Assembly: GCA_024693505.1 (NCBI GenBank)
Contig: JAILKU010000007.1
Span: 1-64,000 of the forward strand
Source of the DNA: Bacteroidaceae bacterium
GTDB taxonomy: Bacteria > Bacteroidota > Bacteroidia > Bacteroidales > Bacteroidaceae
Direction: 5' to 3'
DNA length: 64,000 nucleotides
This document shows, piece after piece, positions 1 through 64,000 of this stretch (the first letter of the stretch is position 1; every line of letters begins with the position of its first letter). A program made the position numbers and the translations under genes. The notes below the pieces were generated by a model, which had not been told where the DNA came from, did not search any database, and worked only from the letters and a program-made list of their open reading frames with translations.

Positions 1-116
1 TGGACTTCAGCCTGCTTGATGTAGAGATTCTCGTTCATGGCGGCCTCGCCAATGATGGTGGCTATTGAGAGGATGCCTTGCCCTCCCACGCCGCAAAGTA
101 TGATGTCTGTTTTCAT
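1..116 (-). CDS. iorB: Indolepyruvate oxidoreductase beta subunit, N-terminal part (cut by window edge)
   Basis: Reading the minus strand from the ATG at 116 gives a protein starting MKTDIILCGVGGQGILS and running off the left edge after 38 codons. The GxGGQG signature at the N-terminus is typical of the gamma/beta-type subunits of 2-oxoacid:ferredoxin oxidoreductases. The gene directly upstream on the same strand is iorA, so this is the small subunit of indolepyruvate ferredoxin oxidoreductase, which oxidises aryl pyruvates to aryl-acetyl-CoA with ferredoxin in the cytoplasm. iorA and iorB are separated by about 87 bp filled with an 8-bp tandem repeat. Only the start is visible, so the rest of the subunit cannot be judged. 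Confidence 0.85.
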   Translation of the reverse strand, partial: MKTDIILCGVGGQGILSIATIIGEAAMNENLYIKQAEV

Positions 117-230
117 TGTTTTCGAGATTTCTGGTTTCGGATTTTCGAAATATCGAAATATCGACATTTCGAGATTTCGGCATTTCGAGATTCCGATGTT
201 TCGTTATTTCGATTTTTCGAGGGACTTCTT
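117..230. repeat. Octameric tandem repeat between iorA and iorB
   Basis: About 12 imperfect 8-bp units built on TTTCGAGA/TTTCGGCA/TATCGAAA fill the iorA-iorB gap. The array runs into the 3' end of iorA, so the last residues of IorA (KKSLEKSK) are encoded by repeat units. It is AT-rich compared with the flanking genes. It resembles the heptamer arrays elsewhere in the window but has a different unit and period. Confidence 0.75.
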
Positions 231-1844
231 CTGCTTCAGATGGCGCTGCAGCGTTTGCATGCACTCGCGGCGGGGAATGATGACGCTGGTGCCGTGATAG
301 TTCAGCTCGTCGCGTATGGCCTGCGTAATCTCAGGCATGTTCTTCGGCAGGGGTACGACCACCTTCAGATGCTCCTCGCTCAGTCCGAGACCACGGCAGA
401 TGGCTTCAAACTTATTGGTTCCGGCCGAGTCCTGGCCACCCGTCATGCCAGTGGTGAGGTTGTCGCTGATGATGACGGTGATGTCGGCGTTCTCGTTGAT
501 GGCGTCGAGGAGACCCGTCATGCCGCTATGGGTGAAGGTGCTGTCGCCGATGATGGCCACGGCGGGCCACTGACCAGCGTCGGCGGCTCCCTTCGCCATG
601 GTGATGCTGGCACCCATATCGACGCAGCTGTGGATGGCGCGGAAGGGAGGCAGGAAGCCGAGGGTGTAGCAGCCGATGTCGCCGAAGACACGGGCGTTGT
701 CGTACTCGCGCAGCACCTCGTTCAGGGCGGCGTATACATCGCGGTGGCCACAGCCTTGGCAGAGAGCAGGCGGGCGAGCAACGATGTGGTCGGACAAGTC
801 GGACTTGTCAGACTTGTCCGACAAGTCTGACTGGTCGGACAGGGCTGCCAGGGCCTGCTTCACCACGTCGGGGGTGAGCTCGCCAGTGCGGGGCAGGGTG
901 GCATCGAGCTTGCCGTGGATGGAGGAAGAGGCGATTTCGCTGACGCCACGCACGATGTCCTCGATGAAGGGCTGGCCCTCCTCGACGATAAGGAGCTGCT
1001 CGCACTCGCTCATCATACGGCGCACCAGCTTCTTTGGCAGGGGATATTGCGAAACCTTCAGGATGGGGTAGGGGCATCCGTTGGGGAAATGCTCCATGAC
1101 GTAGTTGTAGCCGATGCCGCTGGCGAGGATGCCCAGACTGCGGTCGTGGCCCTCAATATATATATTGTATACAGACTGCTCGGCATCGTGCTCCAGCTGT
1201 GGCTGCTGAGCCGTCACGTGGTCGTTGCGGCGGCGCGCGTTGGCGGGTAGGAGCACCCAGTTGGCGGCCACGGCGTTGTAGTTCAAGGGGTTTTGTTGAC
1301 GTGGTACGTCAACACACTGGACGACGGCGCGTGAGTGGGCCATGCGAGTGGTGACGCGCATCAGCACGGGCAGACACTGGCGCTCGGAGTAGTCGAAGGC
1401 GTAGGCCATCATGTCGTAGGCCTCCTGCTGGTTGGAAGGCTCGAAGGTGGGCACCATGGCGAACTTGCCATAGAATCGCGAGTCCTGCTCGTCCTGGCTG
1501 GAGTGCATCGAGGGGTCGTCGGCCACGAGGACCACCACGCCGCCGTTGACGCCCGTCATGCCGCTGTTGACGAAGGGGTCGGCGCAGACGTTCAGTCCCA
1601 CATGCTTCATGCACACCATTGCGCGCTTGCCCATGTACGACATGCCGAGGGCTTCCTCCATGGCGGTCTTCTCGTTGGTGCTCCACCGGCTATGCACGCC
1701 GCGCTCGCGTGCCAGCGGGTCGTTCTGGATGAACTCGGTGATCTCGGTAGACGGTGTGCCGGGATAGGCATACACGCCCGACAGTCCTGCGTGCAGGGCA
1801 CCCAAGGCTATGGCTTCATCGCCTAACAATAGTCTTTTATTCAT
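204..1844 (-). CDS. iorA: Indolepyruvate ferredoxin oxidoreductase alpha subunit
   Basis: This 546-residue protein is the catalytic subunit of indolepyruvate:ferredoxin oxidoreductase. The N-terminal part (about 1-300) carries the pyrimidine-type fold with the motif YAYPGTPSTEI. The C-terminal part holds the thiamine diphosphate site: CQGCGHRDVY near residue 360 and a GDSTF...N segment. No C-terminal CxxCxxCxxxC ferredoxin domain is visible, unlike archaeal IorA, so the clusters must be elsewhere or absent; shorter forms of this kind are usual in Bacteroidales as far as I recall. Between the two halves is a low-complexity SDQSDLSDKSDKSDLSD linker encoded by a 9-bp repeat. The extreme C-terminus is also repeat-encoded. 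The ATG at 1844 follows a TACTTTTG promoter box at 1883-1876. Confidence 0.92.
   Translation of the reverse strand: MNKRLLLGDEAIALGALHAGLSGVYAYPGTPSTEITEFIQNDPLARERGVHSRWSTNEKTAMEEALGMSYMGKRAMVCMKHVGLNVCADPFVNSGMTGVNGGVVVLVADDPSMHSSQDEQDSRFYGKFAMVPTFEPSNQQEAYDMMAYAFDYSERQCLPVLMRVTTRMAHSRAVVQCVDVPRQQNPLNYNAVAANWVLLPANARRRNDHVTAQQPQLEHDAEQSVYNIYIEGHDRSLGILASGIGYNYVMEHFPNGCPYPILKVSQYPLPKKLVRRMMSECEQLLIVEEGQPFIEDIVRGVSEIASSSIHGKLDATLPRTGELTPDVVKQALAALSDQSDLSDKSDKSDLSDHIVARPPALCQGCGHRDVYAALNEVLREYDNARVFGDIGCYTLGFLPPFRAIHSCVDMGASITMAKGAADAGQWPAVAIIGDSTFTHSGMTGLLDAINENADITVIISDNLTTGMTGGQDSAGTNKFEAICRGLGLSEEHLKVVVPLPKNMPEITQAIRDELNYHGTSVIIPRRECMQTLQRHLKQKKSLEKSK
789..838. repeat. In-frame 9-bp tandem repeat inside iorA
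   Basis: Six units of the type GTCNGACNN lie inside the iorA coding sequence and encode SDx tripeptides in the linker between the two main domains. Because the period is 9, unit gain or loss keeps the reading frame. Neighbouring non-coding arrays in the window have periods of 7 or 8. Confidence 0.8.
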
Positions 1845-1875
1845 ATTAAAGGGTTTAAGTTGAACAATCTTTCGG

Positions 1876-1883
1876 CAAAAGTA
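1876..1883 (-). promoter_or_regulatory. Probable promoter -7 box of iorA
   Basis: CAAAAGTA on the plus strand is TACTTTTG on the minus strand, which fits the Bacteroidota -7 consensus TAnnTTTG. It lies 32 bp upstream of the iorA ATG. No convincing -33 TTG was found at the usual spacing. Confidence 0.5.
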
Positions 1884-1914
1884 CGAAAATTCTTGCGCAT
1901 GGCCTAACAGACTG

Positions 1915-1990
1915 GAAAGAAATTTCAGGAAATTGGGGGAAATTCCACTCCTGATGGTAGAATATCCCCCAATTTCCTGAAATTTCTTTC
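1915..1990. terminator. Perfect 26-bp inverted repeat (hairpin) between the lipoprotein gene and iorA
   Basis: The arms 1915-1940 and 1965-1990 are perfect reverse complements (26 bp) separated by a 24-bp loop. The right arm ends 8 bp from the stop codon of the lipoprotein gene, so a transcript of that gene would form a very long stem directly after its stop. There is no clear U-tract, so it may be a processing or stabilising hairpin instead of a classical terminator. Confidence 0.6.
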
Positions 1991-1998
1991 GAAGACAA

Positions 1999-2802
1999 CT
2001 ACTTGGCTATGCAGACGTTCTTGATGAAGTGGCTCTCGCCGTTGGCATCACTGCCCACAATGGTGATATAGCCAGGCTGCATGATGTTGGGCAGGTTGGC
2101 CACGCGCTTACCGTTGATGAAGAGTTTCAAGTTGCCTTTGTTGAAGCTCAATGCGAAGTGGTTCCATCCCTTGCTGTTCAGCAGTTTGTGCAGCTCGCCC
2201 TTGTCGCCGTGGATGCCCTCTTCGTCGGTCTTCTGATAGTTCCATTCCATGCCGTCTGGCCAGAAGCGTGTGGTGCCGATGCCGACTTCTTCAGCATTAT
2301 AGCTCTGCACTTCAAAAACAACGTCCCCGCCAAAGAGGAACTCAAACTCGTAGGTGAAGTTGTCGGGGAGGTAGTCCTTGCTGCCCTCGCCCACCATGGG
2401 GAAGAGGGTTGACCAACCGCCCGAGAGAACGATGTACTTGTGTCCCAAGGCCTCGCCCACCTCGGCACTACCTTCCTTGACGTCCCACTTCGAGGGCAGC
2501 TCACCAGCCTTCTCGCCGTTGAGGGTGTCGACGAAGATGATGTTGGCGGCGGGCTTGAAATCGCCATTCTTGTAAAGGTCGATGAGGTTGAGCAGCTCGG
2601 CCTTGTCGGGAGTGAGCAGTACGCTCTCGTCGTTGCCCTGCTGCTCTTCAGCTTGTTGTTCTTCGGCCTGCTCGTTGTCGGTGGCCATTTCGGTGTTCTC
2701 GCTCTCGGCGTCGGCAGCCTTGTCGGCTTTCTTGTCGCCTCCGCAAGCCGTCGTCATGACGAGGCTTGCCATGCACATTAGTGCCAGGTAAACTTTTTTC
2801 AT
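1999..2802 (-). CDS. LamG-like surface or periplasmic lipoprotein of unknown function
   Basis: This 267-residue protein starts with a lipoprotein signal peptide (hydrophobic stretch, then MTTAC as lipobox, Cys about residue 20). A highly acidic, Glu/Gln-rich linker with an AEEQQ duplication follows (about residues 25-60). The rest looks like a concanavalin/LamG-type beta-sandwich: WNHFALSFNKGNLKLFINGKRV is the usual closing strand pattern of such domains. Proteins of this kind are common in Bacteroidota envelopes; the ligand is unknown. It has its own promoter (TACCTTTG at 2862-2855) and a strong hairpin after the stop, so it is probably monocistronic. Confidence 0.7.
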   Translation of the reverse strand: MKKVYLALMCMASLVMTTACGGDKKADKAADAESENTEMATDNEQAEEQQAEEQQGNDESVLLTPDKAELLNLIDLYKNGDFKPAANIIFVDTLNGEKAGELPSKWDVKEGSAEVGEALGHKYIVLSGGWSTLFPMVGEGSKDYLPDNFTYEFEFLFGGDVVFEVQSYNAEEVGIGTTRFWPDGMEWNYQKTDEEGIHGDKGELHKLLNSKGWNHFALSFNKGNLKLFINGKRVANLPNIMQPGYITIVGSDANGESHFIKNVCIAK

Positions 2803-2854
2803 GTTCAGTGGGTTTTAATTGGTTCTGTTTGAATGAGATTGTCATTACAATCTG

Positions 2855-2862
2855 CAAAGGTA
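2855..2862 (-). promoter_or_regulatory. Promoter -7 box of the LamG-like lipoprotein gene
   Basis: TACCTTTG on the minus strand, matching TAnnTTTG, 53 bp upstream of the ATG at 2802. A TTG (minus strand of 2883-2885) lies 20 bp further upstream, a good -33 spacing. Confidence 0.65.
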
Positions 2863-2905
2863 GGCATTTGTCGGCATATACGCAACTCCAATGGCGGTTT
2901 TTTTT

Positions 2906-2921
2906 GACAAGAATTCTTGTC
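2906..2921. promoter_or_regulatory. Perfect 16-bp palindrome, candidate operator
   Basis: GACAAGAATTCTTGTC is a perfect dyad. It overlaps the -33 region of the promoter of the downstream regulator gene and lies about 45 bp above the divergent lipoprotein promoter. Its position suits a dimeric regulator acting on one or both genes. The binding protein is not known. Confidence 0.4.
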
Positions 2922-2946
2922 GGATGAAAAAAAATGCTTATCTTTG
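2917..2946 (+). promoter_or_regulatory. Promoter of the DUF6377-type regulator gene
   Basis: TATCTTTG at 2939-2946 is an excellent -7 box, with a TTG at 2917-2919 about 19-20 bp upstream. The ATG follows 22 bp after the box, giving a leader of roughly 15 nt. Confidence 0.7.
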
Positions 2947-2967
2947 CAAACTGAATAGCTAACCTGT

Positions 2968-4686
2968 ATGAGAAAAACGGCTTTCATCATATTCCTTTTT
3001 TGCTGGTGCTTCCCTGTCTTTGGCCAGCAGCAGGTGGATTTGCGCCCGCTCTATAAAGAGCTGGATGCCGCCATCGACTCTGCCGCCATCTTCCAGAAGC
3101 AGAAGACCGATGCCATCGAAATCTTGAAGAAGCAGTACGCTTCGTGCCGCGACGATGAAGAGCGCTACCGCTTCTCTTGGAGCCTGTATCGCGAGTACGT
3201 GGCTTTCGTGAGCGACTCCACGCTGTCCTATCTGCAGCGCTGCTTGGAGTTGGCCCACCGTATGAATCGTGGCGACCTGGTGGTGCAGAGCGAGCTGGCG
3301 ATGGCTCATCAGCTTTTGGAGACGGGCTTCTACTCCGAGGCCGAAATCCGCTACAACCGCATGCCCGTGGAGCAGTTAGACAGCGCGATGCGCCTCTTGT
3401 ACCTCTCTGGGCGCAACCATCTCTATGGCGAGATGGGCTTCTATTCGCACGACCCCGAGCTGAGCCAGCAGTTTCATTCTAAGGCCAACGCCATCCGCGA
3501 CACGCTGCTCACCCTGCTGCCCCATGAGTCGGCGGCCTACGCTGAGCTGATGTCGCGCATGCTCAACAACCGTGGCACCCCCGACGAGGCACTGCCCTTT
3601 AGCGACCAATGGCTGGCAAAGGTGCTGCCTGGCACGCGCGACTATGCCATCATGGCCTTCTTCCGATCGGAGATCTATAAGCGCAAGGGCGACGTGACGA
3701 TGCAGCGCTACTGGCTCATCCAGTCGGCGCTCACCGACATCCGACAGGCCATCATGGACCAGTCGGCGCTATGGAGCTTGGCCAACTCCATCATGCAGGA
3801 CGACGGCGACCTGGATCGTGCCTACCGCTACATGGACTTCTCGTGGGGCTGCATCTCGCAGTTCAGTCCCCACATGCGCTCGTGGCTGGTGTCGCCCATC
3901 CTGACCCGCATCAACGACAAGTATAAAGCCAACCTGCACCAAGCCAACAGCAACCTGCGCTGGACGATAGGCGCCATCAGCCTGTTGGCCGTGGTGCTGC
4001 TGTGCCTGCTCTTCTATGTGTCGAAGAAGCGCAAGCAGTTGGCCGTGGCCGAGAGCGAGCTGGCAGCAGCCAACAAGCAGCTGTCGGCCCTCAACGGGCA
4101 ACTGTCGGTGAAGAACGACAACCTCTCGGAGGCCAACCGTATGCTCTCGGACATCAACGGGCAGCTGCGCCAGGCCGTGCTCCACCTGAACGACTCCAAC
4201 CGTGTGAAAGACGAATACATCGGCAAGTTCCTCAGCATGTGCTCGGATTATATCGACAAGCTCGACAACTATCGCATCCGCGTGAACCGCAAGCTGAAGG
4301 CGGGCCAGCATGCCGACCTGCTGCGCATGACTGGGTCGGAGCAGCTGAAAGAGGACGAGCTGAAGGAGCTCTTTGACAATTTCGACCAAGTGTTCCTGCA
4401 CCTCTTCCCCACCTTCGTCGCCGACTTCAATAGTCTGCTACGCCCTAACGAGCAGATTACGCCCGCCGAGGGACATCGCCTGAACACCGACCTCCGCATC
4501 TTTGCGCTCATCCGTCTGGGTATCGACGAGAGTTCAAAGATTGCCGAGTTCCTGCACTACAGCCCCAACTCCATCTATGCCTATCGCGCCCGCATCAAGA
4601 ACAAGGCCGCCGGCAACCGCGACGACTTTGAGCGGATGGTGAAGGAGATAGGGCTGAGGAGTGAGGAGTTAGGAGTGAGGAGTTAG
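2968..4686 (+). CDS. Membrane-anchored DUF6377-type transcriptional regulator
   Basis: This 572-residue protein has a signal peptide (first 20 residues), a helical TPR-like periplasmic region (about 25-315), one transmembrane helix (about 332-350), a long coiled coil rich in Asn/Gln/Leu (about 355-415) and a C-terminal cytoplasmic region. The C-terminus contains IDESSKIAEFLHYSPNSIY, which looks like a LuxR-like helix-turn-helix. This architecture matches the DUF6377 family of Bacteroidota, thought to act as one-component membrane regulators near glycan loci. It sits beside the GH16-GH18 operon and 6 kb from the Sus genes, so it is a candidate regulator of either. The last residues (LRSEELGVRS) are encoded by a 7-bp tandem repeat. 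Confidence 0.75.
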   Translation: MRKTAFIIFLFCWCFPVFGQQQVDLRPLYKELDAAIDSAAIFQKQKTDAIEILKKQYASCRDDEERYRFSWSLYREYVAFVSDSTLSYLQRCLELAHRMNRGDLVVQSELAMAHQLLETGFYSEAEIRYNRMPVEQLDSAMRLLYLSGRNHLYGEMGFYSHDPELSQQFHSKANAIRDTLLTLLPHESAAYAELMSRMLNNRGTPDEALPFSDQWLAKVLPGTRDYAIMAFFRSEIYKRKGDVTMQRYWLIQSALTDIRQAIMDQSALWSLANSIMQDDGDLDRAYRYMDFSWGCISQFSPHMRSWLVSPILTRINDKYKANLHQANSNLRWTIGAISLLAVVLLCLLFYVSKKRKQLAVAESELAAANKQLSALNGQLSVKNDNLSEANRMLSDINGQLRQAVLHLNDSNRVKDEYIGKFLSMCSDYIDKLDNYRIRVNRKLKAGQHADLLRMTGSEQLKEDELKELFDNFDQVFLHLFPTFVADFNSLLRPNEQITPAEGHRLNTDLRIFALIRLGIDESSKIAEFLHYSPNSIYAYRARIKNKAAGNRDDFERMVKEIGLRSEELGVRS

Positions 4687-4712
4687 GAGTTAAGAGTTAG
4701 GAGTTAGGAGTT
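4655..4712. repeat. Heptameric tandem repeat (GGAGTTA type) at a convergent gene junction
   Basis: About eight 7-bp units (GGAGTGA, GGAGTTA, AGAGTTA) span the junction of two convergent genes. The plus-strand regulator ends inside it (TAG at 4684-4686) and the minus-strand ThuA gene also ends inside it (stop at 4692-4690, final residues LLTPNS). Both C-termini are therefore repeat-derived. Confidence 0.85.
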
Positions 4713-5493
4713 TGCTCTTGGGGTCGCGGCTCACCACCCATCGCAGGGCATTGGTGAAGAGCAGCTGCTGCGTGGCGTCGATGAATCCCTCGTCGCCGTG
4801 CCCCATGTTCAGATACACCATGCGGTAGTTCTTGTTGGTCCACACGATGGGGAAATCGCCGCCGTGTACAATGTCCTTGATGCCGAAGGGAAACATCTTC
4901 GGCGAGATGCTCAGCAGCACCTCCACGTCGGGGTTCTCCCTTGGCGATGGCTGCCACTGGTAGAACTCGCTGGGCGGTGCCACGAACTCGGCGGGCAGCG
5001 ACCTGGTGACGGGGTTCTGCTGTGTGTCGCAACAGACGAGGGCTGCCTGTGGCGGCCAGTTGTTGCAGTAGAACGTGCCACATCCCAAGAACTTGTTGAA
5101 CCAAGGCCAGTGGGTGTTGCGGTCGTTGTAGGCGGCAGCATGGAACCCCAGCCAGCCCCCTCCCTGCTCCATATATTCTTCAAAGGCTTTTCGCTCTTCG
5201 GGTGCATGAGGCTGCGCGTTGAGTGCAATCACCACGCTGTACTGCTTCAGCCGTTCCAGCGTGTAGCCCGCCAGCGAGGTGGTGCAGTCCATTATCCACC
5301 CCTCGCCGTAAGTCAGCTTGTGCAGGAACTCCATCGCCTGCTTGTCGAACTGCACGTGTGCCTCTTCGGCTCTCGGTTCCCAATAGACGAGGGCGCGGAA
5401 TCGGGGTTCACGGGCATAGTCTTGTGCACAGGCGGCACTGAACGGCAGGTTCGAAATGGCGAAAAGGATGAATGGGATGATACGTTTCATCAT
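4690..5493 (-). CDS. ThuA-like domain protein (secreted)
   Basis: This 267-residue protein has an N-terminal signal peptide (MMKRIIPFILF, cleavage after AACAQ) and a ThuA/class I glutamine amidotransferase-like fold. Typical features are GGGWLGFHAA, the NPVTRSLP segment, and a C-terminal DFPIVWTNKNYRMVYLNMGH block. ThuA proteins were named from rhizobial trehalose utilization; the Bacteroidota members are commonly found near glycoside hydrolases and their biochemical role is uncertain. It lies 17 bp downstream of a second ThuA gene and in the same operon as a GH16-GH18 enzyme. Two adjacent ATGs (5493 and 5490) are possible starts. The C-terminal six residues come from a tandem repeat. Confidence 0.8.
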   Translation of the reverse strand: MMKRIIPFILFAISNLPFSAACAQDYAREPRFRALVYWEPRAEEAHVQFDKQAMEFLHKLTYGEGWIMDCTTSLAGYTLERLKQYSVVIALNAQPHAPEERKAFEEYMEQGGGWLGFHAAAYNDRNTHWPWFNKFLGCGTFYCNNWPPQAALVCCDTQQNPVTRSLPAEFVAPPSEFYQWQPSPRENPDVEVLLSISPKMFPFGIKDIVHGGDFPIVWTNKNYRMVYLNMGHGDEGFIDATQQLLFTNALRWVVSRDPKSKLLTPNS

Positions 5494-5510
5494 GTATAGG
5501 ATTTAGTGGT

Positions 5511-6257
5511 TTATTGGCTGATGTTGGCCGCCCATCGAATGGCGTTCTCGAATAGCTGCAGGAAGGCAGCATTGTCCCAGAGCAGTGCGCTGTGGCCAAA
5601 CTGGAAGTAGACGTTGCGGGCGGGCTTGGCGGTGTTGGTCCAGACGACGGGGTGGTCGCCCATGCGGATGTCGGTGTCGGTGGTGTAGCTCGCCTCGTCG
5701 ACATGTGCCAGCACGTGCACGTTGCGGCGCGGGTTCTGCTCATAGATATACCATTCGTCGTCGGGGATGACGAAGGTGGTGGCCACGCCTTGCATCACGG
5801 GGTGTGTGGGGTCTTCCACCTGCACGGTGCCGTCGCACTTCTGGGCGATGTAGTTCTTGTAGACGATGCCGCCCATGAAGTCGCTGAACCACTGCCACAG
5901 CCCGTAGCCGTCGAATGAGCCGAGCAGGGTGGCATGGTGCAGGCCCACATAGCCCCCCTTGCCATTGTCGATGTACTGCTGAAACTCTTTGCTGGCATCT
6001 TCGCTCCAGGCGTAGGGCGGGTGGTTGAGCTGCAGAATCAGTTGATGGCGTGCGATGTCGCCCTTGGCCAGGTTGATGGCATCGTTGACGATGGTGAGCT
6101 GCAGGTGCAGCCGCTCCTTGTTCTGCTCCAGCCACTGCAGGCCGCGAGCGGTGAAAGGCTCGTGCAGCCCGCCCCGCTCGGCGAGAACCAGTACGCGGGT
6201 GGTGGCAGAGGAAGAGAGGACGTAGAGGAGGAAGAGAAGGGAGAGAATTTTTTTCAT
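5511..6257 (-). CDS. ThuA-like domain protein (secreted), tandem paralog
   Basis: This 248-residue protein has a signal peptide (KKILSLLFLLYVLSSSA) followed by a ThuA fold: RVLVLAERGGLHEPF at the start, GGYVGLHHA in the middle and DHPVVWTNTAKPARNVYFQ near the end. It is a diverged paralog of the downstream ThuA gene with the same order of blocks. It lies 52 bp downstream of the GH16-GH18 fusion gene, which implies a three-gene operon. Its function in glycan use is unknown; a role in processing sugar or oxidised sugar products is only inferred from context. Confidence 0.8.
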   Translation of the reverse strand: MKKILSLLFLLYVLSSSATTRVLVLAERGGLHEPFTARGLQWLEQNKERLHLQLTIVNDAINLAKGDIARHQLILQLNHPPYAWSEDASKEFQQYIDNGKGGYVGLHHATLLGSFDGYGLWQWFSDFMGGIVYKNYIAQKCDGTVQVEDPTHPVMQGVATTFVIPDDEWYIYEQNPRRNVHVLAHVDEASYTTDTDIRMGDHPVVWTNTAKPARNVYFQFGHSALLWDNAAFLQLFENAIRWAANISQ

Positions 6258-6309
6258 GGGGTGGATGGGGTGAATGGGGGAAAATGGGGTGGATGGGTGC
6301 TGCCAATGG

Positions 6310-8967
6310 CTAATTGCTGATTCCTACTCGCTTTTTGTGGGACTGGATGTAGAGGCCTCGTGCGGGTAGGCGGGGCGACATCGGGCGGCCACTGAGGTCG
6401 TAGCGGCGGGCGTCGTCGTTGACGGTGCGCTGCAGATGGCTGATGCCCGTGGTGAGGTTGTTGATGGTGAGCACGGCGTCCGTCGGGTTGGTGGTGTCGA
6501 TGGTGAACACCAGCGTCTGCTTCAGGCGTATGGCCCTCTTGCGATAGATGTTGCCGTTGTCGTGGCCGTCGGTGCCATTGCCGATAGCATAGTAGTCGTC
6601 TGCAAGGCTGAGCAGACAAGGCCCGTCGACGGCACGAAACTCATCGGCGGCGCCGTTGCCGAAGGCGGGCTGGTGGAAGAACTTGAAGTTCACCTGTCCG
6701 GCACTGATTTGTCGTCCTGTCTCCAAGGTGATTTGATGGCGGTGGGGGGCTATGGCTGCCAGGGGCAGGGCTTGGCTCTCGTCCCATCCGTCGCCTCCTT
6801 CAGGGTCGTAGGCTGGCTTGCCCACGCTGTTGGCGGCCCCGATGAGCCAGATGCAGCCCGTGCCGTCGCTTGTGTTGTAGCACCGTGGCAGTCCGTCGTT
6901 GCCGAGGGGTGTCACGCGGAAGCACTGGTTGCCAAAGTCGGCTTTCACCTCATAGTCGCCGCTGATTGCGCGGAAACGGTAGGCACCATCGACTGTTGGC
7001 TCAAAGAAGTCTGGGTCGTAGTACCAGCTGTCGCTCGTCATGGTCTTGTCGCCCGTGACGGTGTAGGTCTGTCCCTGCTGCAGGGCGAGGGTGGCGGTGT
7101 AGGTGTTGCGTCCCGTGTATTCCATCCGTGTGTCGCCTAAGTAGAGGTTGTCCTTCTGCGTGGCGTTGCCTATCAAACAGTCGTACACGGTGTTGCGCTC
7201 GGTGCCCATGTTGTTGTCGTTGGCATATTCCCAATACATGCCTCCCGCCAAGTCTTGGTCTACGATGTATTGGCACTTGATGGTGAGCGAGCGCTGGTTG
7301 TCGTAGCCATAGACGAACTGCCCCTGCTGGTTGGTGACGTAGGGCACCTTTGCCACGTCGTCCCAGTGGTCAGTCCATTTGCCGCTTCTGATGCCGTCTT
7401 CAATCTCCTGTAGACTGATTTGCCCTGCCGAGCCGCTTCCGTCGGCGTTGCCGTTGCCATAGAAGGCCAGCCCCATCACCAGCTTGTCAGTTGGCACGCC
7501 CGCCTTCAGGTGTGCTTCGATGGCCTCCGTGGCCACCATCCATCCCTTGCCCACCTGTCCGCCTCGGTAGAGTGCCGAGTGGTGGTTGGGTGGCGATGCC
7601 ATGTCGTAGGTCATCACGTTGACAAAGTCGAGATAGGGCATGCACGCCTTGAAGTCGTAGTATCCTGCTCCCGCCTGCGATGCCATGGTGAGCAGCAGCG
7701 TGTCGCCCAGTGCTTGGCGCAGGTCGCGCATCAGCAGGGTGTAGTTCTGCTTCTCGTCGGTGGGCGATGCCTCGCCGCTTGAGTTGCTGCCTGGGAACTC
7801 CCAGTCGATGTCGATGCCGTCGATGCCCCACTGTTGGCAGAACTCCAAGCACGACTGTGCGAAGAGCTGTCGCTTCTCGCTGCTCGCCGCCATGGGTGTA
7901 AACTTGCCGCGTCCCCATCCACCGATGCTCAGCAGCACCTTCAGTGCGGGGTTCTGCTTCTTCAGCTCCACCACCTGGCGGAAGCGGTTGGTGCCGTCGA
8001 CATACACGCGGCTATCGTCGCCCACGCCGCCGAAGGCATAGTTGATGTGGGTCATCACCATCGGGTCTACGGGGATGGAACTCCACGACGTGACGTAGGC
8101 CACCACCTTCTTGGCCGTGGCGGGCATGGGCTTCTTGTACACGCGAACATAATCAACCAACATCTCGGCGGGTAGGGCACTCTCGTCGACACCTTGTGCG
8201 CCGCCCCATGAGCCTCCCCAAGCCAGGTTGAGGATGGGGTGGAAGGCATAGTGAAAGGGCCACACGGCGTGGTCGTCGCTCTCCTTGTTGAACTGCAGTT
8301 GCAGCTGTCCGTCGACATAGAAAGTCAGACGATCGGCCGTCCACTCCAGTCCATAGATGTGATACTCGTCCTCGGCGGTGGGCATATACATCTCGTGCGT
8401 CTTCTGCGTGCCCTTCGTATGGTTGTAGGCATCGCAGTGTATGCTCGACGACACATACCCCGCATGGTAGCCCACCTCCTCCATGATGTCAATCTCGCCA
8501 CAACGCGGCCAGGGGTTGGTGTTCCAGTCCACGTTGGTGGGCATCATCCAGAATGCTGGCCATGTGCCCTTTCCCTTGGGCAGTTTGATGCGTGCCTCGA
8601 AATAGCCGTAGCGCCACCCCGTGGATGGCCGTGCGTTGATGCGCCCGCTCACCACCTGTCCGTCGATTTTCTGGCACCGGATGGTGAGGTGGTCGTCGCC
8701 GACGAACACCACCTTCTGTCCTTTGTAGGTCTTGCCCACATAGCGCTGCAGCTCGTTGTTCACCCAGCCTGGGTCTTGAATCTCGAATTTCCAGTCTTGG
8801 GTGTTCAGTTCGGTGCCCTCAAACTCGTCGCTCCAGTCGAGCTGATAGCCCTCGGGCACAAAGCCCGACTCCTGGCGCGTGGTCGACAGTCCACTGCCCG
8901 TCTGTGCCGTCAGCGTCGTCGCCAGCAATGCCATCATCATGGCAGTAACAATGTGTCTTCTCATCAT
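6310..8967 (-). CDS. Secreted GH16-GH18 fusion enzyme (endo-beta-glucanase plus chitinase-like) with C-terminal binding modules
   Basis: This 885-residue protein has a signal peptide (about 1-21), a GH16 laminarinase-type domain (about 40-280) and a GH18 chitinase-type domain (about 287-600). GH16 shows the catalytic motif GEIDIMEE (Glu158, Asp160, Glu163). GH18 shows DGIDIDWE (DxxDxDxE, Glu390) and SIGGWG. Both active sites look complete. Residues about 601-850 contain a module like the repeats in the large secreted protein at 20144-22507 (FKFF, GNGTDGHDNGN), probably carbohydrate binding. The C-terminus (YDLSGR...RGLYIQSHKK) resembles a short sorting-type tag. GH16 attacks beta-1,3-glucan and GH18 attacks chitin or other GlcNAc polymers, a pairing that suits fungal cell walls; substrates are inferred. 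First gene of an operon with two ThuA genes; promoter box at 9003-8996. Confidence 0.88.
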   Translation of the reverse strand: MMRRHIVTAMMMALLATTLTAQTGSGLSTTRQESGFVPEGYQLDWSDEFEGTELNTQDWKFEIQDPGWVNNELQRYVGKTYKGQKVVFVGDDHLTIRCQKIDGQVVSGRINARPSTGWRYGYFEARIKLPKGKGTWPAFWMMPTNVDWNTNPWPRCGEIDIMEEVGYHAGYVSSSIHCDAYNHTKGTQKTHEMYMPTAEDEYHIYGLEWTADRLTFYVDGQLQLQFNKESDDHAVWPFHYAFHPILNLAWGGSWGGAQGVDESALPAEMLVDYVRVYKKPMPATAKKVVAYVTSWSSIPVDPMVMTHINYAFGGVGDDSRVYVDGTNRFRQVVELKKQNPALKVLLSIGGWGRGKFTPMAASSEKRQLFAQSCLEFCQQWGIDGIDIDWEFPGSNSSGEASPTDEKQNYTLLMRDLRQALGDTLLLTMASQAGAGYYDFKACMPYLDFVNVMTYDMASPPNHHSALYRGGQVGKGWMVATEAIEAHLKAGVPTDKLVMGLAFYGNGNADGSGSAGQISLQEIEDGIRSGKWTDHWDDVAKVPYVTNQQGQFVYGYDNQRSLTIKCQYIVDQDLAGGMYWEYANDNNMGTERNTVYDCLIGNATQKDNLYLGDTRMEYTGRNTYTATLALQQGQTYTVTGDKTMTSDSWYYDPDFFEPTVDGAYRFRAISGDYEVKADFGNQCFRVTPLGNDGLPRCYNTSDGTGCIWLIGAANSVGKPAYDPEGGDGWDESQALPLAAIAPHRHQITLETGRQISAGQVNFKFFHQPAFGNGAADEFRAVDGPCLLSLADDYYAIGNGTDGHDNGNIYRKRAIRLKQTLVFTIDTTNPTDAVLTINNLTTGISHLQRTVNDDARRYDLSGRPMSPRLPARGLYIQSHKKRVGISN

Positions 8968-8995
8968 ATCGTGTGCTGTGTCAATAATTCTGTTG

Positions 8996-9003
8996 CAAAG
9001 TTA
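8996..9003 (-). promoter_or_regulatory. Promoter -7 box of the GH16-GH18 operon
   Basis: TAACTTTG on the minus strand fits TAnnTTTG and lies about 29 bp upstream of the ATG at 8967. Confidence 0.6.
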
Positions 9004-9174
9004 GCCTTTTTCTTCGACACGGCACAGCAGATATGGCAGGAAATATGGATGTAGGGCCGATGGCGAAAGAATCAACGTTCTGAGCCATCGGAGGTTAAGG
9101 GTTAGCATGGCGTGGCTGCAATATGGGCTGTCAGTGCCGCGAGTCAAGCCCCGATTTGGCATCTGCCAAGGCAT

Positions 9175-9567
9175 TTACGCATATTCGAGAATGAGATTGG
9201 CATCAATCCCCATCTTGGAATGAAGTCGTTTGGCAAACGACATGGATATGCGACGGCGTCCACTCATAATCTGGCTTAACTGTGACTCGTTGATGCCCAA
9301 AAGTCGAGCCCCGTCTTTTTGGTGCATGTTGTGCGTATAAAAGTATTCTTCAATGGTAGCGATGAGGGGGGATTTCTGTCGCAAAGGGAGAATGTTTAGT
9401 TGCTCGTCCTCATAGTCTGCCATCAACTTACTGAGATGGGCAATCTCCTGCGTGTACTCATTGTCCATGTCTGGTTCAAGCATTCCTTTCTCGGTGGCTT
9501 CTGCTATCAGCTTCTCCACTTGGCTCTTGATGTCATCATACTGCTTTCGATTTGACAATTTCTCCAT
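9175..9567 (-). CDS. higA: HigA-type antitoxin with XRE helix-turn-helix
   Basis: This 130-residue protein has an N-terminal helical part and a C-terminal Cro/C1-type helix-turn-helix: HQKDGARLLGINESQLSQIM followed by SGRRRISMSFAKRLHSKMG (about residues 78-120). The HTH is typical of HigA antitoxins, which neutralise HigB and repress their own operon. It lies 12 bp downstream of a HigB-family toxin gene, in toxin-first order, the usual order for this family. No further gene follows before the GH16-GH18 promoter region. Confidence 0.85.
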   Translation of the reverse strand: MEKLSNRKQYDDIKSQVEKLIAEATEKGMLEPDMDNEYTQEIAHLSKLMADYEDEQLNILPLRQKSPLIATIEEYFYTHNMHQKDGARLLGINESQLSQIMSGRRRISMSFAKRLHSKMGIDANLILEYA

Positions 9568-9579
9568 CTCTCTTATTAA

Positions 9580-9873
9580 TTATATTGTTGCACAATCTAT
9601 TTTACTATACTCTGCATGAGTTCCTATAAAGCGAATATTCATTACGCAACCAATGAAGATGACAACCGCAACCAAGCGGTATTTATTGCCACCAATGTTG
9701 AAAACATACCGTCCATTCTTTACATAGTCTGCCGTAGGAAACTGTTGTTTCAAGTCTATATGGCTATGCCATTGTGCGGCCTTGATAACCTCCACCCATT
9801 TGTTCAATGGTTTTGCAGCGTTGGAATGTGACTGTACAAAGTCAACCAAGAGTTCCTTGTTCGCAATAATCAT
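9580..9873 (-). CDS. higB: HigB-family mRNA interferase toxin
   Basis: The product (97 residues from the ATG at 9873) fits the HigB family (RelE superfamily): KWVEVIKAAQW, then DYVKNGRYVFNIGGNKYRLV and IRFIGTHAEYSKID, which is the family's most conserved stretch. HigB toxins cleave mRNA at the ribosome. A longer frame with a TTG start at 9897 exists, but that codon lies inside the -7 promoter box at 9895-9902, so the ATG at 9873 is the better start. The antitoxin follows 12 bp downstream. Confidence 0.87.
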   Translation of the reverse strand: MIIANKELLVDFVQSHSNAAKPLNKWVEVIKAAQWHSHIDLKQQFPTADYVKNGRYVFNIGGNKYRLVAVVIFIGCVMNIRFIGTHAEYSKIDCATI

Positions 9874-9894
9874 GCTTCTGATGATTTTGTGGTG

Positions 9895-9902
9895 CAAAGA
9901 TA
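9895..9902 (-). promoter_or_regulatory. Promoter -7 box of the higBA operon
   Basis: TATCTTTG on the minus strand, a perfect match to TAnnTTTG, about 21 bp upstream of the higB ATG. It rules out the upstream TTG as start codon. Confidence 0.7.
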
Positions 9903-10485
9903 TGCTTTTCTTTCCAAATACGCAAACAAATTTGCAAAAATGTAAAGACCACGCCTCTTTCTGTATATGAAATCGTGCTTACCCCCACATATTTAACTGC
10001 CGTACGGTTGATTTCTATCAGCAACGAGGTTCTTTTTTCCTCCAAGCCATGCAACCCAAATTAGCAGTGCCATCTTTTGGTCGGCTCTTCCAAGGAATCG
10101 AGTCAAAAGGCGGCTCCCCATTTTCATGAGTCATGCTGCGGACGCAAAACTCGATGCCATTTTCTGCTCAAGGCTTACTCCCCGGTGCTGTAGGTATGCG
10201 CCACAAAAATCCCACGGCCTGGGACAAAAAAATAGAGTTACCAAATTTTTTTAGGCGTTGACTTTTTGAAAAAAGTCGCGCTCCAAATTTTCGCGTGCGA
10301 TAGAGTTTCTTCGCGCAGGGGCTTCGCGGCCTTCAAAAAGTGGCCGTCGGCCTCGTTTCGCCAGTATATCATCCGCTTGAACGTCCATATTTTTTCTGCC
10401 CCTGCATTAACGTTAAATGTCTGAACATTAGCGTTTAGCATTTTTTCTGATGCCCATATTTGTCCATATTGGTTTGTTGATGCAG
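9903..10485. other. Gene-free spacer between higBA and the Sus locus
   Basis: About 580 bp without a convincing gene. It contains a 67-codon open frame on the minus strand (10238-10441) with no recognisable motif, and an AT-rich 3' part. No tRNA, IS or hairpin terminator stands out. It probably carries the regulatory region of the susC gene. Confidence 0.5.
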
Positions 10486-10516
10486 TTGACCCATGTCATT
10501 TTTTTACCTAACTTTG
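10486..10516 (+). promoter_or_regulatory. Promoter of the SusC/SusD operon
   Basis: TTGAC at 10486-10490 and TAACTTTG at 10509-10516 are spaced by 18 bp, matching the Bacteroidota -33/-7 layout. The susC ATG is about 73 bp after the -7 box, leaving a leader of roughly 65 nt. Confidence 0.65.
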
Positions 10517-10589
10517 CACTTGCAAACGCAGCAACTATCGACCATTGAATACGAAACACATTTATCAACCTAATAAACACTTTAGCGAC

Positions 10590-13500
10590 ATGACAAGAAA
10601 GTCTGCACATTTATTGTTCGCCTTCGTTGCGATGCTGGCGGGTTCGTTGCCCACGCAAGCGCAACGGTTGGTGAAAGGTAAGGTGGCCGACGCCGAGGGC
10701 ACGGAGCTCCCCGGCGTGAGTGTCGTGGTGAAGGGCAAGGAAGCCGCCGGCACCACCACCAGCATCGACGGCCGCTACGCCATCACCGCCAACCCTACCG
10801 ACACCATCACCTTCAGCTACATCGGCTTCACCCCCCAAAAAGAATATGTGGGCAACCGCGAGGTGATCGACGTGGTGATGCGCGAAGACGAGAACACGCT
10901 CGAAGAAACCGTCGTGGTGGCTTTTGCCAAGCAGAAGAAGAACTCGGTGATAGGCTCCATTGAGACCATCAACCCCGCCGAGCTGAAGACCCCCTCGACC
11001 AACCTGACCAACACGCTGGCTGGCCGCATCGCCGGCATCATCAGCTATCAGCGCTCGGGCGAGCCAGGCAAGGACAATGCCAACTTCTTCGTGCGTGGCG
11101 TCTCCACCATCAACAGCGCGCTGGCAGGTCCGCTGATTCTCATCGATGGCGTGGAGATGTCGACCGAAGACCTGGCCCGCCTGGAACCCGAAAACATTGC
11201 CAGCTTCAGCATCATGAAGGATGCCACGGCCACCGCCCTCTACGGTTCGAAGGGTGCCAACGGCGTGGTGCTCGTCACCACCAAGAGCGGTCGCAAGGGC
11301 AAGATGAAGATTACCACCCGCCTGGAGACGCAGATTTCGACCCCGACGAAGATTCTGGAGTTCCTCGACGGCGTGGACTACATGAACCTATATAATTACG
11401 CGCAGCGCACGCGCGACACGAAGGGCCTGACCAGCGATGCCTATCTGATGGAGAAGATTGAGAACACCGCCGCCGGCACCGACCCCATGCTCTATCCCAA
11501 TGTCGACTGGTATGGCATGATGTTCAAGAACCAAGCCATCAACACCAAGGCCACCATCACCGCCTCGGGTGGTGGCGAGGTGGCACAGTACTACCTCTCG
11601 GCCGCCTACACCCATGAGAACGGCTTGCTGAAGGTGCCCTCGGTGAACAATTACAACAACAACATCAGCATCAACCGCTACAACATCCGCGCCAACATCG
11701 ACGTGAACCTCACGAAGACCACGAAAGCCTCGGTGAAGGTGTACTCGCTGCTCGACCGCTCGAACACCCCTGCCGTGAGCACCACGACGCTCTTCGACCA
11801 AATCATGCGCGCCAACCCTGTTGACTTCCCCGCCTTCTACGACAAGTCGATTGACAACACGTGGTACTATGCCGACCATGTGCTCTATGGCAATGCCGGA
11901 CAGCGCGCGCAATATCCCAACCCCTACGCCCAGATGATGCAGGGCTACAGCGATGCCTTCAGCTACACGGGCAACAGCATCTTCACCATCGAGCAAGACC
12001 TGGGCATGCTGACGCCGGGCCTGTCGGTGCGCGGACTGGCCTCGTTCTCTTCCACTGGCTCCAACACCAACACCCGCCGAATGACACCGTTCTACTACGC
12101 CCTGGTGACCAATGTGTCGGAGCTGGGCACCAAGTATAGCCTGAACCAGATTGGCGAGGGCACCGACCGCCTGAGCAATCCCGACCAGAGCCTGTCGACC
12201 AGCAGCTCCTACTACTTTGAGGTGGCTGCCCAGTGGAGCCGCACGTTTGCCGACCACTCGCTGTCGGCCATGCTCGTGGGCCAGCAGAAGGAGCAGCTGC
12301 GCGGCAATGCCGGTGGCGCCTTCGGCTCGTTGCCCATCCGCACCATGGGACTCTCCGGTCGTCTCACCTACAGCTATGCCGACCGCTATTTCCTTGAGGC
12401 CAACTTCGGCTACAACGGCTCGGAGAAGTTCGACAAGAACCACCGCTGGGGCTTCTTCCCCTCCATCGGCGTGGGCTACATCATCTCCAACGAGAAGTTC
12501 TGGAGCGACTGGGGACTCGCCGACATCTTCCCCATGTGGAAGTTCAAAGCCAGCTACGGATTGGTGGGTAACGACAACATCATGGGCACCAACGAGCGAT
12601 TCTACTATCTCAGCGACGTGAACACCAGCAACTCCAGCACCGGCTACCGCTGGGGCGAGAGCTTCGGCACCGCCTACGACGGCTACAGCATCACCCGCTA
12701 TGCCAACTCGAAGATTGGCTGGGAGGCTGCCAAGAAGCAGAACTACGGCGTGGAGGTGGACCTGCTGGGCAAGGCCAACATCCAAGTGGAATATTTCCGC
12801 GAAACCCGCGACGATATCTACCAGCGCATGCAAGCCGTGCCCCTGACGATGGGTGCCACTGCCGACATCTATGCCAACATGGGCAAGGCTCGCAGCCATG
12901 GCATCGACGCCTCGTTCGACATCAACTGGAGCATCACGCGCGACTGGTGGCTGCAGACGCGCTTCAACTTCACCTACGCCACCAGCGAGTATATCAGCGG
13001 CGGCGACATCATCTACCCCGAATCGTGGCGCAACCGCATGGGCTACAACCTCAGCCAGCAGTGGGGCTACGTGGCCGAGCGACTGTTCATCGATGCCAAT
13101 GACGTGGAGAACTCGCCACGCCAGTTCGGTCTGGTGCCCAACAGCGACTATATGGCTGGCGACATCAAGTATATCGACGTGAACCAAGATGGTATCATCG
13201 ACGTGAAGGACCAGGTGGCCATCGGCTACCCCACCGACCCTGAGATTATCTACGGCTTTGGCGCCTCCACGGGCTATAAGAACTTCGACATCTCGTTCTT
13301 CTTCCAAGGCTCGGCCCACTCGTCGTTCTTCATCCAGCCCAGCAGTATCGAGCCTTTCGCCGCCCATCGCAATGCCCTGAAGCTGGTGGCCGGCAACTAC
13401 TGGAGCGAGGAGAACCCCGACCCGCACGCCTTCTGGCCCCGACTCTCCACCAGCATCCGCTCTAACAACACGGTGAACAGCACCTGGTGGCTGCGCAACG

Positions 13501-13715
13501 GCTCGTTCCTCCGCCTGAAGACCGTGGAGATGGGCTATTCGCTGCCCGCCAAGTTCACCAAGAAGCTGGGCTTCGAGGTGATTAGGTTCTTTGCCTCGGG
13601 CAACAATCTCTTCTGCATCAGCGATTTCAAACTGTGGGACCCCGAAATGGGCGGCTATGGCATTGGCTATCCCACGCAGCGCGTCTACAACGTAGGCCTG
13701 AACGTGGAGTTCTAA
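10590..13715 (+). CDS. SusC/RagA-type TonB-dependent outer membrane transporter
   Basis: The product (1041 residues from the ATG at 10590) has a signal peptide (ending SLPTQAQ), an N-terminal carboxypeptidase-regulatory-like domain (VKGKVADAEGTELPG...IDGRYAI), a TonB plug domain with the SusC hallmark LYGSKGANGVVLVTTK, and a long beta-barrel ending in the usual terminal aromatic strand (NVGLNVEF). It imports oligosaccharides through the outer membrane with the SusD partner encoded 40 bp downstream. A frame extends upstream to a TTG at 10545, but the ATG gives a clean signal peptide. It is the first gene of the locus; the enzyme content suggests beta-glucan oligosaccharides as cargo (inferred). 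Confidence 0.95.
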   Translation: MTRKSAHLLFAFVAMLAGSLPTQAQRLVKGKVADAEGTELPGVSVVVKGKEAAGTTTSIDGRYAITANPTDTITFSYIGFTPQKEYVGNREVIDVVMREDENTLEETVVVAFAKQKKNSVIGSIETINPAELKTPSTNLTNTLAGRIAGIISYQRSGEPGKDNANFFVRGVSTINSALAGPLILIDGVEMSTEDLARLEPENIASFSIMKDATATALYGSKGANGVVLVTTKSGRKGKMKITTRLETQISTPTKILEFLDGVDYMNLYNYAQRTRDTKGLTSDAYLMEKIENTAAGTDPMLYPNVDWYGMMFKNQAINTKATITASGGGEVAQYYLSAAYTHENGLLKVPSVNNYNNNISINRYNIRANIDVNLTKTTKASVKVYSLLDRSNTPAVSTTTLFDQIMRANPVDFPAFYDKSIDNTWYYADHVLYGNAGQRAQYPNPYAQMMQGYSDAFSYTGNSIFTIEQDLGMLTPGLSVRGLASFSSTGSNTNTRRMTPFYYALVTNVSELGTKYSLNQIGEGTDRLSNPDQSLSTSSSYYFEVAAQWSRTFADHSLSAMLVGQQKEQLRGNAGGAFGSLPIRTMGLSGRLTYSYADRYFLEANFGYNGSEKFDKNHRWGFFPSIGVGYIISNEKFWSDWGLADIFPMWKFKASYGLVGNDNIMGTNERFYYLSDVNTSNSSTGYRWGESFGTAYDGYSITRYANSKIGWEAAKKQNYGVEVDLLGKANIQVEYFRETRDDIYQRMQAVPLTMGATADIYANMGKARSHGIDASFDINWSITRDWWLQTRFNFTYATSEYISGGDIIYPESWRNRMGYNLSQQWGYVAERLFIDANDVENSPRQFGLVPNSDYMAGDIKYIDVNQDGIIDVKDQVAIGYPTDPEIIYGFGASTGYKNFDISFFFQGSAHSSFFIQPSSIEPFAAHRNALKLVAGNYWSEENPDPHAFWPRLSTSIRSNNTVNSTWWLRNGSFLRLKTVEMGYSLPAKFTKKLGFEVIRFFASGNNLFCISDFKLWDPEMGGYGIGYPTQRVYNVGLNVEF

Positions 13716-13755
13716 CAGTTCAATTAAAAAGAATAGCATTTAAGAGTTATCAATC

Positions 13756-15717
13756 ATGAAGACGAAGATCAACAACATATTTGCCGCCTGTTCCGTATGC
13801 TGCTGTATCACAGCAGCCATCACAAGCTGCAGCGACTACCTCGACGTAGTCCCCGACAACACCCAGGAGGTGTCGGCCATCTACAACCGCAAGGAGATGG
13901 CCTACAACGCCTTGGCCACCTGCTACCACTATCTGCCCGAGTTCGACAACACCTACTCCTTCCTGGGGATGAGCGACGAAATGATTATGGGCATCGACCG
14001 CGTCACCGACGGCAAGAACGCCATGCTGGGCAAGATCAGCGCCGACAGGCCCATCATGAGCTACTGGTATGGCGACACGGGCGCCAGCTGGTACGAGCAT
14101 GCCCCCTGCGAGGCATCGCTCTTCATCCCCTTGCGCATCTGCAACTCGTTTCTGAACAACATCGGCCGCGTGCCCGACATGACGCAGAGCGAGATTTCAC
14201 GATGGAGCGCCGAGGTGACATTCCTCAAGGCCTACTACCACTTCCTGCTGTTCACACAGTATGGAGCCATCCCCCTTGTCGACAAGGAGACCGCCCTCGA
14301 CGTCTCGGCAGCCGAGAACCAGCTGGTGCGCGTGCCCGTTGACTCGGTGGTGAACTACATCGTGGGTTTGCTCGACGAGAGTGTCGACGCACTGCCCATA
14401 CGCATCATCAACACCGCCGAGCTGGGACGCATCGACCAGCTCATCAATCGCTGCCTGAAGGCCAAGGTGCTGCTCTATGCCGCCAGCCCGCTGTTCAACA
14501 ACAACCCCCTCTACTACTCATTGGAGAACAAGGACGGCACCAAGCTCTTCCCGCAGGACGACAAGGAGCTGGAGGCCAAGAAGTGGCAGCGCGCGCTGGC
14601 CGCCTATGAAGAGGCCATGAAGATGTGCAGCCAGCTGAGCGTGAAGCTCTATCGCTATCCCGCCAGCGACTACTCGAAGACCGTCGATGCCCGCAACTTC
14701 CGCAACGACAGCATCCGTCTGCCCTATATGTACAACTACCAGTATGCCATGGTGACGAAGTGGAACGAAGAGGTCATCTGGGGTGCTTCGCGCACAGCTG
14801 AGAGCTGGTACTCGTGGCACAATGTGCAGCGCTCCATCAACTACAAGAGCTCGGCAGCCACCAGCACCGGCGATGCCTGGCAGTGGTTTGGTCCCACGCT
14901 CAACGCCACGGAGTTCTTCTACACCAAGAACGGTCTGCCCCTTGACGAAGACCCCACTTTCGACTATGTCCATCGCGACAGTATTGTGACCATTACCGCC
15001 GACCACAACACCGTGGCACAGGTGGGTGAGCAGACGGCTTACATGTTTATGAACCGCGAGCCGCGATTCTATGCCTCCATCGGCTTCGACCGCTCGCGAG
15101 TGCGGGGCTACGGCACGCTCTACAATCTGAAGATGCGCTACCAGGAAGCCAACGGCCGACAGAGCCACAACGACATCGACGTGCCCACCAGCGGCGTATT
15201 CCTGCGCAAGCTGATGCACCCCGACACGCAGGGCAATGGCACCATCACCCTCTATCCCTGGCCCATCATCCGCTACAACGAGATGATGCTCAGCTATGCC
15301 GAATGCCTCAACGAGGTCTATGGCGAGGCTCGCCAGCAGGACGTGCTCAACCTGCTCGACAGCATCCGCTCGCGAGCTGGGGTGCCCACCGTGGAAGAGG
15401 CTTGGGCCAATGCCAAGCATCCCAACATGTATACCACGAAAGACGGTATGCGCCAGATTATCAAGCAGGAGCGCACCGCCGAGCTGGCCTTCGAGTGCTA
15501 TCGCCACGACGATGTGCGCCGCTGGCTGGAAGGCTCGAAATACTTCAACACCAACATCTACCAGTGGAATGCCGATGGCACCACCGCCCAGGACTATTAC
15601 CAGCGCCGCCAAGACCCACAGCTGCTGCATGTGTTCACCACCCGCAACTACTTGTGGCCCATTCCCACCGACGAGCTGGTGAAGAATCCGCTGCTGGTGC
15701 AGAATCCCGGCTATTAA
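13756..15717 (+). CDS. SusD/RagB-type outer membrane glycan-binding lipoprotein
   Basis: This 653-residue lipoprotein (signal peptide with lipobox ITSC, Cys about residue 25, followed by SDYLDVVPD) has the SusD/RagB fold: a TPR-like helical scaffold with RWSAEVTFLKAYYHFLLFTQYG and, near the C-terminus, EFCYRHDDVRRW-like text (FECYRHDDVRRW) and YLWPIPTDEL, the standard RagB ending. It caps the SusC barrel and binds the glycan at the cell surface. It follows susC by 40 bp and is clearly co-transcribed. Confidence 0.95.
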   Translation: MKTKINNIFAACSVCCCITAAITSCSDYLDVVPDNTQEVSAIYNRKEMAYNALATCYHYLPEFDNTYSFLGMSDEMIMGIDRVTDGKNAMLGKISADRPIMSYWYGDTGASWYEHAPCEASLFIPLRICNSFLNNIGRVPDMTQSEISRWSAEVTFLKAYYHFLLFTQYGAIPLVDKETALDVSAAENQLVRVPVDSVVNYIVGLLDESVDALPIRIINTAELGRIDQLINRCLKAKVLLYAASPLFNNNPLYYSLENKDGTKLFPQDDKELEAKKWQRALAAYEEAMKMCSQLSVKLYRYPASDYSKTVDARNFRNDSIRLPYMYNYQYAMVTKWNEEVIWGASRTAESWYSWHNVQRSINYKSSAATSTGDAWQWFGPTLNATEFFYTKNGLPLDEDPTFDYVHRDSIVTITADHNTVAQVGEQTAYMFMNREPRFYASIGFDRSRVRGYGTLYNLKMRYQEANGRQSHNDIDVPTSGVFLRKLMHPDTQGNGTITLYPWPIIRYNEMMLSYAECLNEVYGEARQQDVLNLLDSIRSRAGVPTVEEAWANAKHPNMYTTKDGMRQIIKQERTAELAFECYRHDDVRRWLEGSKYFNTNIYQWNADGTTAQDYYQRRQDPQLLHVFTTRNYLWPIPTDELVKNPLLVQNPGY

Positions 15718-15799
15718 GCGTTGAACCCATCCACAGAGCACACGGTGCGCTCAGCATCGTTCCGTGTTTCCCTCTCCTCTGAGGACTGCAAACTATAAA

Positions 15800-15824
15800 G
15801 ATTGAAAATTGAAAACTGAAAGTT
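15800..15824. repeat. Short heptamer-like repeat before a lipoprotein start
   Basis: Three 7-bp units (GATTGAA, AATTGAA, AACTGAA) lie immediately before the ATG of the next gene, similar in position to the array before the gene at 22556. They occupy the ribosome-binding region. Confidence 0.5.
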
Positions 15825-17285
15825 ATGAACAAGATAATTAAGCTTTTCCTTGTAAGTTCAGTATGTTGCGGCATTGCCGCAACCCTGGCTTCCTGCTCCG
15901 ACGATGACGACACGTCGCTGACCGCCGTCAGCAACTTGAGCTACGAACCCACCATGGGTGGAGCCATCATCACCTATCATGCACCCGAGAGCAACGACCT
16001 GCTCTACATCAAGGCCTCCTACACCAACTCCTTGGGGAAGAAGGTGAGCCATGCTGCCAGCATCTACGACAACAAAATCGAGGTGGACGGCCTGGCCGAC
16101 GAGACGAAGACCTATCCCATCGCTGTCTCCGCCGTCGACAAATGGGGTGGCGAGACCCCTGCCACCATCATTAATGTGCAGCCAGGACGCTCCTACATCA
16201 ACATTGTCAAGGACAACCTCACCATCCATCCCATGCCCGGCGGTTTCACCGTGCTGTGGGAGAACCCCGTGGGCGCCGATGTGAGCAATGCCGACGAGAT
16301 TGACGACAAGACTGTGGGCAAGCCCGTTTATGTGGTGGTGACCTACACCGATGCCGAGGGCATCACCCGCACCCGCTATCTGGTGAGCAAGATGCGCAAC
16401 GCCAAAAGTCGCGTGCGCGGACTCTTCGAGGGCACCTATGACGTGACCTATCGTGTGGAAGACTCGCAGGGCAACAAGACGGTGGAGAGCGCACGCGCTC
16501 CCTACAGCGTGCCCCCCGAGGCTGAGTTCCGCAAGTTTGAGGAGCGCGAAGACCCCAAGGGCGGCACTGTGAAGCAATACATCTGGACGCTGGTGCCCAA
16601 GCTCACCACCCTGCAACCCGCTTGGGACGACAATGTGAACGCCGCCTTCTTCGACGGCATCATCGACAGCAAGGCCGGCGGCTACCATGGTTATGCAGCC
16701 ACCGATGCCAGCCACAGCAGCGTCACCTATGGAGCAGCCCTGCCTTGGGACACCGAGCAGATGGACGTGGTGGTGGACATGCACCAGGTGGTGAGCATCT
16801 CGCGACTGAAGGCTTGGCAGCGTGCCTATCACTATGGCGACCAGCCCTATTCGGGCGCCAACCAGACCGAAGGTGTCAGCGACGACTACGACTACTACCA
16901 GCCCACCAACCTGAAGCACTTCAAGCTCTTCGGGGCCATGACCCTCGACGAGGATGCTTGGTTCCTCATCAAGGATTGCGACATCGCCACCAACTCCACC
17001 GCTGGCGCGCTGCCACAATACTGGACCAATCCCGAATATCTGGGCAAGACCAATGTCTACATGCCCACCAACGAGAGTTACCAGGCTGCGCTCGATGGCC
17101 ATGAGTGGGAACTGGACGAGATGACCGACTCGGTGCGCTATCTGCGGGTGCGCATGGTGGAGAACTGGGATCTCTCCAAGCGCCAGGTGTCGGGACTCTC
17201 CGAGCTGAACCTCTACGGAGCCGTGCTCGTCAGTCCCGAGGAGCTGGCAGCCAAAGAGACTGCTGCCAGCGCGAGAAAGAAGTAA
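15825..17285 (+). CDS. Surface lipoprotein with DUF4959/DUF5000-like architecture
   Basis: This 486-residue lipoprotein (lipobox LASC, then SDDDDT) begins with fibronectin III-like beta domains (LSYEPTMGGAIITYHAPE, VDGLADETKTYPI) and ends with a discoidin-like (F5/8 type C-like) domain (about 290-470; VRYLRVRMVENWDL and SGLSELNLYG). This matches the DUF4959-DUF5126-DUF5000 surface lipoproteins often encoded just after SusD. They are probable surface glycan-binding proteins. It lies in the Sus operon 107 bp after susD, so it likely helps hold the target polysaccharide. Family naming is from memory of the architecture. Confidence 0.75.
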   Translation: MNKIIKLFLVSSVCCGIAATLASCSDDDDTSLTAVSNLSYEPTMGGAIITYHAPESNDLLYIKASYTNSLGKKVSHAASIYDNKIEVDGLADETKTYPIAVSAVDKWGGETPATIINVQPGRSYINIVKDNLTIHPMPGGFTVLWENPVGADVSNADEIDDKTVGKPVYVVVTYTDAEGITRTRYLVSKMRNAKSRVRGLFEGTYDVTYRVEDSQGNKTVESARAPYSVPPEAEFRKFEEREDPKGGTVKQYIWTLVPKLTTLQPAWDDNVNAAFFDGIIDSKAGGYHGYAATDASHSSVTYGAALPWDTEQMDVVVDMHQVVSISRLKAWQRAYHYGDQPYSGANQTEGVSDDYDYYQPTNLKHFKLFGAMTLDEDAWFLIKDCDIATNSTAGALPQYWTNPEYLGKTNVYMPTNESYQAALDGHEWELDEMTDSVRYLRVRMVENWDLSKRQVSGLSELNLYGAVLVSPEELAAKETAASARKK

Positions 17286-17321
17286 CGACAAGATTTTTGT
17301 ATCATTTAGACGATAAATAAT

Positions 17322-17732
17322 ATGATTACCAAGAGCATCAAATACTTTGTGTGTGGTTGCGTAGTGGCTTGCGGCATTGCCATGACCACCAGTTGCAAGG
17401 ACATGGACGACAACTACGCCGACTACCTGGCCAACGTGCCCACCTACTCGCCGGCCGTGCGCAACCTGAAGGCCGTGTCGCCCGAATCGGGCACGCTGAC
17501 GCTGAGCTGGGACATCGTAGACGACACCCACCGTGTGAAGGCCATCCGCATCCTGGCCAAGAAGACGGCCGACGACGTGCAGACCTACGACATACAGCAG
17601 GTGGTGACGGAGTACACCATCAGCGGACTGGAGCTGCAGGGCTACGAGTTCGATGTCTATACCATCGACGGTTTCGGCAACCTCTCCATCCCCGTCAGCG
17701 AGACTTTCACCCCCATCCCAGGACGTGAGTAA
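17322..17732 (+). CDS. Small fibronectin III-like lipoprotein (DUF4998-like)
   Basis: This 136-residue lipoprotein (lipobox TTSC, then KDMDDNYADYL) contains a single Fn3-type domain: AVRNLKAVSPESGTLTLSWD and YTISGLELQGYEFDVYTIDG. It resembles the N-terminal half of DUF4998 proteins found in Sus loci, but is much shorter than I would expect for that family, so it may be a truncated or minimal version. The next gene starts 1 bp after its stop codon, so the two are translationally linked. Confidence 0.65.
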   Translation: MITKSIKYFVCGCVVACGIAMTTSCKDMDDNYADYLANVPTYSPAVRNLKAVSPESGTLTLSWDIVDDTHRVKAIRILAKKTADDVQTYDIQQVVTEYTISGLELQGYEFDVYTIDGFGNLSIPVSETFTPIPGRE

Positions 17733-17733
17733 G

Positions 17734-18348
17734 ATGAAGACGACAGGCAGGACTACGCTGCTGCTGGCGCTGCTCATGATGCTGGTGGCTTGTGGCGACA
17801 GCGACGAAGCGCAGCAGCTGCCCACGGTGAGCACGCTCGACCTCACCGTGACAGGAGCCAATGTGCAGACGCCCCACGGCAATGTCTACTTGTTCTACGC
17901 CGCTGACGTGAACTTCGACTATGCCACAGGGCGCGAGGCCGACCGCACCATCCTACCCGACGGCACGAAGGCACCACTGGTCGACGTGAGCAACACCTAT
18001 GCACCCACCGTGAGCTATGAGCGCGGTGGGAGCACGGTGGAGCTGCATCCCGTGAGCGCCTATGGCACACAGCGCGACGGGCAGCTCGACAACCACTCGT
18101 CGGTGCGCTACAGCCAGATGCACTTCGATGTGGCCAGCCTCTCCAAAGCGTATGGGCAAGTGGGCTATGGCAGTACTGTGCTGGTGGTCATCGTGCTCAA
18201 CGATGAGCAATCGCGCACATGGGTGGCACGGGCGCTGCAGCTGCGCAGCAACCATCTCATTCACATCGCACTGCCCGACCATAAAAGCCCCACCTACGTC
18301 CCTGCGTCGGAACTCAGCGTCAAGTGGTGGCAGGTGGAGGATGAGTAA
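17734..18348 (+). CDS. Lipoprotein of unknown function in the Sus operon
   Basis: This 204-residue lipoprotein (MKTTGRTTLLLALLMMLVAC) starts at an ATG one base after the stop of the previous gene. The body is predicted beta-rich (STLDLTVTGANVQTPHGNVYL, VSYERGGSTVELHPVS) with no motif I recognise. Its place between SusD-associated lipoproteins and GH30 suggests a surface role, possibly glycan binding. The open frame extends upstream into the previous gene, but the ATG at 17734 gives a perfect lipoprotein signal and is chosen. Confidence 0.65.
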   Translation: MKTTGRTTLLLALLMMLVACGDSDEAQQLPTVSTLDLTVTGANVQTPHGNVYLFYAADVNFDYATGREADRTILPDGTKAPLVDVSNTYAPTVSYERGGSTVELHPVSAYGTQRDGQLDNHSSVRYSQMHFDVASLSKAYGQVGYGSTVLVVIVLNDEQSRTWVARALQLRSNHLIHIALPDHKSPTYVPASELSVKWWQVEDE

Positions 18349-18477
18349 GGCACGAAACAACTAATCAATAAAGCAAAAACAATATGGAGCACAGAGACAT
18401 AGAGATGAAGGGCTGCGCAGAGAATAAAAACTTTGTGCCTCCGTGTTCGATAAAATCGACCCTTTAACCATTACAGA
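18349..18477. other. Spacer with CACAGAG-type imperfect repeat
   Basis: The 129-bp gap before GH30 contains GGAGCACAGAGACATAGAG and, 40 bp later, a partly complementary TTTGTGCCTCCGTGTTC. The two halves can pair imperfectly. This is a repeat-like spacer, not a gene. Confidence 0.4.
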
Positions 18478-20124
18478 ATGAAAACAAGGTTGCTGACATT
18501 TCTATCATTTGTCATCTTTCATTTATCCTTTTGCCCCATAGGGGCGCAGACGTCGCAGCCCCCCGTGGCCACCGTCTACACCACCGACGGCACCCGCCAA
18601 TACTCGCTCACACCCACCCAGGTGCAGGGCGAAGAGAGCACCAATGTGCGCAGCGCTCTGCTGTTGCACCCCGAAGAGACCTACCAGAGCGTCGACGGAT
18701 TTGGCTTTGCCATCACTTACTCCTCGGCCTACAACCTGCTGAAGATGACGGCCGCCGACCGCGCCGCCCTGCTGCGCAAGACCTTCTCGCCCACCGAGGG
18801 ATATGGTGCCAGCTATGTGCGCATCTCATTGGGATGCAACGACTTCTCGTCGACCGAATACTCGCTCTGCGATGAGAAAGGCCCCGACGATGACCTGCTG
18901 AAGCACTTCCGCCTCTACACCGACGAGACCAACTACGTCATTCCCGTGCTGAAAGAACTGCTGGCCATCAACCCCCAGCTGAAGATTATCGCCGCCCCCT
19001 GGACATGCCCCAAGTGGATGAAGGTGAACAACATCACCGAGCGTCGCAATCACGACAGTTGGACCGATGGTCATCTCAATCCCGCCTACTACAAGGCCTA
19101 CGCCCAGTATTTTGTGCGCTTCGTCAAGGCTTTTGCTGCCGAGGGCATCAGCATCTATGCCGTCTCTCCGCAGAACGAGTCCCTCAACCCCGGCAACTGT
19201 GCCTCGCTCTACATGCCATGGAACGAGCAGGCCGGATTTGTGCAGCAGCTGGCTCCGGCGCTGAAGCAGGCTGGCTTGAAGACGCGCATCTACCTCTTCG
19301 ACCACAACTACAACTACGACAACAAGCCCGAAGAGCAGCAGTACCCCGCCAAGATATATAAGGTGTACGAGGGCAAGGACTTCGAGGGCAAGGAGCTGGT
19401 GGTGGGCGCTGCCTATCATAACTATGGTGGCCACACCGACGAGCTGAACGTCATCCACAATCTCTATCCCGACAAGGAGCTGCTCTTCACCGAGGCCTCC
19501 ATCGGCACATGGAACAACGGGCGGCATCTCGACTCCTCGCTCGCCGACTGCATGGTGAACATCGGTCTGCACACGCTGAACAAACACTGCCGTGGTGCCA
19601 TCGTGTGGAACTTCATGCTCGACATGCAGCGTGGCCCCAACCTCGACGGTGGTTGCCAGACGTGCTACGGAGCCGTAGACATCGACGAGAGCAACTATCG
19701 CGACTATACGCTCAACTCGCACTACTACACCATCTGCCACCTCTCGGCGGTGGTGCGCCCTGGTGCTGTGCGCATAGGCACCAGCGGATGGCACTACGAC
19801 GGAGTTACCTACACTGCCTTCCGTAATCCCGACGGCACGATGGCCGTGGTGCTCTACAACGCCAACCAGGGCGAGCTGGGCACCAACATCGCCACGGGTC
19901 AGCAGCGCTTCCACATCACCCTGCCGCCACGTGCTGCTGTCAGCGTGTTGCTGCCCGCAGGTCAAGCCACTGGCGTGGGTGCGCCGTCGGCCCTGCAAGC
20001 CATGGCCACGCCAACCTACTACACGCTCGGTGGCACCAAGGCCACCTCGCTGTCGGCCCGTGGCATCTACATCAGCCAAGGACGCAAGGAAGCAAGAAAC
20101 ACAAACAACAATCATATTTATTAA
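18478..20124 (+). CDS. Secreted GH30 (GH30_3-like) endo-beta-1,6-glucanase candidate
   Basis: This 548-residue enzyme belongs to clan GH-A family GH30. It shows PEETYQSVDGFGFAIT at the start of the barrel, the acid/base Glu in AVSPQNES (Glu234) and the nucleophile in LLFTEAS (Glu339). Residues about 440-500 form the usual flanking beta-domain. GH30 subfamily 3 members in gut Bacteroidota cleave beta-1,6-glucan of yeast cell walls, and the SusC-SusD-lipoprotein-GH30-GH3 order is close to the known Bacteroides beta-1,6-glucan locus. A C-terminal extension (SARGIYISQGRK) resembles the tag on other secreted proteins here. The signal peptide h-region is encoded by heptamer-like DNA (CATTTGT, CATCTTT, CATTTAT). 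Confidence 0.88.
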   Translation: MKTRLLTFLSFVIFHLSFCPIGAQTSQPPVATVYTTDGTRQYSLTPTQVQGEESTNVRSALLLHPEETYQSVDGFGFAITYSSAYNLLKMTAADRAALLRKTFSPTEGYGASYVRISLGCNDFSSTEYSLCDEKGPDDDLLKHFRLYTDETNYVIPVLKELLAINPQLKIIAAPWTCPKWMKVNNITERRNHDSWTDGHLNPAYYKAYAQYFVRFVKAFAAEGISIYAVSPQNESLNPGNCASLYMPWNEQAGFVQQLAPALKQAGLKTRIYLFDHNYNYDNKPEEQQYPAKIYKVYEGKDFEGKELVVGAAYHNYGGHTDELNVIHNLYPDKELLFTEASIGTWNNGRHLDSSLADCMVNIGLHTLNKHCRGAIVWNFMLDMQRGPNLDGGCQTCYGAVDIDESNYRDYTLNSHYYTICHLSAVVRPGAVRIGTSGWHYDGVTYTAFRNPDGTMAVVLYNANQGELGTNIATGQQRFHITLPPRAAVSVLLPAGQATGVGAPSALQAMATPTYYTLGGTKATSLSARGIYISQGRKEARNTNNNHIY

Positions 20125-20143
20125 TCACTCATTAAAAACAACG

Positions 20144-22507
20144 ATGACTATGAACAAAATGTTTACTCGAATGGCCCTGGCAGTGGCACTCATTGCAGGA
20201 GCCAGCACTACGGCCCAAGCCCAGACCGCACTGGTGGTCGACGGCTCGAAGGGCTACGACGGCGTGCTCGTCAAAGGTCAGGATTACATCCTCCCCGGCA
20301 CCGACAAGAGCTGGTATGTCATGCCCGACCTCTTCACCCACAAAGAAGGCGACGTGTGGACCTTCCAAGGCTATCAGACGCCTGAGTATGCCTATTTCTT
20401 CATTGCCGACGAAGGGCTGAAGTACATCAAGACCGAGTATCGCCCCGTTGACGACAGCCCCGAAGGCACCTACGCCGACTGGGCCGTGAATCGCGCCCTG
20501 TGGGTGAACGGCAGCAACAGCATCGGCTTCCCCTCGTATGCCAATAACCCCATCAACTGGCAGGGCGACCGCAGCCTCTGCGTGCCGCAGATTGATGCCA
20601 ACATCTATCGTCTCACGCTTACTTTCGGTCAGGAGCTGAACTCCGAGGCTCAGGTCAACTTCAAGTTCTTCAAGGGCACCAACTGGGGTGGCGACGTGCT
20701 GCCCGGTAAGGAAGAGGGCAACATCTGGATGGAAGACAACCCATGGTTGCACGTGGGCGGTCAGGACGGCGCTTCGGGCGACAACGGCAACCTCTACAGC
20801 AACGACGGCGTGGCATTTGGCGTCGGCGACAAGCTCATCGTCACCATCGATATGAACGTTACGCCGGGCAAGCTCACCGTCGACTATCAGGAGTACATTC
20901 CTTCCGACTTCCCCACCTTCAACGGTGAGAACATGGCCAAGAAGGGCAACTTCTATGTAGCCGAGGCTACGCTGACTCAGGGCGGCACCTTCACCCTTGG
21001 CAACGAGGGCGTGGTGGGCATGGACCTGAGCACCGCCTTCGTCGATGAGTGCTTTGCCACGACCAACGGCAATGGCACCTTCACCTTCAACGCCATCAGC
21101 GGCCCCTACACCATCATGCTGATGCCCTCGCTGAACTACGTGAAGATTTTCCCGGGCACCTACGACGCTCCCGCCACCTTCAACGACAGCAAAGCCCTCT
21201 GGCTCATCGGCAACAACACTGTGGGCATGCCCACCTATGCCGCCAACAGCTCGAACTGGAGCGCACTGCTTTCGGGCAGCATCCCCGTGGCACAGATTGC
21301 CGAGAACATCTACAAGGTGAAGTTCACCGTGGGCGAGCAGTTAGGCACTGGCGTCAACTTCAAGTTCTTCGGCCAGTATGGTTGGGGCACCGAGTTCCAC
21401 GGCTCCGACCTGTTGTTCGACAACAGCGACTTCATCTACATCAATAATCCCGAAGGCGAATGGACCTACGATGCCGATGGCAATGAGGTCTACACCCGTG
21501 GTGGCGACGATGGCAACATCAAGGGATCTCTGCGCGAGGGCGAGACGCTCACGCTGACCATCGACCTGAACGGCCTGGTGTTTGGCGATCCCGTCAACGA
21601 CTTGGAGGCTGTTCCTGGCCGTGTCACCGTGCAGTATTCGGGGGCTGGCTTACAGAAGCCCACCTTCAATGGCGAGGAACTCACCGCCGTGGGCAACAGC
21701 TACGAGCGCAACGACATCCTGGAGCAGGGGAAGAGCTACCGCGTGGAGAATGGTCCTGATGCCGACATCGTCAACTCGGCCAGCTTCTACTACAATCCCG
21801 ACTACTTTGTGAAGAATGCCGACGGCAGCTTCACCTTCAAGGCGCTCACGGGCAACTATCACCTGGGCATCAATATGAGTGGCAAGTACTTCCACATCTA
21901 TCCGCTGACCGCCGATGGCACCGCTGCCACCTATGAGAACGGTGGAGCCATGTATGCCAACGGTGGCAACCAGTTTGGCAAGCCTTCATTCGCCATCAAC
22001 CCCAACGGCTGGGGCGAGTCGAACAATTGGAATCCCACACTATCGCAGTCTGTGAGCTTGGCTCAGGTTAAGGATCACATCTACACCCTGACGCTCACCA
22101 TTGGCAAGCAGCTCGGTTCGGGCGTTGGCGGTGGCCAGTCGTTCAAGTTCTATGGCGAAGGCCAAGGCTGGGGCGGCGAAGTGCAGGACTACATCGTGAA
22201 GGCTGGCGAGGGCGACCAGTATTTCGTTCGCAACGAAGGCGCCAGCGACACCAACAACATCTTCCAGGTGGAGCCGCTCACCGAGGGCGACACCTTCGTG
22301 CTCGTGCTCGACCGCACTGGCGAGACGCCTGTCCTCTCGGCCCAGAAGGCGCTCGACGAGACGGGCGCTGGCGTTGGCGTGGGCATCGCCGCCATCCAGT
22401 CGGTGGCCCCGAAGGCCGACGACGCTATCTACAACCTCAACGGCGTTCGCGTCAGCCATCTGCAGAAGGGCATCTACGTCCGCAGTGGCAAGAAGATGGT
22501 GAAGTAA
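20144..22507 (+). CDS. Large secreted protein with three SusE/F-like repeats, probable glycan-binding protein
   Basis: The product (787 residues from the ATG at 20144) has a type I signal peptide (ending TTAQAQ, no lipobox Cys) and at least three tandem repeats. Each unit carries (A)LW(L/V)xGxN, then N-W, then VNFKFF or similar and a DNGN/DDGN turn, alternating with FTFNAISGPYTI-type strands. The same module is seen in the C-terminal third of the GH16-GH18 enzyme at 6310-8967. It likely binds beta-glucan or chitin, and DUF5121-type domains are possible. The C-terminus (IYNLNGVRV...KGIYVRSGKK) is the same short tag as in three other secreted proteins. An upstream frame (to 19931) overlaps GH30 and is spurious. 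Confidence 0.75.
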   Translation: MTMNKMFTRMALAVALIAGASTTAQAQTALVVDGSKGYDGVLVKGQDYILPGTDKSWYVMPDLFTHKEGDVWTFQGYQTPEYAYFFIADEGLKYIKTEYRPVDDSPEGTYADWAVNRALWVNGSNSIGFPSYANNPINWQGDRSLCVPQIDANIYRLTLTFGQELNSEAQVNFKFFKGTNWGGDVLPGKEEGNIWMEDNPWLHVGGQDGASGDNGNLYSNDGVAFGVGDKLIVTIDMNVTPGKLTVDYQEYIPSDFPTFNGENMAKKGNFYVAEATLTQGGTFTLGNEGVVGMDLSTAFVDECFATTNGNGTFTFNAISGPYTIMLMPSLNYVKIFPGTYDAPATFNDSKALWLIGNNTVGMPTYAANSSNWSALLSGSIPVAQIAENIYKVKFTVGEQLGTGVNFKFFGQYGWGTEFHGSDLLFDNSDFIYINNPEGEWTYDADGNEVYTRGGDDGNIKGSLREGETLTLTIDLNGLVFGDPVNDLEAVPGRVTVQYSGAGLQKPTFNGEELTAVGNSYERNDILEQGKSYRVENGPDADIVNSASFYYNPDYFVKNADGSFTFKALTGNYHLGINMSGKYFHIYPLTADGTAATYENGGAMYANGGNQFGKPSFAINPNGWGESNNWNPTLSQSVSLAQVKDHIYTLTLTIGKQLGSGVGGGQSFKFYGEGQGWGGEVQDYIVKAGEGDQYFVRNEGASDTNNIFQVEPLTEGDTFVLVLDRTGETPVLSAQKALDETGAGVGVGIAAIQSVAPKADDAIYNLNGVRVSHLQKGIYVRSGKKMVK

Positions 22508-22509
22508 TT

Positions 22510-22553
22510 CGTCATTCGTAACTCGTCATTCGTCATTCGTAACTCGTCATTCC
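22510..22553. repeat. Heptameric tandem repeat (TCGTCAT/TCGTAAC)
   Basis: Six 7-bp units alternate TCGTCAT and TCGTAAC and fill the whole gap between two genes of the Sus operon. The array ends three bases before the ATG of the next gene, so it takes the place of a ribosome-binding site. Confidence 0.85.
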
Positions 22554-22555
22554 CG

Positions 22556-24847
22556 ATGCGGCTCATCCTTCTGATGCAGTTCGTTATGTGCCTGGCAACG
22601 GCAGGTGCGCAGTCCTTGTGGGACCCGTCGCACCTTGCCTATGCCAAGGCGCACGCGCAGCAGCCAGTGTTGGCAGCAGCCATCAGCCGCTTGGTTGGTG
22701 ATGCCGACCAAGCCCTGCTGGCTGCCGCGCCATCGGTGATGCAGAAGCAGACAACGGCCGTCAGCGGCGACCGCCACGACTACACCAGTCTTTCGAGATA
22801 TTTCTGGCCCGACCCTACGAAGCCCGATGGACTGCCCTACGTGAACCGCGACGGGCTGTCGAATCCTGAGCTGGACAAATACGACCGCAACCGCCTCTCG
22901 GAGATGACTTCGGCCGTGACCACCCTCTCGCTGGCGTGGTATTTCACCGACCGCGAGGCTTATGCCCAGAAAGCCACCGAGCTGCTGCGCACGTGGTTTC
23001 TCAACAGAGCCACCCGCATGAACCCCCACTTGCGCTATGCCCAGATGGTGCCAGGCGTGAACGGTGGCCTTGGTCGCTGCTACGGGCTTATCGACAGCTA
23101 CTCGTTTGTAGAGATGCTCAGTGCCGTGAAGCTGTTAGAGCAGTCGAAAGCCTTCACCCGCCGCGATGCCCAGCAGCTCAAGGCCTGGTTTGCGCAGTTC
23201 CTCCAGTGGATGCTCACCAGCGAGCAGGGCATTGAAGAGAGCCGCCAAGCCAACAACCACTCCGTGGCCTACGATGTGCAGCTGCTGAGCTACGCCCTCT
23301 ACATGGGCAACCAGCAGGTGGCGCGCCAACTCACCGACAGCTTCCCCTCGCGCCGTCTGCAACAGCAGATAGCCCCCGATGGCAGTCAGCCTTATGAGCT
23401 GTGGCGCACGCTGGCCTTTGGCTATTCCGAATATAATCTGCAGCACTGCATCGACTTTTGTCAGTTGGCTCGACAGGCCTCGACCATGCCGACGCTCGCT
23501 ACTTTGGAGAAAGCCGCCGACTACTTGGCGCAGTATCTGGGTAAGGATGTGCAGGCATGGCCTCATCAGCAAATCAGCGACTGGGAAGGCAAGCAGCAGG
23601 AACTGTGCCGCGACCTCTACCGCCTGTGGCTGCTCGATGGGCAGCGCGAAGACTATCGGCGGCTGGTGGACCAGCATCTGGTGAAGCAGTTCGCCGACCG
23701 TTTCTTCCTGCTCTACTATCGCCCCACCGTGGCCGACCAGGCCTTTGCAGCTGCCGATGTGCAGTTGCGCTTCCAGATGGAGCAGGTGCGGACGGCCAGG
23801 ACGAAGACTCCTGGCACCATGCCCCGCAGTGTCAATGCCGACGGCACGCTGCGCATGGTGGGCATCGGCGACTGGTGTTCGGGCTTCTACCCCGGACTGC
23901 TGTGGCAGATGTACCAATGGACGCACGACGACTTTTGGCGTCGCCAAGCCGTGGGTGAGACGTGGCATCTGCAAGACAACCAGTGGAATGCCAGCAGCCA
24001 CGACCTGGGCTTCATGATGCACATCCCCTTTGGCACTGCTTGGCGGCTGACGGGCGAGCGCAGCTATCGCGATGTTGTGGTACAGGCTGCCCGCACACTG
24101 ACCACGCGCTTCGACGAACGAGTGGGGTGCATACGCAGTTGGAGCTGGGGCACGCCCGAACGGTGGCGCTTTGCCGTCATCATCGACAATATGATGAACC
24201 TTGAGCTGCTCTTCGAGGCCTCGCTGCTGACGGGCGACCAACGGCTGCGCCAAATGGCCGAGAGCCACGCCGACAAGACGCTGCAGAACCACTTCCGCCC
24301 CGACGGCTCCTCCTATCATGTGGTGGACTACAACCCCGACGACGGCTCCGTCATCAAGCGCATCACCCATCAGGGCCTGGCCGACGAAAGCGTCTGGAGC
24401 CGTGGGCAAGCCTGGGGACTCTATGGCTTCACCATGTGCTACCGCTACACTCGCCATTCATCCTATTTAGAGCAGGCGCAACGCATTGCCGACTTCTTCC
24501 TCAACCAACACAACCTGCCCGCAGACCTCATCCCCTACTGGGACATGCGCGACCCCGCCATCCCCCAGGCTCCTCGCGACGCATCGGCAGCCGCCATCAT
24601 CGCATCGGGCCTCTACGAGTTGGCCACCTACAGCGCACCTTCCTTGGCAGCACGCTATCGCGACACGGCCGACCGCATCATTGCATCGCTCGAAAGTGCC
24701 TATCAGCCCCAGCCCCGCACCATGCAGGGATTCCTGCTGCTGCACTCCACCGGCAACTATCCCGCCCACGACGAGATTGATGTGCCCATCAGCTATGCCG
24801 ACTATTATTATCTGGAGGCCCTGCGGCGCAGCCAAACCATGAGATAA
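22556..24847 (+). CDS. Bifunctional alginate-lyase-like / GH88 unsaturated glucuronyl hydrolase fusion
   Basis: This 763-residue protein has a signal peptide (about 1-18), an alpha/alpha-barrel lyase domain (about 20-395) and a GH88 domain (about 400-755). The lyase part shows RYFWPDPTKPDGLPY, NPHLRYAQMVPG and the catalytic-type NNHSVAYD, as in the alginate-lyase-like superfamily (PF05426, including PL38). GH88 shows both catalytic Asp residues: HDLGFMM (Asp483) and VIIDNMMNLELL (Asp544). A lyase would leave a 4,5-unsaturated uronic acid at the new non-reducing end and GH88 removes exactly that, so the fusion couples two successive steps. With fungal-wall enzymes around it, a glucuronan is a possible substrate (inferred). 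No Shine-Dalgarno is visible. Confidence 0.85.
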   Translation: MRLILLMQFVMCLATAGAQSLWDPSHLAYAKAHAQQPVLAAAISRLVGDADQALLAAAPSVMQKQTTAVSGDRHDYTSLSRYFWPDPTKPDGLPYVNRDGLSNPELDKYDRNRLSEMTSAVTTLSLAWYFTDREAYAQKATELLRTWFLNRATRMNPHLRYAQMVPGVNGGLGRCYGLIDSYSFVEMLSAVKLLEQSKAFTRRDAQQLKAWFAQFLQWMLTSEQGIEESRQANNHSVAYDVQLLSYALYMGNQQVARQLTDSFPSRRLQQQIAPDGSQPYELWRTLAFGYSEYNLQHCIDFCQLARQASTMPTLATLEKAADYLAQYLGKDVQAWPHQQISDWEGKQQELCRDLYRLWLLDGQREDYRRLVDQHLVKQFADRFFLLYYRPTVADQAFAAADVQLRFQMEQVRTARTKTPGTMPRSVNADGTLRMVGIGDWCSGFYPGLLWQMYQWTHDDFWRRQAVGETWHLQDNQWNASSHDLGFMMHIPFGTAWRLTGERSYRDVVVQAARTLTTRFDERVGCIRSWSWGTPERWRFAVIIDNMMNLELLFEASLLTGDQRLRQMAESHADKTLQNHFRPDGSSYHVVDYNPDDGSVIKRITHQGLADESVWSRGQAWGLYGFTMCYRYTRHSSYLEQAQRIADFFLNQHNLPADLIPYWDMRDPAIPQAPRDASAAAIIASGLYELATYSAPSLAARYRDTADRIIASLESAYQPQPRTMQGFLLLHSTGNYPAHDEIDVPISYADYYYLEALRRSQTMR

Positions 24848-24925
24848 CCCCATAGGCGAAACAAGGAATAACAAGCCTCTTCCCCTCAACCAGCATTAAA
24901 ATCGTAAACCATAAAAATAACGCAA

Positions 24926-27163
24926 ATGAAACGGTTGATAGTTTCTTTATTCATTATTCATTTTCCATTGTTCGTTAGCAGCATCGCTGCGCAGTCGCTG
25001 CCCGTTTATCTCGACGAGACAAAGCCGCTGGAACAGCGCATCGACGATGCCCTGCGGCGCATGACCCTCGACGAGAAGATTGCTGTCATCCACGCTCAGT
25101 CGAAGTTCTCGTCGCCCGGCGTGAAACGCTTGGGATTCCCCGACCTGTGGACCGACGACGGCCCTCACGGCGTTCGTCCCGACGTGCTTTGGGACGAGTG
25201 GGAACAGGCTGGGCAGACCAACGACTCGTGCGTGGCCTTCCCAGCCCTCACCTGTCTCACCGCCTCTTGGAACCCCTCGCTGTCGCGCCTCTATGGCGAG
25301 AGCTTAGGCGAGGAGGCCCTTTATCGCGGCAAGAGCGTGATGCTGGGGCCTGGCGTGAACATTAACCGCACACCCCTCAACGGTCGCAACTTTGAGTATA
25401 TGGGCGAAGACCCCCTGCTGGCATCGCAGATGGTGGCGCCTTATGTGCAGGGGCTACAGTCGAAAGGCGTGGCCGCCTGTGTGAAGCACTACGCCCTGAA
25501 CAACGACGAGGAGTATCGCCACCAGGTGAACGTCATCGTCAGCGACCGCGCCCTGCACGAGATCTACCTGCCCGCCTTCGAGGCTGCCGTCAAGGAGGGA
25601 CACGCCTGGGGCATCATGGGCGCATACAATCTATATAAAGATGAGCACAACTGCCACAATCAGTACACGCTCAACAAGATCCTGAAGCAGGACTGGGGCT
25701 TCGACGGCGTAGTGGTCAGCGACTGGGGCGGCGCGCACGACCTGGACCAGGCGGTGAAGAACGGACTCGACATGGAGTTCGGCACCTGGACCGACGGCCT
25801 GACGATGGGTGCCACCAATGCCTACGACAACTACTACCTCTCGCGCCAGTACGAGAAGGCCATCCTCGAGGGGAAATATACGACGAAAGAACTTGAAGAG
25901 AAGGTGCGCCGCGTGCTGCGCCTCTTCTTCCGCACCACGATGAACCGCGAGCGCCCGTACGGCTTCCTCTGCTCCGAGTCGCACTACGAGACGGCCCGTC
26001 AGGTAGCAGGTCAGGGCATCGTCCTGCTGCAGAACCGCGGCAACGTGCTGCCCATCCGTACCGGGCAGGCCAAGCGCATCCTCGTGGTGGGGGAGAATGC
26101 CATTAAGATGATGACCGTGGGCGGAGGCTCCAGCAGCCTGAAGGCCCAGCATGAGATATCGCCCCTGCAGGGCCTGAAGGACCGTCTGAAGGGCAAGGTG
26201 GAGGTGGACTATGCCCGCGGCTATGTAGGCGACGTGGGCGGCAGCTACAACGGTGTCACCACGGGTCAGGACCTTAAGGACGAGCGCTCGGCCAGTGAAC
26301 TCATCGGCGAGGCTGTCGGAAAGGCCCTGAAGGCCGACTACGTCATTATCTTCGGCGGACTGAACAAAGCCGACTACCAGGACTGCGAGGGCCACGACCG
26401 CAAGCAGATGGAGCTGCCCTACGACCAGGACAAGCTCATTACCGCCCTGGCGAAGGCGAACAAGAATACCATCTACGTCAACATCTCGGGCAACGCCGTG
26501 ACGATGCCCTGGACGAAGGAGGTGCCCGCCATCGTGCAGGGATGGTTCCTGGGCAGCGAGGCGGGCCGCGCACTGGCGTCCGTTCTTGTGGGTGATGTCA
26601 ACCCCAGCGGCAAGCTTCCCTTTACCTGGCCGGCAAGCCTTGCGGATGTGGGCGCTCATGCCCTGGATGCCTTCCCCGGCACATGGCGCGAGGGAAAGAA
26701 AGTCATCGACGAGGAATATAAGGAGGGCATCTTCGTGGGCTACCGCTGGGCCGACCTGAAGAAGACGCGTCCCACCTTCGCCTTCGGACACGGACTGAGC
26801 TACACCACCTTCGAGCTGTCCAACCTCCGCCAGAGCGCCAAGGAAACGCGCGACGGCCGCCTCACCTTCACCGTCAACGTGCGTAATACCGGCGAACGCG
26901 AGGGTGCCGAGGTCGTGCAGCTCTACGTCAGCGATCTGAAAGCCAGCGTGGAACGTCCCCTGAAGGAACTTAAGGCATTCCGAAAAGTCACCCTCAAGCC
27001 TGGCGAGAGTCAGGACGTGCAGCTCAGCATCGACCGCCGGGCCCTCAGTTTCTGGGACGAGGCCAGCAACAACTGGAAGGCCGAGCAGGGAGACTTCCAG
27101 GTGCTCGTAGGAAACGCATCGGACAACACCCCGCTGAAAGCAAAGTTCCGACTGGTGGAGTAA
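24926..27163 (+). CDS. GH3 beta-glucosidase (secreted, with Fn3-like domain)
   Basis: This 745-residue GH3 enzyme has a signal peptide (ending SIAAQ), the N-terminal TIM-barrel domain with the nucleophile in VVVSDWGG (Asp266) and KHYALNNDEEYR, the alpha/beta sandwich domain, and a C-terminal fibronectin III-like domain (VQLYVSDL...KELKAFRKVTL). It probably removes terminal glucose from beta-glucan oligosaccharides in the periplasm. It is the last gene of the Sus operon. The signal peptide core (FIIHFPLFV) is encoded by 7-bp units (TTCATTA, TTCATTT, TCCATTG, TTCGTTA), the same heptamer type found in non-coding arrays. Confidence 0.92.
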   Translation: MKRLIVSLFIIHFPLFVSSIAAQSLPVYLDETKPLEQRIDDALRRMTLDEKIAVIHAQSKFSSPGVKRLGFPDLWTDDGPHGVRPDVLWDEWEQAGQTNDSCVAFPALTCLTASWNPSLSRLYGESLGEEALYRGKSVMLGPGVNINRTPLNGRNFEYMGEDPLLASQMVAPYVQGLQSKGVAACVKHYALNNDEEYRHQVNVIVSDRALHEIYLPAFEAAVKEGHAWGIMGAYNLYKDEHNCHNQYTLNKILKQDWGFDGVVVSDWGGAHDLDQAVKNGLDMEFGTWTDGLTMGATNAYDNYYLSRQYEKAILEGKYTTKELEEKVRRVLRLFFRTTMNRERPYGFLCSESHYETARQVAGQGIVLLQNRGNVLPIRTGQAKRILVVGENAIKMMTVGGGSSSLKAQHEISPLQGLKDRLKGKVEVDYARGYVGDVGGSYNGVTTGQDLKDERSASELIGEAVGKALKADYVIIFGGLNKADYQDCEGHDRKQMELPYDQDKLITALAKANKNTIYVNISGNAVTMPWTKEVPAIVQGWFLGSEAGRALASVLVGDVNPSGKLPFTWPASLADVGAHALDAFPGTWREGKKVIDEEYKEGIFVGYRWADLKKTRPTFAFGHGLSYTTFELSNLRQSAKETRDGRLTFTVNVRNTGEREGAEVVQLYVSDLKASVERPLKELKAFRKVTLKPGESQDVQLSIDRRALSFWDEASNNWKAEQGDFQVLVGNASDNTPLKAKFRLVE

Positions 27164-27197
27164 GGGAAATCGTTGCTGTCCGGCATGGGTGAAAGTT

Positions 27198-27221
27198 AAC
27201 GGGCGCAAAATTGCGCCCGTT
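27198..27221. terminator. Perfect 24-bp palindrome after GH3
   Basis: AACGGGCGCAA followed by AA TTGCGCCCGTT forms a perfect dyad of 24 bp, 34 bp after the GH3 stop. It can act as a terminator for the Sus operon, though no strong U-tract follows. A near-identical copy with similar flanks lies inverted at 30578-30601. Confidence 0.5.
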
Positions 27222-27395
27222 GAATATCAGGACAAGAAAGAAAATCATTTTCGCGTCTCAGACGAGCGGAGTGGCAAGGGCGCCAGCATTCCCTGCCTGA
27301 ATATACAGCAGCGGGCCGACTTTCCGTCGGTCCGCTGCCTTGCTTCGTCCGGAGTGTGCCGAACGGTTATCTGTGCTCCGTCAGTTGTTTGTTCC

Positions 27396-30128
27396 TCACC
27401 AGCTTACGTCTACGGTTAGGTAATTTCCTCCTTTCAGCTGCAAGTCCGCCATTGTTACGCTGTAGTGTATGTCGTTGTATTTGTCATCCATTATATCCTT
27501 GAAGCTGGTGACCTTTATATTCGGATACAATGACTTGAACTTCAGACTATGGAAAATATTGTCGTATGACTCGAACTCCACTTCCTCTGCGGCCATTTCC
27601 CATGTTCGCTTCATAGTCTCGCTGCTTATCACATGCCTGAACTTCAGGTCGGTTACATAGGCTGCGTCGGTAAACTCTTGCCCGTCATATCCGTTTATGA
27701 TGAAGCTGATTTCGTATTCTTGTTTTATCCCATTGTTTTGTGAGGTTTCGTTGGTCGTCACTCGCAGTCCGTTTCCGTATTTCTCCGTCTGGATTTCTTG
27801 CCCGTATTCCCTGTTTATAGAAACGAGGTCCGATGACCAACCAGTTTCACTGTTGGTTAAAAAGAAAGCCACAGTGACATCTTTGATGTCGGGCACGCGG
27901 AACTCTTTCTTTCCCTTCTGCTTAATAACCACTACGGCCGTGTCGCATACGTCCTTGTCCATGTCGAGCTGGTCGTATGGCTTGTTGGCGGCCCATACGA
28001 TGAGTTTTGCCTCGCGCTCCTCAGTTGTCGTGTTCTCGGGCAGGGTGACGATGACGGTGGTGTCGTTGTCGAACGCTACGTTCTCTCCCCAGCCCGGGCT
28101 TTTCTCCCAGACGAAGTTGCTGAGCTGGAAATATCCTTTCTTCACCGTAATGCTCTGCTCTCCGCCCTCGGCCTCGAACTCCAGGAGCTTTGGCGACACC
28201 TCGAGCTGCGCAGGCATCTCGCCCTTGAGCACGTTGATCTCGATGCGGTTGGTGCCTGGGTTGGACGCATACTGATTGCAGACGGTCTTGTAGTTCTCGC
28301 GGCAGGTGAGGTTGGTCACCCTCATGTTTCCCTTGCTTTCCTCTGCCAGCCAGACGGCTTTCTCCTGATCGTCCTGATCGAGCGGGATGACAGGCGAGAA
28401 GACGCTCCACCAGCTCAGCGGCTTTCCGTTCTTATCGTGTTCGTCGTATGAGTAGCTGAAGCGCTGGGCATTTGAGAGGTCGAAGATGTTGTTGCTCTCG
28501 AGCAGGAATTCGATTTTGTGGCGGATGGTGGTGCCGCTTGAGGTCTTGAAGTCCTTCACGCCACGTACCCAGAGTCCATCGCCGAAATATGAGGTGCTGA
28601 TGTCGTCCTTGCCGAAGACGGCCCCGTTGCTCTTGGTGGCCCGCAACACGTGTGTCTCCGTGCCGTCCTTCATCTTGGCCGTTACGAACATGTTCAGCGT
28701 CAGCTCGTCGAAGAGGCTCTCGGTCAGCTCGTCATTCATGATGCTGAAGTATTTCGAGCTGTGATTTCTTGTCTGATACCAAAGCACCAGCGTGCCTTCG
28801 TTCATCACGTAGTACGGGATGTTTACGACTCCCCCCATAGACAGGCCTTCCTGCGGCAACAGGTCGCACGATGGGTTCAGGCTTGTCTCGTCCACGCGGA
28901 CGGAGATGTATTTGTTGTCCACGGCGCACATTCCCTCCATCAGCACGTTGCCATGGCGGTCGGTGTAGTAGAACTGGTAGGAATGTCCCTGGGTGCCCTC
29001 AATGGTGAGCTGCGACATGTCGTCCTTGCAGAAGTAGGCCTGGTTCAGGAAAGTGGGCTCCTTCTTGAAGCCGACGATATCCTGCACCTGCGAGACGAAC
29101 CAGGTGACGTCCTCGGGGCTTAGTGTGGTGGCCCCGGCTGTGGTGAGAGCCTCATGCAGGGCTTTGTTGAAAGCCTTGATCTGGTCGGTCGTGAAGTCGG
29201 CCAGCACGCCCGCCAAATCACCCGACTGGGGATAGATCTCCTCCAATCCGCCGATGAGGATCTTCAGGTTGGTATTGAAGGCGTCGGCATAGGTCTCGCC
29301 CGTCAGGTTGCCCTTGCACTTCTGCAGGATGACTTGTCCGTTCTTCTCTACGTAGTCGTAGGCCGTCTGCCCCCAGGAGATAAGGTCGCCGCCGGCGGCA
29401 AAAACAACGTTGCACCCCTGTTCGATGATGGGGCCGGCGCTGGCGAGCATCAGGTCTATTTCGCGCATATTGTGGTCGTACAGATACTCAGCCACCACCT
29501 GGGCGGGCGTCTTGTCGCTGTCGTTAAAGTGGCTGGTGACGGCGGTGAATATGAAGACGGAGGCATCGTCGAACTCGCCGAGCGAGAAGGACTTCCAGAA
29601 ATCTTCGCATCCCACCCGGTACTCATTGGGCAGCGACATCTTGGTGACGCCTTCTCCGTATGGCGGCGCATCCATGATGGAACGCCAGATTGACTTGCGC
29701 GCATCGGGGCCCAGCTGGTCGGTCTCCACCATAGCTCCCAGCAAAGCCGCCCTGTAGAGGGCTCTGGAATTATCGAGGGCCTGCTTGAACTTGAATACGC
29801 TGGTCGCAGCCGACCACACGCCGCGCGTCTCGGGCTGGTGGTAGATGGTCTCCATCAGTTCCCATAGGCGGCCGAAGTCGTTGCACTCAGCCGTGGGGTC
29901 GGCGCCAAGCACCATGCATCGCACCATGAGTTCTGCCAGGTCGGCCGAAGCCTCGCTCTCGGTAAGCGTGGGGTAGCTGGGCTTTTCGGGGTTAGTAGGA
30001 TCGGGTACGACGGGGTCGGGCTTGACGGGGCCGTCCGGTTCGTCGTTGTTACTCTCGCTGCAGGCGCTCAGACAGAGGGCCATGCACAGTGCCATCAAGA
30101 TGGACTGAAACTTGCTAATCGTTCTCAT
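27396..30128 (-). CDS. Large BACON-domain lipoprotein of unknown function
   Basis: This 910-residue lipoprotein (lipobox CLSAC, Cys about residue 23) has a Pro/Asp linker (PVKPDPVVPDPTNPEKP, about 34-50), a predicted helical region (about 55-360) and a beta-rich C-terminal half. One BACON-like domain is visible around residues 640-725 (LEVSPKLLEFEAEGGEQSITV). BACON domains are common in Bacteroidota surface proteins and are thought to act as spacers or mucin/carbohydrate binders. No catalytic motif was found. It has its own promoter and no co-directional neighbour, and it lies between two inverted copies of a GGGCGCAA palindrome. Confidence 0.7.
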   Translation of the reverse strand: MRTISKFQSILMALCMALCLSACSESNNDEPDGPVKPDPVVPDPTNPEKPSYPTLTESEASADLAELMVRCMVLGADPTAECNDFGRLWELMETIYHQPETRGVWSAATSVFKFKQALDNSRALYRAALLGAMVETDQLGPDARKSIWRSIMDAPPYGEGVTKMSLPNEYRVGCEDFWKSFSLGEFDDASVFIFTAVTSHFNDSDKTPAQVVAEYLYDHNMREIDLMLASAGPIIEQGCNVVFAAGGDLISWGQTAYDYVEKNGQVILQKCKGNLTGETYADAFNTNLKILIGGLEEIYPQSGDLAGVLADFTTDQIKAFNKALHEALTTAGATTLSPEDVTWFVSQVQDIVGFKKEPTFLNQAYFCKDDMSQLTIEGTQGHSYQFYYTDRHGNVLMEGMCAVDNKYISVRVDETSLNPSCDLLPQEGLSMGGVVNIPYYVMNEGTLVLWYQTRNHSSKYFSIMNDELTESLFDELTLNMFVTAKMKDGTETHVLRATKSNGAVFGKDDISTSYFGDGLWVRGVKDFKTSSGTTIRHKIEFLLESNNIFDLSNAQRFSYSYDEHDKNGKPLSWWSVFSPVIPLDQDDQEKAVWLAEESKGNMRVTNLTCRENYKTVCNQYASNPGTNRIEINVLKGEMPAQLEVSPKLLEFEAEGGEQSITVKKGYFQLSNFVWEKSPGWGENVAFDNDTTVIVTLPENTTTEEREAKLIVWAANKPYDQLDMDKDVCDTAVVVIKQKGKKEFRVPDIKDVTVAFFLTNSETGWSSDLVSINREYGQEIQTEKYGNGLRVTTNETSQNNGIKQEYEISFIINGYDGQEFTDAAYVTDLKFRHVISSETMKRTWEMAAEEVEFESYDNIFHSLKFKSLYPNIKVTSFKDIMDDKYNDIHYSVTMADLQLKGGNYLTVDVSW

Positions 30129-30166
30129 CGTCTATGATTATTGTGTTTTTATGTGTTATTTTGATG

Positions 30167-30174
30167 CAAAAATA
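30167..30174 (-). promoter_or_regulatory. Promoter -7 box of the BACON lipoprotein gene
   Basis: TATTTTTG on the minus strand fits TAnnTTTG, 39 bp upstream of the ATG at 30128. A -33 element at the standard spacing is not obvious. Confidence 0.5.
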
Positions 30175-30577
30175 CAAATTTATACGCTAAATTCACTAAC
30201 AATTTTTGAAAATCGACTAACAATTCCTGAATTTGTTAGTCTTTTTTGGCAAAAAGGCAGGGTTGACGGCTGAAAAGGGTGGGATGTCAATCGAAATTTC
30301 GATTTACATACTTTCGCCCTTGCCGGCTCCATTCTTCGGATCTTCGGCTTCCTGCTGGATTTTTTAAAGTCCCACTTTGCGCCCACATACTTTCCCACAT
30401 GCCGGCAATTAATGTTTTTTTCAACATATAATTAGCATTAATCGGTCATTAATTTTTCATTAATTCAGTTTCGTAAATAGATGAATTCAGTTATGTTTTA
30501 TCGCCTACGGCGAGAAATCTGTCAAATCAACACAAATCAAACAAATCAATTTTGAATTATAAATAGTCCTTGTATTC
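30175..30577. other. AT-rich gene-free region
   Basis: About 400 bp upstream of the BACON gene with no gene, no hairpin of note and many TTAAT/ATTAAT runs. It may hold the upstream regulatory region of that gene. Nothing else was identified. Confidence 0.5.
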
Positions 30578-30601
30578 AACGAGCGCAAAATTGCGCCCGT
30601 T
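30578..30601. repeat. Second copy of the GGGCGCAA palindrome, inverted
   Basis: This 24-bp dyad differs from the one at 27198-27221 by one base (GAGCGC versus GGGCGC). The flank also matches: read on the minus strand it continues GTTGAATACAAGGAC, against GTTGAATATCAGGAC at the other copy. The two copies are in opposite orientation around the BACON gene. Confidence 0.65.
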
Positions 30602-30760
30602 AGCCCATTTCAGAAATGTTCCCTCAACACCCGTTTTTGTGACATTATATGCGGAAATAGCGTCAAGAAGGCATGAAAAACAGGGTGAACACCCCCGAAA
30701 TAAGACTGGATTTTGCTGATAAATGCACCCCGAAGCACTTGTTCCGGTTTGCACCACCCT

Positions 30761-30888
30761 CCTTCTCCGCGAATTGACAACGGGCTGAATTCTCAGCCGG
30801 TTGCCTTCTCCGCGATTTGCCCCGGGCTGAAATCTCAGCCCGGCTGCTTTACCTGTGGATTGACACTGGGCTGAGACTCTGGCTTCTG
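30761..30888. repeat. Three tandem 43-bp hairpin units
   Basis: Units start at 30761, 30804 and 30847. Each has the form CCTTCTCCGCG-ATTG..-CGGGCTGA-nn-TCTCAGCC(C)G. The second half of units 1 and 2 is a self-complementary hairpin (GGGCTGAAATCTCAGCCC in unit 2); unit 3 has decayed. No open frame is preserved. Confidence 0.7.
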
Positions 30889-30900
30889 AACCCCGTCAAC

Positions 30901-31080
30901 ACACTTCGCGGTGTGATGTGTCATTAAGGTCATCGGTCATGAGTGTCATTAAGGATTTTGGATTGGGAAGGGGATTTCCGGCTCATAATATATATAAATA
31001 ACTATTTATATATATTATGCGGTCTTTCGCATTCGATTTTGCTTAATGACACTCATGACACATGACACTCATGACCGCAC
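30901..31080. repeat. MITE-like element, copy 1 (180 bp)
   Basis: A 180-bp unit starting ACACTTCGCGGTG and ending CATGACCGCAC. The inner termini are inverted (GTCATGAGTGTCATTAAG on the left, its complement CTTAATGACACTCATGAC on the right) and the centre is a long AT palindrome (ATAATATATATAAATA...). It has no coding capacity. Copy 2 lies 106 bp downstream in the same orientation. Confidence 0.8.
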
Positions 31081-31186
31081 CTGAAAAAAATAAAAAAAAT
31101 GGGAATTATAAACCTGTTGACTCTAAATGTCAATTATGTATAATATCAGATTACGTCTCAAGTATTGATTGATAACTTCAGTCTGT

Positions 31187-31372
31187 ACACTTCGCGGTGC
31201 GATGTGTCATTAAGGTCATCGGTCATGAGTGTCATTAAGGATTTTGGATTGGGAAGGGGATTTCCGGCTCATAATATATATAAATAAATAAATTTATTTA
31301 TATATATTATGCGGTCTTTCGCGTTCGATTTTGCTTAATGACACTCATGACACATGACACTCATGACCGCAC
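31187..31372. repeat. MITE-like element, copy 2 (186 bp)
   Basis: Nearly identical to copy 1. The main difference is a 6-bp longer central palindrome (40 bp instead of 34 bp), which remains perfectly or almost perfectly symmetrical. The outer flanks of the two copies differ, so this is a discrete repeated unit and not part of a longer duplication. Confidence 0.8.
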
Positions 31373-31438
31373 CCCCCTCGGGAAAAAAAGATGAAAAAAT
31401 TTTATGCGCAGTATTCGAGAACCGCAATGCCGCCGCCG

Positions 31439-31446
31439 TATCTTTG
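31439..31446 (+). promoter_or_regulatory. Orphan promoter-like box
   Basis: TATCTTTG in the context CGCCGCCGTATCTTTGCACC is as good a -7 box as any in the window, but no gene follows on the plus strand for 1.6 kb. It may be the relic of a lost gene or drive an unannotated RNA. Confidence 0.4.
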
Positions 31447-32079
31447 CACCAGAAAAACGTGGACGGCGGCTCAACTTAGTCCGGACAACATCAGAGCTTC
31501 CCCACATACCCCACAAAGGTCGGTTACCATATAACCAGTGTTCTTTGACTTAATGTTACAAACAAAGCTTTCCTGCACCAGGCGGCAGTAAATTTTACTA
31601 GACCCGCCTCGCGTAAGAAGAAGACCCTCAAAGACCCTCCCCCTGCCCCTCCCTTGTAGGGAGGGGAGGAGAATGTCTTGAAGCTGAAAGCTCAACTCCT
31701 GGAGCAGCGAGCAAGGGCGCGCAGCCCAATTATGAATTATGAATTATGAATTATGAATTGCTACAAGCGAGCAAGGGCGCTAGCATTCCCCTCCCTTCTG
31801 AGGGGCAATCGCCCGATACAAACGGAGCGATTGGCGACCGTAGGGAGGTTAATAGGGGTGGGGTAAACACCCAGCAAAGAATCACCCATCACAAAAAGAA
31901 TCTGCATCACCCCTTGCCTACCCCACCCCTACCCCTCCCCTCATAGGGGCGGGGAATGGCTGGCGCGCAGCTCAATTATGAATTATGAACTCCTGGAGCA
32001 GCGAGCAAGGGCGCTAGCTCAATTATGAATTATGAATTATGAATTATGAATTGAATAAAGTGAATTGCTACAAGTTGTT
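31447..32079. repeat. Repeat-rich gene-free region with short dispersed elements and AATTATG heptamers
   Basis: No gene is seen. It holds three copies of a short dispersed motif containing AGCGAGCAAGGGCGC (about 31693, 31763 and 31989), two of them with the leader AACTCCTGGAGC. Heptamer arrays of AATTATG lie at about 31728-31760, 31974-31989 and 32019-32055. CCCCTCCC/GGGGAGGG inverted repeats occur at about 31640-31670, 31788-31805 and 31930-31960. The region lies between the MITE-like pair and the 3' end of trmH. Confidence 0.7.
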
Positions 32080-32898
32080 TTACCCCTCCTTGCACAGCTC
32101 CCAAAAGGCAACGGCAGAGGCGGCGGCCACGTTCAGCGAGTCCACGCCGTGGAACATGGGGATGCGCACCACGTAGTCGGCTCCCTCGATGGCTTGGCGG
32201 GGCAGTCCGTCGCCCTCGGTGCCCATGATGATAGCCAGTCGGGGTTCGGCCTTCAGACGCGGGTCGGCAAGCGAGATACTGCGGTCGGTGAGGGCCATTG
32301 CCACGGTACGGAAGCCGAGCGGGGGCAGCTGGCGGAGCGGATCGGCAACCCACGTCCAGGGAATGAGCAGCACATTGCCCATCGAGACGCGCAGGGCACG
32401 GCGGTTCAGGGGGTCGCACGAGTCGGTAGTGAGCAGCACGCCGTCGATGCCCAGGGCGGCAGCCGAACGGAAGATGGCGCCGATGTTGGTGCTGTCGACC
32501 ACCCCGTGGACGACTACGATGCGACGGGCCTGGCGGCACACCTCTTCGAGCGAGGGCGGCTGGGGGCGCCTCATGGCACAGAGCACACCGCGCGTCAGGG
32601 TGTAGCCCGTCAGGCTGGCCAGCACCTCGCGCGAACCGGTATAGACGGGGAAGTCGGGACCGCACGACGCCTCGATGCGACGGATGAGGGGTGCGGCATC
32701 GCCCGCGATGTGGCGCTCCTCGCAGAGCAGCGAGAGGGGCTGCAGGCCGGCATCCAGGGCCACGCCGATCACCTTGGGACTCTCGGCTATGAAAAGTCCC
32801 TTCTCGGGCTCCAGGCGGTTGCGCAGCTGCGCCTCGGTCAGGGTGCCGTAAACCTCCACGCCGGGATGCGAGAGACTGGTTACGTGTTCGAGCTTCAT
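32080..32898 (-). CDS. TrmH/SpoU-family RNA 2'-O-methyltransferase
   Basis: This 272-residue protein has the three SPOUT motifs: VVDSTNIGAIFRSAAAL (motif 1, Asn/Arg), LAIIMGTEGDGLP (motif 2) and VRIPMFHGVDSLNVAAASAV (motif 3, knot and catalytic residues). It transfers methyl from S-adenosylmethionine to the 2'-OH of a tRNA or rRNA nucleotide in the cytoplasm. An N-terminal substrate-binding part precedes the knot. The exact target is not deducible. The promoter box is so close to the ATG that the mRNA may be leaderless. Its 3' end abuts heptamer repeats. Confidence 0.9.
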   Translation of the reverse strand: MKLEHVTSLSHPGVEVYGTLTEAQLRNRLEPEKGLFIAESPKVIGVALDAGLQPLSLLCEERHIAGDAAPLIRRIEASCGPDFPVYTGSREVLASLTGYTLTRGVLCAMRRPQPPSLEEVCRQARRIVVVHGVVDSTNIGAIFRSAAALGIDGVLLTTDSCDPLNRRALRVSMGNVLLIPWTWVADPLRQLPPLGFRTVAMALTDRSISLADPRLKAEPRLAIIMGTEGDGLPRQAIEGADYVVRIPMFHGVDSLNVAAASAVAFWELCKEG

Positions 32899-32902
32899 GC
32901 CG

Positions 32903-32910
32903 CAAAATTA
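32903..32910 (-). promoter_or_regulatory. Promoter -7 box of trmH-like gene, implying a leaderless mRNA
   Basis: TAATTTTG on the minus strand ends 5 bp before the ATG at 32898. With the usual 5-7 bp from box to start point, transcription would begin at or next to the start codon. Confidence 0.5.
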
Positions 32911-32962
32911 CATCTTTTTCGGCACAAGACAAGCGTTAGGCCGCATTTTTCTTCCCCATTCC

Positions 32963-32993
32963 TTGCGGGATTAGCAGAATTATCGTAATTTTG
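32963..32993 (+). promoter_or_regulatory. Promoter of the GH2 gene
   Basis: TTG at 32963-32965 and TAATTTTG at 32986-32993 are 20 bp apart, the expected Bacteroidota spacing. The GH2 ATG is 51 bp downstream of the -7 box. Confidence 0.65.
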
Positions 32994-33043
32994 TTGCCTG
33001 AGAAACCCAAAGAAACGCCATTAACCCCCAAATAAAACGGAAT

Positions 33044-35662
33044 ATGAAGGCAAGATACCTGCTGCCGGCAATCGTCGGCCTGATGTGCCAGACGGGCACA
33101 GCGCAAGAGACCATGATCCAGTACCTGTCCGGAACGGACAAGGACCACACCGTGGCATGGCAGTTCTTCTGCTCGGACGGCATGAAGAGCGGCCAGTGGA
33201 CCACGATAGCCGTGCCCTCGTGCTGGGAGCTGCAGGGCTTCGGCGGCTACAACTACGGCTGGGACCGTGATCCCCACCGCGAGCAGGGGCACTACAGGCA
33301 CACGTTCCAGGCGCCCGAGACATGGAGGGGGCGGCGCGTCTTCCTGACCTTCGAGGGGGTGATGACCGACGCCACGGTGAGCCTGAACGGACAGTCGGCA
33401 GGCCCCACGCACCAGGGCGCCTTCTACCGCTTCCAGTATGAGGTGACCGACCTGCTGAAGCTGGGCGGCGAGAACGAGCTGGACGTGCTGGTGGACAAGG
33501 AGTCGGCCAACGCGAGCGTGAACGAGGCCGAGCGGCGTGCCGACTACTGGATCTTCGGTGGCATCTTCCGTCCCGTCTACCTGGAGATAAAGCCGCGCGA
33601 CTTCATCGAGCGGGTGGCCATCGATGCGCGCCACGACGGCAGCTTCCGGATGCTGGCCTTCCCCAACCTGTCCCAGAAGACGGAACGCGACGTGAGCATA
33701 GAGGCCGAGATACAGACGCCCGACGGCAGGCGCGTGGGTAAGCCTGTTGCGGCAAGGGGCATCGGTGCCGACGGCGCCGTCACGCTGGCCGGAAAGCTGA
33801 CGAACCCCTTGCAGTGGACGTCCGAGACACCCCACCTCTACCAGGCCGTCTTCCGCCTGAAGAGCGGCGGGCGCACCCTGCACGAATACCGCCAGCGCTT
33901 CGGCTTCCGCACCATCGAGGTACGGCAGGGCGACGGTTTCTACGTGAACGGCGTGAAGGTGCTCATGAAGGGCGTGAACCGCCACACCATCTGGCCCGAG
34001 ACGGGACGCGCCATCAGTCCGGCAGTAGCCCTGGAGGACGTGAGACTGATAAAGGAGATGAACATGAACGCCGTGCGCATGAGCCACTATCCGCCCGACA
34101 GCTACTTCCTGGACTACTGCGACTCGCTGGGCCTCTACGTGCTCGACGAGCTAGCCGGCTGGCAGAGCAAGTACGACACGCCCACGGCCCGACGCCTCGT
34201 AGGCGAGATGGTAAGGCGCGACGTGAACCACCCCTGCATCCTCTTCTGGGACAACGGCAACGAGGGTGGCTTCAACACCGAGGTGCGGGGCGACTATGCC
34301 GTCTGGGATCCCCAGCACCGCCAAGTGCTGGAGCCCTGGGGCAAACTGGACGGAGTGGACACCAAGCACTATCCCGGATATGCCCACTCGCTGGAGGCCG
34401 TCTCGGAGGGTGACCATATCTACATGCCCACGGAGAGCCTGCACGGACTGCACGACGGCGGTCACGGGGCAGGCATCGAGGACTACTGGGAGACGCTGCG
34501 CCAGTGGAAGCTCTACGCCGGGCAGTTCCTGTGGAACCTGACCGACGAGGGCATTATCCGCCACGACCGCAGGGACACCCTCGACGCCAAGGGCAATCTG
34601 GGCACCGACGGCATACTGGGGCCCCACCACGAGAAGGAGGGCAGCTTCTACACCATCAAGCAGGTATGGTCGCCCGTCTTCGTGCGCCGGCCCAAGCTGG
34701 ATGCTTCGTGGGACGGCTCGCTCTACATCGAGAACCGCTACCACTTCACCGACCTCTCCCAGTGCGCCTTCACCATGGGCCTGACGCGCTACGGCAACGG
34801 GCTGGATGCATCTGTCCTGCGCGCCGACAGCACCAGTCTGCCCACCGTCAGCCTGAAACCCGGCGAGGACGGCATCCTGCATCTGCCCTTGCCCGAGGAC
34901 TGGCGGGACTACGACATGCTCCGGCTGACGGCTCGCGACGCCAGGGGACAGGAGATCTGCACCTGGCAGTGGCCCGTCACAACCTCCGCCAAGACGGCAA
35001 GAAGACTGTTGGCGGAGAACGGAACGCCGGAGATGGACAATGAAACGCGGGCCAGGACAGAGGCTGCCATGGCGAAGCTGGCACCGAAGATTATCGGCCG
35101 GCCCATGCCCAAGCAGACGCGGATGGACTGGACACTCCTGCCCGACGGCACCGTCAGGCTGAACTACGAATACCTGCTCGACGGCGACTACGACTACGCA
35201 GGCGTGGCCTTCACCTATCCCGAACAGGGCGTTACGGGTGCCACGCTGATGGCCAACGGCCCCTATCGCGTCTGGAAGAACCGCCTGAAAGGTCCGGGCT
35301 TCGGCATTTACGAGAAGCCCTACAATAACAGCATCACCGGCGAGAAGTGGGACTACCCCGAGTTCAAGGGCTACTACGCCGAGTTCCATGCCGTTACGCT
35401 GCACAACAGCCAGCAGCCCGACCTGACACTCTTCGTACCAGACGAAGACCGCTTCGTGCAGCTCTATGCGCCCCAACGGCCCGCCCAGTACGTGGCACCC
35501 TCGGTGCCCGTCGTTCCGAAGGAAGACATCTGCGTGCTGAGCCACATATCGCCCATCGGCTCGAAGTTCACCCTCCCCCACGTAGAAGGTCCGCAGGGCG
35601 AGAAGAACCACTGCAAGGGACAGACGATACGGGGTAGCGTCTATCTGCGCTTCAGTGAATAG
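33044..35662 (+). CDS. GH2 family glycoside hydrolase (beta-galactosidase/beta-glucuronidase type)
   Basis: This 872-residue enzyme has a signal peptide (ending TGTAQ), the GH2 sugar-binding jelly roll (PSCWELQGFGGYNYGWDRDP, about 60-190), an immunoglobulin-like domain, and the TIM barrel starting around residue 290 (FYVNGVKVLMKGVNRH). The acid/base Glu is in DNGNEGG (about residue 407) and the probable nucleophile is in MPTESLHG (about residue 464). The C-terminal 300 residues are beta-rich. Substrate cannot be fixed: GH2 includes beta-galactosidases, mannosidases and glucuronidases. It has its own promoter and a strong terminator, so it is probably a single-gene unit. Confidence 0.88.
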   Translation: MKARYLLPAIVGLMCQTGTAQETMIQYLSGTDKDHTVAWQFFCSDGMKSGQWTTIAVPSCWELQGFGGYNYGWDRDPHREQGHYRHTFQAPETWRGRRVFLTFEGVMTDATVSLNGQSAGPTHQGAFYRFQYEVTDLLKLGGENELDVLVDKESANASVNEAERRADYWIFGGIFRPVYLEIKPRDFIERVAIDARHDGSFRMLAFPNLSQKTERDVSIEAEIQTPDGRRVGKPVAARGIGADGAVTLAGKLTNPLQWTSETPHLYQAVFRLKSGGRTLHEYRQRFGFRTIEVRQGDGFYVNGVKVLMKGVNRHTIWPETGRAISPAVALEDVRLIKEMNMNAVRMSHYPPDSYFLDYCDSLGLYVLDELAGWQSKYDTPTARRLVGEMVRRDVNHPCILFWDNGNEGGFNTEVRGDYAVWDPQHRQVLEPWGKLDGVDTKHYPGYAHSLEAVSEGDHIYMPTESLHGLHDGGHGAGIEDYWETLRQWKLYAGQFLWNLTDEGIIRHDRRDTLDAKGNLGTDGILGPHHEKEGSFYTIKQVWSPVFVRRPKLDASWDGSLYIENRYHFTDLSQCAFTMGLTRYGNGLDASVLRADSTSLPTVSLKPGEDGILHLPLPEDWRDYDMLRLTARDARGQEICTWQWPVTTSAKTARRLLAENGTPEMDNETRARTEAAMAKLAPKIIGRPMPKQTRMDWTLLPDGTVRLNYEYLLDGDYDYAGVAFTYPEQGVTGATLMANGPYRVWKNRLKGPGFGIYEKPYNNSITGEKWDYPEFKGYYAEFHAVTLHNSQQPDLTLFVPDEDRFVQLYAPQRPAQYVAPSVPVVPKEDICVLSHISPIGSKFTLPHVEGPQGEKNHCKGQTIRGSVYLRFSE

Positions 35663-35726
35663 AATGTAGTCTAATGAGCGATTTCCCTCTATAATTCTAC
35701 TGGTGTAAGGGAAATGCTTTATAATA

Positions 35727-35762
35727 AAAGCCCTCACTCCGGATTTCCGGGGAGGGCTTTTT
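35727..35762. terminator. Rho-independent terminator after GH2 (bidirectional)
   Basis: AAAGCCCTC...CCGG-ATTT-CCGG..GAGGGCTTTTT forms a GC-rich stem followed by a T-tract, 65 bp after the GH2 stop. The A-run on the left side makes it usable also for the minus-strand rubredoxin gene that ends at 35780. Confidence 0.85.
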
Positions 35763-35779
35763 CTGTTTAGTCTCAGGTT

Positions 35780-35938
35780 CTATGCTTCCGAGAACTGGTC
35801 TTTTCCAACACCGCAAACGGGGCATTCGAAATCCTCGGGCAGTTCTTCAAAGGGGGTGCCTGGAGCTATGCCTGCATCGGGGCAACCTTCGGCGGGATCG
35901 TACTCCCAGCCGCAAACGTCACATACGTACTTCTTCAT
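35780..35938 (-). CDS. Rubredoxin
   Basis: A 52-residue protein, [18 protein letters not shown]..., with the two rubredoxin knuckles [10 protein letters not shown] and CPVCGVGKD (CxxCG twice) that bind one iron. It is a small cytoplasmic electron carrier, in anaerobes usually feeding rubrerythrin or superoxide reductase. Length and motifs are exactly those of the family. The gene is single, convergent with GH2 and shares its terminator. Upstream of it are TTCAAGAGG repeats; no clear promoter box was seen. Confidence 0.95.
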
Positions 35939-35982
35939 AATCGCTTTTCTTTTTAGGGTTAGTAATATGGGGTTAAAAAAGG

Positions 35983-36075
35983 GTTCAAAAGTTCAAGAGG
36001 TTCAAGAGGTTCAAGAGGTTCGTTAGGAGGTAGGTAACAAGGCGCCAGCCCTTGCTCGCTGTTCCTGGAGTTCAA
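35983..36075. repeat. 9-bp repeat array plus dispersed GAGCAAGGGC element
   Basis: GTTCAAGAG is repeated about three and a half times (35990-36022). It is followed on the minus strand by GAACTCCAGGAACAGCGAGC and AAGGGCTGGCGCC (36040-36073), a variant of the dispersed element seen near 31.7-32.0 kb and 51.1 kb. The region separates the rubredoxin and GH43 genes. Confidence 0.65.
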
Positions 36076-36086
36076 AAGTTCAATGA

Positions 36087-39077
36087 TCATCTGATGATGG
36101 TTTTCTTTCCGTCTATGATATATATACCCTTCAGCGCTGCTTTCCTTGCTGGACTTATGCGGCGGCCTGTAAGGTCGTAAATCTCCTCGGGTGCATTTCC
36201 CGCCTTCACTTTTCCATTCTCAATGATGCCCGGCAAGGGGAATCCGCAGAGGGAAGGATAGTCTCCCCGATCGTATTGCCATTGCAGGATAGGATAGCCG
36301 TTGCCCGCCGAAGGGTCGGCATACCAGGGTGAGCCCCACTGCGCTGCAATCTGCTGCAGCTCAGCATGGCTGAGACCGTCGGTGAGGACTGCCTCGCCAT
36401 TCAGCACCATACCCGAGAAGGTGTAGGTACCCTGGAGCTGGTCGCCCTCGGCCGTGAAGGCAAAAGGAGTGGCTGAGGCTCCGGCGACGGCGGGGTTCCA
36501 GGCTATCACGTTCTGGTAGAGGCTGGGTGGAGTGGAGCTGTTCTGGCCACCGGCTGCTATGGGCGCGGCTATGGGGCCATCGATGCTACCGGCTGAGTAG
36601 CAGTTCTGAATGGTCAGGGCGGTTCTGACACGTCCCACCAGTCCGCCGCAGTAGTTGCCTGACATTCCCGTACCGGTGATGTCCACTCGCGTATAGACGT
36701 TGCGGATGGTGACGGGTGAGTTGTTGAGCGTTCCGCCCAGTACACCCACATATCCCTTGCTGGCGATGCGGCCGGTGAAGTAGCAGTTCTCCACGATGAC
36801 GGGCAGCAGGTTGCCCTCGGCGTCCTTGAAGCTGCTGTGGCCCATATAGCCGCTGAGGATGCCGCCTCCGGAGGCAGTACTTGTGACATCGGCATCCACG
36901 AAGCCCACATTGCGGCACTCGCCGCAAAGGGTGCCGAAGAAGCTTGGGTAGCCGTTGTCGGACTCGGGACAGAGGTTCTTGATGACATGTCCCCTGCCGT
37001 CGAAGTTTATCCAGTTACGGTAGCTGCTGGACGAGCCGTTGAGCTGCTCCCATCTGTAGCCGGTCATATCAACATCATCAGTCATGGCGAAATAGACCAT
37101 CTGCTCCCTGACGAGAACGTCGCGCATGTGGTCAAGCTGCTCAGGGCGCGAGATGAGGTAGGGGTTCTCTGCCGTTCCGTCGCCCTGTTGATAGGAATAG
37201 CTCATGTCGTGAGTGCTCTGTATCATGCGGGTTATCAGGTCTGCTGCCTGCTTGTCGGTGTACGACTGCGTCTGCAGGGCGGCCTGTGCCTCCTTCAGTA
37301 CAGCCTCTGCCTCTGCCGAGCTGAAGCCTCCCGCCTGGGCACGCTCCACCTCTGCCGTCATCAGGCTAACCTGCCTCGACAGAGAGTCGTAGAGCTGAAT
37401 GCTCTGCCCGATGCTGTCCAGGGTGCCGGCAATCTTCTGCAGCAGGGCATAGCGCGTCTCGGTGTCGTCGGTTCCCCCGACTGCCTGCCGGTAGGCCTGA
37501 AGGCTTTCGCGATAGCCGCTGTAGAAGGGTTTCTGCGTCTGCAGGACTTCGCCGGCGCGCGTCTCGTAGCTATTGAGTACGGCAGTCAGGGCGGTGGCAT
37601 TCTTCTCGCGGTAGATAACCTGGGCATTGGCCATATAAAAGCGGTCGGAGGCTTCCATGGGCTGACTTGTGCGGAAACCGAAGCGCAAAGTGCCGCCGGT
37701 GACCAGGCCGTAGAAGCTGCGCTGGAACGAACCGCGCTGGAAGGTATTGCTGATGGTGTTGTCCGAGGCCGGCACCGTACCGGTCTGATCATCATTATGG
37801 ATCGGAGTAGCCACGTCGCCGACGTAAGCCTCCACGCTGTTTCCCGTGTCGAAGGTGTTTACCCTCAGTTCGTAGAGTCCGTCAGGCATGCCTGTCCTGC
37901 TCTGGTAGATGTCGAAGCTGGCTGCGCCACCCTTTACGTAGCCCAGCGGATAGAAGACCGTACCGGCTCCGCTGACTGGCTTGCAGTCGTCCGAGGCCTC
38001 AACGGTCCATCCCTTGAAAGCACTCTTGTCCACGTCCATGTTCTGGAAGAGGTAGGTCTTGTTGGCTCCGTCTCCCTTGTAGAAGACGGGACCCTGCTGT
38101 GCCGTAGTGCTGGGCGAGCCATTGTTCACCGAGGGCCAGCCGTCGCGGCTCCACGTTATCTTGTCCAGCAGCATGACGCGGCCCTTGCTGTCGTCCTTGG
38201 CATCGTAGGCGTGATACAGGAGCCAGTCGTCGCCGTTGTCGTCGGTGACAATCTCGCTGTTGTGCCCCGTACCTTTCCATTGGCTGTTGCCCTGAATGAT
38301 AGTGGTATAGTTGTTGTCGAACATCGTGCCGCCCTGCTTGTTGACGTAAGGTCCCATAATCGACGTGGCACGGCCCACAACGGTCCGGTAGGTACTGTTC
38401 ACGCCATTGCAGCAACTGCCGATGCTGGCAAACATGTAGTAGTAGCCGCCCCGCTTGTAGATCATCACGCCCTCGAAGGCACCGCCGCCAATCTTCGTCT
38501 TCTTCTTGAAGTCCTTTATCTTAAGGCCGTTTTCGCTCAGTTCGGAGATGTAGATATCGTTGAAGCTGCCCCAGACGAGGTACTTCTTGTCCTTCTGCTC
38601 AACGTAGCAGGGGTCGATGCTGTTATTCACGCCTATCTCCGTACTGCGGAAGAGGCGCCCCCGGTCGGTAAACTTATCGGGCGACGTACCAGTTGCCACG
38701 CCGATTCCGGTGCGCGAGCCGTTGCCCCAGAGGGCACAGGCATAGTACATCAGATAGCGTCCGTCCACGTAGTTCACGTCGCACGCCCAGAAGCTGTAGT
38801 AGTCCGTCGTCTTCTTCCCGCTGGCATCGATGTAGGTACTGTCGTTCCACGTCGGACGGGCGATGACGTTACTCAGCTTCTCCCACTTCACCAAGTCCTT
38901 GCTCCGCAAGCCGCGCTGCCCTGTGGCGTAGGCATAGAAATAGCCGTCCTGGGCCCTTTGCACACTCGGGTCGGGGAAGTCCGAGTTATAGACAGGATTC
39001 GTATAAGTGGTCTGCGCCATCATGGCCTGGGCCACCAACCATCCGCAAACAGCGGATAACACACGTTTTGTCTTCAT
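36087..39077 (-). CDS. Secreted GH43 arabinanase-like enzyme with C-terminal GLUG-type repeats
   Basis: The product (996 residues from the ATG at 39077) has a signal peptide (ending QAMMAQ) and a GH43 five-blade propeller: base in YNSDFPDPS, modulating Asp in NSIDPCY, acid in GAFEGVMIY, plus SCCNGVNSTYR and GHNSEIV as in endo-alpha-1,5-arabinanases. A beta-sandwich follows (about 360-500), then a helical stretch (about 505-640) and a repeat domain with GGILSGYMG, GVLGG and GGLVGRV (GLUG-like, about 690-850). The C-terminus (IYDLTGRR...KGIYIIDGKK) is the sorting-type tag. Longer frames (TTG at 39110) overlap the promoter box, so the ATG at 39077 is preferred; the ATG at 39092 is an alternative. 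Confidence 0.87.
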   Translation of the reverse strand: MKTKRVLSAVCGWLVAQAMMAQTTYTNPVYNSDFPDPSVQRAQDGYFYAYATGQRGLRSKDLVKWEKLSNVIARPTWNDSTYIDASGKKTTDYYSFWACDVNYVDGRYLMYYACALWGNGSRTGIGVATGTSPDKFTDRGRLFRSTEIGVNNSIDPCYVEQKDKKYLVWGSFNDIYISELSENGLKIKDFKKKTKIGGGAFEGVMIYKRGGYYYMFASIGSCCNGVNSTYRTVVGRATSIMGPYVNKQGGTMFDNNYTTIIQGNSQWKGTGHNSEIVTDDNGDDWLLYHAYDAKDDSKGRVMLLDKITWSRDGWPSVNNGSPSTTAQQGPVFYKGDGANKTYLFQNMDVDKSAFKGWTVEASDDCKPVSGAGTVFYPLGYVKGGAASFDIYQSRTGMPDGLYELRVNTFDTGNSVEAYVGDVATPIHNDDQTGTVPASDNTISNTFQRGSFQRSFYGLVTGGTLRFGFRTSQPMEASDRFYMANAQVIYREKNATALTAVLNSYETRAGEVLQTQKPFYSGYRESLQAYRQAVGGTDDTETRYALLQKIAGTLDSIGQSIQLYDSLSRQVSLMTAEVERAQAGGFSSAEAEAVLKEAQAALQTQSYTDKQAADLITRMIQSTHDMSYSYQQGDGTAENPYLISRPEQLDHMRDVLVREQMVYFAMTDDVDMTGYRWEQLNGSSSSYRNWINFDGRGHVIKNLCPESDNGYPSFFGTLCGECRNVGFVDADVTSTASGGGILSGYMGHSSFKDAEGNLLPVIVENCYFTGRIASKGYVGVLGGTLNNSPVTIRNVYTRVDITGTGMSGNYCGGLVGRVRTALTIQNCYSAGSIDGPIAAPIAAGGQNSSTPPSLYQNVIAWNPAVAGASATPFAFTAEGDQLQGTYTFSGMVLNGEAVLTDGLSHAELQQIAAQWGSPWYADPSAGNGYPILQWQYDRGDYPSLCGFPLPGIIENGKVKAGNAPEEIYDLTGRRISPARKAALKGIYIIDGKKTIIR

Positions 39078-39107
39078 ATTCTTTCTGTCCATTCTTCTTT
39101 TCGGGGC

Positions 39108-39115
39108 CAAAGATA
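39108..39115 (-). promoter_or_regulatory. Promoter -7 box of the GH43 gene
   Basis: TATCTTTG on the minus strand, a perfect TAnnTTTG match, 30 bp upstream of the ATG at 39077. It excludes the TTG at 39110 as start codon. Confidence 0.65.
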
Positions 39116-39222
39116 CGCATTATTTTCTAAAATGAAAACTCTTTTTACGAAAAAAATTATGATGGACCGTCCGTCTGTAATAATCCCTGCCCTATCATGC
39201 TTCCCGTTGAACAGACATTACC

Positions 39223-40500
39223 TTAGTCTCTCTTGAAGATGTCGCGGGTATAGACTTTCTCCCTGACGTCGTCCAGACAGGCATCATAACGGTTGGCTAT
39301 GATGGCTTTGGCCTGAGCCTTGAACTCTGACAAATTATTTACAACACGGCTCCCGAAGAAGGTAGAGCCGTCGGGGATGGTGGGCTCGTAGATGATGACG
39401 GTTGCGCCCTTTGCCTTTACACGCTTCATGATTCCCTGGATGGCGGACTGGCGGAAGTTGTCGCTGTTGGATTTCATCGTCAGGCGGAAGACGCCAATCA
39501 CTACGTCGCGCTCCTTCTGGGCATCCCACTGGCTGTTCGAACCATAGGCTCCAGCCATTTCCAGTACGCGGTCGGCGATGAAGTCCTTTCGCGTAGCGTT
39601 GCTCGTGACGATGGCACTCATCATATTCTGTGGCACGGAGGCATAGTTGGCCAGCAGCTGCTTGGTGTCCTTGGGGAGGCAATATCCGCCATATCCGAAG
39701 CTTGGATTGTTGTAGTGGCTGCCGATGCGAGGGTCGAGTCCTACGCCCTCAATGATGGCCTGAGTGTTGAGTCCCTTCAGCTCGGCATAAGTGTCCAGCT
39801 CATTGAAATAGGAGACGCGCAGGGCCAGGTATGTGTTTGCAAAAAGTTTTACAGCCTCGGCCTCGGTAGAGCCCATGAAGAGGGTGGGGATATCCTCCTT
39901 CAGGGCACCCTCCTGCAGCAGGGCGGCAAACTCGTCGGCCTTCTGGCAGAGGAATGCATCGTCCTGCGGGCGGCCTACGATGATACGGCTGGGATAGAGG
40001 TTGTCATAAAGAGCCTTGCTCTCGCGCAGGAACTCGGGCGAGAAGAGAATGTTGGGCACTACGACCTTCATTGTGCCGTCGGACAGGCGTTCGCGGTAGG
40101 AAAGCCTCTGGCGCACCTGCTCGGTATAGCCGACGGGGATGGTACTCTTGATGACCATTACGGCACCCGGGTTCACACTCAGCACAAGATCAATGACGTC
40201 CTCGATGTGATGCGTGTCGAAGTTGTTTGTCTTCGGGTCGTAGTTCGTGGGGGCGGCTATGATGACGAAGTCGGCATTCCTGTACGCTTCGCGAGCATCG
40301 AGCGTGGCCGTCAGGTCCAGTTCCTTCTCGGCAAAGTACTTCTCGATATACTCGTCCTGGATGGGTGATACGCGGCGGTTTATCTTCTCCACCTTTTCCG
40401 GGATGATATCCACGGCAACAACATGATTGTGAACAGAGAGCAGAGTTGCGATGCTCAGTCCTACATAGCCTGTTCCGGCTACAGCGATATTCTTCTGCAT
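39223..40500 (-). CDS. ugd: UDP-glucose 6-dehydrogenase family enzyme
   Basis: This 425-residue cytoplasmic enzyme has the Rossmann start [10 protein letters not shown], the middle-domain motif FSPEFLRE, and the catalytic Cys in [12 protein letters not shown], as in UDP-glucose/GDP-mannose dehydrogenases. It oxidises a UDP-hexose (probably UDP-glucose to UDP-glucuronate) with two NAD+. The length is close to the family norm. It is divergent from the rhamnose genes with about 235 bp between the starts, which fits a surface polysaccharide nucleotide-sugar supply cluster. UDP-glucose versus UDP-N-acetylmannosamine as substrate is not settled by sequence alone. Confidence 0.88.
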
Positions 40501-40529
40501 AATTTTTCCTTACTGACAGTTTGAGGGCG

Positions 40530-40537
40530 CAAAGGTA
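40530..40537 (-). promoter_or_regulatory. Promoter -7 box of ugd
   Basis: TACCTTTG on the minus strand, matching TAnnTTTG, 29 bp upstream of the ugd ATG. Confidence 0.6.
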
Positions 40538-40664
40538 GTAATAACTGACGAAAGAAGAAAGGAAAAAGCAAAAAAAATTTTATTTCCTCCCCTGCTTATG
40601 TAATCCTTGAGGCTAAGCCATGAAGATACTTCTGCCTGCTTAAGCAAATTAAAACAGAGTTTTA

Positions 40665-40696
40665 TTTGCATTATCGTTCACATAATTGTATCTTTG
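40665..40696 (+). promoter_or_regulatory. Promoter of the rfbCDAB operon
   Basis: TTTG at 40665-40668 and TATCTTTG at 40689-40696 are separated by 20 bp, a textbook Bacteroidota promoter. The rfbC ATG is 39 bp downstream of the -7 box. Confidence 0.75.
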
Positions 40697-40735
40697 TACC
40701 CCGAAAACGGAAAAATAAAGGAATAGTTGTAGAGC

Positions 40736-41305
40736 ATGGAAGTAATAAGAACTAAACTGGACGGCGTCTTCATCCTGAAACCCCGCCTGTTCGAGGACGA
40801 AAGGGGTTATTTCTTCGAGAGCTACTCGCAGAGGGAGTTCGACGAGAAGGTGATGCCCGTCCGCTTCGTGCAAGACAACGAGAGCATGAGCTCTTACGGA
40901 GTAATACGGGGACTCCACTACCAGCGGATGCCCTATACGCAGAGCAAGCTGGTGAGGTGCGTTCGCGGCGCGGTGCTCGACGTGGCGGTCGATATCCGCA
41001 GGGGCAGTCCTACATTCGGCGAGCACGTAGCAGTTGAACTGAACGAGGAGAACAAGCTGATGTTCTTCGTCCCAAGGGGCTTTGCCCACGGATTCTCCGT
41101 GCTGAGCGAGACAGCCGTCTTCCAGTACAAATGCGATAACTTCTACCACCCCGAAGCCGATGCAGGCATCAGCCTGAAGGACGAAACGCTGGGCATCGAC
41201 TGGCGCATTCCGGTGGAGAAGGCCATACTGAGCGGGAAAGACCTGCACCACGCCCCGCTGAGGGACTGCGTATTGGACTTTGACATAAACGACAAACTGT
41301 ATTGA
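40736..41305 (+). CDS. rfbC: dTDP-4-dehydrorhamnose 3,5-epimerase
   Basis: This 189-residue cupin enzyme shows DERGYFFESYSQREF, FVQDNESMSSYGVIRGLHYQ (with the catalytic His after RGL) and VRGAVLDVAVDIRRGSPTFG, the family signature. It epimerises C3 and C5 of dTDP-4-keto-6-deoxyglucose in dTDP-L-rhamnose synthesis. It is the first gene of the operon; its stop codon overlaps an ATG, and rfbD follows after 17 bp. Confidence 0.95.
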   Translation: MEVIRTKLDGVFILKPRLFEDERGYFFESYSQREFDEKVMPVRFVQDNESMSSYGVIRGLHYQRMPYTQSKLVRCVRGAVLDVAVDIRRGSPTFGEHVAVELNEENKLMFFVPRGFAHGFSVLSETAVFQYKCDNFYHPEADAGISLKDETLGIDWRIPVEKAILSGKDLHHAPLRDCVLDFDINDKLY

Positions 41306-41322
41306 TGAAGGAGGCACGGACA

Positions 41323-42228
41323 ATGAATATCCTGATAACCGGAGCAAACGGGCAGCTGGGACGCGAGATGCGGCTGATGGCGCAGGAGAGCGCCGACCGC
41401 TACGTCTTCACCGACGTCACCGAGGCGGAAGGGCTGGAGACCACCTTCCTGGACATTACCGATCGCCAGGCCGTCTTCCAGATGGTACGGGAACAGAGCG
41501 TGGATGTCATCGTTAACTGTGCCGCCTACACGAATGTGGATGCTGCCGAAGCGAATGAGGCGCTGGCTGAACGGCTGAATGCCGAAGCGCCGGAGAACCT
41601 GGCCCTGGCCATGAAGGAAGCGGGCGGACTGCTGGTGCAGATCAGTACCGACTACGTCTTCGGCAAGGAGCCGTATAACATCCCCTGCCGCGAAGACTGG
41701 CAGGGCACGCCGACAGGAGCATACGGCCGCACCAAGCTGCACGGCGAGCAGCACATCATACAGAGCGGATGCCAATACATCATCCTGCGTACCGCCTGGC
41801 TCTTCAGCGAATACGGCAAGAACTTCGTGAAGACTATGCTCAACCTGACGGCCTCGAGGCCTGCGCTGAAGGTGGTCTTCGACCAGGTGGGCACACCGAC
41901 CTACGCCTTGGACCTGGCAAGGGCCATCTGCACCATTGTCGCCCAGTATGCCGAGCGACGGCAGACACCCTGGGAGAAGGCAGGCATCTATCACTACTCC
42001 AACGAAGGCGTTTGCTCGTGGTTCGACTTTGCCCGTATGATTGCGGAGTATGCCGGCCACAGGGATTGCGACATCCAGCCCTGCCACAGCGACGAGTTCC
42101 CCAGTCCCGTCAGGCGTCCTGCCTATAGCGTACTGGACAAGACGAAGGTGAAGCAGACCTTCGGCCTGAATATCCCCTACTGGACAGACTCGCTGAAGGA
42201 ATGTCTCTCGAAAATAAACAATAGATGA
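41323..42228 (+). CDS. rfbD: dTDP-4-dehydrorhamnose reductase
   Basis: This 301-residue SDR-type enzyme has the Rossmann motif ITGANGQLGREM, the STDYVFG segment and the YxxxK pair (YGRTKLHGE). It carries out the last step of dTDP-L-rhamnose synthesis with NAD(P)H. The ATG at 41323 is chosen because AAGGAGG lies 8 bp before it; an in-frame ATG at 41305 overlaps the rfbC stop and would add MKEART. Confidence 0.94.
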   Translation: MNILITGANGQLGREMRLMAQESADRYVFTDVTEAEGLETTFLDITDRQAVFQMVREQSVDVIVNCAAYTNVDAAEANEALAERLNAEAPENLALAMKEAGGLLVQISTDYVFGKEPYNIPCREDWQGTPTGAYGRTKLHGEQHIIQSGCQYIILRTAWLFSEYGKNFVKTMLNLTASRPALKVVFDQVGTPTYALDLARAICTIVAQYAERRQTPWEKAGIYHYSNEGVCSWFDFARMIAEYAGHRDCDIQPCHSDEFPSPVRRPAYSVLDKTKVKQTFGLNIPYWTDSLKECLSKINNR

Positions 42229-42265
42229 CGGACGAAGACCGATGGCCAACGAACAATAGAATAAT

Positions 42266-43171
42266 GTGAAAGGAATAGTTTTAGCAGGTGGTTCGGGTAC
42301 CAGGCTTTACCCCATCACCAAGGGAATCAGCAAGCAGCTGATGCCCATCTACGACAAGCCGATGATTTACTATCCCATCAGCGTACTGATGCTGGCGGGC
42401 ATAAGGGATATCCTGATTATCTCCACGCCCTTCGACTTGCCGGGCTTCCGGCGCCTGCTGGGCGACGGCAGCGACTACGGGGTACACTTCGAGTATGCCG
42501 AGCAGCCAAGTCCCGACGGGCTGGCTCAGGCCTTCACCATCGGAGCAGACTTCATCGGGAAGGACTGCGCCTGCCTGGTGCTGGGAGACAATATTTTCCA
42601 GGGCAACGGCTTCAGCCAGATGCTGCGCAATGCCGTACGGACGGCCGAGGAGGAAGGAAAGGCCACCGTCTTCGGCTACTGGGTGAACGACCCGGAACAA
42701 TATGGCGTAGCCGAGTTCGACAGGGAAGGCAACTGTCTCTCGATCGAGGAGAAACCGCAAGAGCCCAAGAGCAACTATGCCGTAGTAGGCCTCTACTTCT
42801 ACCCGAACAAGGTGGTGGACGTGGCGCGGCACATACAGCCCAGCGCAAGAGGCGAATACGAAATCACGACGGTAAACCAAAGATTCCTGAAGGACGGCGA
42901 GCTGAAGGTGCAGACGCTGGGGCGGGGCTTTGCCTGGCTCGATACGGGCACTCACGACTCGCTCTCGGAAGCCTCTACCTACATCGAGGTGCTCGAGAAG
43001 CGCCAGGGCCTGAAAGTGGGATGCCTCGAAGGCATCGCCTACCGCAAGGGGTGGATCGACGAAGAGCGCATGCGCCAGCTGGCTCAGCCCATGCTGAAGA
43101 ACCAGTACGGACAGTATCTGCTGAAAGTGATCGACGAAGTCAAAAAGTTCGGTCCCGGAATAGACTTATAA
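42266..43171 (+). CDS. rfbA: Glucose-1-phosphate thymidylyltransferase
   Basis: This 301-residue nucleotidyltransferase begins [24 protein letters not shown] (signature split: [11 protein letters not shown] then [12 protein letters not shown]), followed by VLGDNIFQG and the [12 protein letters not shown] block. It makes dTDP-glucose from dTTP and glucose-1-phosphate, the first step of the rhamnose pathway. The start is a GTG at 42266 that overlaps an upstream ATGTGA. It is part of the rfbCDAB run. Confidence 0.94.
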
Positions 43172-43182
43172 GCCCCCGCATT

Positions 43183-43248
43183 TTGCAAAACCCGGGTCTG
43201 GGAATTGCAAAACCCGGGTCTGGGAATTACGGAACCCGGGTCTAGTAA
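43183..43248. repeat. Three tandem 22-bp repeats between rfbA and rfbB
   Basis: Units at 43183, 43205 and 43227. The first two are identical (TTGCAAAACCCGGGTCTGGG plus AA) and the third is diverged (TTACGGAACCCGGGTCTAGT plus AA). Each unit contains the palindrome ACCCGGGT. They start 12 bp after the rfbA stop. Confidence 0.85.
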
Positions 43249-43312
43249 AAACAGGACCCCTGAATAACAAATTGAAACAACCCTTTTGAATACTCACATA
43301 AACAAAGACAAA

Positions 43313-44449
43313 ATGAAAAGAAACATCGTAATAACCGGCGGCGCAGGCTTCATTGGAAGTCACGTAGTACGCCTTTTCGTGAATAAGTACCCCGAGTACA
43401 ACATCATCAACCTGGACAAGCTGACCTATGCCGGCAACCTGGCCAACCTGAAGGACGTGGAGAATAAGCCCAACTACAAGTTCGTCAAGATGGACATCTG
43501 CGACTACGACGCCTTCCTGCAGCTGATGAAGGACGAGCAGATTGACGGCATCATCCACCTGGCAGCCGAGAGCCACGTTGACCGCAGCATCAAGGATCCC
43601 TTCACCTTCGCCAAGACAAACGTGATGGGCACCCTGAGCCTGCTGCAGGCCGCCAAGGTCTACTGGGAATCCCTGCCCGGGAAGTACGAGGGCAAGCGCT
43701 TCTACCACATCTCGACCGACGAGGTCTACGGCGCCCTGGAGATGACGAATCCCGAGGGCATCGAGCCGCCCTTCACCACCACGGCCAGCAGCAGCCAGCA
43801 TCATCTGGCCTACGGCAAGGACTTCTTCTACGAGACCACGAAGTATAATCCCCACTCGCCCTACTCGGCAGCAAAGGCCAGCTCGGACCATTTCGTCCGC
43901 GCCTATCACGACACCTACGGCATGCCCACTATCGTGACGAACTGCTCGAACAACTACGGTCCCTACCAGTTCCCCGAGAAGCTGATACCCCTCTTCATCA
44001 ACAATATCCGGCATCGCAAGCCGCTCCCCGTCTACGGCAAGGGAGAGAACGTGCGCGACTGGCTCTTCGTGGAGGACCACGCCCGGGCCATCGACGTCAT
44101 CTTCCATCAGGGCAAGGTGGCCGAGACCTACAACATCGGCGGCTTCAACGAATGGAAGAACATCGATATCATCAAGGTGGTCATCAATACGGTTGACCGT
44201 CTGCTGGGCCGCAAGGAAGGCGAGGACATGGACCTCATCACCTACGTTACCGACCGCCTGGGACACGATGCCCGCTATGCCATCGACAGCACCAAGCTGC
44301 AGAAGGAACTGGGCTGGGAACCCTCGCTCCAGTTCGAGGAGGGCATCGAGAAGACGGTGCGCTGGTATCTGGACAACCAGGAATGGATGGACAACATCAC
44401 CAGCGGCGAATACGAGAAATATTACGAGAGTATGTATGCCGGGCGATAG
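43313..44449 (+). CDS. rfbB: dTDP-glucose 4,6-dehydratase
   Basis: The product (378 residues from the ATG at 43313) is an extended SDR with ITGGAGFIGSHVVR, HLAAESHVDRSI, the catalytic THR/Asp/Glu segment STDEVYG and the YSAAKASSDHFVRAYH (Tyr/Lys) motif. It converts dTDP-glucose to dTDP-4-keto-6-deoxyglucose. A long insertion after STDEVYG (TTASSSQHHLAYGKDFF) is typical of Bacteroidota enzymes as far as I recall. An upstream TTG at 43286 is not preferred. It completes the four-gene rhamnose set. Confidence 0.95.
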   Translation: MKRNIVITGGAGFIGSHVVRLFVNKYPEYNIINLDKLTYAGNLANLKDVENKPNYKFVKMDICDYDAFLQLMKDEQIDGIIHLAAESHVDRSIKDPFTFAKTNVMGTLSLLQAAKVYWESLPGKYEGKRFYHISTDEVYGALEMTNPEGIEPPFTTTASSSQHHLAYGKDFFYETTKYNPHSPYSAAKASSDHFVRAYHDTYGMPTIVTNCSNNYGPYQFPEKLIPLFINNIRHRKPLPVYGKGENVRDWLFVEDHARAIDVIFHQGKVAETYNIGGFNEWKNIDIIKVVINTVDRLLGRKEGEDMDLITYVTDRLGHDARYAIDSTKLQKELGWEPSLQFEEGIEKTVRWYLDNQEWMDNITSGEYEKYYESMYAGR

Positions 44450-44500
44450 AGCTGCGGCACACAATCCCGCCAGAACAAACAAAATAAAGACGCCTCAGAA

Positions 44501-45622
44501 ATGAAAAGCAAGACCCTCCTGATTGCAGCCCTGGGCTGCATCGCCCTCACCCTCAGCGGGTGCAGGCCGGCTGAGAAAGGCCGCGTAGAAAGCACAGTCA
44601 CCAACCCCATCCCCCTGAAGTTCGGCGACCCCTACCTGCTTCACGCCAGCGACGGCCGCTACTATATGTACGGCACTTCGATGGCCGACGGCTTCGAGGC
44701 CTTCGTCAGCGACGACCTGCTGAACTGGGAGCCCTGCGGACGCATCTATCAGGGCGGCGGCCAGGAGCAATGGTGCGTGGATTGTTTCTGGGCGCCCGAG
44801 GTCTATGAGCGCGACGGCAAGTACTATCTTTTCTTCAGCGCCAACTATCGCGAGAATCCCACCAACGAAGGCGAGAACTTCAAGATTGGCGTAGCCGTCA
44901 GCGACAGCCCGGCAGGACCCTTCAAGGACCTGATGAACCGCCCCGTCTTCAATCCCGAGTATCCCATCATCGATGCGAACGTCTATTTCGACGACGAGGC
45001 AGGGCGCTGCTACCTCTACTTCAGCCGCTGCTGCTACAAGCACAGCGTAGAGAGCGAGATTGCCGACTCGCTCAGGCAGGCCGGCTCCTACCCCGAGATA
45101 GAGGAGAGCTGGGTCTATGGCGTAGAACTGAAGCCCGACTTCAGCGGCGTCATCGGCGAACCGCAACTGCTGCTGGCTCCGCCCACCCGGCTGGACGACG
45201 TTCAGGCCGAATGGGAAAGCCGCAGCGCCACCCAGGGCGAGGCCAACCGCCGCTGGACGGAAGGCAGCTATCTGATTAAGGAAGGCCAGAAGTACTACAT
45301 CATGTACAGCGCCAACTGCTATCAGGGCAAGAACTATGCCGTAGGCTATGCCACAGGAGATAATCCCCTGGGGCCGTTCCAAAAGGCACAGAACAATCCC
45401 GTCCTGCAGGAGAATGTCAGCCGCGGCGGCACAGTAATGGGCACAGGACACAACATGGTTATCACTATGCCCGACGGCAATCGATACTGCGTCTATCACG
45501 GACGGATGAGCGACAATCCCGACGAGCGCGTTGTCCTGATGGACCGGATGGACATCAGCCAGGACGGCATCCTGACAGTTGACGGCCCAACCACCGAGCC
45601 ACAGACCATCTGCGTCGAATAA
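44501..45622 (+). CDS. GH43-like glycosidase lipoprotein
   Basis: This 373-residue lipoprotein (lipobox LSGC, Cys about 21) has a five-blade propeller of the GH43/GH117 superfamily: FGDPYLLHASDGRYYMYGT (Asp base), CFWAPEVYERDGKYYLFFSA, IIDANVYFDDEAG (second Asp) and WTEGSYLIK (Glu acid), then GTGHNMVI. It likely removes arabinose, xylose or galactose side groups; the substrate is not determined. It lies 51 bp after rfbB and 12 bp before the steroid reductase-like gene, so transcription may run through from the rhamnose genes. Confidence 0.82.
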   Translation: MKSKTLLIAALGCIALTLSGCRPAEKGRVESTVTNPIPLKFGDPYLLHASDGRYYMYGTSMADGFEAFVSDDLLNWEPCGRIYQGGGQEQWCVDCFWAPEVYERDGKYYLFFSANYRENPTNEGENFKIGVAVSDSPAGPFKDLMNRPVFNPEYPIIDANVYFDDEAGRCYLYFSRCCYKHSVESEIADSLRQAGSYPEIEESWVYGVELKPDFSGVIGEPQLLLAPPTRLDDVQAEWESRSATQGEANRRWTEGSYLIKEGQKYYIMYSANCYQGKNYAVGYATGDNPLGPFQKAQNNPVLQENVSRGGTVMGTGHNMVITMPDGNRYCVYHGRMSDNPDERVVLMDRMDISQDGILTVDGPTTEPQTICVE

Positions 45623-45634
45623 GAAGAAAAAACT

Positions 45635-46402
45635 ATGGACTATAAACTGTGGACTTTCCTGATTTGGGGCATGCTGGCAATGGCTGTTGTAGTCTTTGTC
45701 TCGCTCTATTTCGTCACAGCCGGCTACGGACAGTTCCGCACGAAGCAATGGGGCTGGAGCATAAACAACAAAGTGGGCTGGACGCTGATGGAAGCACCGG
45801 TCTTCTTTGTTATGCTGGCTATCTGGGGCGCATCGGGCTGGAGTCGGCACATACCCGAAATAGTACTGCTCGGCCTCTTCCTGCTGCATTACTTTCAGCG
45901 CAGCTTCGTTTTTCCGCTACTGCTGAAGGGTAAGAGCCGTATGCCCATAGCAATCATGCTGATGGGCGTTGTCTTCAATGTCATTAACGGAATCATGCAG
46001 GGCGGCGGACTCTACTGGTATCCCAATCCCGATTTTCAGGAGGGCGCGGCCTATCTGCTGCGCTGGAATGCCGTATTGGGGGTATTCCTTTTTATAACGG
46101 GTTTGTGTGTCAACTGGCACTCGGACTACGTTATTCGCCACCTTCGTCAACCTGGCGATACGCGTCATTACCTGCCACAACGCGGAATGTTTCGTTATGT
46201 AACCAGTGCAAACTATTTAGGAGAACTAATGGAATGGATTGGTTATGCCTTTGCCGCTGCTACGCCAGTAGCATGGGTTTTCCCCATTTGGACAGCAGCA
46301 AACCTGGTTCCGCGAGCTCATGCAATTCACAAGAAGTACCGTGCAGAGTTTGGAGACGAAGCTGTTGGAAAGAGAAAGCGCGTCATACCGTTTGTCTATT
46401 AG
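45635..46402 (+). CDS. SRD5A-type 3-oxo-5-alpha-steroid 4-dehydrogenase (membrane)
   Basis: This 255-residue integral membrane protein has about six to seven hydrophobic segments and matches the eukaryotic SRD5A1/2 family along its length. WTLMEAPVFF holds Glu53, equivalent to the catalytic Glu57 of human SRD5A2. LHYFQRSFVFPLL holds Tyr86, equivalent to Tyr91. The C-terminal block YVTSANYLGELMEWIGYAFA and VIPFVY are the NADPH-binding/C-terminal signature. Such enzymes reduce the 4,5 double bond of 3-oxo-4-ene steroids to the 5-alpha product. Bacteroidales homologs have been linked to allo-bile acid formation. Its neighbours, an OYE-type reductase and an SDR, fit a steroid or bile-acid module. 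Other isoprenoid enone substrates remain possible. Confidence 0.88.
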   Translation: MDYKLWTFLIWGMLAMAVVVFVSLYFVTAGYGQFRTKQWGWSINNKVGWTLMEAPVFFVMLAIWGASGWSRHIPEIVLLGLFLLHYFQRSFVFPLLLKGKSRMPIAIMLMGVVFNVINGIMQGGGLYWYPNPDFQEGAAYLLRWNAVLGVFLFITGLCVNWHSDYVIRHLRQPGDTRHYLPQRGMFRYVTSANYLGELMEWIGYAFAAATPVAWVFPIWTAANLVPRAHAIHKKYRAEFGDEAVGKRKRVIPFVY

Positions 46403-46417
46403 AAAGGCCTTTGTATT

Positions 46418-47665
46418 ATGAATAAGATTTTTGAAGAAGCTAAGATAGGACCGCTAACCCTGAGGAACCGTACGATTCGCAGCGCGGCTTTCGAAAGTAT
46501 GTGCCCAGGTCACGAACCCAGCCAGATGCTCTATGACTACCACACCAGTGTGGCCAGGGGTGGAGTTGGCATGACAACTATAGCGTATGCCGCCGTTACA
46601 GAGAGCGGGCTCAGTTTTGACCGCCAGCTTGTCATGAAGAAGGAAATAGTCCCTGGGCTGCGGCGGCTTACCGATGGCATTCATCGCGAAGGAGCTGCAG
46701 CAGGCATACAGCTAGGGCACTGCGGCAACATGAGTCACAAGGCTATTTGCGGCTGTATCCCTGTAGGAGCCTGCAACGGCTTCAACCTGTATAGTCCTAC
46801 GATTGTCAGAGGACTTCGTGCTGACGAACTCCCCGTCTTGGCACGCAAGTTTGGTGATGCTGTAAACTTGGCTCGCGAAGCAGGTTTCGATGAAGTGGAG
46901 ATTCATTGTGGTCACGGATATCTGATAGACCAGTTCCTGAACCCCTACTTCAACCATCGGCACGATGAATATGGGGGTAGCCTGGAGAATCGTATGCGCT
47001 TCATGACAATGTGCATCGAGGAAGTTATGAAAGCGGCCAAAGATGATATAGCTGTAGTTTGTAAGATGAATATGCGCGACGGACTGAAGCATGGCATCTC
47101 GCTGGAGGAACATAGCATACCCGTAGCCCGCCGCCTGCAGGAACTCGGCGTTCACGCCATCGTGCTGAGCGGTGGACTGGTCAGCGCCACGCCGATGTAC
47201 GTTATGCGCGGCGAGATGCCTCTGCAGACCATGACGCACTATATGGATAAGCCCTGGCTGAAGTACAGCATCCGATCGGCCAAGCCGTTCGTAAAGAAAT
47301 GCCTTACGCCGACAGTCAACTATCAAGAGGCGTTCTTTCTGGAAGATGCCCTTCGCTTCCGCCAAGCCTTGCCTGAAATGAAGTTTATCTATGTGGGCGG
47401 CCTGGTGGCCGGAGATAAGATTAGTGAAGTCTTGGGACACGGATTTGAAGCAGTCCAAATGGCACGAAGCCTGCTTAACGAGCCGGATTTCGTGAACCGC
47501 CTGAAGGAAGACCCTCACCATCGGTGCAGTTGTCGGCATAGCAACTATTGCATCGGACGAATGTATACTCTGGAGATGGCTTGTCATCAGCATCTTTCAG
47601 AAGAACTGCCAAAAGACCTCATTAGGGAAATAGACAGAATCGAAAAAGAACAGGCTGGAAAATGA
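46418..47665 (+). CDS. Old Yellow Enzyme family NADH:flavin oxidoreductase
   Basis: This 415-residue protein has an FMN-binding TIM barrel of the OYE/2,4-dienoyl-CoA reductase type: IGPLTLRNRTIRSA, IQLGHCGN, FDEVEIHCGHGYLIDQFLNP and NRRD-like text (YFNHRHDEYGGSLENRMRF), and EAVQMARSLLNEPDF near the end. Cysteines near the C-terminus (CSCRHSNYC and a later Cys) recall the 4Fe-4S loop of BaiCD-like enzymes, but spacing is not canonical. The protein ends after the barrel, without the C-terminal NADPH domain of full dienoyl reductases. OYE-type enzymes in gut bacteria reduce 3-oxo-4-ene steroids to 5-beta products, which fits its place between an SRD5A homolog and an SDR. Confidence 0.85.
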   Translation: MNKIFEEAKIGPLTLRNRTIRSAAFESMCPGHEPSQMLYDYHTSVARGGVGMTTIAYAAVTESGLSFDRQLVMKKEIVPGLRRLTDGIHREGAAAGIQLGHCGNMSHKAICGCIPVGACNGFNLYSPTIVRGLRADELPVLARKFGDAVNLAREAGFDEVEIHCGHGYLIDQFLNPYFNHRHDEYGGSLENRMRFMTMCIEEVMKAAKDDIAVVCKMNMRDGLKHGISLEEHSIPVARRLQELGVHAIVLSGGLVSATPMYVMRGEMPLQTMTHYMDKPWLKYSIRSAKPFVKKCLTPTVNYQEAFFLEDALRFRQALPEMKFIYVGGLVAGDKISEVLGHGFEAVQMARSLLNEPDFVNRLKEDPHHRCSCRHSNYCIGRMYTLEMACHQHLSEELPKDLIREIDRIEKEQAGK

Positions 47666-47690
47666 ATCCGGCCTATTAATAAGGAATAAT

Positions 47691-48530
47691 ATGAAATTAG
47701 CTATTATCACCGGTGCCGATGGAGGCATGGGATACGAAGAGACAAAGGCTGTGGCCGAAAAGGGATATCACGTTATTATGGCCTGCTTCTGCCCGAAGAA
47801 AGCGGAGCTGAAGTGTAAGAAGCTGAAAGATGAAACGCTCAACCCCAACATCGAGGTCATAGGCATCGACCTGGCTAATCTGGCTCTGGTACGTCAATTC
47901 GCCGACACGGTCAAGAGCCGTTTCGGGCATGTGGACCTGCTCATGAACAATGCAGGTACTATGGAAACCGGCTTCCACTATACCGTAGATGGACTGGAAC
48001 GCACCATTAGCGTGAATTATGTGGGTCCTTACCTGCTCACGCGCCTACTACTGCCTTTGATGGACAAGGGCAGCCGCATTGTGAACATGGCCTCGCTTGT
48101 CTATCCGTGGGGGAGACTTAACTTCCCGCAATTTTTCGAACGCGGCATGAAAGGCTGGTGGTTGCGTTGCTTTCCTTACTTTAATTCCAAACTGGCCATC
48201 ACTCTTTTCACTTTCGAACTGGCTAAACGTGTAAAGGAAAGAGGCATCACGGTCAATGCAGCCGACCCGGGCATTGTCAGTACGAATATCATACGTATGC
48301 AAATGTGGTTCGACCCCATTACTGACCTCATCTTCCGCCCCATTATCCGCACTCCGCGTCAGGGGGCAGATACAGCCATTCACCTTTTGCTTGATGAGGA
48401 AAAAGCCGAGCAAACGGGCACCTTCAACCGTTCCAATCATATTTTCGATATAGGGGAAAAGTACACGAACCATAAACAGATGGGCGAACTTTGGAATCGC
48501 ACAGAAGAGATTGTAAAAGAATTCTTATAG
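47691..48530 (+). CDS. Short-chain dehydrogenase/reductase, candidate hydroxysteroid dehydrogenase
   Basis: This 279-residue classical SDR shows TGADGGMG (cofactor glycine motif, TGxxxGxG), LLMNNAGT, the catalytic Ser in NMASLVY and YFNSK (YxxxK), followed by DPGIVSTNI. It uses NAD(H) or NADP(H) to interconvert an alcohol and a ketone. With the two preceding enone reductases it would complete reduction of a 3-oxo-4-ene steroid to a 3-hydroxy product, so a 3-alpha- or 3-beta-hydroxysteroid role is inferred, not proven. It lies 25 bp after the OYE gene. Confidence 0.82.
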   Translation: MKLAIITGADGGMGYEETKAVAEKGYHVIMACFCPKKAELKCKKLKDETLNPNIEVIGIDLANLALVRQFADTVKSRFGHVDLLMNNAGTMETGFHYTVDGLERTISVNYVGPYLLTRLLLPLMDKGSRIVNMASLVYPWGRLNFPQFFERGMKGWWLRCFPYFNSKLAITLFTFELAKRVKERGITVNAADPGIVSTNIIRMQMWFDPITDLIFRPIIRTPRQGADTAIHLLLDEEKAEQTGTFNRSNHIFDIGEKYTNHKQMGELWNRTEEIVKEFL

Positions 48531-48546
48531 CCATAGAGCAGTGGGA

Positions 48547-48554
48547 TACCTTTG
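48547..48554 (+). promoter_or_regulatory. Possible promoter -7 box of the AGCS symporter gene
   Basis: TACCTTTG fits TAnnTTTG and lies 42 bp before the ATG at 48597, after the SDR stop. No good -33 element was found. Confidence 0.45.
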
Positions 48555-48596
48555 TCATATTTATTGGAAGAACCATATTAGAAGCACACTACCGCT

Positions 48597-49994
48597 ATGA
48601 CTGAATTCATTACCTGTATAAGTGATGCTTTATGGAGCTATTTGCTTATTTTTATACTGATAGGATGCGGGCTGTGGTTTACATTCCGTACACGCTTTGT
48701 GCAGTTTCGCATGATTGGCGAGATGGTCCGTCTGCTTGCTGATTCAGCCGTTCCAAGCGATAAGGGCAAACACCATATTTCCTCTTTCCAGGCTTTTGCT
48801 GTGTCTGTTGCCACTCGAGTCGGAACAGGCAATTTGGCCGGTGTGGCGACAGCTATAGCAATCGGCGGCCCTGGAGCGGTCTTTTGGATGTGGGTAATTG
48901 CTCTTTTCGGTTCTGCTACCGCTTTTGTGGAGTCCACGTTAAGTCAGCTCTATAAACAACGGCATCGCGAGTCATTTATCGGCGGTCCTGCTTATTATAT
49001 CCGTCGTGGCTTGCATTGTCGCTGGATGTCTGTTCTCTTTGCCATCTTGATAACCATTACATTTGGGCTTTCTTATAATTCCATACAGAGTAATACCATC
49101 TGTAGTGCTATGCAGGAAGCTTTTGGGTGGTCGCCTCTTTGGGTGGGCTTGGTGCTTTCATTTCTTTCATTGGTTATCGTCTTCGGAGGTATTCATCGCA
49201 TAGCCCGTGTCAGTTCAGTTCTTGTCCCAGTAATGGCAATTGGCTACGTCTTACTTGCCCTTGTCGTAATAATTATGAATTTCAACCTTCTCCCTCACGT
49301 CTTTAAGGTGATTATTTCCAGTGCTTTCGGTCTCGAACAAATTACGGGTGGAGGCCTTGGTGCCACGATGATGAATGGCATAAAACGCGGGCTCTTCAGC
49401 AATGAAGCTGGTGAGGGAAGTGCGCCGAACGTAGCAGCTACTGCAACGACATCGCATCCCGTCAAGCAGGGACTCATTCAGGCACTCGGCGTATTTACCG
49501 ATACGTTGATTGTCTGTTCCTGCACGGCTTTTATCATAATTATAAGCGGTCTTTATACGTCACCCGAACTTAACGGTATCGTGCTTACTCAGGCATCCCT
49601 GCAATCTGAGGTCGGTGTTGCAGGTCCTTTTTTCATTGCCTTAGCAATATTCTTGTTTGCGTTCTCCAGTATCATTGGCAATTATTATTATGGCGAAGCA
49701 AATATACGCTTTATGACCGAAAGCCGAAGTGTAATGGTACTATATCGCCTTTTTTCGGGCGGAGTTATGGTCATGTTTGGAGCCTTGGCAACCCTTAATC
49801 TTGTATGGAGCCTGGGAGATTTGTGTATGGCTCTGATTACGGCTTGCAATCTTGTTGCCATCATTGCTCTGGGAAAATATGTCTTCCTCCTGCTTGATGA
49901 CTATCGCCGTCAGAAACGGCAGGGCATAAAGGATCCTGTCTTCCATCGTTCACAACTTCCCGATATCGCAAATGACTTGGACTGCTGGGAGTGA
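48597..49994 (+). CDS. AGCS-family sodium:alanine/glycine symporter
   Basis: This 465-residue membrane protein has about ten transmembrane segments and AGCS signatures: SSFQAFAVSVATRVGTGNLAGVA, GGPGAVFWMW, GLFSNEAGEGSAPNVAATA and the final SLGDLCMALITACNL. It imports alanine, glycine or related amino acids with sodium. Base composition is more AT-rich than in the polysaccharide genes. It may be an independent unit downstream of the steroid-type genes; a link in function is not evident. Confidence 0.9.
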   Translation: MTEFITCISDALWSYLLIFILIGCGLWFTFRTRFVQFRMIGEMVRLLADSAVPSDKGKHHISSFQAFAVSVATRVGTGNLAGVATAIAIGGPGAVFWMWVIALFGSATAFVESTLSQLYKQRHRESFIGGPAYYIRRGLHCRWMSVLFAILITITFGLSYNSIQSNTICSAMQEAFGWSPLWVGLVLSFLSLVIVFGGIHRIARVSSVLVPVMAIGYVLLALVVIIMNFNLLPHVFKVIISSAFGLEQITGGGLGATMMNGIKRGLFSNEAGEGSAPNVAATATTSHPVKQGLIQALGVFTDTLIVCSCTAFIIIISGLYTSPELNGIVLTQASLQSEVGVAGPFFIALAIFLFAFSSIIGNYYYGEANIRFMTESRSVMVLYRLFSGGVMVMFGALATLNLVWSLGDLCMALITACNLVAIIALGKYVFLLLDDYRRQKRQGIKDPVFHRSQLPDIANDLDCWE

Positions 49995-50005
49995 AGCTAT
50001 GCTTC

Positions 50006-50082
50006 GAACAGATGGAACAGCGAGCGAAAAGGTCGGAAGAAATCCAACAAAATTTCGCTTTTCCGAGTCGAAAGAGACGAAG
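50006..50082 (+). repeat. Dispersed hairpin element (about 77 bp), diverged copy
   Basis: It starts GAACAGATGGAACAGCGAGC and has a central hairpin (GAAAAG...CTTTTC, with AAAT...ATTT inside) and the 3' flank CCGAGTCGAAAGAGACGAAG. It corresponds part by part to the copies at 51086, 51168 and 54533 with different stem sequences. It lies between the AGCS stop and the fabD promoter. Confidence 0.6.
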
Positions 50083-50116
50083 ATGAAAGCACAAGCCAAA
50101 TTAAAATATGTTTTAT

Positions 50117-50147
50117 TTTGTTTATCCCTTGCTTAATCGTAACTTTG
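50117..50147 (+). promoter_or_regulatory. Promoter of fabD
   Basis: TTTG at 50117-50120 and TAACTTTG at 50140-50147, 19 bp apart, a very good Bacteroidota promoter. The fabD ATG follows 34 bp after the box. Confidence 0.75.
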
Positions 50148-50181
50148 CAACTTGAAAATTTTTTAAACAAACAATTATTAT

Positions 50182-51069
50182 ATGAAAGCATTCGTTTTTC
50201 CCGGTCAGGGAGCACAGTTTACAGGTATGGGAAAAGACCTGTATGAAAACAGTCAGGAAGCCAAGGATTTGTTTGAGAAAGCCAATGAGATTCTGGGATT
50301 CCGTATAACCGACATCATGTTCGAGGGAACAGCCGACGAACTGAAGCAGACACGCGTCACTCAGCCGGCTGTCTTCCTGCATAGTGTTATTTCGGCCATC
50401 TGCCTGGGCGAGGCCTTCCAACCCGATATGGTAGGCGGTCATAGCCTGGGTGAATTCAGCGCCCTAACAGCTGCGGGTGCCCTGAGATTCGAGGACGGTC
50501 TCCGTTTGGTTTATGCACGCGCTCAGGCCATGCAGAAGGCTTGCGAAGCCGCCCCCAGCACGATGGCCGCAGTCATTGGTCTGCCCGACGAAACGGTGGA
50601 GCAGGTTTGTGCAGAAGTAAGCGCTGAGGGAAACGGCGTAGTCGTGCCCGCCAACTATAACTGCCCCGGCCAGCTGGTTATCAGCGGCAACGTAGAGGCT
50701 GTGAACGCAGCTTGCGACAAGTTAAAGGCTGCAGGCGCCAAGCGCGCCCTGGTTCTGCCCGTAGGCGGAGCTTTCCATAGCCCGCTGATGCAACCCGCCA
50801 AGGATGAGCTGCAGAAGGCCATCGAGACAACTACTTTCTATACGCCCTGCTGCCCCGTCTATCAGAATGTGGATGCCAAACCGCATACTGATGCTGAGGA
50901 AATCAAGCAGAACCTGATTGCCCAGCTGACTGCCAGTGTACGCTGGACACAGGAAGTGCAGAACATGATTGCCGCAGGAGCAGACATATTTACTGAGTGC
51001 GGTCCTGGCAAGGCCCTACAGGGCATGATTGTCAAAATCAGTCGTGATGTAACGGTGCAAGGAATTTGA
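50182..51069 (+). CDS. fabD: Malonyl-CoA:ACP transacylase
   Basis: This 295-residue enzyme has the acyltransferase signatures AFVFPGQGAQFTGMG, the nucleophilic Ser in VGGHSLGEFSAL and the catalytic His in GGAFHSPLM. It loads malonyl groups on acyl carrier protein for fatty acid synthesis in the cytoplasm. Length is typical. It has its own promoter, and its neighbours are not fatty acid genes, so it is a stand-alone housekeeping gene here. Confidence 0.95.
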   Translation: MKAFVFPGQGAQFTGMGKDLYENSQEAKDLFEKANEILGFRITDIMFEGTADELKQTRVTQPAVFLHSVISAICLGEAFQPDMVGGHSLGEFSALTAAGALRFEDGLRLVYARAQAMQKACEAAPSTMAAVIGLPDETVEQVCAEVSAEGNGVVVPANYNCPGQLVISGNVEAVNAACDKLKAAGAKRALVLPVGGAFHSPLMQPAKDELQKAIETTTFYTPCCPVYQNVDAKPHTDAEEIKQNLIAQLTASVRWTQEVQNMIAAGADIFTECGPGKALQGMIVKISRDVTVQGI

Positions 51070-51085
51070 TTTCCCTGCACCTCTT

Positions 51086-51249
51086 GAACTCCTGGAGCAG
51101 CGAGCACAGAATCCAAACAAGTTTTGTTCTGTCGAGTCGTGAAAGGAGTCGAGCGAAGCTCAATTTTGAACTCCTGGAGCAGCGAGCGCCATTGAAAACT
51201 TGTTTTCATTTGGCCAAGTCGTGAAAGGAGTCGAGCGAAGCTCAATTTT
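51086..51249 (+). repeat. Two tandem 82-bp copies of the dispersed hairpin element
   Basis: Copies 51086-51167 and 51168-51249 abut exactly. Both begin GAACTCCTGGAGCAGCGAGC and end GTCGAGCGAAGCTCAATTTT. Between these flanks the sequences differ, but each forms a hairpin: ACAGAA/TTCTGT in copy 1, GCCA/TGGC plus TGAAAAC/GTTTTCA in copy 2. The array fills the gap between fabD and the GH13 gene and ends next to the apparent GH13 start. Confidence 0.85.
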
Positions 51250-51262
51250 GAATTTTGAACCC

Positions 51263-52927
51263 TTGAACACCTCCCCTCTCACCATCTATCAGGTCTTGCC
51301 GCGACTGTTTGGCAACGACAATACGACGCGCCGTCCGAACGGTTCTCTCAAGGAGAACGGTTGTGGACGTATGGCCGATTTTACGCAGAAAGCACTTGAG
51401 GCCATCCGAGGCCTGGGGGCTACGCACATTTGGTACACAGGCGTCATTGAGCATGCCACACAAACCAGCTATGCCGACTACGGCATTCAAGAAGATCATC
51501 CGGCTATCGTAAAGGGAAGGGCTGGAAGTCCCTATGCCATAAAGGATTACTACGACATAGACCCTGACCTCTCGACTGATGTAACGAAACGGGTGAAGGA
51601 GTTCGAGAACCTTGTGGTTCGTACGCATCGAGCTGGTCTGGGCGTCATAATGGACTTCGTGCCCAATCATGTTGCCCGCCAGTATCACTCCGATGCCTGC
51701 CCGCCCGATGCACAGGACTTGGGCGCTGTGGACAACACCTCGCAGGCCTTTAGCCCACAAAACAACTTCTACTACATTCCTGGCGAAGAGCTTCATGCCC
51801 AGTTCGACCTGAAAGGGTATAGGGAAATGCCAGCCCGCGCCACAGGAAACGATGTGTTTCATGCCTGGCCCTCTCAGACGGACTGGTACGAAACGGTGAA
51901 GCTAAACTATGGCATTGACTATGTCGGCGGGCATGTTTCGCATTTCCAGCCTGTCCCTGATACCTGGCGCAAGATGCTGGACATTCTGCTTTTCTGGGCG
52001 CGAAAGGGTGTCGATGCCTTCCGCTGCGATATGGCCGAAATGGTACCGGTGGAGTTTTGGGAATGGGTCATCCCTGCCGTCAAGGCACAGTTCCCCACCC
52101 TCTTCTTTGTTGCCGAGGTTTATAACCCAGCGCTCTATCGCGACTATATCCATCGGGGATGTTTCGATTACCTCTACGATAAAGTGGGTTTCTATGATAC
52201 CCTGCGTGCCGTGGTACGCGGCGAGGCCAGTGCTCAATGCTTGACGGCATGCTGGCAAAGGGTCGATGACATCCGCTCTCACATGCTCTATTTCCTGGAG
52301 AATCACGATGAACAGCGCCTGGCCAGCGATTTCTTTGCCGCGGACGGGCGGAAGGGGCGGCCTGCCTTGCTCGTAGCCGCCTTGATGTCGTCCAATCCCT
52401 TTATGCTATACTTCGGACAGGAACTGGGCGAGCGCGGCATGGACGAGGAAGGGTTCAGCGGACGCGACGGGCGTACAACCATATTCGACTACTGGAGCAT
52501 TGATACCATTCGTCGCTGGCGTAATCGAGGACGATTCGACGGTGCCCTGCTTACCGACGAGGAGAAAGCCTTACAGGCATTCTATCGTCAGGTGCTGATG
52601 CTTCGCCGTCAAAATGACATCTTTCAGAAGGGTGAATTCTACGATCTGATGTACGTCAATCCTCATCTACACAGCCAGTATATTTTTGCGCGAAGCCTGT
52701 CGCGCAATTGCGCAACGGCCTTTGCGAACTTTTCTGACCGCAGGGAAGATATTCAGATGAACCTGCCCAACCACATGTTTGAACTATATGGTTTAACGCC
52801 CAGGCGCGAGGCCGAAGCCACAGACCTCCTGACGGGCGAACGCCTGAAAGTTTCCTTTACGCCCGACAGCCCCCTCTGCGTATCTCTCCCTGCCTGGGGA
52901 GGCGTTGTGCTGGAGATAAAAGGTTAA
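51263..52927 (+). CDS. GH13 alpha-amylase family enzyme (cytoplasmic)
   Basis: The product (about 554 residues from a TTG at 51263) has the GH13 (beta/alpha)8 barrel: IYQVLPRLFGN (strand 1), GVIMDFVPNHV (region I), GVDAFRCDMAE (region II, nucleophile Asp), FFVAEVYN (region III Glu) and FLENHDEQR (region IV). There is no signal peptide, so it likely acts on glycogen or maltodextrin in the cytoplasm. The start is uncertain: the first in-frame ATG (51370) would delete strand 1, and the DNA directly upstream is a tandem dispersed repeat. The frame stays open into the repeat (to a TTG at 51200). Possibly the original start region was replaced by the repeat. Confidence 0.85.
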   Translation: MNTSPLTIYQVLPRLFGNDNTTRRPNGSLKENGCGRMADFTQKALEAIRGLGATHIWYTGVIEHATQTSYADYGIQEDHPAIVKGRAGSPYAIKDYYDIDPDLSTDVTKRVKEFENLVVRTHRAGLGVIMDFVPNHVARQYHSDACPPDAQDLGAVDNTSQAFSPQNNFYYIPGEELHAQFDLKGYREMPARATGNDVFHAWPSQTDWYETVKLNYGIDYVGGHVSHFQPVPDTWRKMLDILLFWARKGVDAFRCDMAEMVPVEFWEWVIPAVKAQFPTLFFVAEVYNPALYRDYIHRGCFDYLYDKVGFYDTLRAVVRGEASAQCLTACWQRVDDIRSHMLYFLENHDEQRLASDFFAADGRKGRPALLVAALMSSNPFMLYFGQELGERGMDEEGFSGRDGRTTIFDYWSIDTIRRWRNRGRFDGALLTDEEKALQAFYRQVLMLRRQNDIFQKGEFYDLMYVNPHLHSQYIFARSLSRNCATAFANFSDRREDIQMNLPNHMFELYGLTPRREAEATDLLTGERLKVSFTPDSPLCVSLPAWGGVVLEIKG

Positions 52928-52941
52928 AAAGACAAGACAAT

Positions 52942-54054
52942 ATGCAAAAAGAAAGAATCTCTTTTCTGGATTATCTGCGTGCCACAGCCTGTCTGATGGT
53001 GATGCTCGTGCACGCCGCCGAGAACTTTTATGGTGCCGACTCCTCAGGGTTAGCTGGTAATATGTCGATGCTGGCCAACGAAGCCAACCGCTTCTGGGTC
53101 AGCTTCTGGGACGGTGGTGTGAGCCGCACAGCTGTTCCGTTGTTTATGATTACTTCGGCCTACCTGCTGGCACCTATGCCTGCAGGCAGCACGATGGTAC
53201 AGTTCTATCGCCGTCGTTTCCTACGCATCCTGCCGCCATTCGTGCTGTTCCTGTTGCTCTACAGCTTCCTGCCCCTTGCATGGGGAGGGATGACTTGGGA
53301 ACAATCCATGACAGACTTCAAGCTCCTGCCCTTCAACTTCCCCTCGATGGCCGGTCACCTCTGGTTTATGTATCCGCTCATCAGTCTCTACCTGATTATC
53401 CCAGTCATTTCACCCTGGTTGGAACGGGCAACCAAGCGCGAGGAACAGATCTTCATCGGTCTTTTCTGCTTCACGACCCTCATCCCCTGGCTCCACCGCT
53501 TCGTTTCGCCCGAGTTGTGGGGCGAATGTTTCTGGAACCAGTTCACAGCCTTCTGGTACTGTTCGGGCTACATCGGCTATTTGGTTTTGGCTCACTACAT
53601 CCGCGTTCATCTTGACTGGTCGCGTCAGAAGCGGCTTGCTGTCGGCTGGACCTGCTTCCTGGTGGGAGCAGTCTTTACAGCATGGAGTTTCTGGTGGAAG
53701 GGGACGCCCGGACAACTGATTGAGACCCCGTTGGTTGAATGGTCGTGGGAGTTCTGCACGCCTAATGTTCTCCTCGCCACCTTCGGCCTGTTCCTGGTCT
53801 TCACGACCATTCGCTCTGGCAAGACTCCGGCTTTCATCACTTCGCTAAGCCGCATGTCTTTCGGTATGTATCTGATGCACATGTTTTTCCTTGCTCCCAT
53901 TGCCAGTTATGTAGTGTCTGGCGACCAGGCTCATCCGTTGTTGCCTGTCGGACTGGCCATTCCCGTCATTGCCCTGTCCAGCTATCTGTGCAGCTACATT
54001 ACAACGTGGCTCCTCTCTCACCTGCCAGGCAGCAAGTGGATTGTAGGAGCCTGA
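52942..54054 (+). CDS. Acyltransferase family (acyltransferase 3) membrane protein
   Basis: This 370-residue membrane protein has about ten transmembrane segments and begins RISFLDYLRATACLMVMLVHA, the acyltransferase 3 (PF01757) signature with its conserved His. GHLWFMYPLISLYLIIPV is the second typical block. Such proteins O-acetylate or O-acylate surface sugars. It lies 14 bp after the GH13 gene, so the two are probably co-transcribed, although a shared function is not obvious. Confidence 0.88.
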   Translation: MQKERISFLDYLRATACLMVMLVHAAENFYGADSSGLAGNMSMLANEANRFWVSFWDGGVSRTAVPLFMITSAYLLAPMPAGSTMVQFYRRRFLRILPPFVLFLLLYSFLPLAWGGMTWEQSMTDFKLLPFNFPSMAGHLWFMYPLISLYLIIPVISPWLERATKREEQIFIGLFCFTTLIPWLHRFVSPELWGECFWNQFTAFWYCSGYIGYLVLAHYIRVHLDWSRQKRLAVGWTCFLVGAVFTAWSFWWKGTPGQLIETPLVEWSWEFCTPNVLLATFGLFLVFTTIRSGKTPAFITSLSRMSFGMYLMHMFFLAPIASYVVSGDQAHPLLPVGLAIPVIALSSYLCSYITTWLLSHLPGSKWIVGA

Positions 54055-54135
54055 GAATCCTCAACACCTAAAAAATAAACCTTATGAAATGAGAAGGAGG
54101 CTCGCCCCTGCTTTCGCGGCTCCAGGGATCAAAGG

Positions 54136-54513
54136 TTATGGGGTGAGCTCTTTATACTTCTCCAGTTCTACACCCAGTTGGCTGATGGCCCAGGTGACAA
54201 CCGTTGCGTCATCCAGCAGACCCAGCGGGACAAAATCCGGAGCCAAGTCGAGCGGCGATACGGCGTATGCAATGGCCGCTACGGCCAGCGTCAGAGCCTG
54301 CCCGTCATATTGGCGGTATCGCCCATGAGCTATGTCGTTCACGTATCGGCCCACCAGCCGCAGGTCATCGCGGATACCCTCCAGCCCCCTGCGCCTTGCA
54401 TAGCTCGGCAGTAGAACCAGCAGAGCCGCTATACGCTGGCGGCTGCCCAAAATGCTGTTCGACCAAGACAGCCAACGGCCGCCCTTGAAACCGGTAATGA
54501 AGTTCTTTCCCAT
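54136..54513 (-). CDS. DUF1232 (YkvA-like) small membrane protein
   Basis: This 125-residue protein shows the DUF1232 core AYAVSPLDLAPDFVPLGLLDDATVV (split: YAVSPLDLAPDFVP, then LLDDATVV) in a hydrophobic hairpin (about 80-110). The function of YkvA-like proteins is unknown. The ATG at 54513 lies about 177 bp from a promoter box at 54697-54690; the leader would contain a heptamer array and one dispersed hairpin element. Confidence 0.85.
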   Translation of the reverse strand: MGKNFITGFKGGRWLSWSNSILGSRQRIAALLVLLPSYARRRGLEGIRDDLRLVGRYVNDIAHGRYRQYDGQALTLAVAAIAYAVSPLDLAPDFVPLGLLDDATVVTWAISQLGVELEKYKELTP

Positions 54514-54532
54514 TTTTATTAACGTTCCTTAG

Positions 54533-54609
54533 TTGAGCTGCGCCCGACTCCCTTCACGACTCGGGAAACTTCAAGCAAGCTTGGTTTCCGCTCGCTGCTC
54601 CAGGAGTTC
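54533..54609 (-). repeat. Dispersed hairpin element (77 bp), minus-strand copy
   Basis: Read on the minus strand it begins GAACTCCTGGAGCAGCGAGC. A hairpin follows (GGAAAC/GTTTCC with an inner CAAGC/GCTTG), then CGAGTCGTGAAGGGAGTCG and GCAGCTCAA. It lies 20 bp upstream of the DUF1232 start, in its 5' leader, and its 5' end is joined to a TCCATTG heptamer array. Confidence 0.8.
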
Positions 54610-54661
54610 ATTGTCCATTGTCCATTGTTCATTGTCCATTGTTCATTCTCCATTGTCCATT
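54607..54661. repeat. Heptameric tandem repeat (TCCATTG/TTCATTG)
   Basis: About eight 7-bp units, TTCATTG, TCCATTG and one TTCATTC, run directly from the dispersed element at 54533-54609. The unit is the same as the one encoding the GH3 signal peptide core at about 24951-24977. Confidence 0.85.
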
Positions 54662-54689
54662 GAGCTACGCTCTCCGTCATTTTGCGCCG

Positions 54690-54697
54690 CAAATATA
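54690..54697 (-). promoter_or_regulatory. Possible promoter -7 box for the DUF1232 gene
   Basis: TATATTTG on the minus strand fits TAnnTTTG. The distance to the ATG (about 177 bp) is large because repeats fill the leader. About 200 bp between this box and the TerB-DnaJ stop hold nothing else recognisable. Confidence 0.45.
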
Positions 54698-54901
54698 CCT
54701 ATTTCCTGAATACCGTGCCTCATTCCGAGCCTTAAAAATCCTTAAAAACGTTTTTTCGAGAGTTGTACTCAACAGCAAAGAATATATTTCTCTTATCAAA
54801 CGTGAGAACCTTCGACTGAAAACCGATGAAAAATATCCGGATTTATTTGGTGTGAAAAATGCAAGATCGATGGAGCAAACCCGTTTCCCGTCTGAGCGTA
54901 A

Positions 54902-55669
54902 CTACTTCATGTTGCGTGCCTTGTAGATGCGGTCCTTGGCCTCGCCTATCTCCTTGAACTTCTTCTCGGCGGCGCGCCGCACATCATCGCCCAGCGATGC
55001 CACGCGATCAGGATGATTCTCACGCGCCATCTTCTTATAGGCGAGGCGAACCTCATCGTCGGTTGCGTCGGACGAAATGCCCAGTACCTTATAGGCATCC
55101 TCGAGCGATGAGCCGCCCAGGCCCATCATCTGTTCGGCCATCCCGCCGTCCAGGCCCATATTCAGGCATACCTGGCGCAGCGCATCGCGCTCCTCCTGAG
55201 CAATGTGACCGTCGGCCTTCGCTATCTCGCACAGGAAGGCGATGAGCTGCAGGCGCTGTTCCTGAGGCATCATAGCCGAGAGTTGGCGGCAGACAGCCAG
55301 AATCTGGGCATTCCACTGCGCAATGCCCATCTGTTTCTTCTGCTCGAAAAGACGAAGCAGGATATCCTCGCCCTCGCTTTCGGCCTGAGCCGAGAAGTTG
55401 GTGCGCAGGAAACGGCGCACATACTCCATTTCGCTGTGCATAACCTTGCGGTCGGCATGAATGATGTGGGCCGAGAGCACCATCATCGAGAAGAGAAAGC
55501 CGTTGCGCTCACCCTGTGGACGATAGGCCTGCTCCTCCTCGGCGGTGAAATGCGTCATCTGCGAGGTATATGAGTCAAACAGGGCTCCCAGTACAAAGCC
55601 GGCAAACATGCCCAAGGGACCGCCGTGAAGCAGTCCCAGGAATCCACCTATCCATTTTCCTATAGCCAT
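54902..55669 (-). CDS. TerB-DnaJ domain co-chaperone (DjlA-like)
   Basis: This 255-residue protein has a hydrophobic glycine-rich N-terminus (WIGGFLGLLHGGPLGMFAGF), a TerB helical domain (about 60-170; IIHADRKVMHSEMEYV, EIAKADGHIAQEER) and a C-terminal J domain (about 188-250) with the HPD motif in ENHPDRV. It resembles DjlA, which brings DnaK to membrane clients. Located between mutS and DUF1232, all on the minus strand. Confidence 0.9.
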   Translation of the reverse strand: MAIGKWIGGFLGLLHGGPLGMFAGFVLGALFDSYTSQMTHFTAEEEQAYRPQGERNGFLFSMMVLSAHIIHADRKVMHSEMEYVRRFLRTNFSAQAESEGEDILLRLFEQKKQMGIAQWNAQILAVCRQLSAMMPQEQRLQLIAFLCEIAKADGHIAQEERDALRQVCLNMGLDGGMAEQMMGLGGSSLEDAYKVLGISSDATDDEVRLAYKKMARENHPDRVASLGDDVRRAAEKKFKEIGEAKDRIYKARNMK

Positions 55670-55719
55670 ATAATATTAATAAGGTATAAAAGGTTCATAA
55701 AAAAGATTGAATGGTCTCT

Positions 55720-58341
55720 CTACTTTCCCTTTCCCTTGACGAGGCGCTTTATCTCGTTGAGCTTGTTCAGGGCCTCAAGGGGTGTCAGATGGTCGATGTC
55801 CAAATGCAGGAACTCGTCGCGTATCTGGCAGAGCACGGGGTCGTCGAGCTGGAAGAAGTTCATCTGCACCCCGCTGTCGTTCTGTGGTCCGGCGGCTATA
55901 CCCTGTCCCAGGTTCTCGTGCTTCATATTCTCCTCGAGCTGCTTCAGCACGACCCCCGCACGCTTTACGATGGTCGAGGGCATACCAGCCAGCCGCGCTA
56001 CGTGAATACCGAAGCTGTGCTCGCTGCCACCCCGTTCCAGCCGCCGCAGGAAGATGACTTTTCCATCGACCTCGCGCACGCTGACGTTGAAGTTCTTTAT
56101 GCGGGGGAAGAGTGCCTCCATCTCGTTCAGCTCGTGGTAGTGCGTGGCAAAGAGCGTCCGTGCTCTTCCGCGCGTATTCTCATGGATATACTCCACAATA
56201 GACCAGGCGATGCTGATGCCGTCGTAGGTGCTCGTGCCGCGTCCAAGCTCGTCGAAGAGGATGAGACTACGGCCCGAAAGGTTGTTCAGTATACTGGCCG
56301 CCTCGCTCATCTCCACCATGAACGTACTCTCGCCCACCGAGATGTTGTCGCTGGCACCCACGCGGGTGAATATCTTATCCACGAACCCGATGCGTGCACT
56401 CTCGGCCGGCACGAAGCTGCCCATCTGTGCCAGCAGGGTAATAAGGGCTGTCTGTCGGAGCAAAGCGCTCTTACCGGCCATATTAGGACCGGTAATAATG
56501 AGAATCTGCTGGTCCTCGGTATCCATATAGACATCATTGGCTACATAGCGCTCGCCTATCGGCATCTGCTTCTCGATAACCGGATGGCGCCCCTGCCGGA
56601 TGTCAATGACATCGGAGTCGTCCACAACAGGGCGGATGTATTGGTTTTCTCTTGCACTAAGGGCGAAGGAAAGCAGGCAGTCCAAACGGGCAATCAGCGA
56701 GGCATCCCGTTGGATGGAGGGAATGAACTCGGCTAAGGCCGATACCAGTTCGTTAAATAAGCGGGTCTCCAAAGAAAGAATGCGTTCTTCGGCTCCCATT
56801 ATCTTCTCCTCGTACTCCTTAAGTTCCTGGGTGATATATCGTTCGGCTTGCGTCAGTGTCTGTTTCCGGATCCATTCGGCCGGCACTTGGTCGCGATACG
56901 TATTCCGCACCTCCAAGTAATAGCCGAAGACGTTGTTGTAGCCTATCTTCAGGCTCTGTATGCCTGTGGCTTCCACTTCGCGTTGCTGAATCTGCATCAG
57001 ATAGTCCTTGCCCTGATAAGCCATTCGCCTCAGTTCGTCCAGTTCCTGGCATACGCCGTCGGCAATAACCCCGCCTTTTGCAACCATTAGAGGCGGGTCT
57101 GGCTGAATTTCGCGGGCTATGCGGTCGCGGATGCTGGCGCATAGGTTCAGCTGTTCACCGATGCGGTGCAGCGTGGGATCCTCTGCCTGTTCGCAAAGCT
57201 GCTTGATGGGTTCGATGGCCTGTAGGGCTACGCGCAGCTGCACTACTTCCCGAGGCGATACACGTCCCACACTGACTCGCGCAACAATGCGCTCCAGGTC
57301 ACCAATCCGATGCAATTGTTCTATGACGGCGTCGCGCTGGTCGGGGTGGCGGAAGAAATGATCTACGACATCCAGCCGCTCATTTATCAGGCTTACCTCC
57401 TTCAGCGGGAATAGCATCCACCGCCTGAGCATACGGGCTCCCATTGCAGTTATCGTCTTGTCAATGACGTTCAGCAGCGAGATGCCTCCCTCGTTCATCG
57501 TCGTGGTCAGTTCCAGACTTCGTACGGTGAACTTGTCAAGCCTTACATACCGGTCTTCCTCAATGCGGCGCAGCGCTGTAATGTGACCTAGTTGCAGATG
57601 CTGCGTCAGTTCCATATATTGCAGGATGACGCCTGCTGCCACGATGCCGCTCTTCAGATGATCTACGCCAAAGCCCTTCAGATTCTTTACCTGGAAGTGC
57701 TTCTTCAGCTTCTCATTGGCCGTAGACTCAGCAAAAGCCCAGTCATCCAGTTCAAAGGTCACGTACTTCGTACCGAATGAGCCTTCAAACATGCCTTTCT
57801 TGCCTCGCTCGTGAAGCACTTCTTTTGGCGAGAAACTTCCGAGCAGTTTGTCCACATACTCTGTAGTTCCTTCAGTGGTCAGGAATTCGCCTGTACTGAT
57901 GTCCAGGAAAGCCAGTCCGCAGGCGGTCTTCCCGAAATGAACGGCAGCCAGGAAGTTATTCTCGCGGAAATTCAGTACGGTATCGGTCATCGCAACACCC
58001 GGCGTCACCAGTTCCGTGATGCCTCGCTTTACCAGCGTCTTCGTCAGTTTCGGGTCTTCCAGCTGGTCGCAGATGGCCACGCGCTTTCCCGCCCTCACCA
58101 GTTTGGGCAGGTAGGTATCCAGCGCATGATAGGGGAAGCCGGCCATCTCCGTGTTCGGCATGTTTTCCTTGCCGTTATTGCGGCGCGTCAGGGTGATACC
58201 CAGTATCTCACTGGCCACTACGGCATCTTCGCCATAGGTCTCGTAGAAATCACCGCACCTGAAGAGCAGCACAGCATCGGGATGCTTGGCCTTCAGGTCA
58301 TAAAATTGCTTCATCATGGGTGTTAACCCCTCTTTTGCCAT
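55720..58341 (-). CDS. mutS: DNA mismatch repair protein MutS
   Basis: This 873-residue protein has the mismatch-binding N-terminal motif [16 protein letters not shown] (with the FxE Phe-Tyr-Glu), the core and clamp domains, and the ATPase with Walker [16 protein letters not shown], Walker [15 protein letters not shown] and [11 protein letters not shown]. It recognises mismatches and starts repair with MutL. The length is typical. Own promoter box at 58372-58365. Confidence 0.97.
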
Positions 58342-58364
58342 ACAGTTTTTCCTTATATTTGCTG

Positions 58365-58372
58365 CAAATATA
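58365..58372 (-). promoter_or_regulatory. Promoter -7 box of mutS
   Basis: TATATTTG on the minus strand, fitting TAnnTTTG, 23 bp upstream of the mutS ATG. Confidence 0.55.
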
Positions 58373-58439
58373 CACTTATTTCAGGAAATATACAATATCC
58401 GAAGCAGAAAAACGTGTTAAAGGTGGCGAAAAGGGGAAA

Positions 58440-60290
58440 TTAAAGGTTCACCCTGACACCTCCCATGAAAGTTGCTTTCGGCATAGGGAAGCCGGCATAG
58501 GTCTGATAGCGCTCGGCCAGCAGGTTGTCACCCTTCACATAGACGGCCAGTTCGGGCAGGATGCGATAGCTGGCTGTAGCATTCAGCAGGGTGAAGTCCT
58601 CCTTCTCCGTTGCCGAAATATGCAGGCCGCTGATGTGCTGAAGACCCATCACCAGGGCAAAGCGTCCGCAGGTATAGTTGGCGCCCAGATAGAACTTCCC
58701 TTCTGGAGCACCTTCGATGGCTTTCTTCATGTGAAGGTAGCTGTAGTTGGCATTCAGGCCCCAATGGGAAGTGAGCTGGTAGTCGCCGCTCAGCTCAAAG
58801 CCGTGATTGGTGAAGCTGCCCGTATTGACGTTCAGCGGACGGCCCGTGGCCTGCATCACGGTATTGATGAGGTTATCGCCCTTGATGAGGAAGAGGTTGG
58901 CTCCAAGATGTCCGCGCTGGAATCGCTGGGCATAGGAGAGTTCATAGTTCGTCATGCGCTCCGGCTCGAGGTTGGGATTATGGGGTGGGAACATATACAT
59001 CTCGCGGATGATAGGATTGCGGAACCCCTTGCTCACGATTGCCTTCAGGTCGCTGCTACTGGAGGGATGGAAGGTGACACCGCCCTGCGGCACCAGCTCC
59101 GTACCCGCCTGGCTATGCCAATCAAGGCGCACACCGGCATCGAACGAGAACCAGCTGCATATCTCCTGACGGAAATCGACGTAGGCACCCACTTCATTTT
59201 GCGTCGTGTCGGCCAGCGTAGCGGAGGGCGTTACGCCGTCGTTGAAGCGGTTCCAGGCCTCACCTCCGAAATGCTGCCAGTCCAGTCCCACCGTAACGCG
59301 GTTTCCCTCGAAGAAGCTCGCACTCTGATACCAGGTGATGCCTGCAATATGGTCATTATGGAGATAGTGGTAGGCGCGGGGCGTTCCCCCTATGCCGTAG
59401 CCGTCGTCTATGTTATGGCGACCCCAGTCGTAATAGCCTCGCAACGAGCCGTTTGTCTTTCCGTAGTTGTTGAGGACGGAGAAGGAAGCCAGTCCGCGGG
59501 TTATCTTACTGTCGTTATCTATGAGCGGCGCATTTGCCGGACCCGGGTTGCTGGCATTGAAGTGCGTCAGGTTGGCATCGGCCGTCAGTTGCCAGTTCTC
59601 CGAAAGGTCGTAGCCCAACTTCACGAAACCCGCCTCCTGCTCAAAGTTGGAGTTGGCGCGATGTCCGTCTGTGCGCTGATAGCTGATGCCCACAATACTG
59701 CTGAAGCGTCCGATTCGCGCCCTGTTGACAGCCTCGCCCTGAAGGGTGCCGTAGGAACCGCCGCCCAGCTGGATGTCCGTCTTCTGCCCGTCCTGCTTCA
59801 TCTGGCGCGTCACGATGTTCACCACTCCGGCCATTGCATTGCTGCCGTAGTACAGGCTGGCCGGTCCGCGTAGCACCTCTACGCGTTCAGCCATCATGGT
59901 CTGATAGGCATCGGGGATGGGATGGCCCATCAGTCCGGCATACTGAGGCTGCCCGTCAACGAGAACCAGCAGCTGTGCGCCGCTACCCACACCGCGTATC
60001 TTTATGTTCCCTGCTGCGCCGGTACTCACGCCATAGCCCAGTACGCCTCGGCTGGTACTGAACAGACCGGGCACCTGTTCCGTCAGCGTGGGCAGTATGC
60101 TCAGACGGCTGTTCTCCTGCAGCTTCTCATGGTTCACTACGGTCAGACTAACAGGCAGCGAACTGGCCGCCGTCTCATTCCTCGTACCTGTTACGACAAT
60201 CTGAGCCATCGTGCTGTCCTTGGGAAACTCCTCGCCCATCAGGAAGGCAGGCATAGCTGCCAGCGCAACGAAAAACAGATTTCTCTTCAT
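58440..60290 (-). CDS. TonB-dependent outer membrane receptor (BtuB/siderophore-receptor type)
   Basis: This 616-residue protein has a signal peptide, an N-terminal TonB box-like IVVTGTRNETAASSLPVSL, a plug domain with IKIRGVGSGAQLLVLVDGQP and VEVLRGPASLYYGSNAMAGVVNIVT, and a beta-barrel with FRNPIIREMYMFPPHNPNLEPE and a C-terminal aromatic strand. It lacks the SusC-type N-terminal domain, so it is a small-ligand receptor (metal chelate, cobalamin or similar). No cobalamin riboswitch was recognised upstream. It follows the Fe-S aldo/keto reductase on the same strand with a hairpin between, so partial co-transcription is possible. Confidence 0.88.
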   Translation of the reverse strand: MKRNLFFVALAAMPAFLMGEEFPKDSTMAQIVVTGTRNETAASSLPVSLTVVNHEKLQENSRLSILPTLTEQVPGLFSTSRGVLGYGVSTGAAGNIKIRGVGSGAQLLVLVDGQPQYAGLMGHPIPDAYQTMMAERVEVLRGPASLYYGSNAMAGVVNIVTRQMKQDGQKTDIQLGGGSYGTLQGEAVNRARIGRFSSIVGISYQRTDGHRANSNFEQEAGFVKLGYDLSENWQLTADANLTHFNASNPGPANAPLIDNDSKITRGLASFSVLNNYGKTNGSLRGYYDWGRHNIDDGYGIGGTPRAYHYLHNDHIAGITWYQSASFFEGNRVTVGLDWQHFGGEAWNRFNDGVTPSATLADTTQNEVGAYVDFRQEICSWFSFDAGVRLDWHSQAGTELVPQGGVTFHPSSSSDLKAIVSKGFRNPIIREMYMFPPHNPNLEPERMTNYELSYAQRFQRGHLGANLFLIKGDNLINTVMQATGRPLNVNTGSFTNHGFELSGDYQLTSHWGLNANYSYLHMKKAIEGAPEGKFYLGANYTCGRFALVMGLQHISGLHISATEKEDFTLLNATASYRILPELAVYVKGDNLLAERYQTYAGFPMPKATFMGGVRVNL

Positions 60291-60348
60291 CTCTTTACCT
60301 TTTCCTTTCTCGTCAAATACTTATGCTTTATTCCGATTGCCGGAAAGA

Positions 60349-60378
60349 ATGCCAGGAACAGATGCAGCTCCTGGCATT
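60349..60378 (-). terminator. Hairpin between the aldo/keto reductase and the receptor gene
   Basis: AATGCCAGGA at 60349-60358 and TCCTGGCATT at 60369-60378 form a 10-bp perfect stem with a 10-nt loop, 18 bp after the aldo/keto reductase stop. Only a weak T-rich stretch follows on the minus strand. Confidence 0.55.
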
Positions 60379-60395
60379 CCTGATATTGCTCTTCC

Positions 60396-61796
60396 TCAGA
60401 GTGTGTTCTGCTTCAGTTTCTCCACAAACTCGTCCACCCTTCTCAGCTCTCTTGGAATGTCGATGTTCTGCGGGCAGTGGGAGACACATTCGCGGCAGGC
60501 GGTGCAGTGGTCGGCCTGGCGAAGGCGGGGCACAGCACGGTCATAACCCACCAGGAAGGCACGCCGGGCCTGCTGGTAGTTCTCGGCCTGCTGACTCTCG
60601 GGAACGTTACCCTTGTTCACACATTTATTGTAATGCACGAAGATGCCGGGGATGTCCAGACCGTAGGGACAGGGCATGCAGTACTTGCAGTCGTTGCAGT
60701 CGATGGTCGGATAGCTCTTGATGAGTGCTGCCGTCTCGCCCTCCAGCCATTTCTGTTCTTCCTCGGTGAGGGGTTCCAGGGGCGAGTAGGTGCGGACGTT
60801 GTCCTCCAGGTGCTCCATGTAGGTCATACCGCTGAGCACGGTCAGCACATCGGGCTTCGAACCGATGTATCGGAAGGCCCAGCTGGCCACGCTGTTCTCG
60901 GGCTTGTGCTGCTTCAGGTGGGCCACCACATGATCGGGCACCTTCGAGAGGCGTCCGCCCAGCAGGGGTTCCATGATGACGGCGGGGATGTCGCGCTTCT
61001 CCAGCTCGGTATAGAGGTATTCTCCGTTCACGTTCCGTCCGTCGGCCTGGTTCCAGTCAACATAGTTAGCCTGAATCTGCACGAAGTCCCACTTGTACTT
61101 GTCGTGGTGCTCCAGCATATAGTCGAAGACAGCGACATCGCCATGGAACGAGAAGCCCAGGTTGCGGATGCGTCCCTTCTCGCGCTGCTCCATCAGCCAG
61201 TCGAGCAGACCGTTGTCCAGGAAACGCTGGCGCAGGTTGTCCATACCACCGCCGCCGATGCTGTGCAGCAGCAGGTAGTCTATATAGTCGGTCTTCAGGT
61301 ACTGCAGGCTGTTCTCGAATATCTTGCATCCTTCCTCGAAGCTATATTGCTGGGGGCTGAAGTTCGAGAGCTTCGTGGCGATAAAGTACGAGTCCCTTGG
61401 GCGTCCGCTCTGTTCCAGGGCCAGACCCAGCGATTCCTCGCTCTTTCCCCGGCAGTAGGCTGGCGACGTGTCGAAGTAGTTCACACCGTGCTCCAGCGCA
61501 TAGTTCGTCAGCCGGTTCACCTGTTCCTGGTCGATGACCTCGTTGTTCGGTCCGTCGCCCACCCTTTTGGTCGGCAGTCGCATCCAGCCGTAGCCCAGCA
61601 GGCTCACCTTGTCGCCCGTCTTGGGATTGGTGCGGTAGGTCATCTTGCCCGTCGGCACAGGGTCGGTATGGTGTCCCATCGGATCCAGGTCAATCTCGCC
61701 CCCGCCGTTTTGTTTTCCTCCGCAGGCGGACAGGGCCGAGGTAGCGGCCACCGTGCCCGACACTTTCAGGAAGTCTCTTCTGTTATATTGTTTCAT
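60396..61796 (-). CDS. Tat-exported aldo/keto reductase with two 4Fe-4S ferredoxin motifs
   Basis: This 466-residue protein starts with a Tat signal (NRRDFLKVSG) followed by a lipobox-like ALSAC, so it may be a Tat-exported lipoprotein. The aldo/keto reductase barrel (about 60-340) keeps the tetrad: Asp and Tyr in YFDTSPAYCRG, Lys in IATKLS, His in YLLLHS. The C-terminal domain has CNDCKYCMPCPYGLDIPG and CTACRECVSHCPQNIDIP, two 4Fe-4S sites. Aldo/keto reductases normally use NADPH, which is absent from the periplasm, so electrons may come from the membrane polyferredoxin encoded 53 bp upstream. The physiological substrate is unknown. Confidence 0.88.
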   Translation of the reverse strand: MKQYNRRDFLKVSGTVAATSALSACGGKQNGGGEIDLDPMGHHTDPVPTGKMTYRTNPKTGDKVSLLGYGWMRLPTKRVGDGPNNEVIDQEQVNRLTNYALEHGVNYFDTSPAYCRGKSEESLGLALEQSGRPRDSYFIATKLSNFSPQQYSFEEGCKIFENSLQYLKTDYIDYLLLHSIGGGGMDNLRQRFLDNGLLDWLMEQREKGRIRNLGFSFHGDVAVFDYMLEHHDKYKWDFVQIQANYVDWNQADGRNVNGEYLYTELEKRDIPAVIMEPLLGGRLSKVPDHVVAHLKQHKPENSVASWAFRYIGSKPDVLTVLSGMTYMEHLEDNVRTYSPLEPLTEEEQKWLEGETAALIKSYPTIDCNDCKYCMPCPYGLDIPGIFVHYNKCVNKGNVPESQQAENYQQARRAFLVGYDRAVPRLRQADHCTACRECVSHCPQNIDIPRELRRVDEFVEKLKQNTL

Positions 61797-61802
61797 TGCT
61801 CC

Positions 61803-61846
61803 TCACATTTTACATTTTACATTTAACATTTTACATTTTACATTCT
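61803..61846. repeat. Heptameric tandem repeat (ACATTTT)
   Basis: Six 7-bp units (ACATTTT, ACATTTA, ACATTCT) fill the gap between the polyferredoxin stop and the aldo/keto reductase ATG and end 4 bp from the stop codon. The operon therefore has a repeat as its intergenic spacer. Confidence 0.85.
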
Positions 61847-61849
61847 CAA

Positions 61850-63442
61850 TCACACTTCCTTGTGCACCTCGTGACCTTCTACATAGATGGCGCTGAAGGG
61901 GCGCGACGGACATACATACTCGCAGGCACCGCAACCGATGCACTTCTCCTCGTTCACGACGGGTATCATGGGCACCAGGCGCCCGTCAACCCGCTTGTTG
62001 TCGGCATCGAACCACTGCCCGCGGTCCTGATGATACTTGCTGCCGGCTGGCACCAACTGGATGGCCTGGACGGGGCAGTGACGGGCACAGTTGCCGCAGG
62101 GCTTTCCGTCCTTGGCGGGAATGCAGTTGGACTCTACCCAGACAGCGTGCCCCACCTGCGTTTCCTTCCTGACATCCACCTCAATGGGCTGAATGGCTCC
62201 GGTAGGACAAACCTGCGAACAGCGGTTGCACTCGGGCCGGCAGTAGCCGCGCTCGTAGCTCACCTCGGGCTGCATGAAGGTGGCAAGCCTGGTGCTGGGC
62301 CTCAGCACGTCGTTCGGGCACGAGTCGATGCAGAGCTGGCAGGCCGTACACTGCTCGCGCAGATGGCGCACCGAGATGGAACCCGGCGGTGTGATCTGGT
62401 GTTCGCGATGCGGCTTCTTCTTGTCCTCGATGATGGCAAAGCCGCCGTCTGTGGTCTTCTCCTGAGCCTTCATCAGCGATGTGCCCACCAGCAGGGCAGC
62501 AGACGTCAGCACGGCCCTGCGACCCTCGTCTATAGCGGGGTTTTTCAGGTCCTCGTCTGTCTTCGTCTCCTCGCTCTTCTTCTCCTGCTTCTCCCTCCAG
62601 TCATTATAGATGATGTTTTCCTTGTCGATCATCGGCTTATAGCCGAACGACAGGGCATCGAACCGGCACTCCTCCAGGCAGTCGCCGCAGACCACGCAGC
62701 GCGAGTAGTCTATCGTATGGTTCTTCAGGTCGATGCAGGCCGACTTACAGTTTCGTTCACACTTGCGGCAGTTCTTGCAGGCCTCGGCGTTCATCACCAC
62801 CTTCAGCCTTGAATGCCTGCTGATCATACCCAGCAGAGTACCTACAGGGCAAACGGTGTTGCACCACGTTCTGCCGCCCCGCCAGGCCAGTACGGCAATC
62901 ACTATCCAGGCCACCAGGGCCATGATGAGGGCAGGCAGGCTCTTCAGCCATACATCCACCGTATAGAAGGCATAGCTCTCGTGCCGTTCGGCAATACCGG
63001 CCAGCACATTGTTCCCCAGCTTATAGAGCGGCGCCAGCACCGTGCCTACGATACGTCCGTAGGTGCTATAGGGGAAGACCAGGCTGGCCACCCATCCCAA
63101 GCCGACCGTGAGCAGCACACCCGCAGCCAGCACGAAGCTGGCGCGCAGCAATCCCTTCTCGGGCGAATAACTGTACTTGTTCTTCTTCCTGTTCAGCCAG
63201 GCAATGGCATCCTGCATCACGCCCAGCGGGCAGATGACGGAGCAGTAGATGCGCCCGAACAGCAGGGTCAGGGCAACCAGGAAGAACAGGACACCCACGT
63301 TGACTGCCAGCAGGGCGGGCATGAACTGAATCTTGGCCATCCAGCCCAGGTAGGCATGGGCCGTGCCGGTGAAGTCCACCAAAAGCCACGTAATCAGTAC
63401 CCAGAAGACGATGGCCAGGGTAAGTCGGATTTTTCTCAACAT
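61850..63442 (-). CDS. Membrane polyferredoxin (NapH-like membrane part fused to NapG/MauM-like ferredoxin)
   Basis: This 530-residue protein has about five N-terminal transmembrane helices with the CxxxCP motifs typical of NapH/NosR/RdxA proteins (YCSVICPLGVMQD and WCNTVCPVGTLLG). Two 4Fe-4S motifs follow (CKNCRKCERNCKSAC, CVVCGDCLEEC). After an internal hydrophobic RRAVLTSAALL stretch comes a second ferredoxin region with CTACQLCIDSCP, CRPECNRCSQVCP, CGNCARHCP and CIGCGACEYVCP. It looks like a fusion of a NapH-type quinol-linked membrane protein and a NapG-type periplasmic ferredoxin. It probably passes electrons across or from the membrane, here to the neighbouring Tat-exported reductase (inferred). 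Confidence 0.85.
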   Translation of the reverse strand: MLRKIRLTLAIVFWVLITWLLVDFTGTAHAYLGWMAKIQFMPALLAVNVGVLFFLVALTLLFGRIYCSVICPLGVMQDAIAWLNRKKNKYSYSPEKGLLRASFVLAAGVLLTVGLGWVASLVFPYSTYGRIVGTVLAPLYKLGNNVLAGIAERHESYAFYTVDVWLKSLPALIMALVAWIVIAVLAWRGGRTWCNTVCPVGTLLGMISRHSRLKVVMNAEACKNCRKCERNCKSACIDLKNHTIDYSRCVVCGDCLEECRFDALSFGYKPMIDKENIIYNDWREKQEKKSEETKTDEDLKNPAIDEGRRAVLTSAALLVGTSLMKAQEKTTDGGFAIIEDKKKPHREHQITPPGSISVRHLREQCTACQLCIDSCPNDVLRPSTRLATFMQPEVSYERGYCRPECNRCSQVCPTGAIQPIEVDVRKETQVGHAVWVESNCIPAKDGKPCGNCARHCPVQAIQLVPAGSKYHQDRGQWFDADNKRVDGRLVPMIPVVNEEKCIGCGACEYVCPSRPFSAIYVEGHEVHKEV

Positions 63443-63489
63443 AACACTTCTCTTATCTTTAAAATGATTAAATTTGCTAAAATCGCTTA

Positions 63490-63497
63490 CAAAGTTA
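63490..63497 (-). promoter_or_regulatory. Promoter -7 box of the polyferredoxin operon
   Basis: TAACTTTG on the minus strand, matching TAnnTTTG, 47 bp upstream of the ATG at 63442. Confidence 0.6.
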
Positions 63498-63609
63498 GTG
63501 ATAATCTGCGATTAACACCACAACGGGCCCCCTCGAGACCCTATAATTTATGATTTTTTAACCCAAATATTCGGGTTTGACGTCTCTCCCCCTCAAGGGG
63601 ACCGGGGAA

Positions 63610-64000
63610 TCAGTAGCTGACGGAGCATTCCATCCCCAGGGCCCTCACCCTTTCAGCTATCTCGTCCAGCCTTTCGGGAGTAGCCTTCAACAGTTCGGGT
63701 GCCGGTGTCTCGCGGTCGATCGTATAGATCATCACCTGGCTGGGGCGAATCCTCTCCAGTGCGCGGAGCCAGGGCTCCACGTATTCGTCGCCTGTATTGT
63801 CCACACACTCCTCCTCGAAGCTGCCGCTCAGGAACATCGTCTGAATAATCACATGCCCCCGGAACAGGCACAGGTTCTCCACCAGCTGCTCCACCTCGTA
63901 GCGGCCCTGCGGCCTGTCCACCTTGCGAATGAAGGCACTGTCCACCGTATCCAGCTTCTGGATATTATTGTCGAACAGCATCAGGGCGTCCCTCACCTCG
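63610..64000 (-). CDS. Radical SAM family protein, C-terminal part (cut by window edge)
   Basis: The last 130 or so residues of a protein whose start lies beyond the right edge. KLDTVDSAFIRKVDRPQG and HVIIQTMFLSG, then MIYTIDRETPAPELLKATPERL and a final CSVSY match the C-terminal half of cytoplasmic radical SAM proteins. The CxxxCxxC cluster motif would be in the missing part. The first codons seen (VRDALMLFDNN) continue upstream in frame, so the GTG at 63996 is not a start. Confidence 0.7.
   Translation of the reverse strand, partial: EVRDALMLFDNNIQKLDTVDSAFIRKVDRPQGRYEVEQLVENLCLFRGHVIIQTMFLSGSFEEECVDNTGDEYVEPWLRALERIRPSQVMIYTIDRETPAPELLKATPERLDEIAERVRALGMECSVSY

Follow-up and report, generated by a model that had tools for sequence, protein, structure and literature searches.

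In the window, the whole 64,000-nucleotide stretch of Bacteroidaceae DNA analysed here, three adjacent genes on the + strand are separated by gaps of only 15 and 25 bp, and the ORF coordinates agree with the arrangement given in the earlier note. They encode a candidate membrane steroid reductase (AR), a flavin-dependent ene-reductase (OYE) and a short-chain dehydrogenase (SDR), which are listed with their neighbours in Table 1. The co-directional run is longer than these three genes, because a gene for a GH43-family protein ends 12 bp before AR and one for an AgcS carrier starts 66 bp after SDR. Both neighbours probably lie outside the module. The AgcS carrier adjoins the cluster at a single locus (L002) of the 58 AR loci whose neighbourhoods we compared, several of which end early at contig ends. 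The placement behind rhamnose and GH43 genes had been called unusual, and it proved to be lineage-specific, occurring only in L002 and L005 among the 58. We therefore set aside a functional tie between the module and these genes. The names of the upstream dTDP-rhamnose genes are presumptive, assigned by inspection of the sequence.

Table 1. Genes of the cluster and its immediate neighbours (positions in the window)
Feature	Position	Strand	Basis
GH43-family protein, upstream neighbour	44501..45622	+	PF04616, 179 bits
AR: candidate SRD5A-type membrane 3-oxo-steroid 5alpha-reductase, 'MEY' variant (M52, E53, Y86; I231)	45635..46402	+	255 aa; PF02544, PDB matches, residues
OYE: FMN-type ene-reductase, BaiCD-like barrel without C-terminal FAD domain; candidate 5beta-reductase/dehydrogenase	46418..47665	+	415 aa; PF00724, BaiCD model, conserved Cys372/378/389
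SDR: classical short-chain dehydrogenase, candidate 3-hydroxysteroid dehydrogenase	47691..48530	+	279 aa; PF00106; N109, S135, Y163, K167
Sodium:alanine symporter family (AgcS) protein, downstream neighbour	48597..49994	+	PF01235, 528 bits

AR matches the Pfam family PF02544 with 124 bits against a cut-off of 22.6. Since 3 of 14 named control genomes also match, two of them above the cut-off, membership in this family does not by itself imply steroids. In a phylum-wide search the family was matched in 55 of 296 genomes and, besides the window, only L083-L085 exceeded 150 bits. The similarity to steroid 5alpha-reductases of known structure is strong, with E values of 6.8e-48 for PbSRD5A (PDB 7c83) and 4.1e-40 for human SRD5A2 (PDB 7bw1). 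According to the earlier note, a steroid role would be contradicted by, among other outcomes, a phylogeny in which AR falls with reductases of non-steroid substrates such as polyprenols or lipid enones. That question is answered in part: both matches far exceed the one to an enoyl-CoA reductase (4.1e-4). Our tree, a rapid reconstruction that covers the bacterial ARs, PbSRD5A and SRD5A2 and neither SRD5A3 nor plant DET2, puts PbSRD5A, SRD5A2 and L083-L085 on long branches, and only its Bacteroidales placements were used.

Alignment to the solved structures places AR E53 and Y86 at the catalytic Glu57 and Tyr91 of human SRD5A2, as had been proposed, and both are kept in all 77 AR rows, some of which are identical to each other. 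The C-terminal block YVTSANYLGELMEW is likewise present. Of the eight NADPH residues N160, D164, R171, N193, E197, R227, H231 and Y235, AR keeps seven; H231 is replaced by Ile, and Ile, Leu or Val stands there in 77/77 rows. Gln56 is Met52 in AR, with Met in 77/77 rows and in L083-L085 as well. This glutamine belongs to the QEY signature of steroid 5alpha-reductases, and the human SRD5A2 mutations Q56A/L are reported to abolish activity (PMC7815742). Given these two replacements and the effect of Q56A/L, the function of AR cannot simply be transferred from the human enzyme. Loss of His231 does not go cleanly with the presence of OYE: of the distant ARs that keep the histidine, three (L152, L153 and L158) come from genomes with an OYE elsewhere.

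OYE matches PF00724 with 167 bits (cut-off 27). Its best NCBIfam model is BaiCD (NF041087), which it matches over model positions 2-258 of 642 with 172 bits, missing the cut-off of 825, and its best-scoring solved structure is YqjM. The active-site histidine pair, H163 and H166, is conserved in 97% or more of the 48 rows aligned. With its 415 residues OYE lacks a C-terminal FAD/NAD(P)H domain, so its electrons might be delivered by another protein, possibly through the group formed by Cys372, Cys378 and Cys389. These cysteines are conserved in the alignment of relatives, and we presume that they resemble the Fe-S site of the 2,4-dienoyl-CoA reductase class. Starting 15 bp downstream of AR, OYE occupies the place of the clustered flavin oxidoreductase in the reported Bacteroidetes cluster. 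SDR matches PF00106 with 111 bits (cut-off 26.6) and its N109, S135, Y163 and K167, the Asn-Ser-Tyr-Lys residues of classical SDRs, are each conserved in 97% or more of the 22 rows aligned. It is a candidate 3-hydroxysteroid dehydrogenase, which would act at C3 and might correspond to the 3beta-HSDH of the reported cluster.

A comparison of the cluster across Bacteroidales, as the earlier note had suggested, revealed a recurrent linkage of AR and OYE. Among 325 genomes, a close AR (at least 42% identity) was found in 44, OYE in 51 and both in 42, and 37 AR-OYE pairs lie on the same strand within 586 bp. On these order-wide counts of AR and OYE, chance adjacency was rejected. The 58 loci comprise 20 with the compact AR-OYE-SDR triad, three with SDR 2.3-4.6 kb further on, 26 with AR-OYE and no SDR of the window's type, eight with AR and no OYE, and one cut by a contig end. 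In the window's own genus (37 genomes), 13 of the 14 AR carriers encode both other proteins in a close form, and the co-occurrence holds even across separate contigs (in G002, and in G029 with AR apart). AR itself is patchy, occurring in 14/37 genomes of the genus (MAGs of 61-92% completeness) and 72/325 of the order; Fisher values for such contrasts between genomes ignore shared ancestry.

Homology, synteny and co-occurrence thus support the steroid A-ring reading well, and the three genes probably constitute a redox module of the kind reported in human gut Bacteroidetes. Its activity, direction, stereochemistry and substrate, and a subsequent sulfation, we infer as follows. SDR would interconvert the 3-hydroxyl and the 3-ketone, and OYE would interconvert the 3-oxo-4-ene and its 5beta-3-oxo counterpart, with its flavin carrying the hydrogens. 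With NADPH, the membrane-bound AR would convert the 3-oxo-4-ene into a flat 5alpha-3-oxo-steroid, which SDR would then reduce to the alcohol; the net result would be the conversion of a bent 5beta or 4-ene steroid into a flat 5alpha-hydroxysteroid. Sulfation of the 3-hydroxyl might follow, carried out by the products of a cysC-cysD-cysN-sulfotransferase run on another contig of the same genome (G000:C68:1332-7125), which also includes a transporter-like gene labelled by eye.

A link to sulfation is visible in the relatives. In L010, L011 and L018, three of the eight AR-only loci, cysN and a sulfotransferase gene flank AR on either side, and the other five lack this order; L010 and L018 carry an additional large ORF between cysD and cysN. 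Because these loci come from one AR subclade (5 rows), the order counts as one event. Within the genus, AR and a sulfotransferase lie within 20 kb of each other in 5/14 AR carriers (binomial about 1e-6, ignoring shared ancestry). Sulfotransferase matches occur in 27 of the 37 genomes, 12/14 AR carriers against 15/23 others, figures that leave an enrichment unclear, so that only the physical linkage stands out. Some relatives also encode an extended SDR (about 511 aa) that resembles 3beta-HSDs and has cysteine in its C-terminal part. This protein is absent from the window's genome; 19 of its 22 carriers among the 325 genomes have AR. It adjoins AR in G019, and a relative at 32% identity does so in G467, while six further loci (L142-L147) have neither AR nor a sulfotransferase nearby. 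It could supply the step from a Delta5-3beta-ol to a Delta4-3-one. A SpiR-like assignment, which would rest on length, domain and C-terminal Cys, was not retained, as the Cys spacing differs from that of SpiR.

Within the AR clade of the window, the titles of 13 of the 19 named loci point to ruminants, nine of them by the RUG label or the host only: four titles mention rumen or omasum, seven are RUG MAGs, two mention deer or reindeer and one cecum, and five give no host. We take the RUG label to denote rumen MAGs. Bile acids occur in the cecum, the source of one of these MAGs. We tentatively suggest, at somewhat less than even confidence, that the substrate in this genus is dietary (plant sapogenins, phytosterols) rather than a bile acid. 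Ruminal sapogenins are reported to give epismilagenin, smilagenone, smilagenin and tigogenin (PMC10385484). It is somewhat unlikely, in our estimate, that the cluster instead serves bile acids as in human gut Bacteroidetes, turning 3-oxoLCA or 3-oxo-Delta4-LCA into isoalloLCA, in which case the foregut link would be incidental and the species might live in the lower gut. The three gene types are those reported for that conversion, two Phocaeicola loci share the gene order, and isoalloLCA has been measured in the large intestine of cows (PMC9750977), but many close relatives look foregut-derived. The bile salt hydrolase family PF02275 is also missing from all 14 AR carriers of the genus, although 34 of the 37 genus genomes lack it (3/37 match at all; p 0.27). 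With so few matches in the genus, and 4 of 14 control genomes matching too, this absence is a weak argument, and since the contrast was not significant we discarded PF02275 as an indicator of contact with bile.

Two further alternatives concern the individual enzymes. The AR clade might have an endogenous substrate, a cellular lipid or terpenoid such as a polyprenol or quinone enone, with OYE and SDR on the same route. The replacement of Gln56 and His231 in all 77 rows and the wide occurrence of the AR-OYE pair in Bacteroidales would suit such a role, but the patchy distribution of AR does not, nor does its far greater similarity to steroid 5alpha-reductases than to enoyl-CoA reductase. Moreover, disruption of 5AR in P. 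merdae is reported to abolish alloLCA derivatives (PMC10382948), and we regard an endogenous role as quite improbable. Less remote, though still improbable, is that OYE has no 5beta role and instead reduces other double bonds (Delta1 or Delta6, for instance, or those of plant enones) beside an AR that handles related substrates. The low BaiCD score, the missing FAD domain and the match to YqjM are compatible with this, whereas the presence of OYE in 42 of 44 genomes with a close AR suits one shared substrate, and a review gives the clustered flavin oxidoreductase a 5beta role, as a hypothesis (PMC10382948).

If the steroid module acts on dietary compounds, it might provide a genetic basis for two ruminal conversions of plant steroids (diosgenin-type sapogenins, phytosterols), namely reduction of the A ring and epimerisation at C3, with AR recruited in some species into a steroid sulfation operon. 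Bacteroidales would then turn dietary 3-oxo-4-enes into flat 5alpha-hydroxysteroids, and some would sulfate them. We hold this wider proposal to be rather doubtful. In grazing animals, diosgenin is reported to be saturated and epimerised in the rumen to epismilagenin, which leads to photosensitization and liver injury (PMC5535167). Among the literature matches listed, no title names the bacterial genes responsible, which is not proof of their absence from print. Should the cluster carry out the ruminal conversion, candidate genes and species would become testable; a cluster so far associated with immune-active bile acids of humans would serve a wider steroid chemistry, and 5alpha-reduction and steroid sulfation could be linked in Bacteroidales. 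The new angles are the relatives that look ruminant-derived, the position of AR between cysN and a sulfotransferase gene in some AR-only loci, and an AR without the QEY Gln and His231.

The isoalloLCA cluster of Bacteroidetes was reportedly described by Sato et al. 2021 and Li et al. 2021. The three-gene combination is already known from human gut Bacteroidetes, and the window is a further case. That cluster is reported to consist of 5AR, 5BR (an NADH:flavin oxidoreductase) and 3beta-HSDH (PMC10382948, PMC11271093, PMC12697870), and to act on 3-oxo-Delta4-LCA (PMC10382948). The window has the same three gene types clustered in the same bacterial order, and orthology with the characterised enzymes of P. 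merdae or B. dorei rests on this gene content. The gene order of the window recurs in two Phocaeicola loci, L023 and L026, to which AR is 53-59%, OYE 68-70% and SDR 50-57% identical. In contrast to the human gut cluster, the window's lineage is rich in ruminant MAGs, and in some relatives AR lies within a sulfation-type operon. The cys-sulfotransferase run of the window's genome resembles, in its series of gene types, the reported cholesterol-sulfate cluster BT_0412-0416 of Bacteroides thetaiotaomicron (PMC9417993); L010, L011 and L018 resemble that cluster too but differ from it in their interposed SRD5A-type gene. AR resembles PbSRD5A and SRD5A2 over nearly its full length, including the catalytic pair and most of the NADPH site, but has Met for Gln56 and an aliphatic residue for His231. 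OYE shares with BaiCD and the 2,4-dienoyl-CoA reductase class the N-terminal FMN barrel followed by a conserved Cys group, but, unlike them, it ends without the C-terminal FAD/NAD(P)H domain and scores under the BaiCD cut-off.

ORF positions and Pfam matches confirm the arrangement described in the earlier note, in which adjacent genes for an SRD5A-type reductase (AR), an OYE-class flavoprotein (OYE) and a classical SDR are separated by 15 bp (AR-OYE) and 25 bp (OYE-SDR). Four putative dTDP-rhamnose genes, a GH43 gene, this triad and an AgcS carrier gene all run in the same direction, so in this lineage the triad may be read through from upstream.

The AR aligned nearly full-length with PbSRD5A (E 6.8e-48) and human SRD5A2 (E 4.1e-40), and with enoyl-CoA reductase only at E 4.1e-4. 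It is the single PF02544 match in its genome (assembly 87% complete). Since PF02544 also matched 3 of 14 named control genomes (above cut-off in 2), membership alone is no proof of steroids. The SRD5A2 signature consists of Q56-E57-Y91 plus eight NADPH residues (PMC7815742). At the three signature positions the window AR has M52, E53 and Y86; Gln56 is thus replaced by Met, and the catalytic Glu and Tyr claimed for the protein are indeed present. Seven NADPH residues are present (N160, D164, R171, N193, E197, R227 and Y235, SRD5A2 numbering), and the eighth, H231, is Ile. Met occupies the Gln56 position in all 77 Bacteroidales-type rows, where position 231 is Ile in 57, Leu in 19 and Val in 1; duplicates occur among these rows, and our 82-row tree comprised 74 distinct sequences. 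Thirteen Bacteroidota ARs at greater distance were compared too: L083-L085, and L151-L160 from 10 of the 28 Bacteroidales genomes (of 325) whose AR match was weaker. All have Met as well, and His231 is kept in 12 of them, L159 having Asn. The close AR type therefore carries a signature of its own, Met with an aliphatic residue at 231 in 77/77 rows, as against His231 in 12/13 distant ARs. That the aliphatic residue merely tracks possession of an OYE is contradicted by L152, L153 and L158, whose genomes hold an OYE elsewhere. In two genomes of the window's genus (G032, locus L072; G004, locus L074), a divergent AR (50-56% identity) stands beside an OYE and SDR of 71-83%, which would fit exchange or faster evolution of the AR only.

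The partner enzymes are also conserved: H163, H166 and Y168 of the OYE in at least 97% of 48 rows, its Cys372 and Cys378 each in 47 and Cys389 in all 48, with an extra Cys at 369 in 15 rows and at 370 in 22; and N109, S135, Y163 and K167 of the SDR in at least 97% of 22 rows. For the OYE, the nearest curated model was BaiCD; the score, 172 bits, fell far below the cut-off of 825, and the match spanned only the first 258 model positions, indicating an OYE without the FAD domain. Against YqjM, a profile of 31 OYEs gave a match to the barrel (E 2.6e-47) and a weak one to the C-terminal part. One OYE match elsewhere has an in-frame TGA, from a pseudogene or an assembly error, and in L020 a 408-aa ORF sits between AR and OYE.

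A single scan of genome_contigs gave 58 AR loci: 20 compact triads, 3 AR-OYE pairs with the SDR 2.3-4.6 kb further on, 26 pairs in which an SDR of the window type was absent, 8 ARs without OYE and 1 cut by the contig end. Any matched OYE lay on the strand of the AR. In a set of 325 Bacteroidales genomes (completeness 90% or more, plus the window's own at 87%), AR was found at E 1e-40 or better in 72, a close AR (at least 42% identity) in 44 and OYE in 51; 42 of the 44 close-AR genomes also carry OYE, and 37 AR-OYE pairs are on one strand, 11-586 bp apart between matched parts. Of the 37 genomes in the window's genus (its own among them; completeness of the rest 61-92%), 14 carry AR, 13 of them with close OYE and SDR; the exception, G019, has neither a close OYE nor a close SDR. 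Two genomes (G006, G007) have a more distant OYE and no AR. The three genes are spread over three contigs in G002, and AR is separate from OYE and SDR in G029; co-occurrence even when the genes are apart speaks for a shared function.

Features located in this analysis
Feature	Location	Strand	Remark
AR, SRD5A-type membrane protein	45635-46402	+	passes Pfam cut-off
OYE, OYE-class flavoprotein	46418-47665	+	passes Pfam cut-off
SDR, classical SDR	47691-48530	+	passes Pfam cut-off
Rhamnose-like ORFs to AgcS carrier	40736-49994	+	
AR in cysN-sulfotransferase run	L011:4878-9887		
AR in cysN-sulfotransferase run	L010:2-9914		
AR in cysN-sulfotransferase run	L018:497-9926		
Sulfation run, window's genome	G000:C68:1332-7125		
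Extended SDR, 511-512 aa	L123:5382-6917	-	3Beta_HSD similarity; adjoins AR
Extended SDR, 511-512 aa	L141:2588-4126	-	adjoins AR
Extended-SDR match	G039:C40:72040-73464		in-frame TAA
OYE match	G437:C3:308559-309767		in-frame TGA
408-aa ORF	L020:3189-4415		

A second type of SDR, extended, was found in 22 of the 325 genomes, 19 of which also carry AR. It adjoins AR in G019 (Epimerase 52 bits, 3Beta_HSD 35 bits, cut-off 22), as does a 32%-identity relative in G467, and was not beside AR in six other loci (L142-L147). Its C-terminal Cys residues are conserved in 6-7 of 8 rows; SpiR, which acts as a Delta5-4 isomerase/3-keto reductase, is an SDR of 520 aa whose C-terminal domain bears Cys (PMC13079761). 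Among the 37 genus genomes it occurs in three, two of them AR carriers, and not in the window's own. One further match has an in-frame TAA (pseudogene or assembly error).

Three of the eight AR-only loci (L010, L011 and L018) have AR flanked by cysN and a sulfotransferase gene, the latter a Sulfotransfer_3 member in two of them (L011 and L018). Further upstream come cysC and cysD, and L010 and L018 carry an additional large ORF between cysD and cysN. This layout resembles that of the Bacteroides cluster BT_0412-0416, which produces cholesterol sulfate (PMC9417993). In G019 a contig end truncates AR, which is followed by the extended SDR and then the sulfotransferase; in G001 the triad precedes a complete sulfation run on the same strand, 6.3 kb before its transporter-like gene and 8 kb before its cysC; in G017 about 15 kb separate AR and sulfotransferase. 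AR and sulfotransferase thus lie no more than 20 kb apart in 5 of the genus's 14 AR carriers. In the window's genome the transporter-like/cysC/cysD/cysN/sulfotransferase run sits on another contig. As sulfotransferase matches occur in 27/37 genus genomes whether or not AR is present, physical linkage is what counts. The ARs of L010 and L018 match those of G029 and G002 exactly, and these loci probably come from those genomes. Three of the five linkage cases amount to one or two events.

The earlier note had proposed a steroid or bile-acid module. Homology, synteny and co-occurrence favour its steroid A-ring part; its bile-acid part is less certain, given many close relatives with ruminant titles. 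The window's AR clade comprises 31 rows (SH-aLRT 99), including 19 genome_contigs loci, of which by title four are from rumen or omasum, seven are RUG MAGs (presumably of rumen origin), one is from water-buffalo cecum, two are from red deer or reindeer with no organ given and five name no host. Bile joins the gut below the rumen. PF02275 (bile salt hydrolase family) had no match in any of the genus's 14 AR carriers, but only 3/37 genus genomes match at all (p 0.27); this rarity, together with matches in 4/14 controls, makes the absence a weak argument. Epismilagenin, smilagenone, smilagenin and tigogenin cover 5beta and 5alpha, 3alpha and 3beta forms. In ruminants, oxidation and reduction of plant sapogenins are reported to yield these compounds, with the conversion continuing in caecum and colon (PMC10385484), and the rumen is said to saturate and epimerise diosgenin (PMC5535167). 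These are reactions that the triad could perform, and we tentatively suggest dietary plant steroids as a possible main substrate in this lineage.

Strains of P. merdae, O. laneus and B. dorei convert 3-oxo-Delta4-LCA to isoalloLCA, and P. merdae no longer forms alloLCA derivatives once 5AR is disrupted; the 5AR gene has as cluster neighbours a gene for a predicted 3beta-HSDH and one for an NADH:flavin oxidoreductase, the hypothesized 5beta-reductase (PMC10382948). PMC11271093 and PMC12697870 both cite another study reporting these three activities, the latter speaking of gene clusters, and nearly all chicken Bacteroidetes isolates sequenced in one study had a 5AR gene (PMC6069880). The window triad has the same gene types, its SDR being a candidate 3-hydroxysteroid dehydrogenase, and is thus a further example of an already reported kind of cluster, likely a module for steroid A-ring chemistry like that described in Bacteroidetes.
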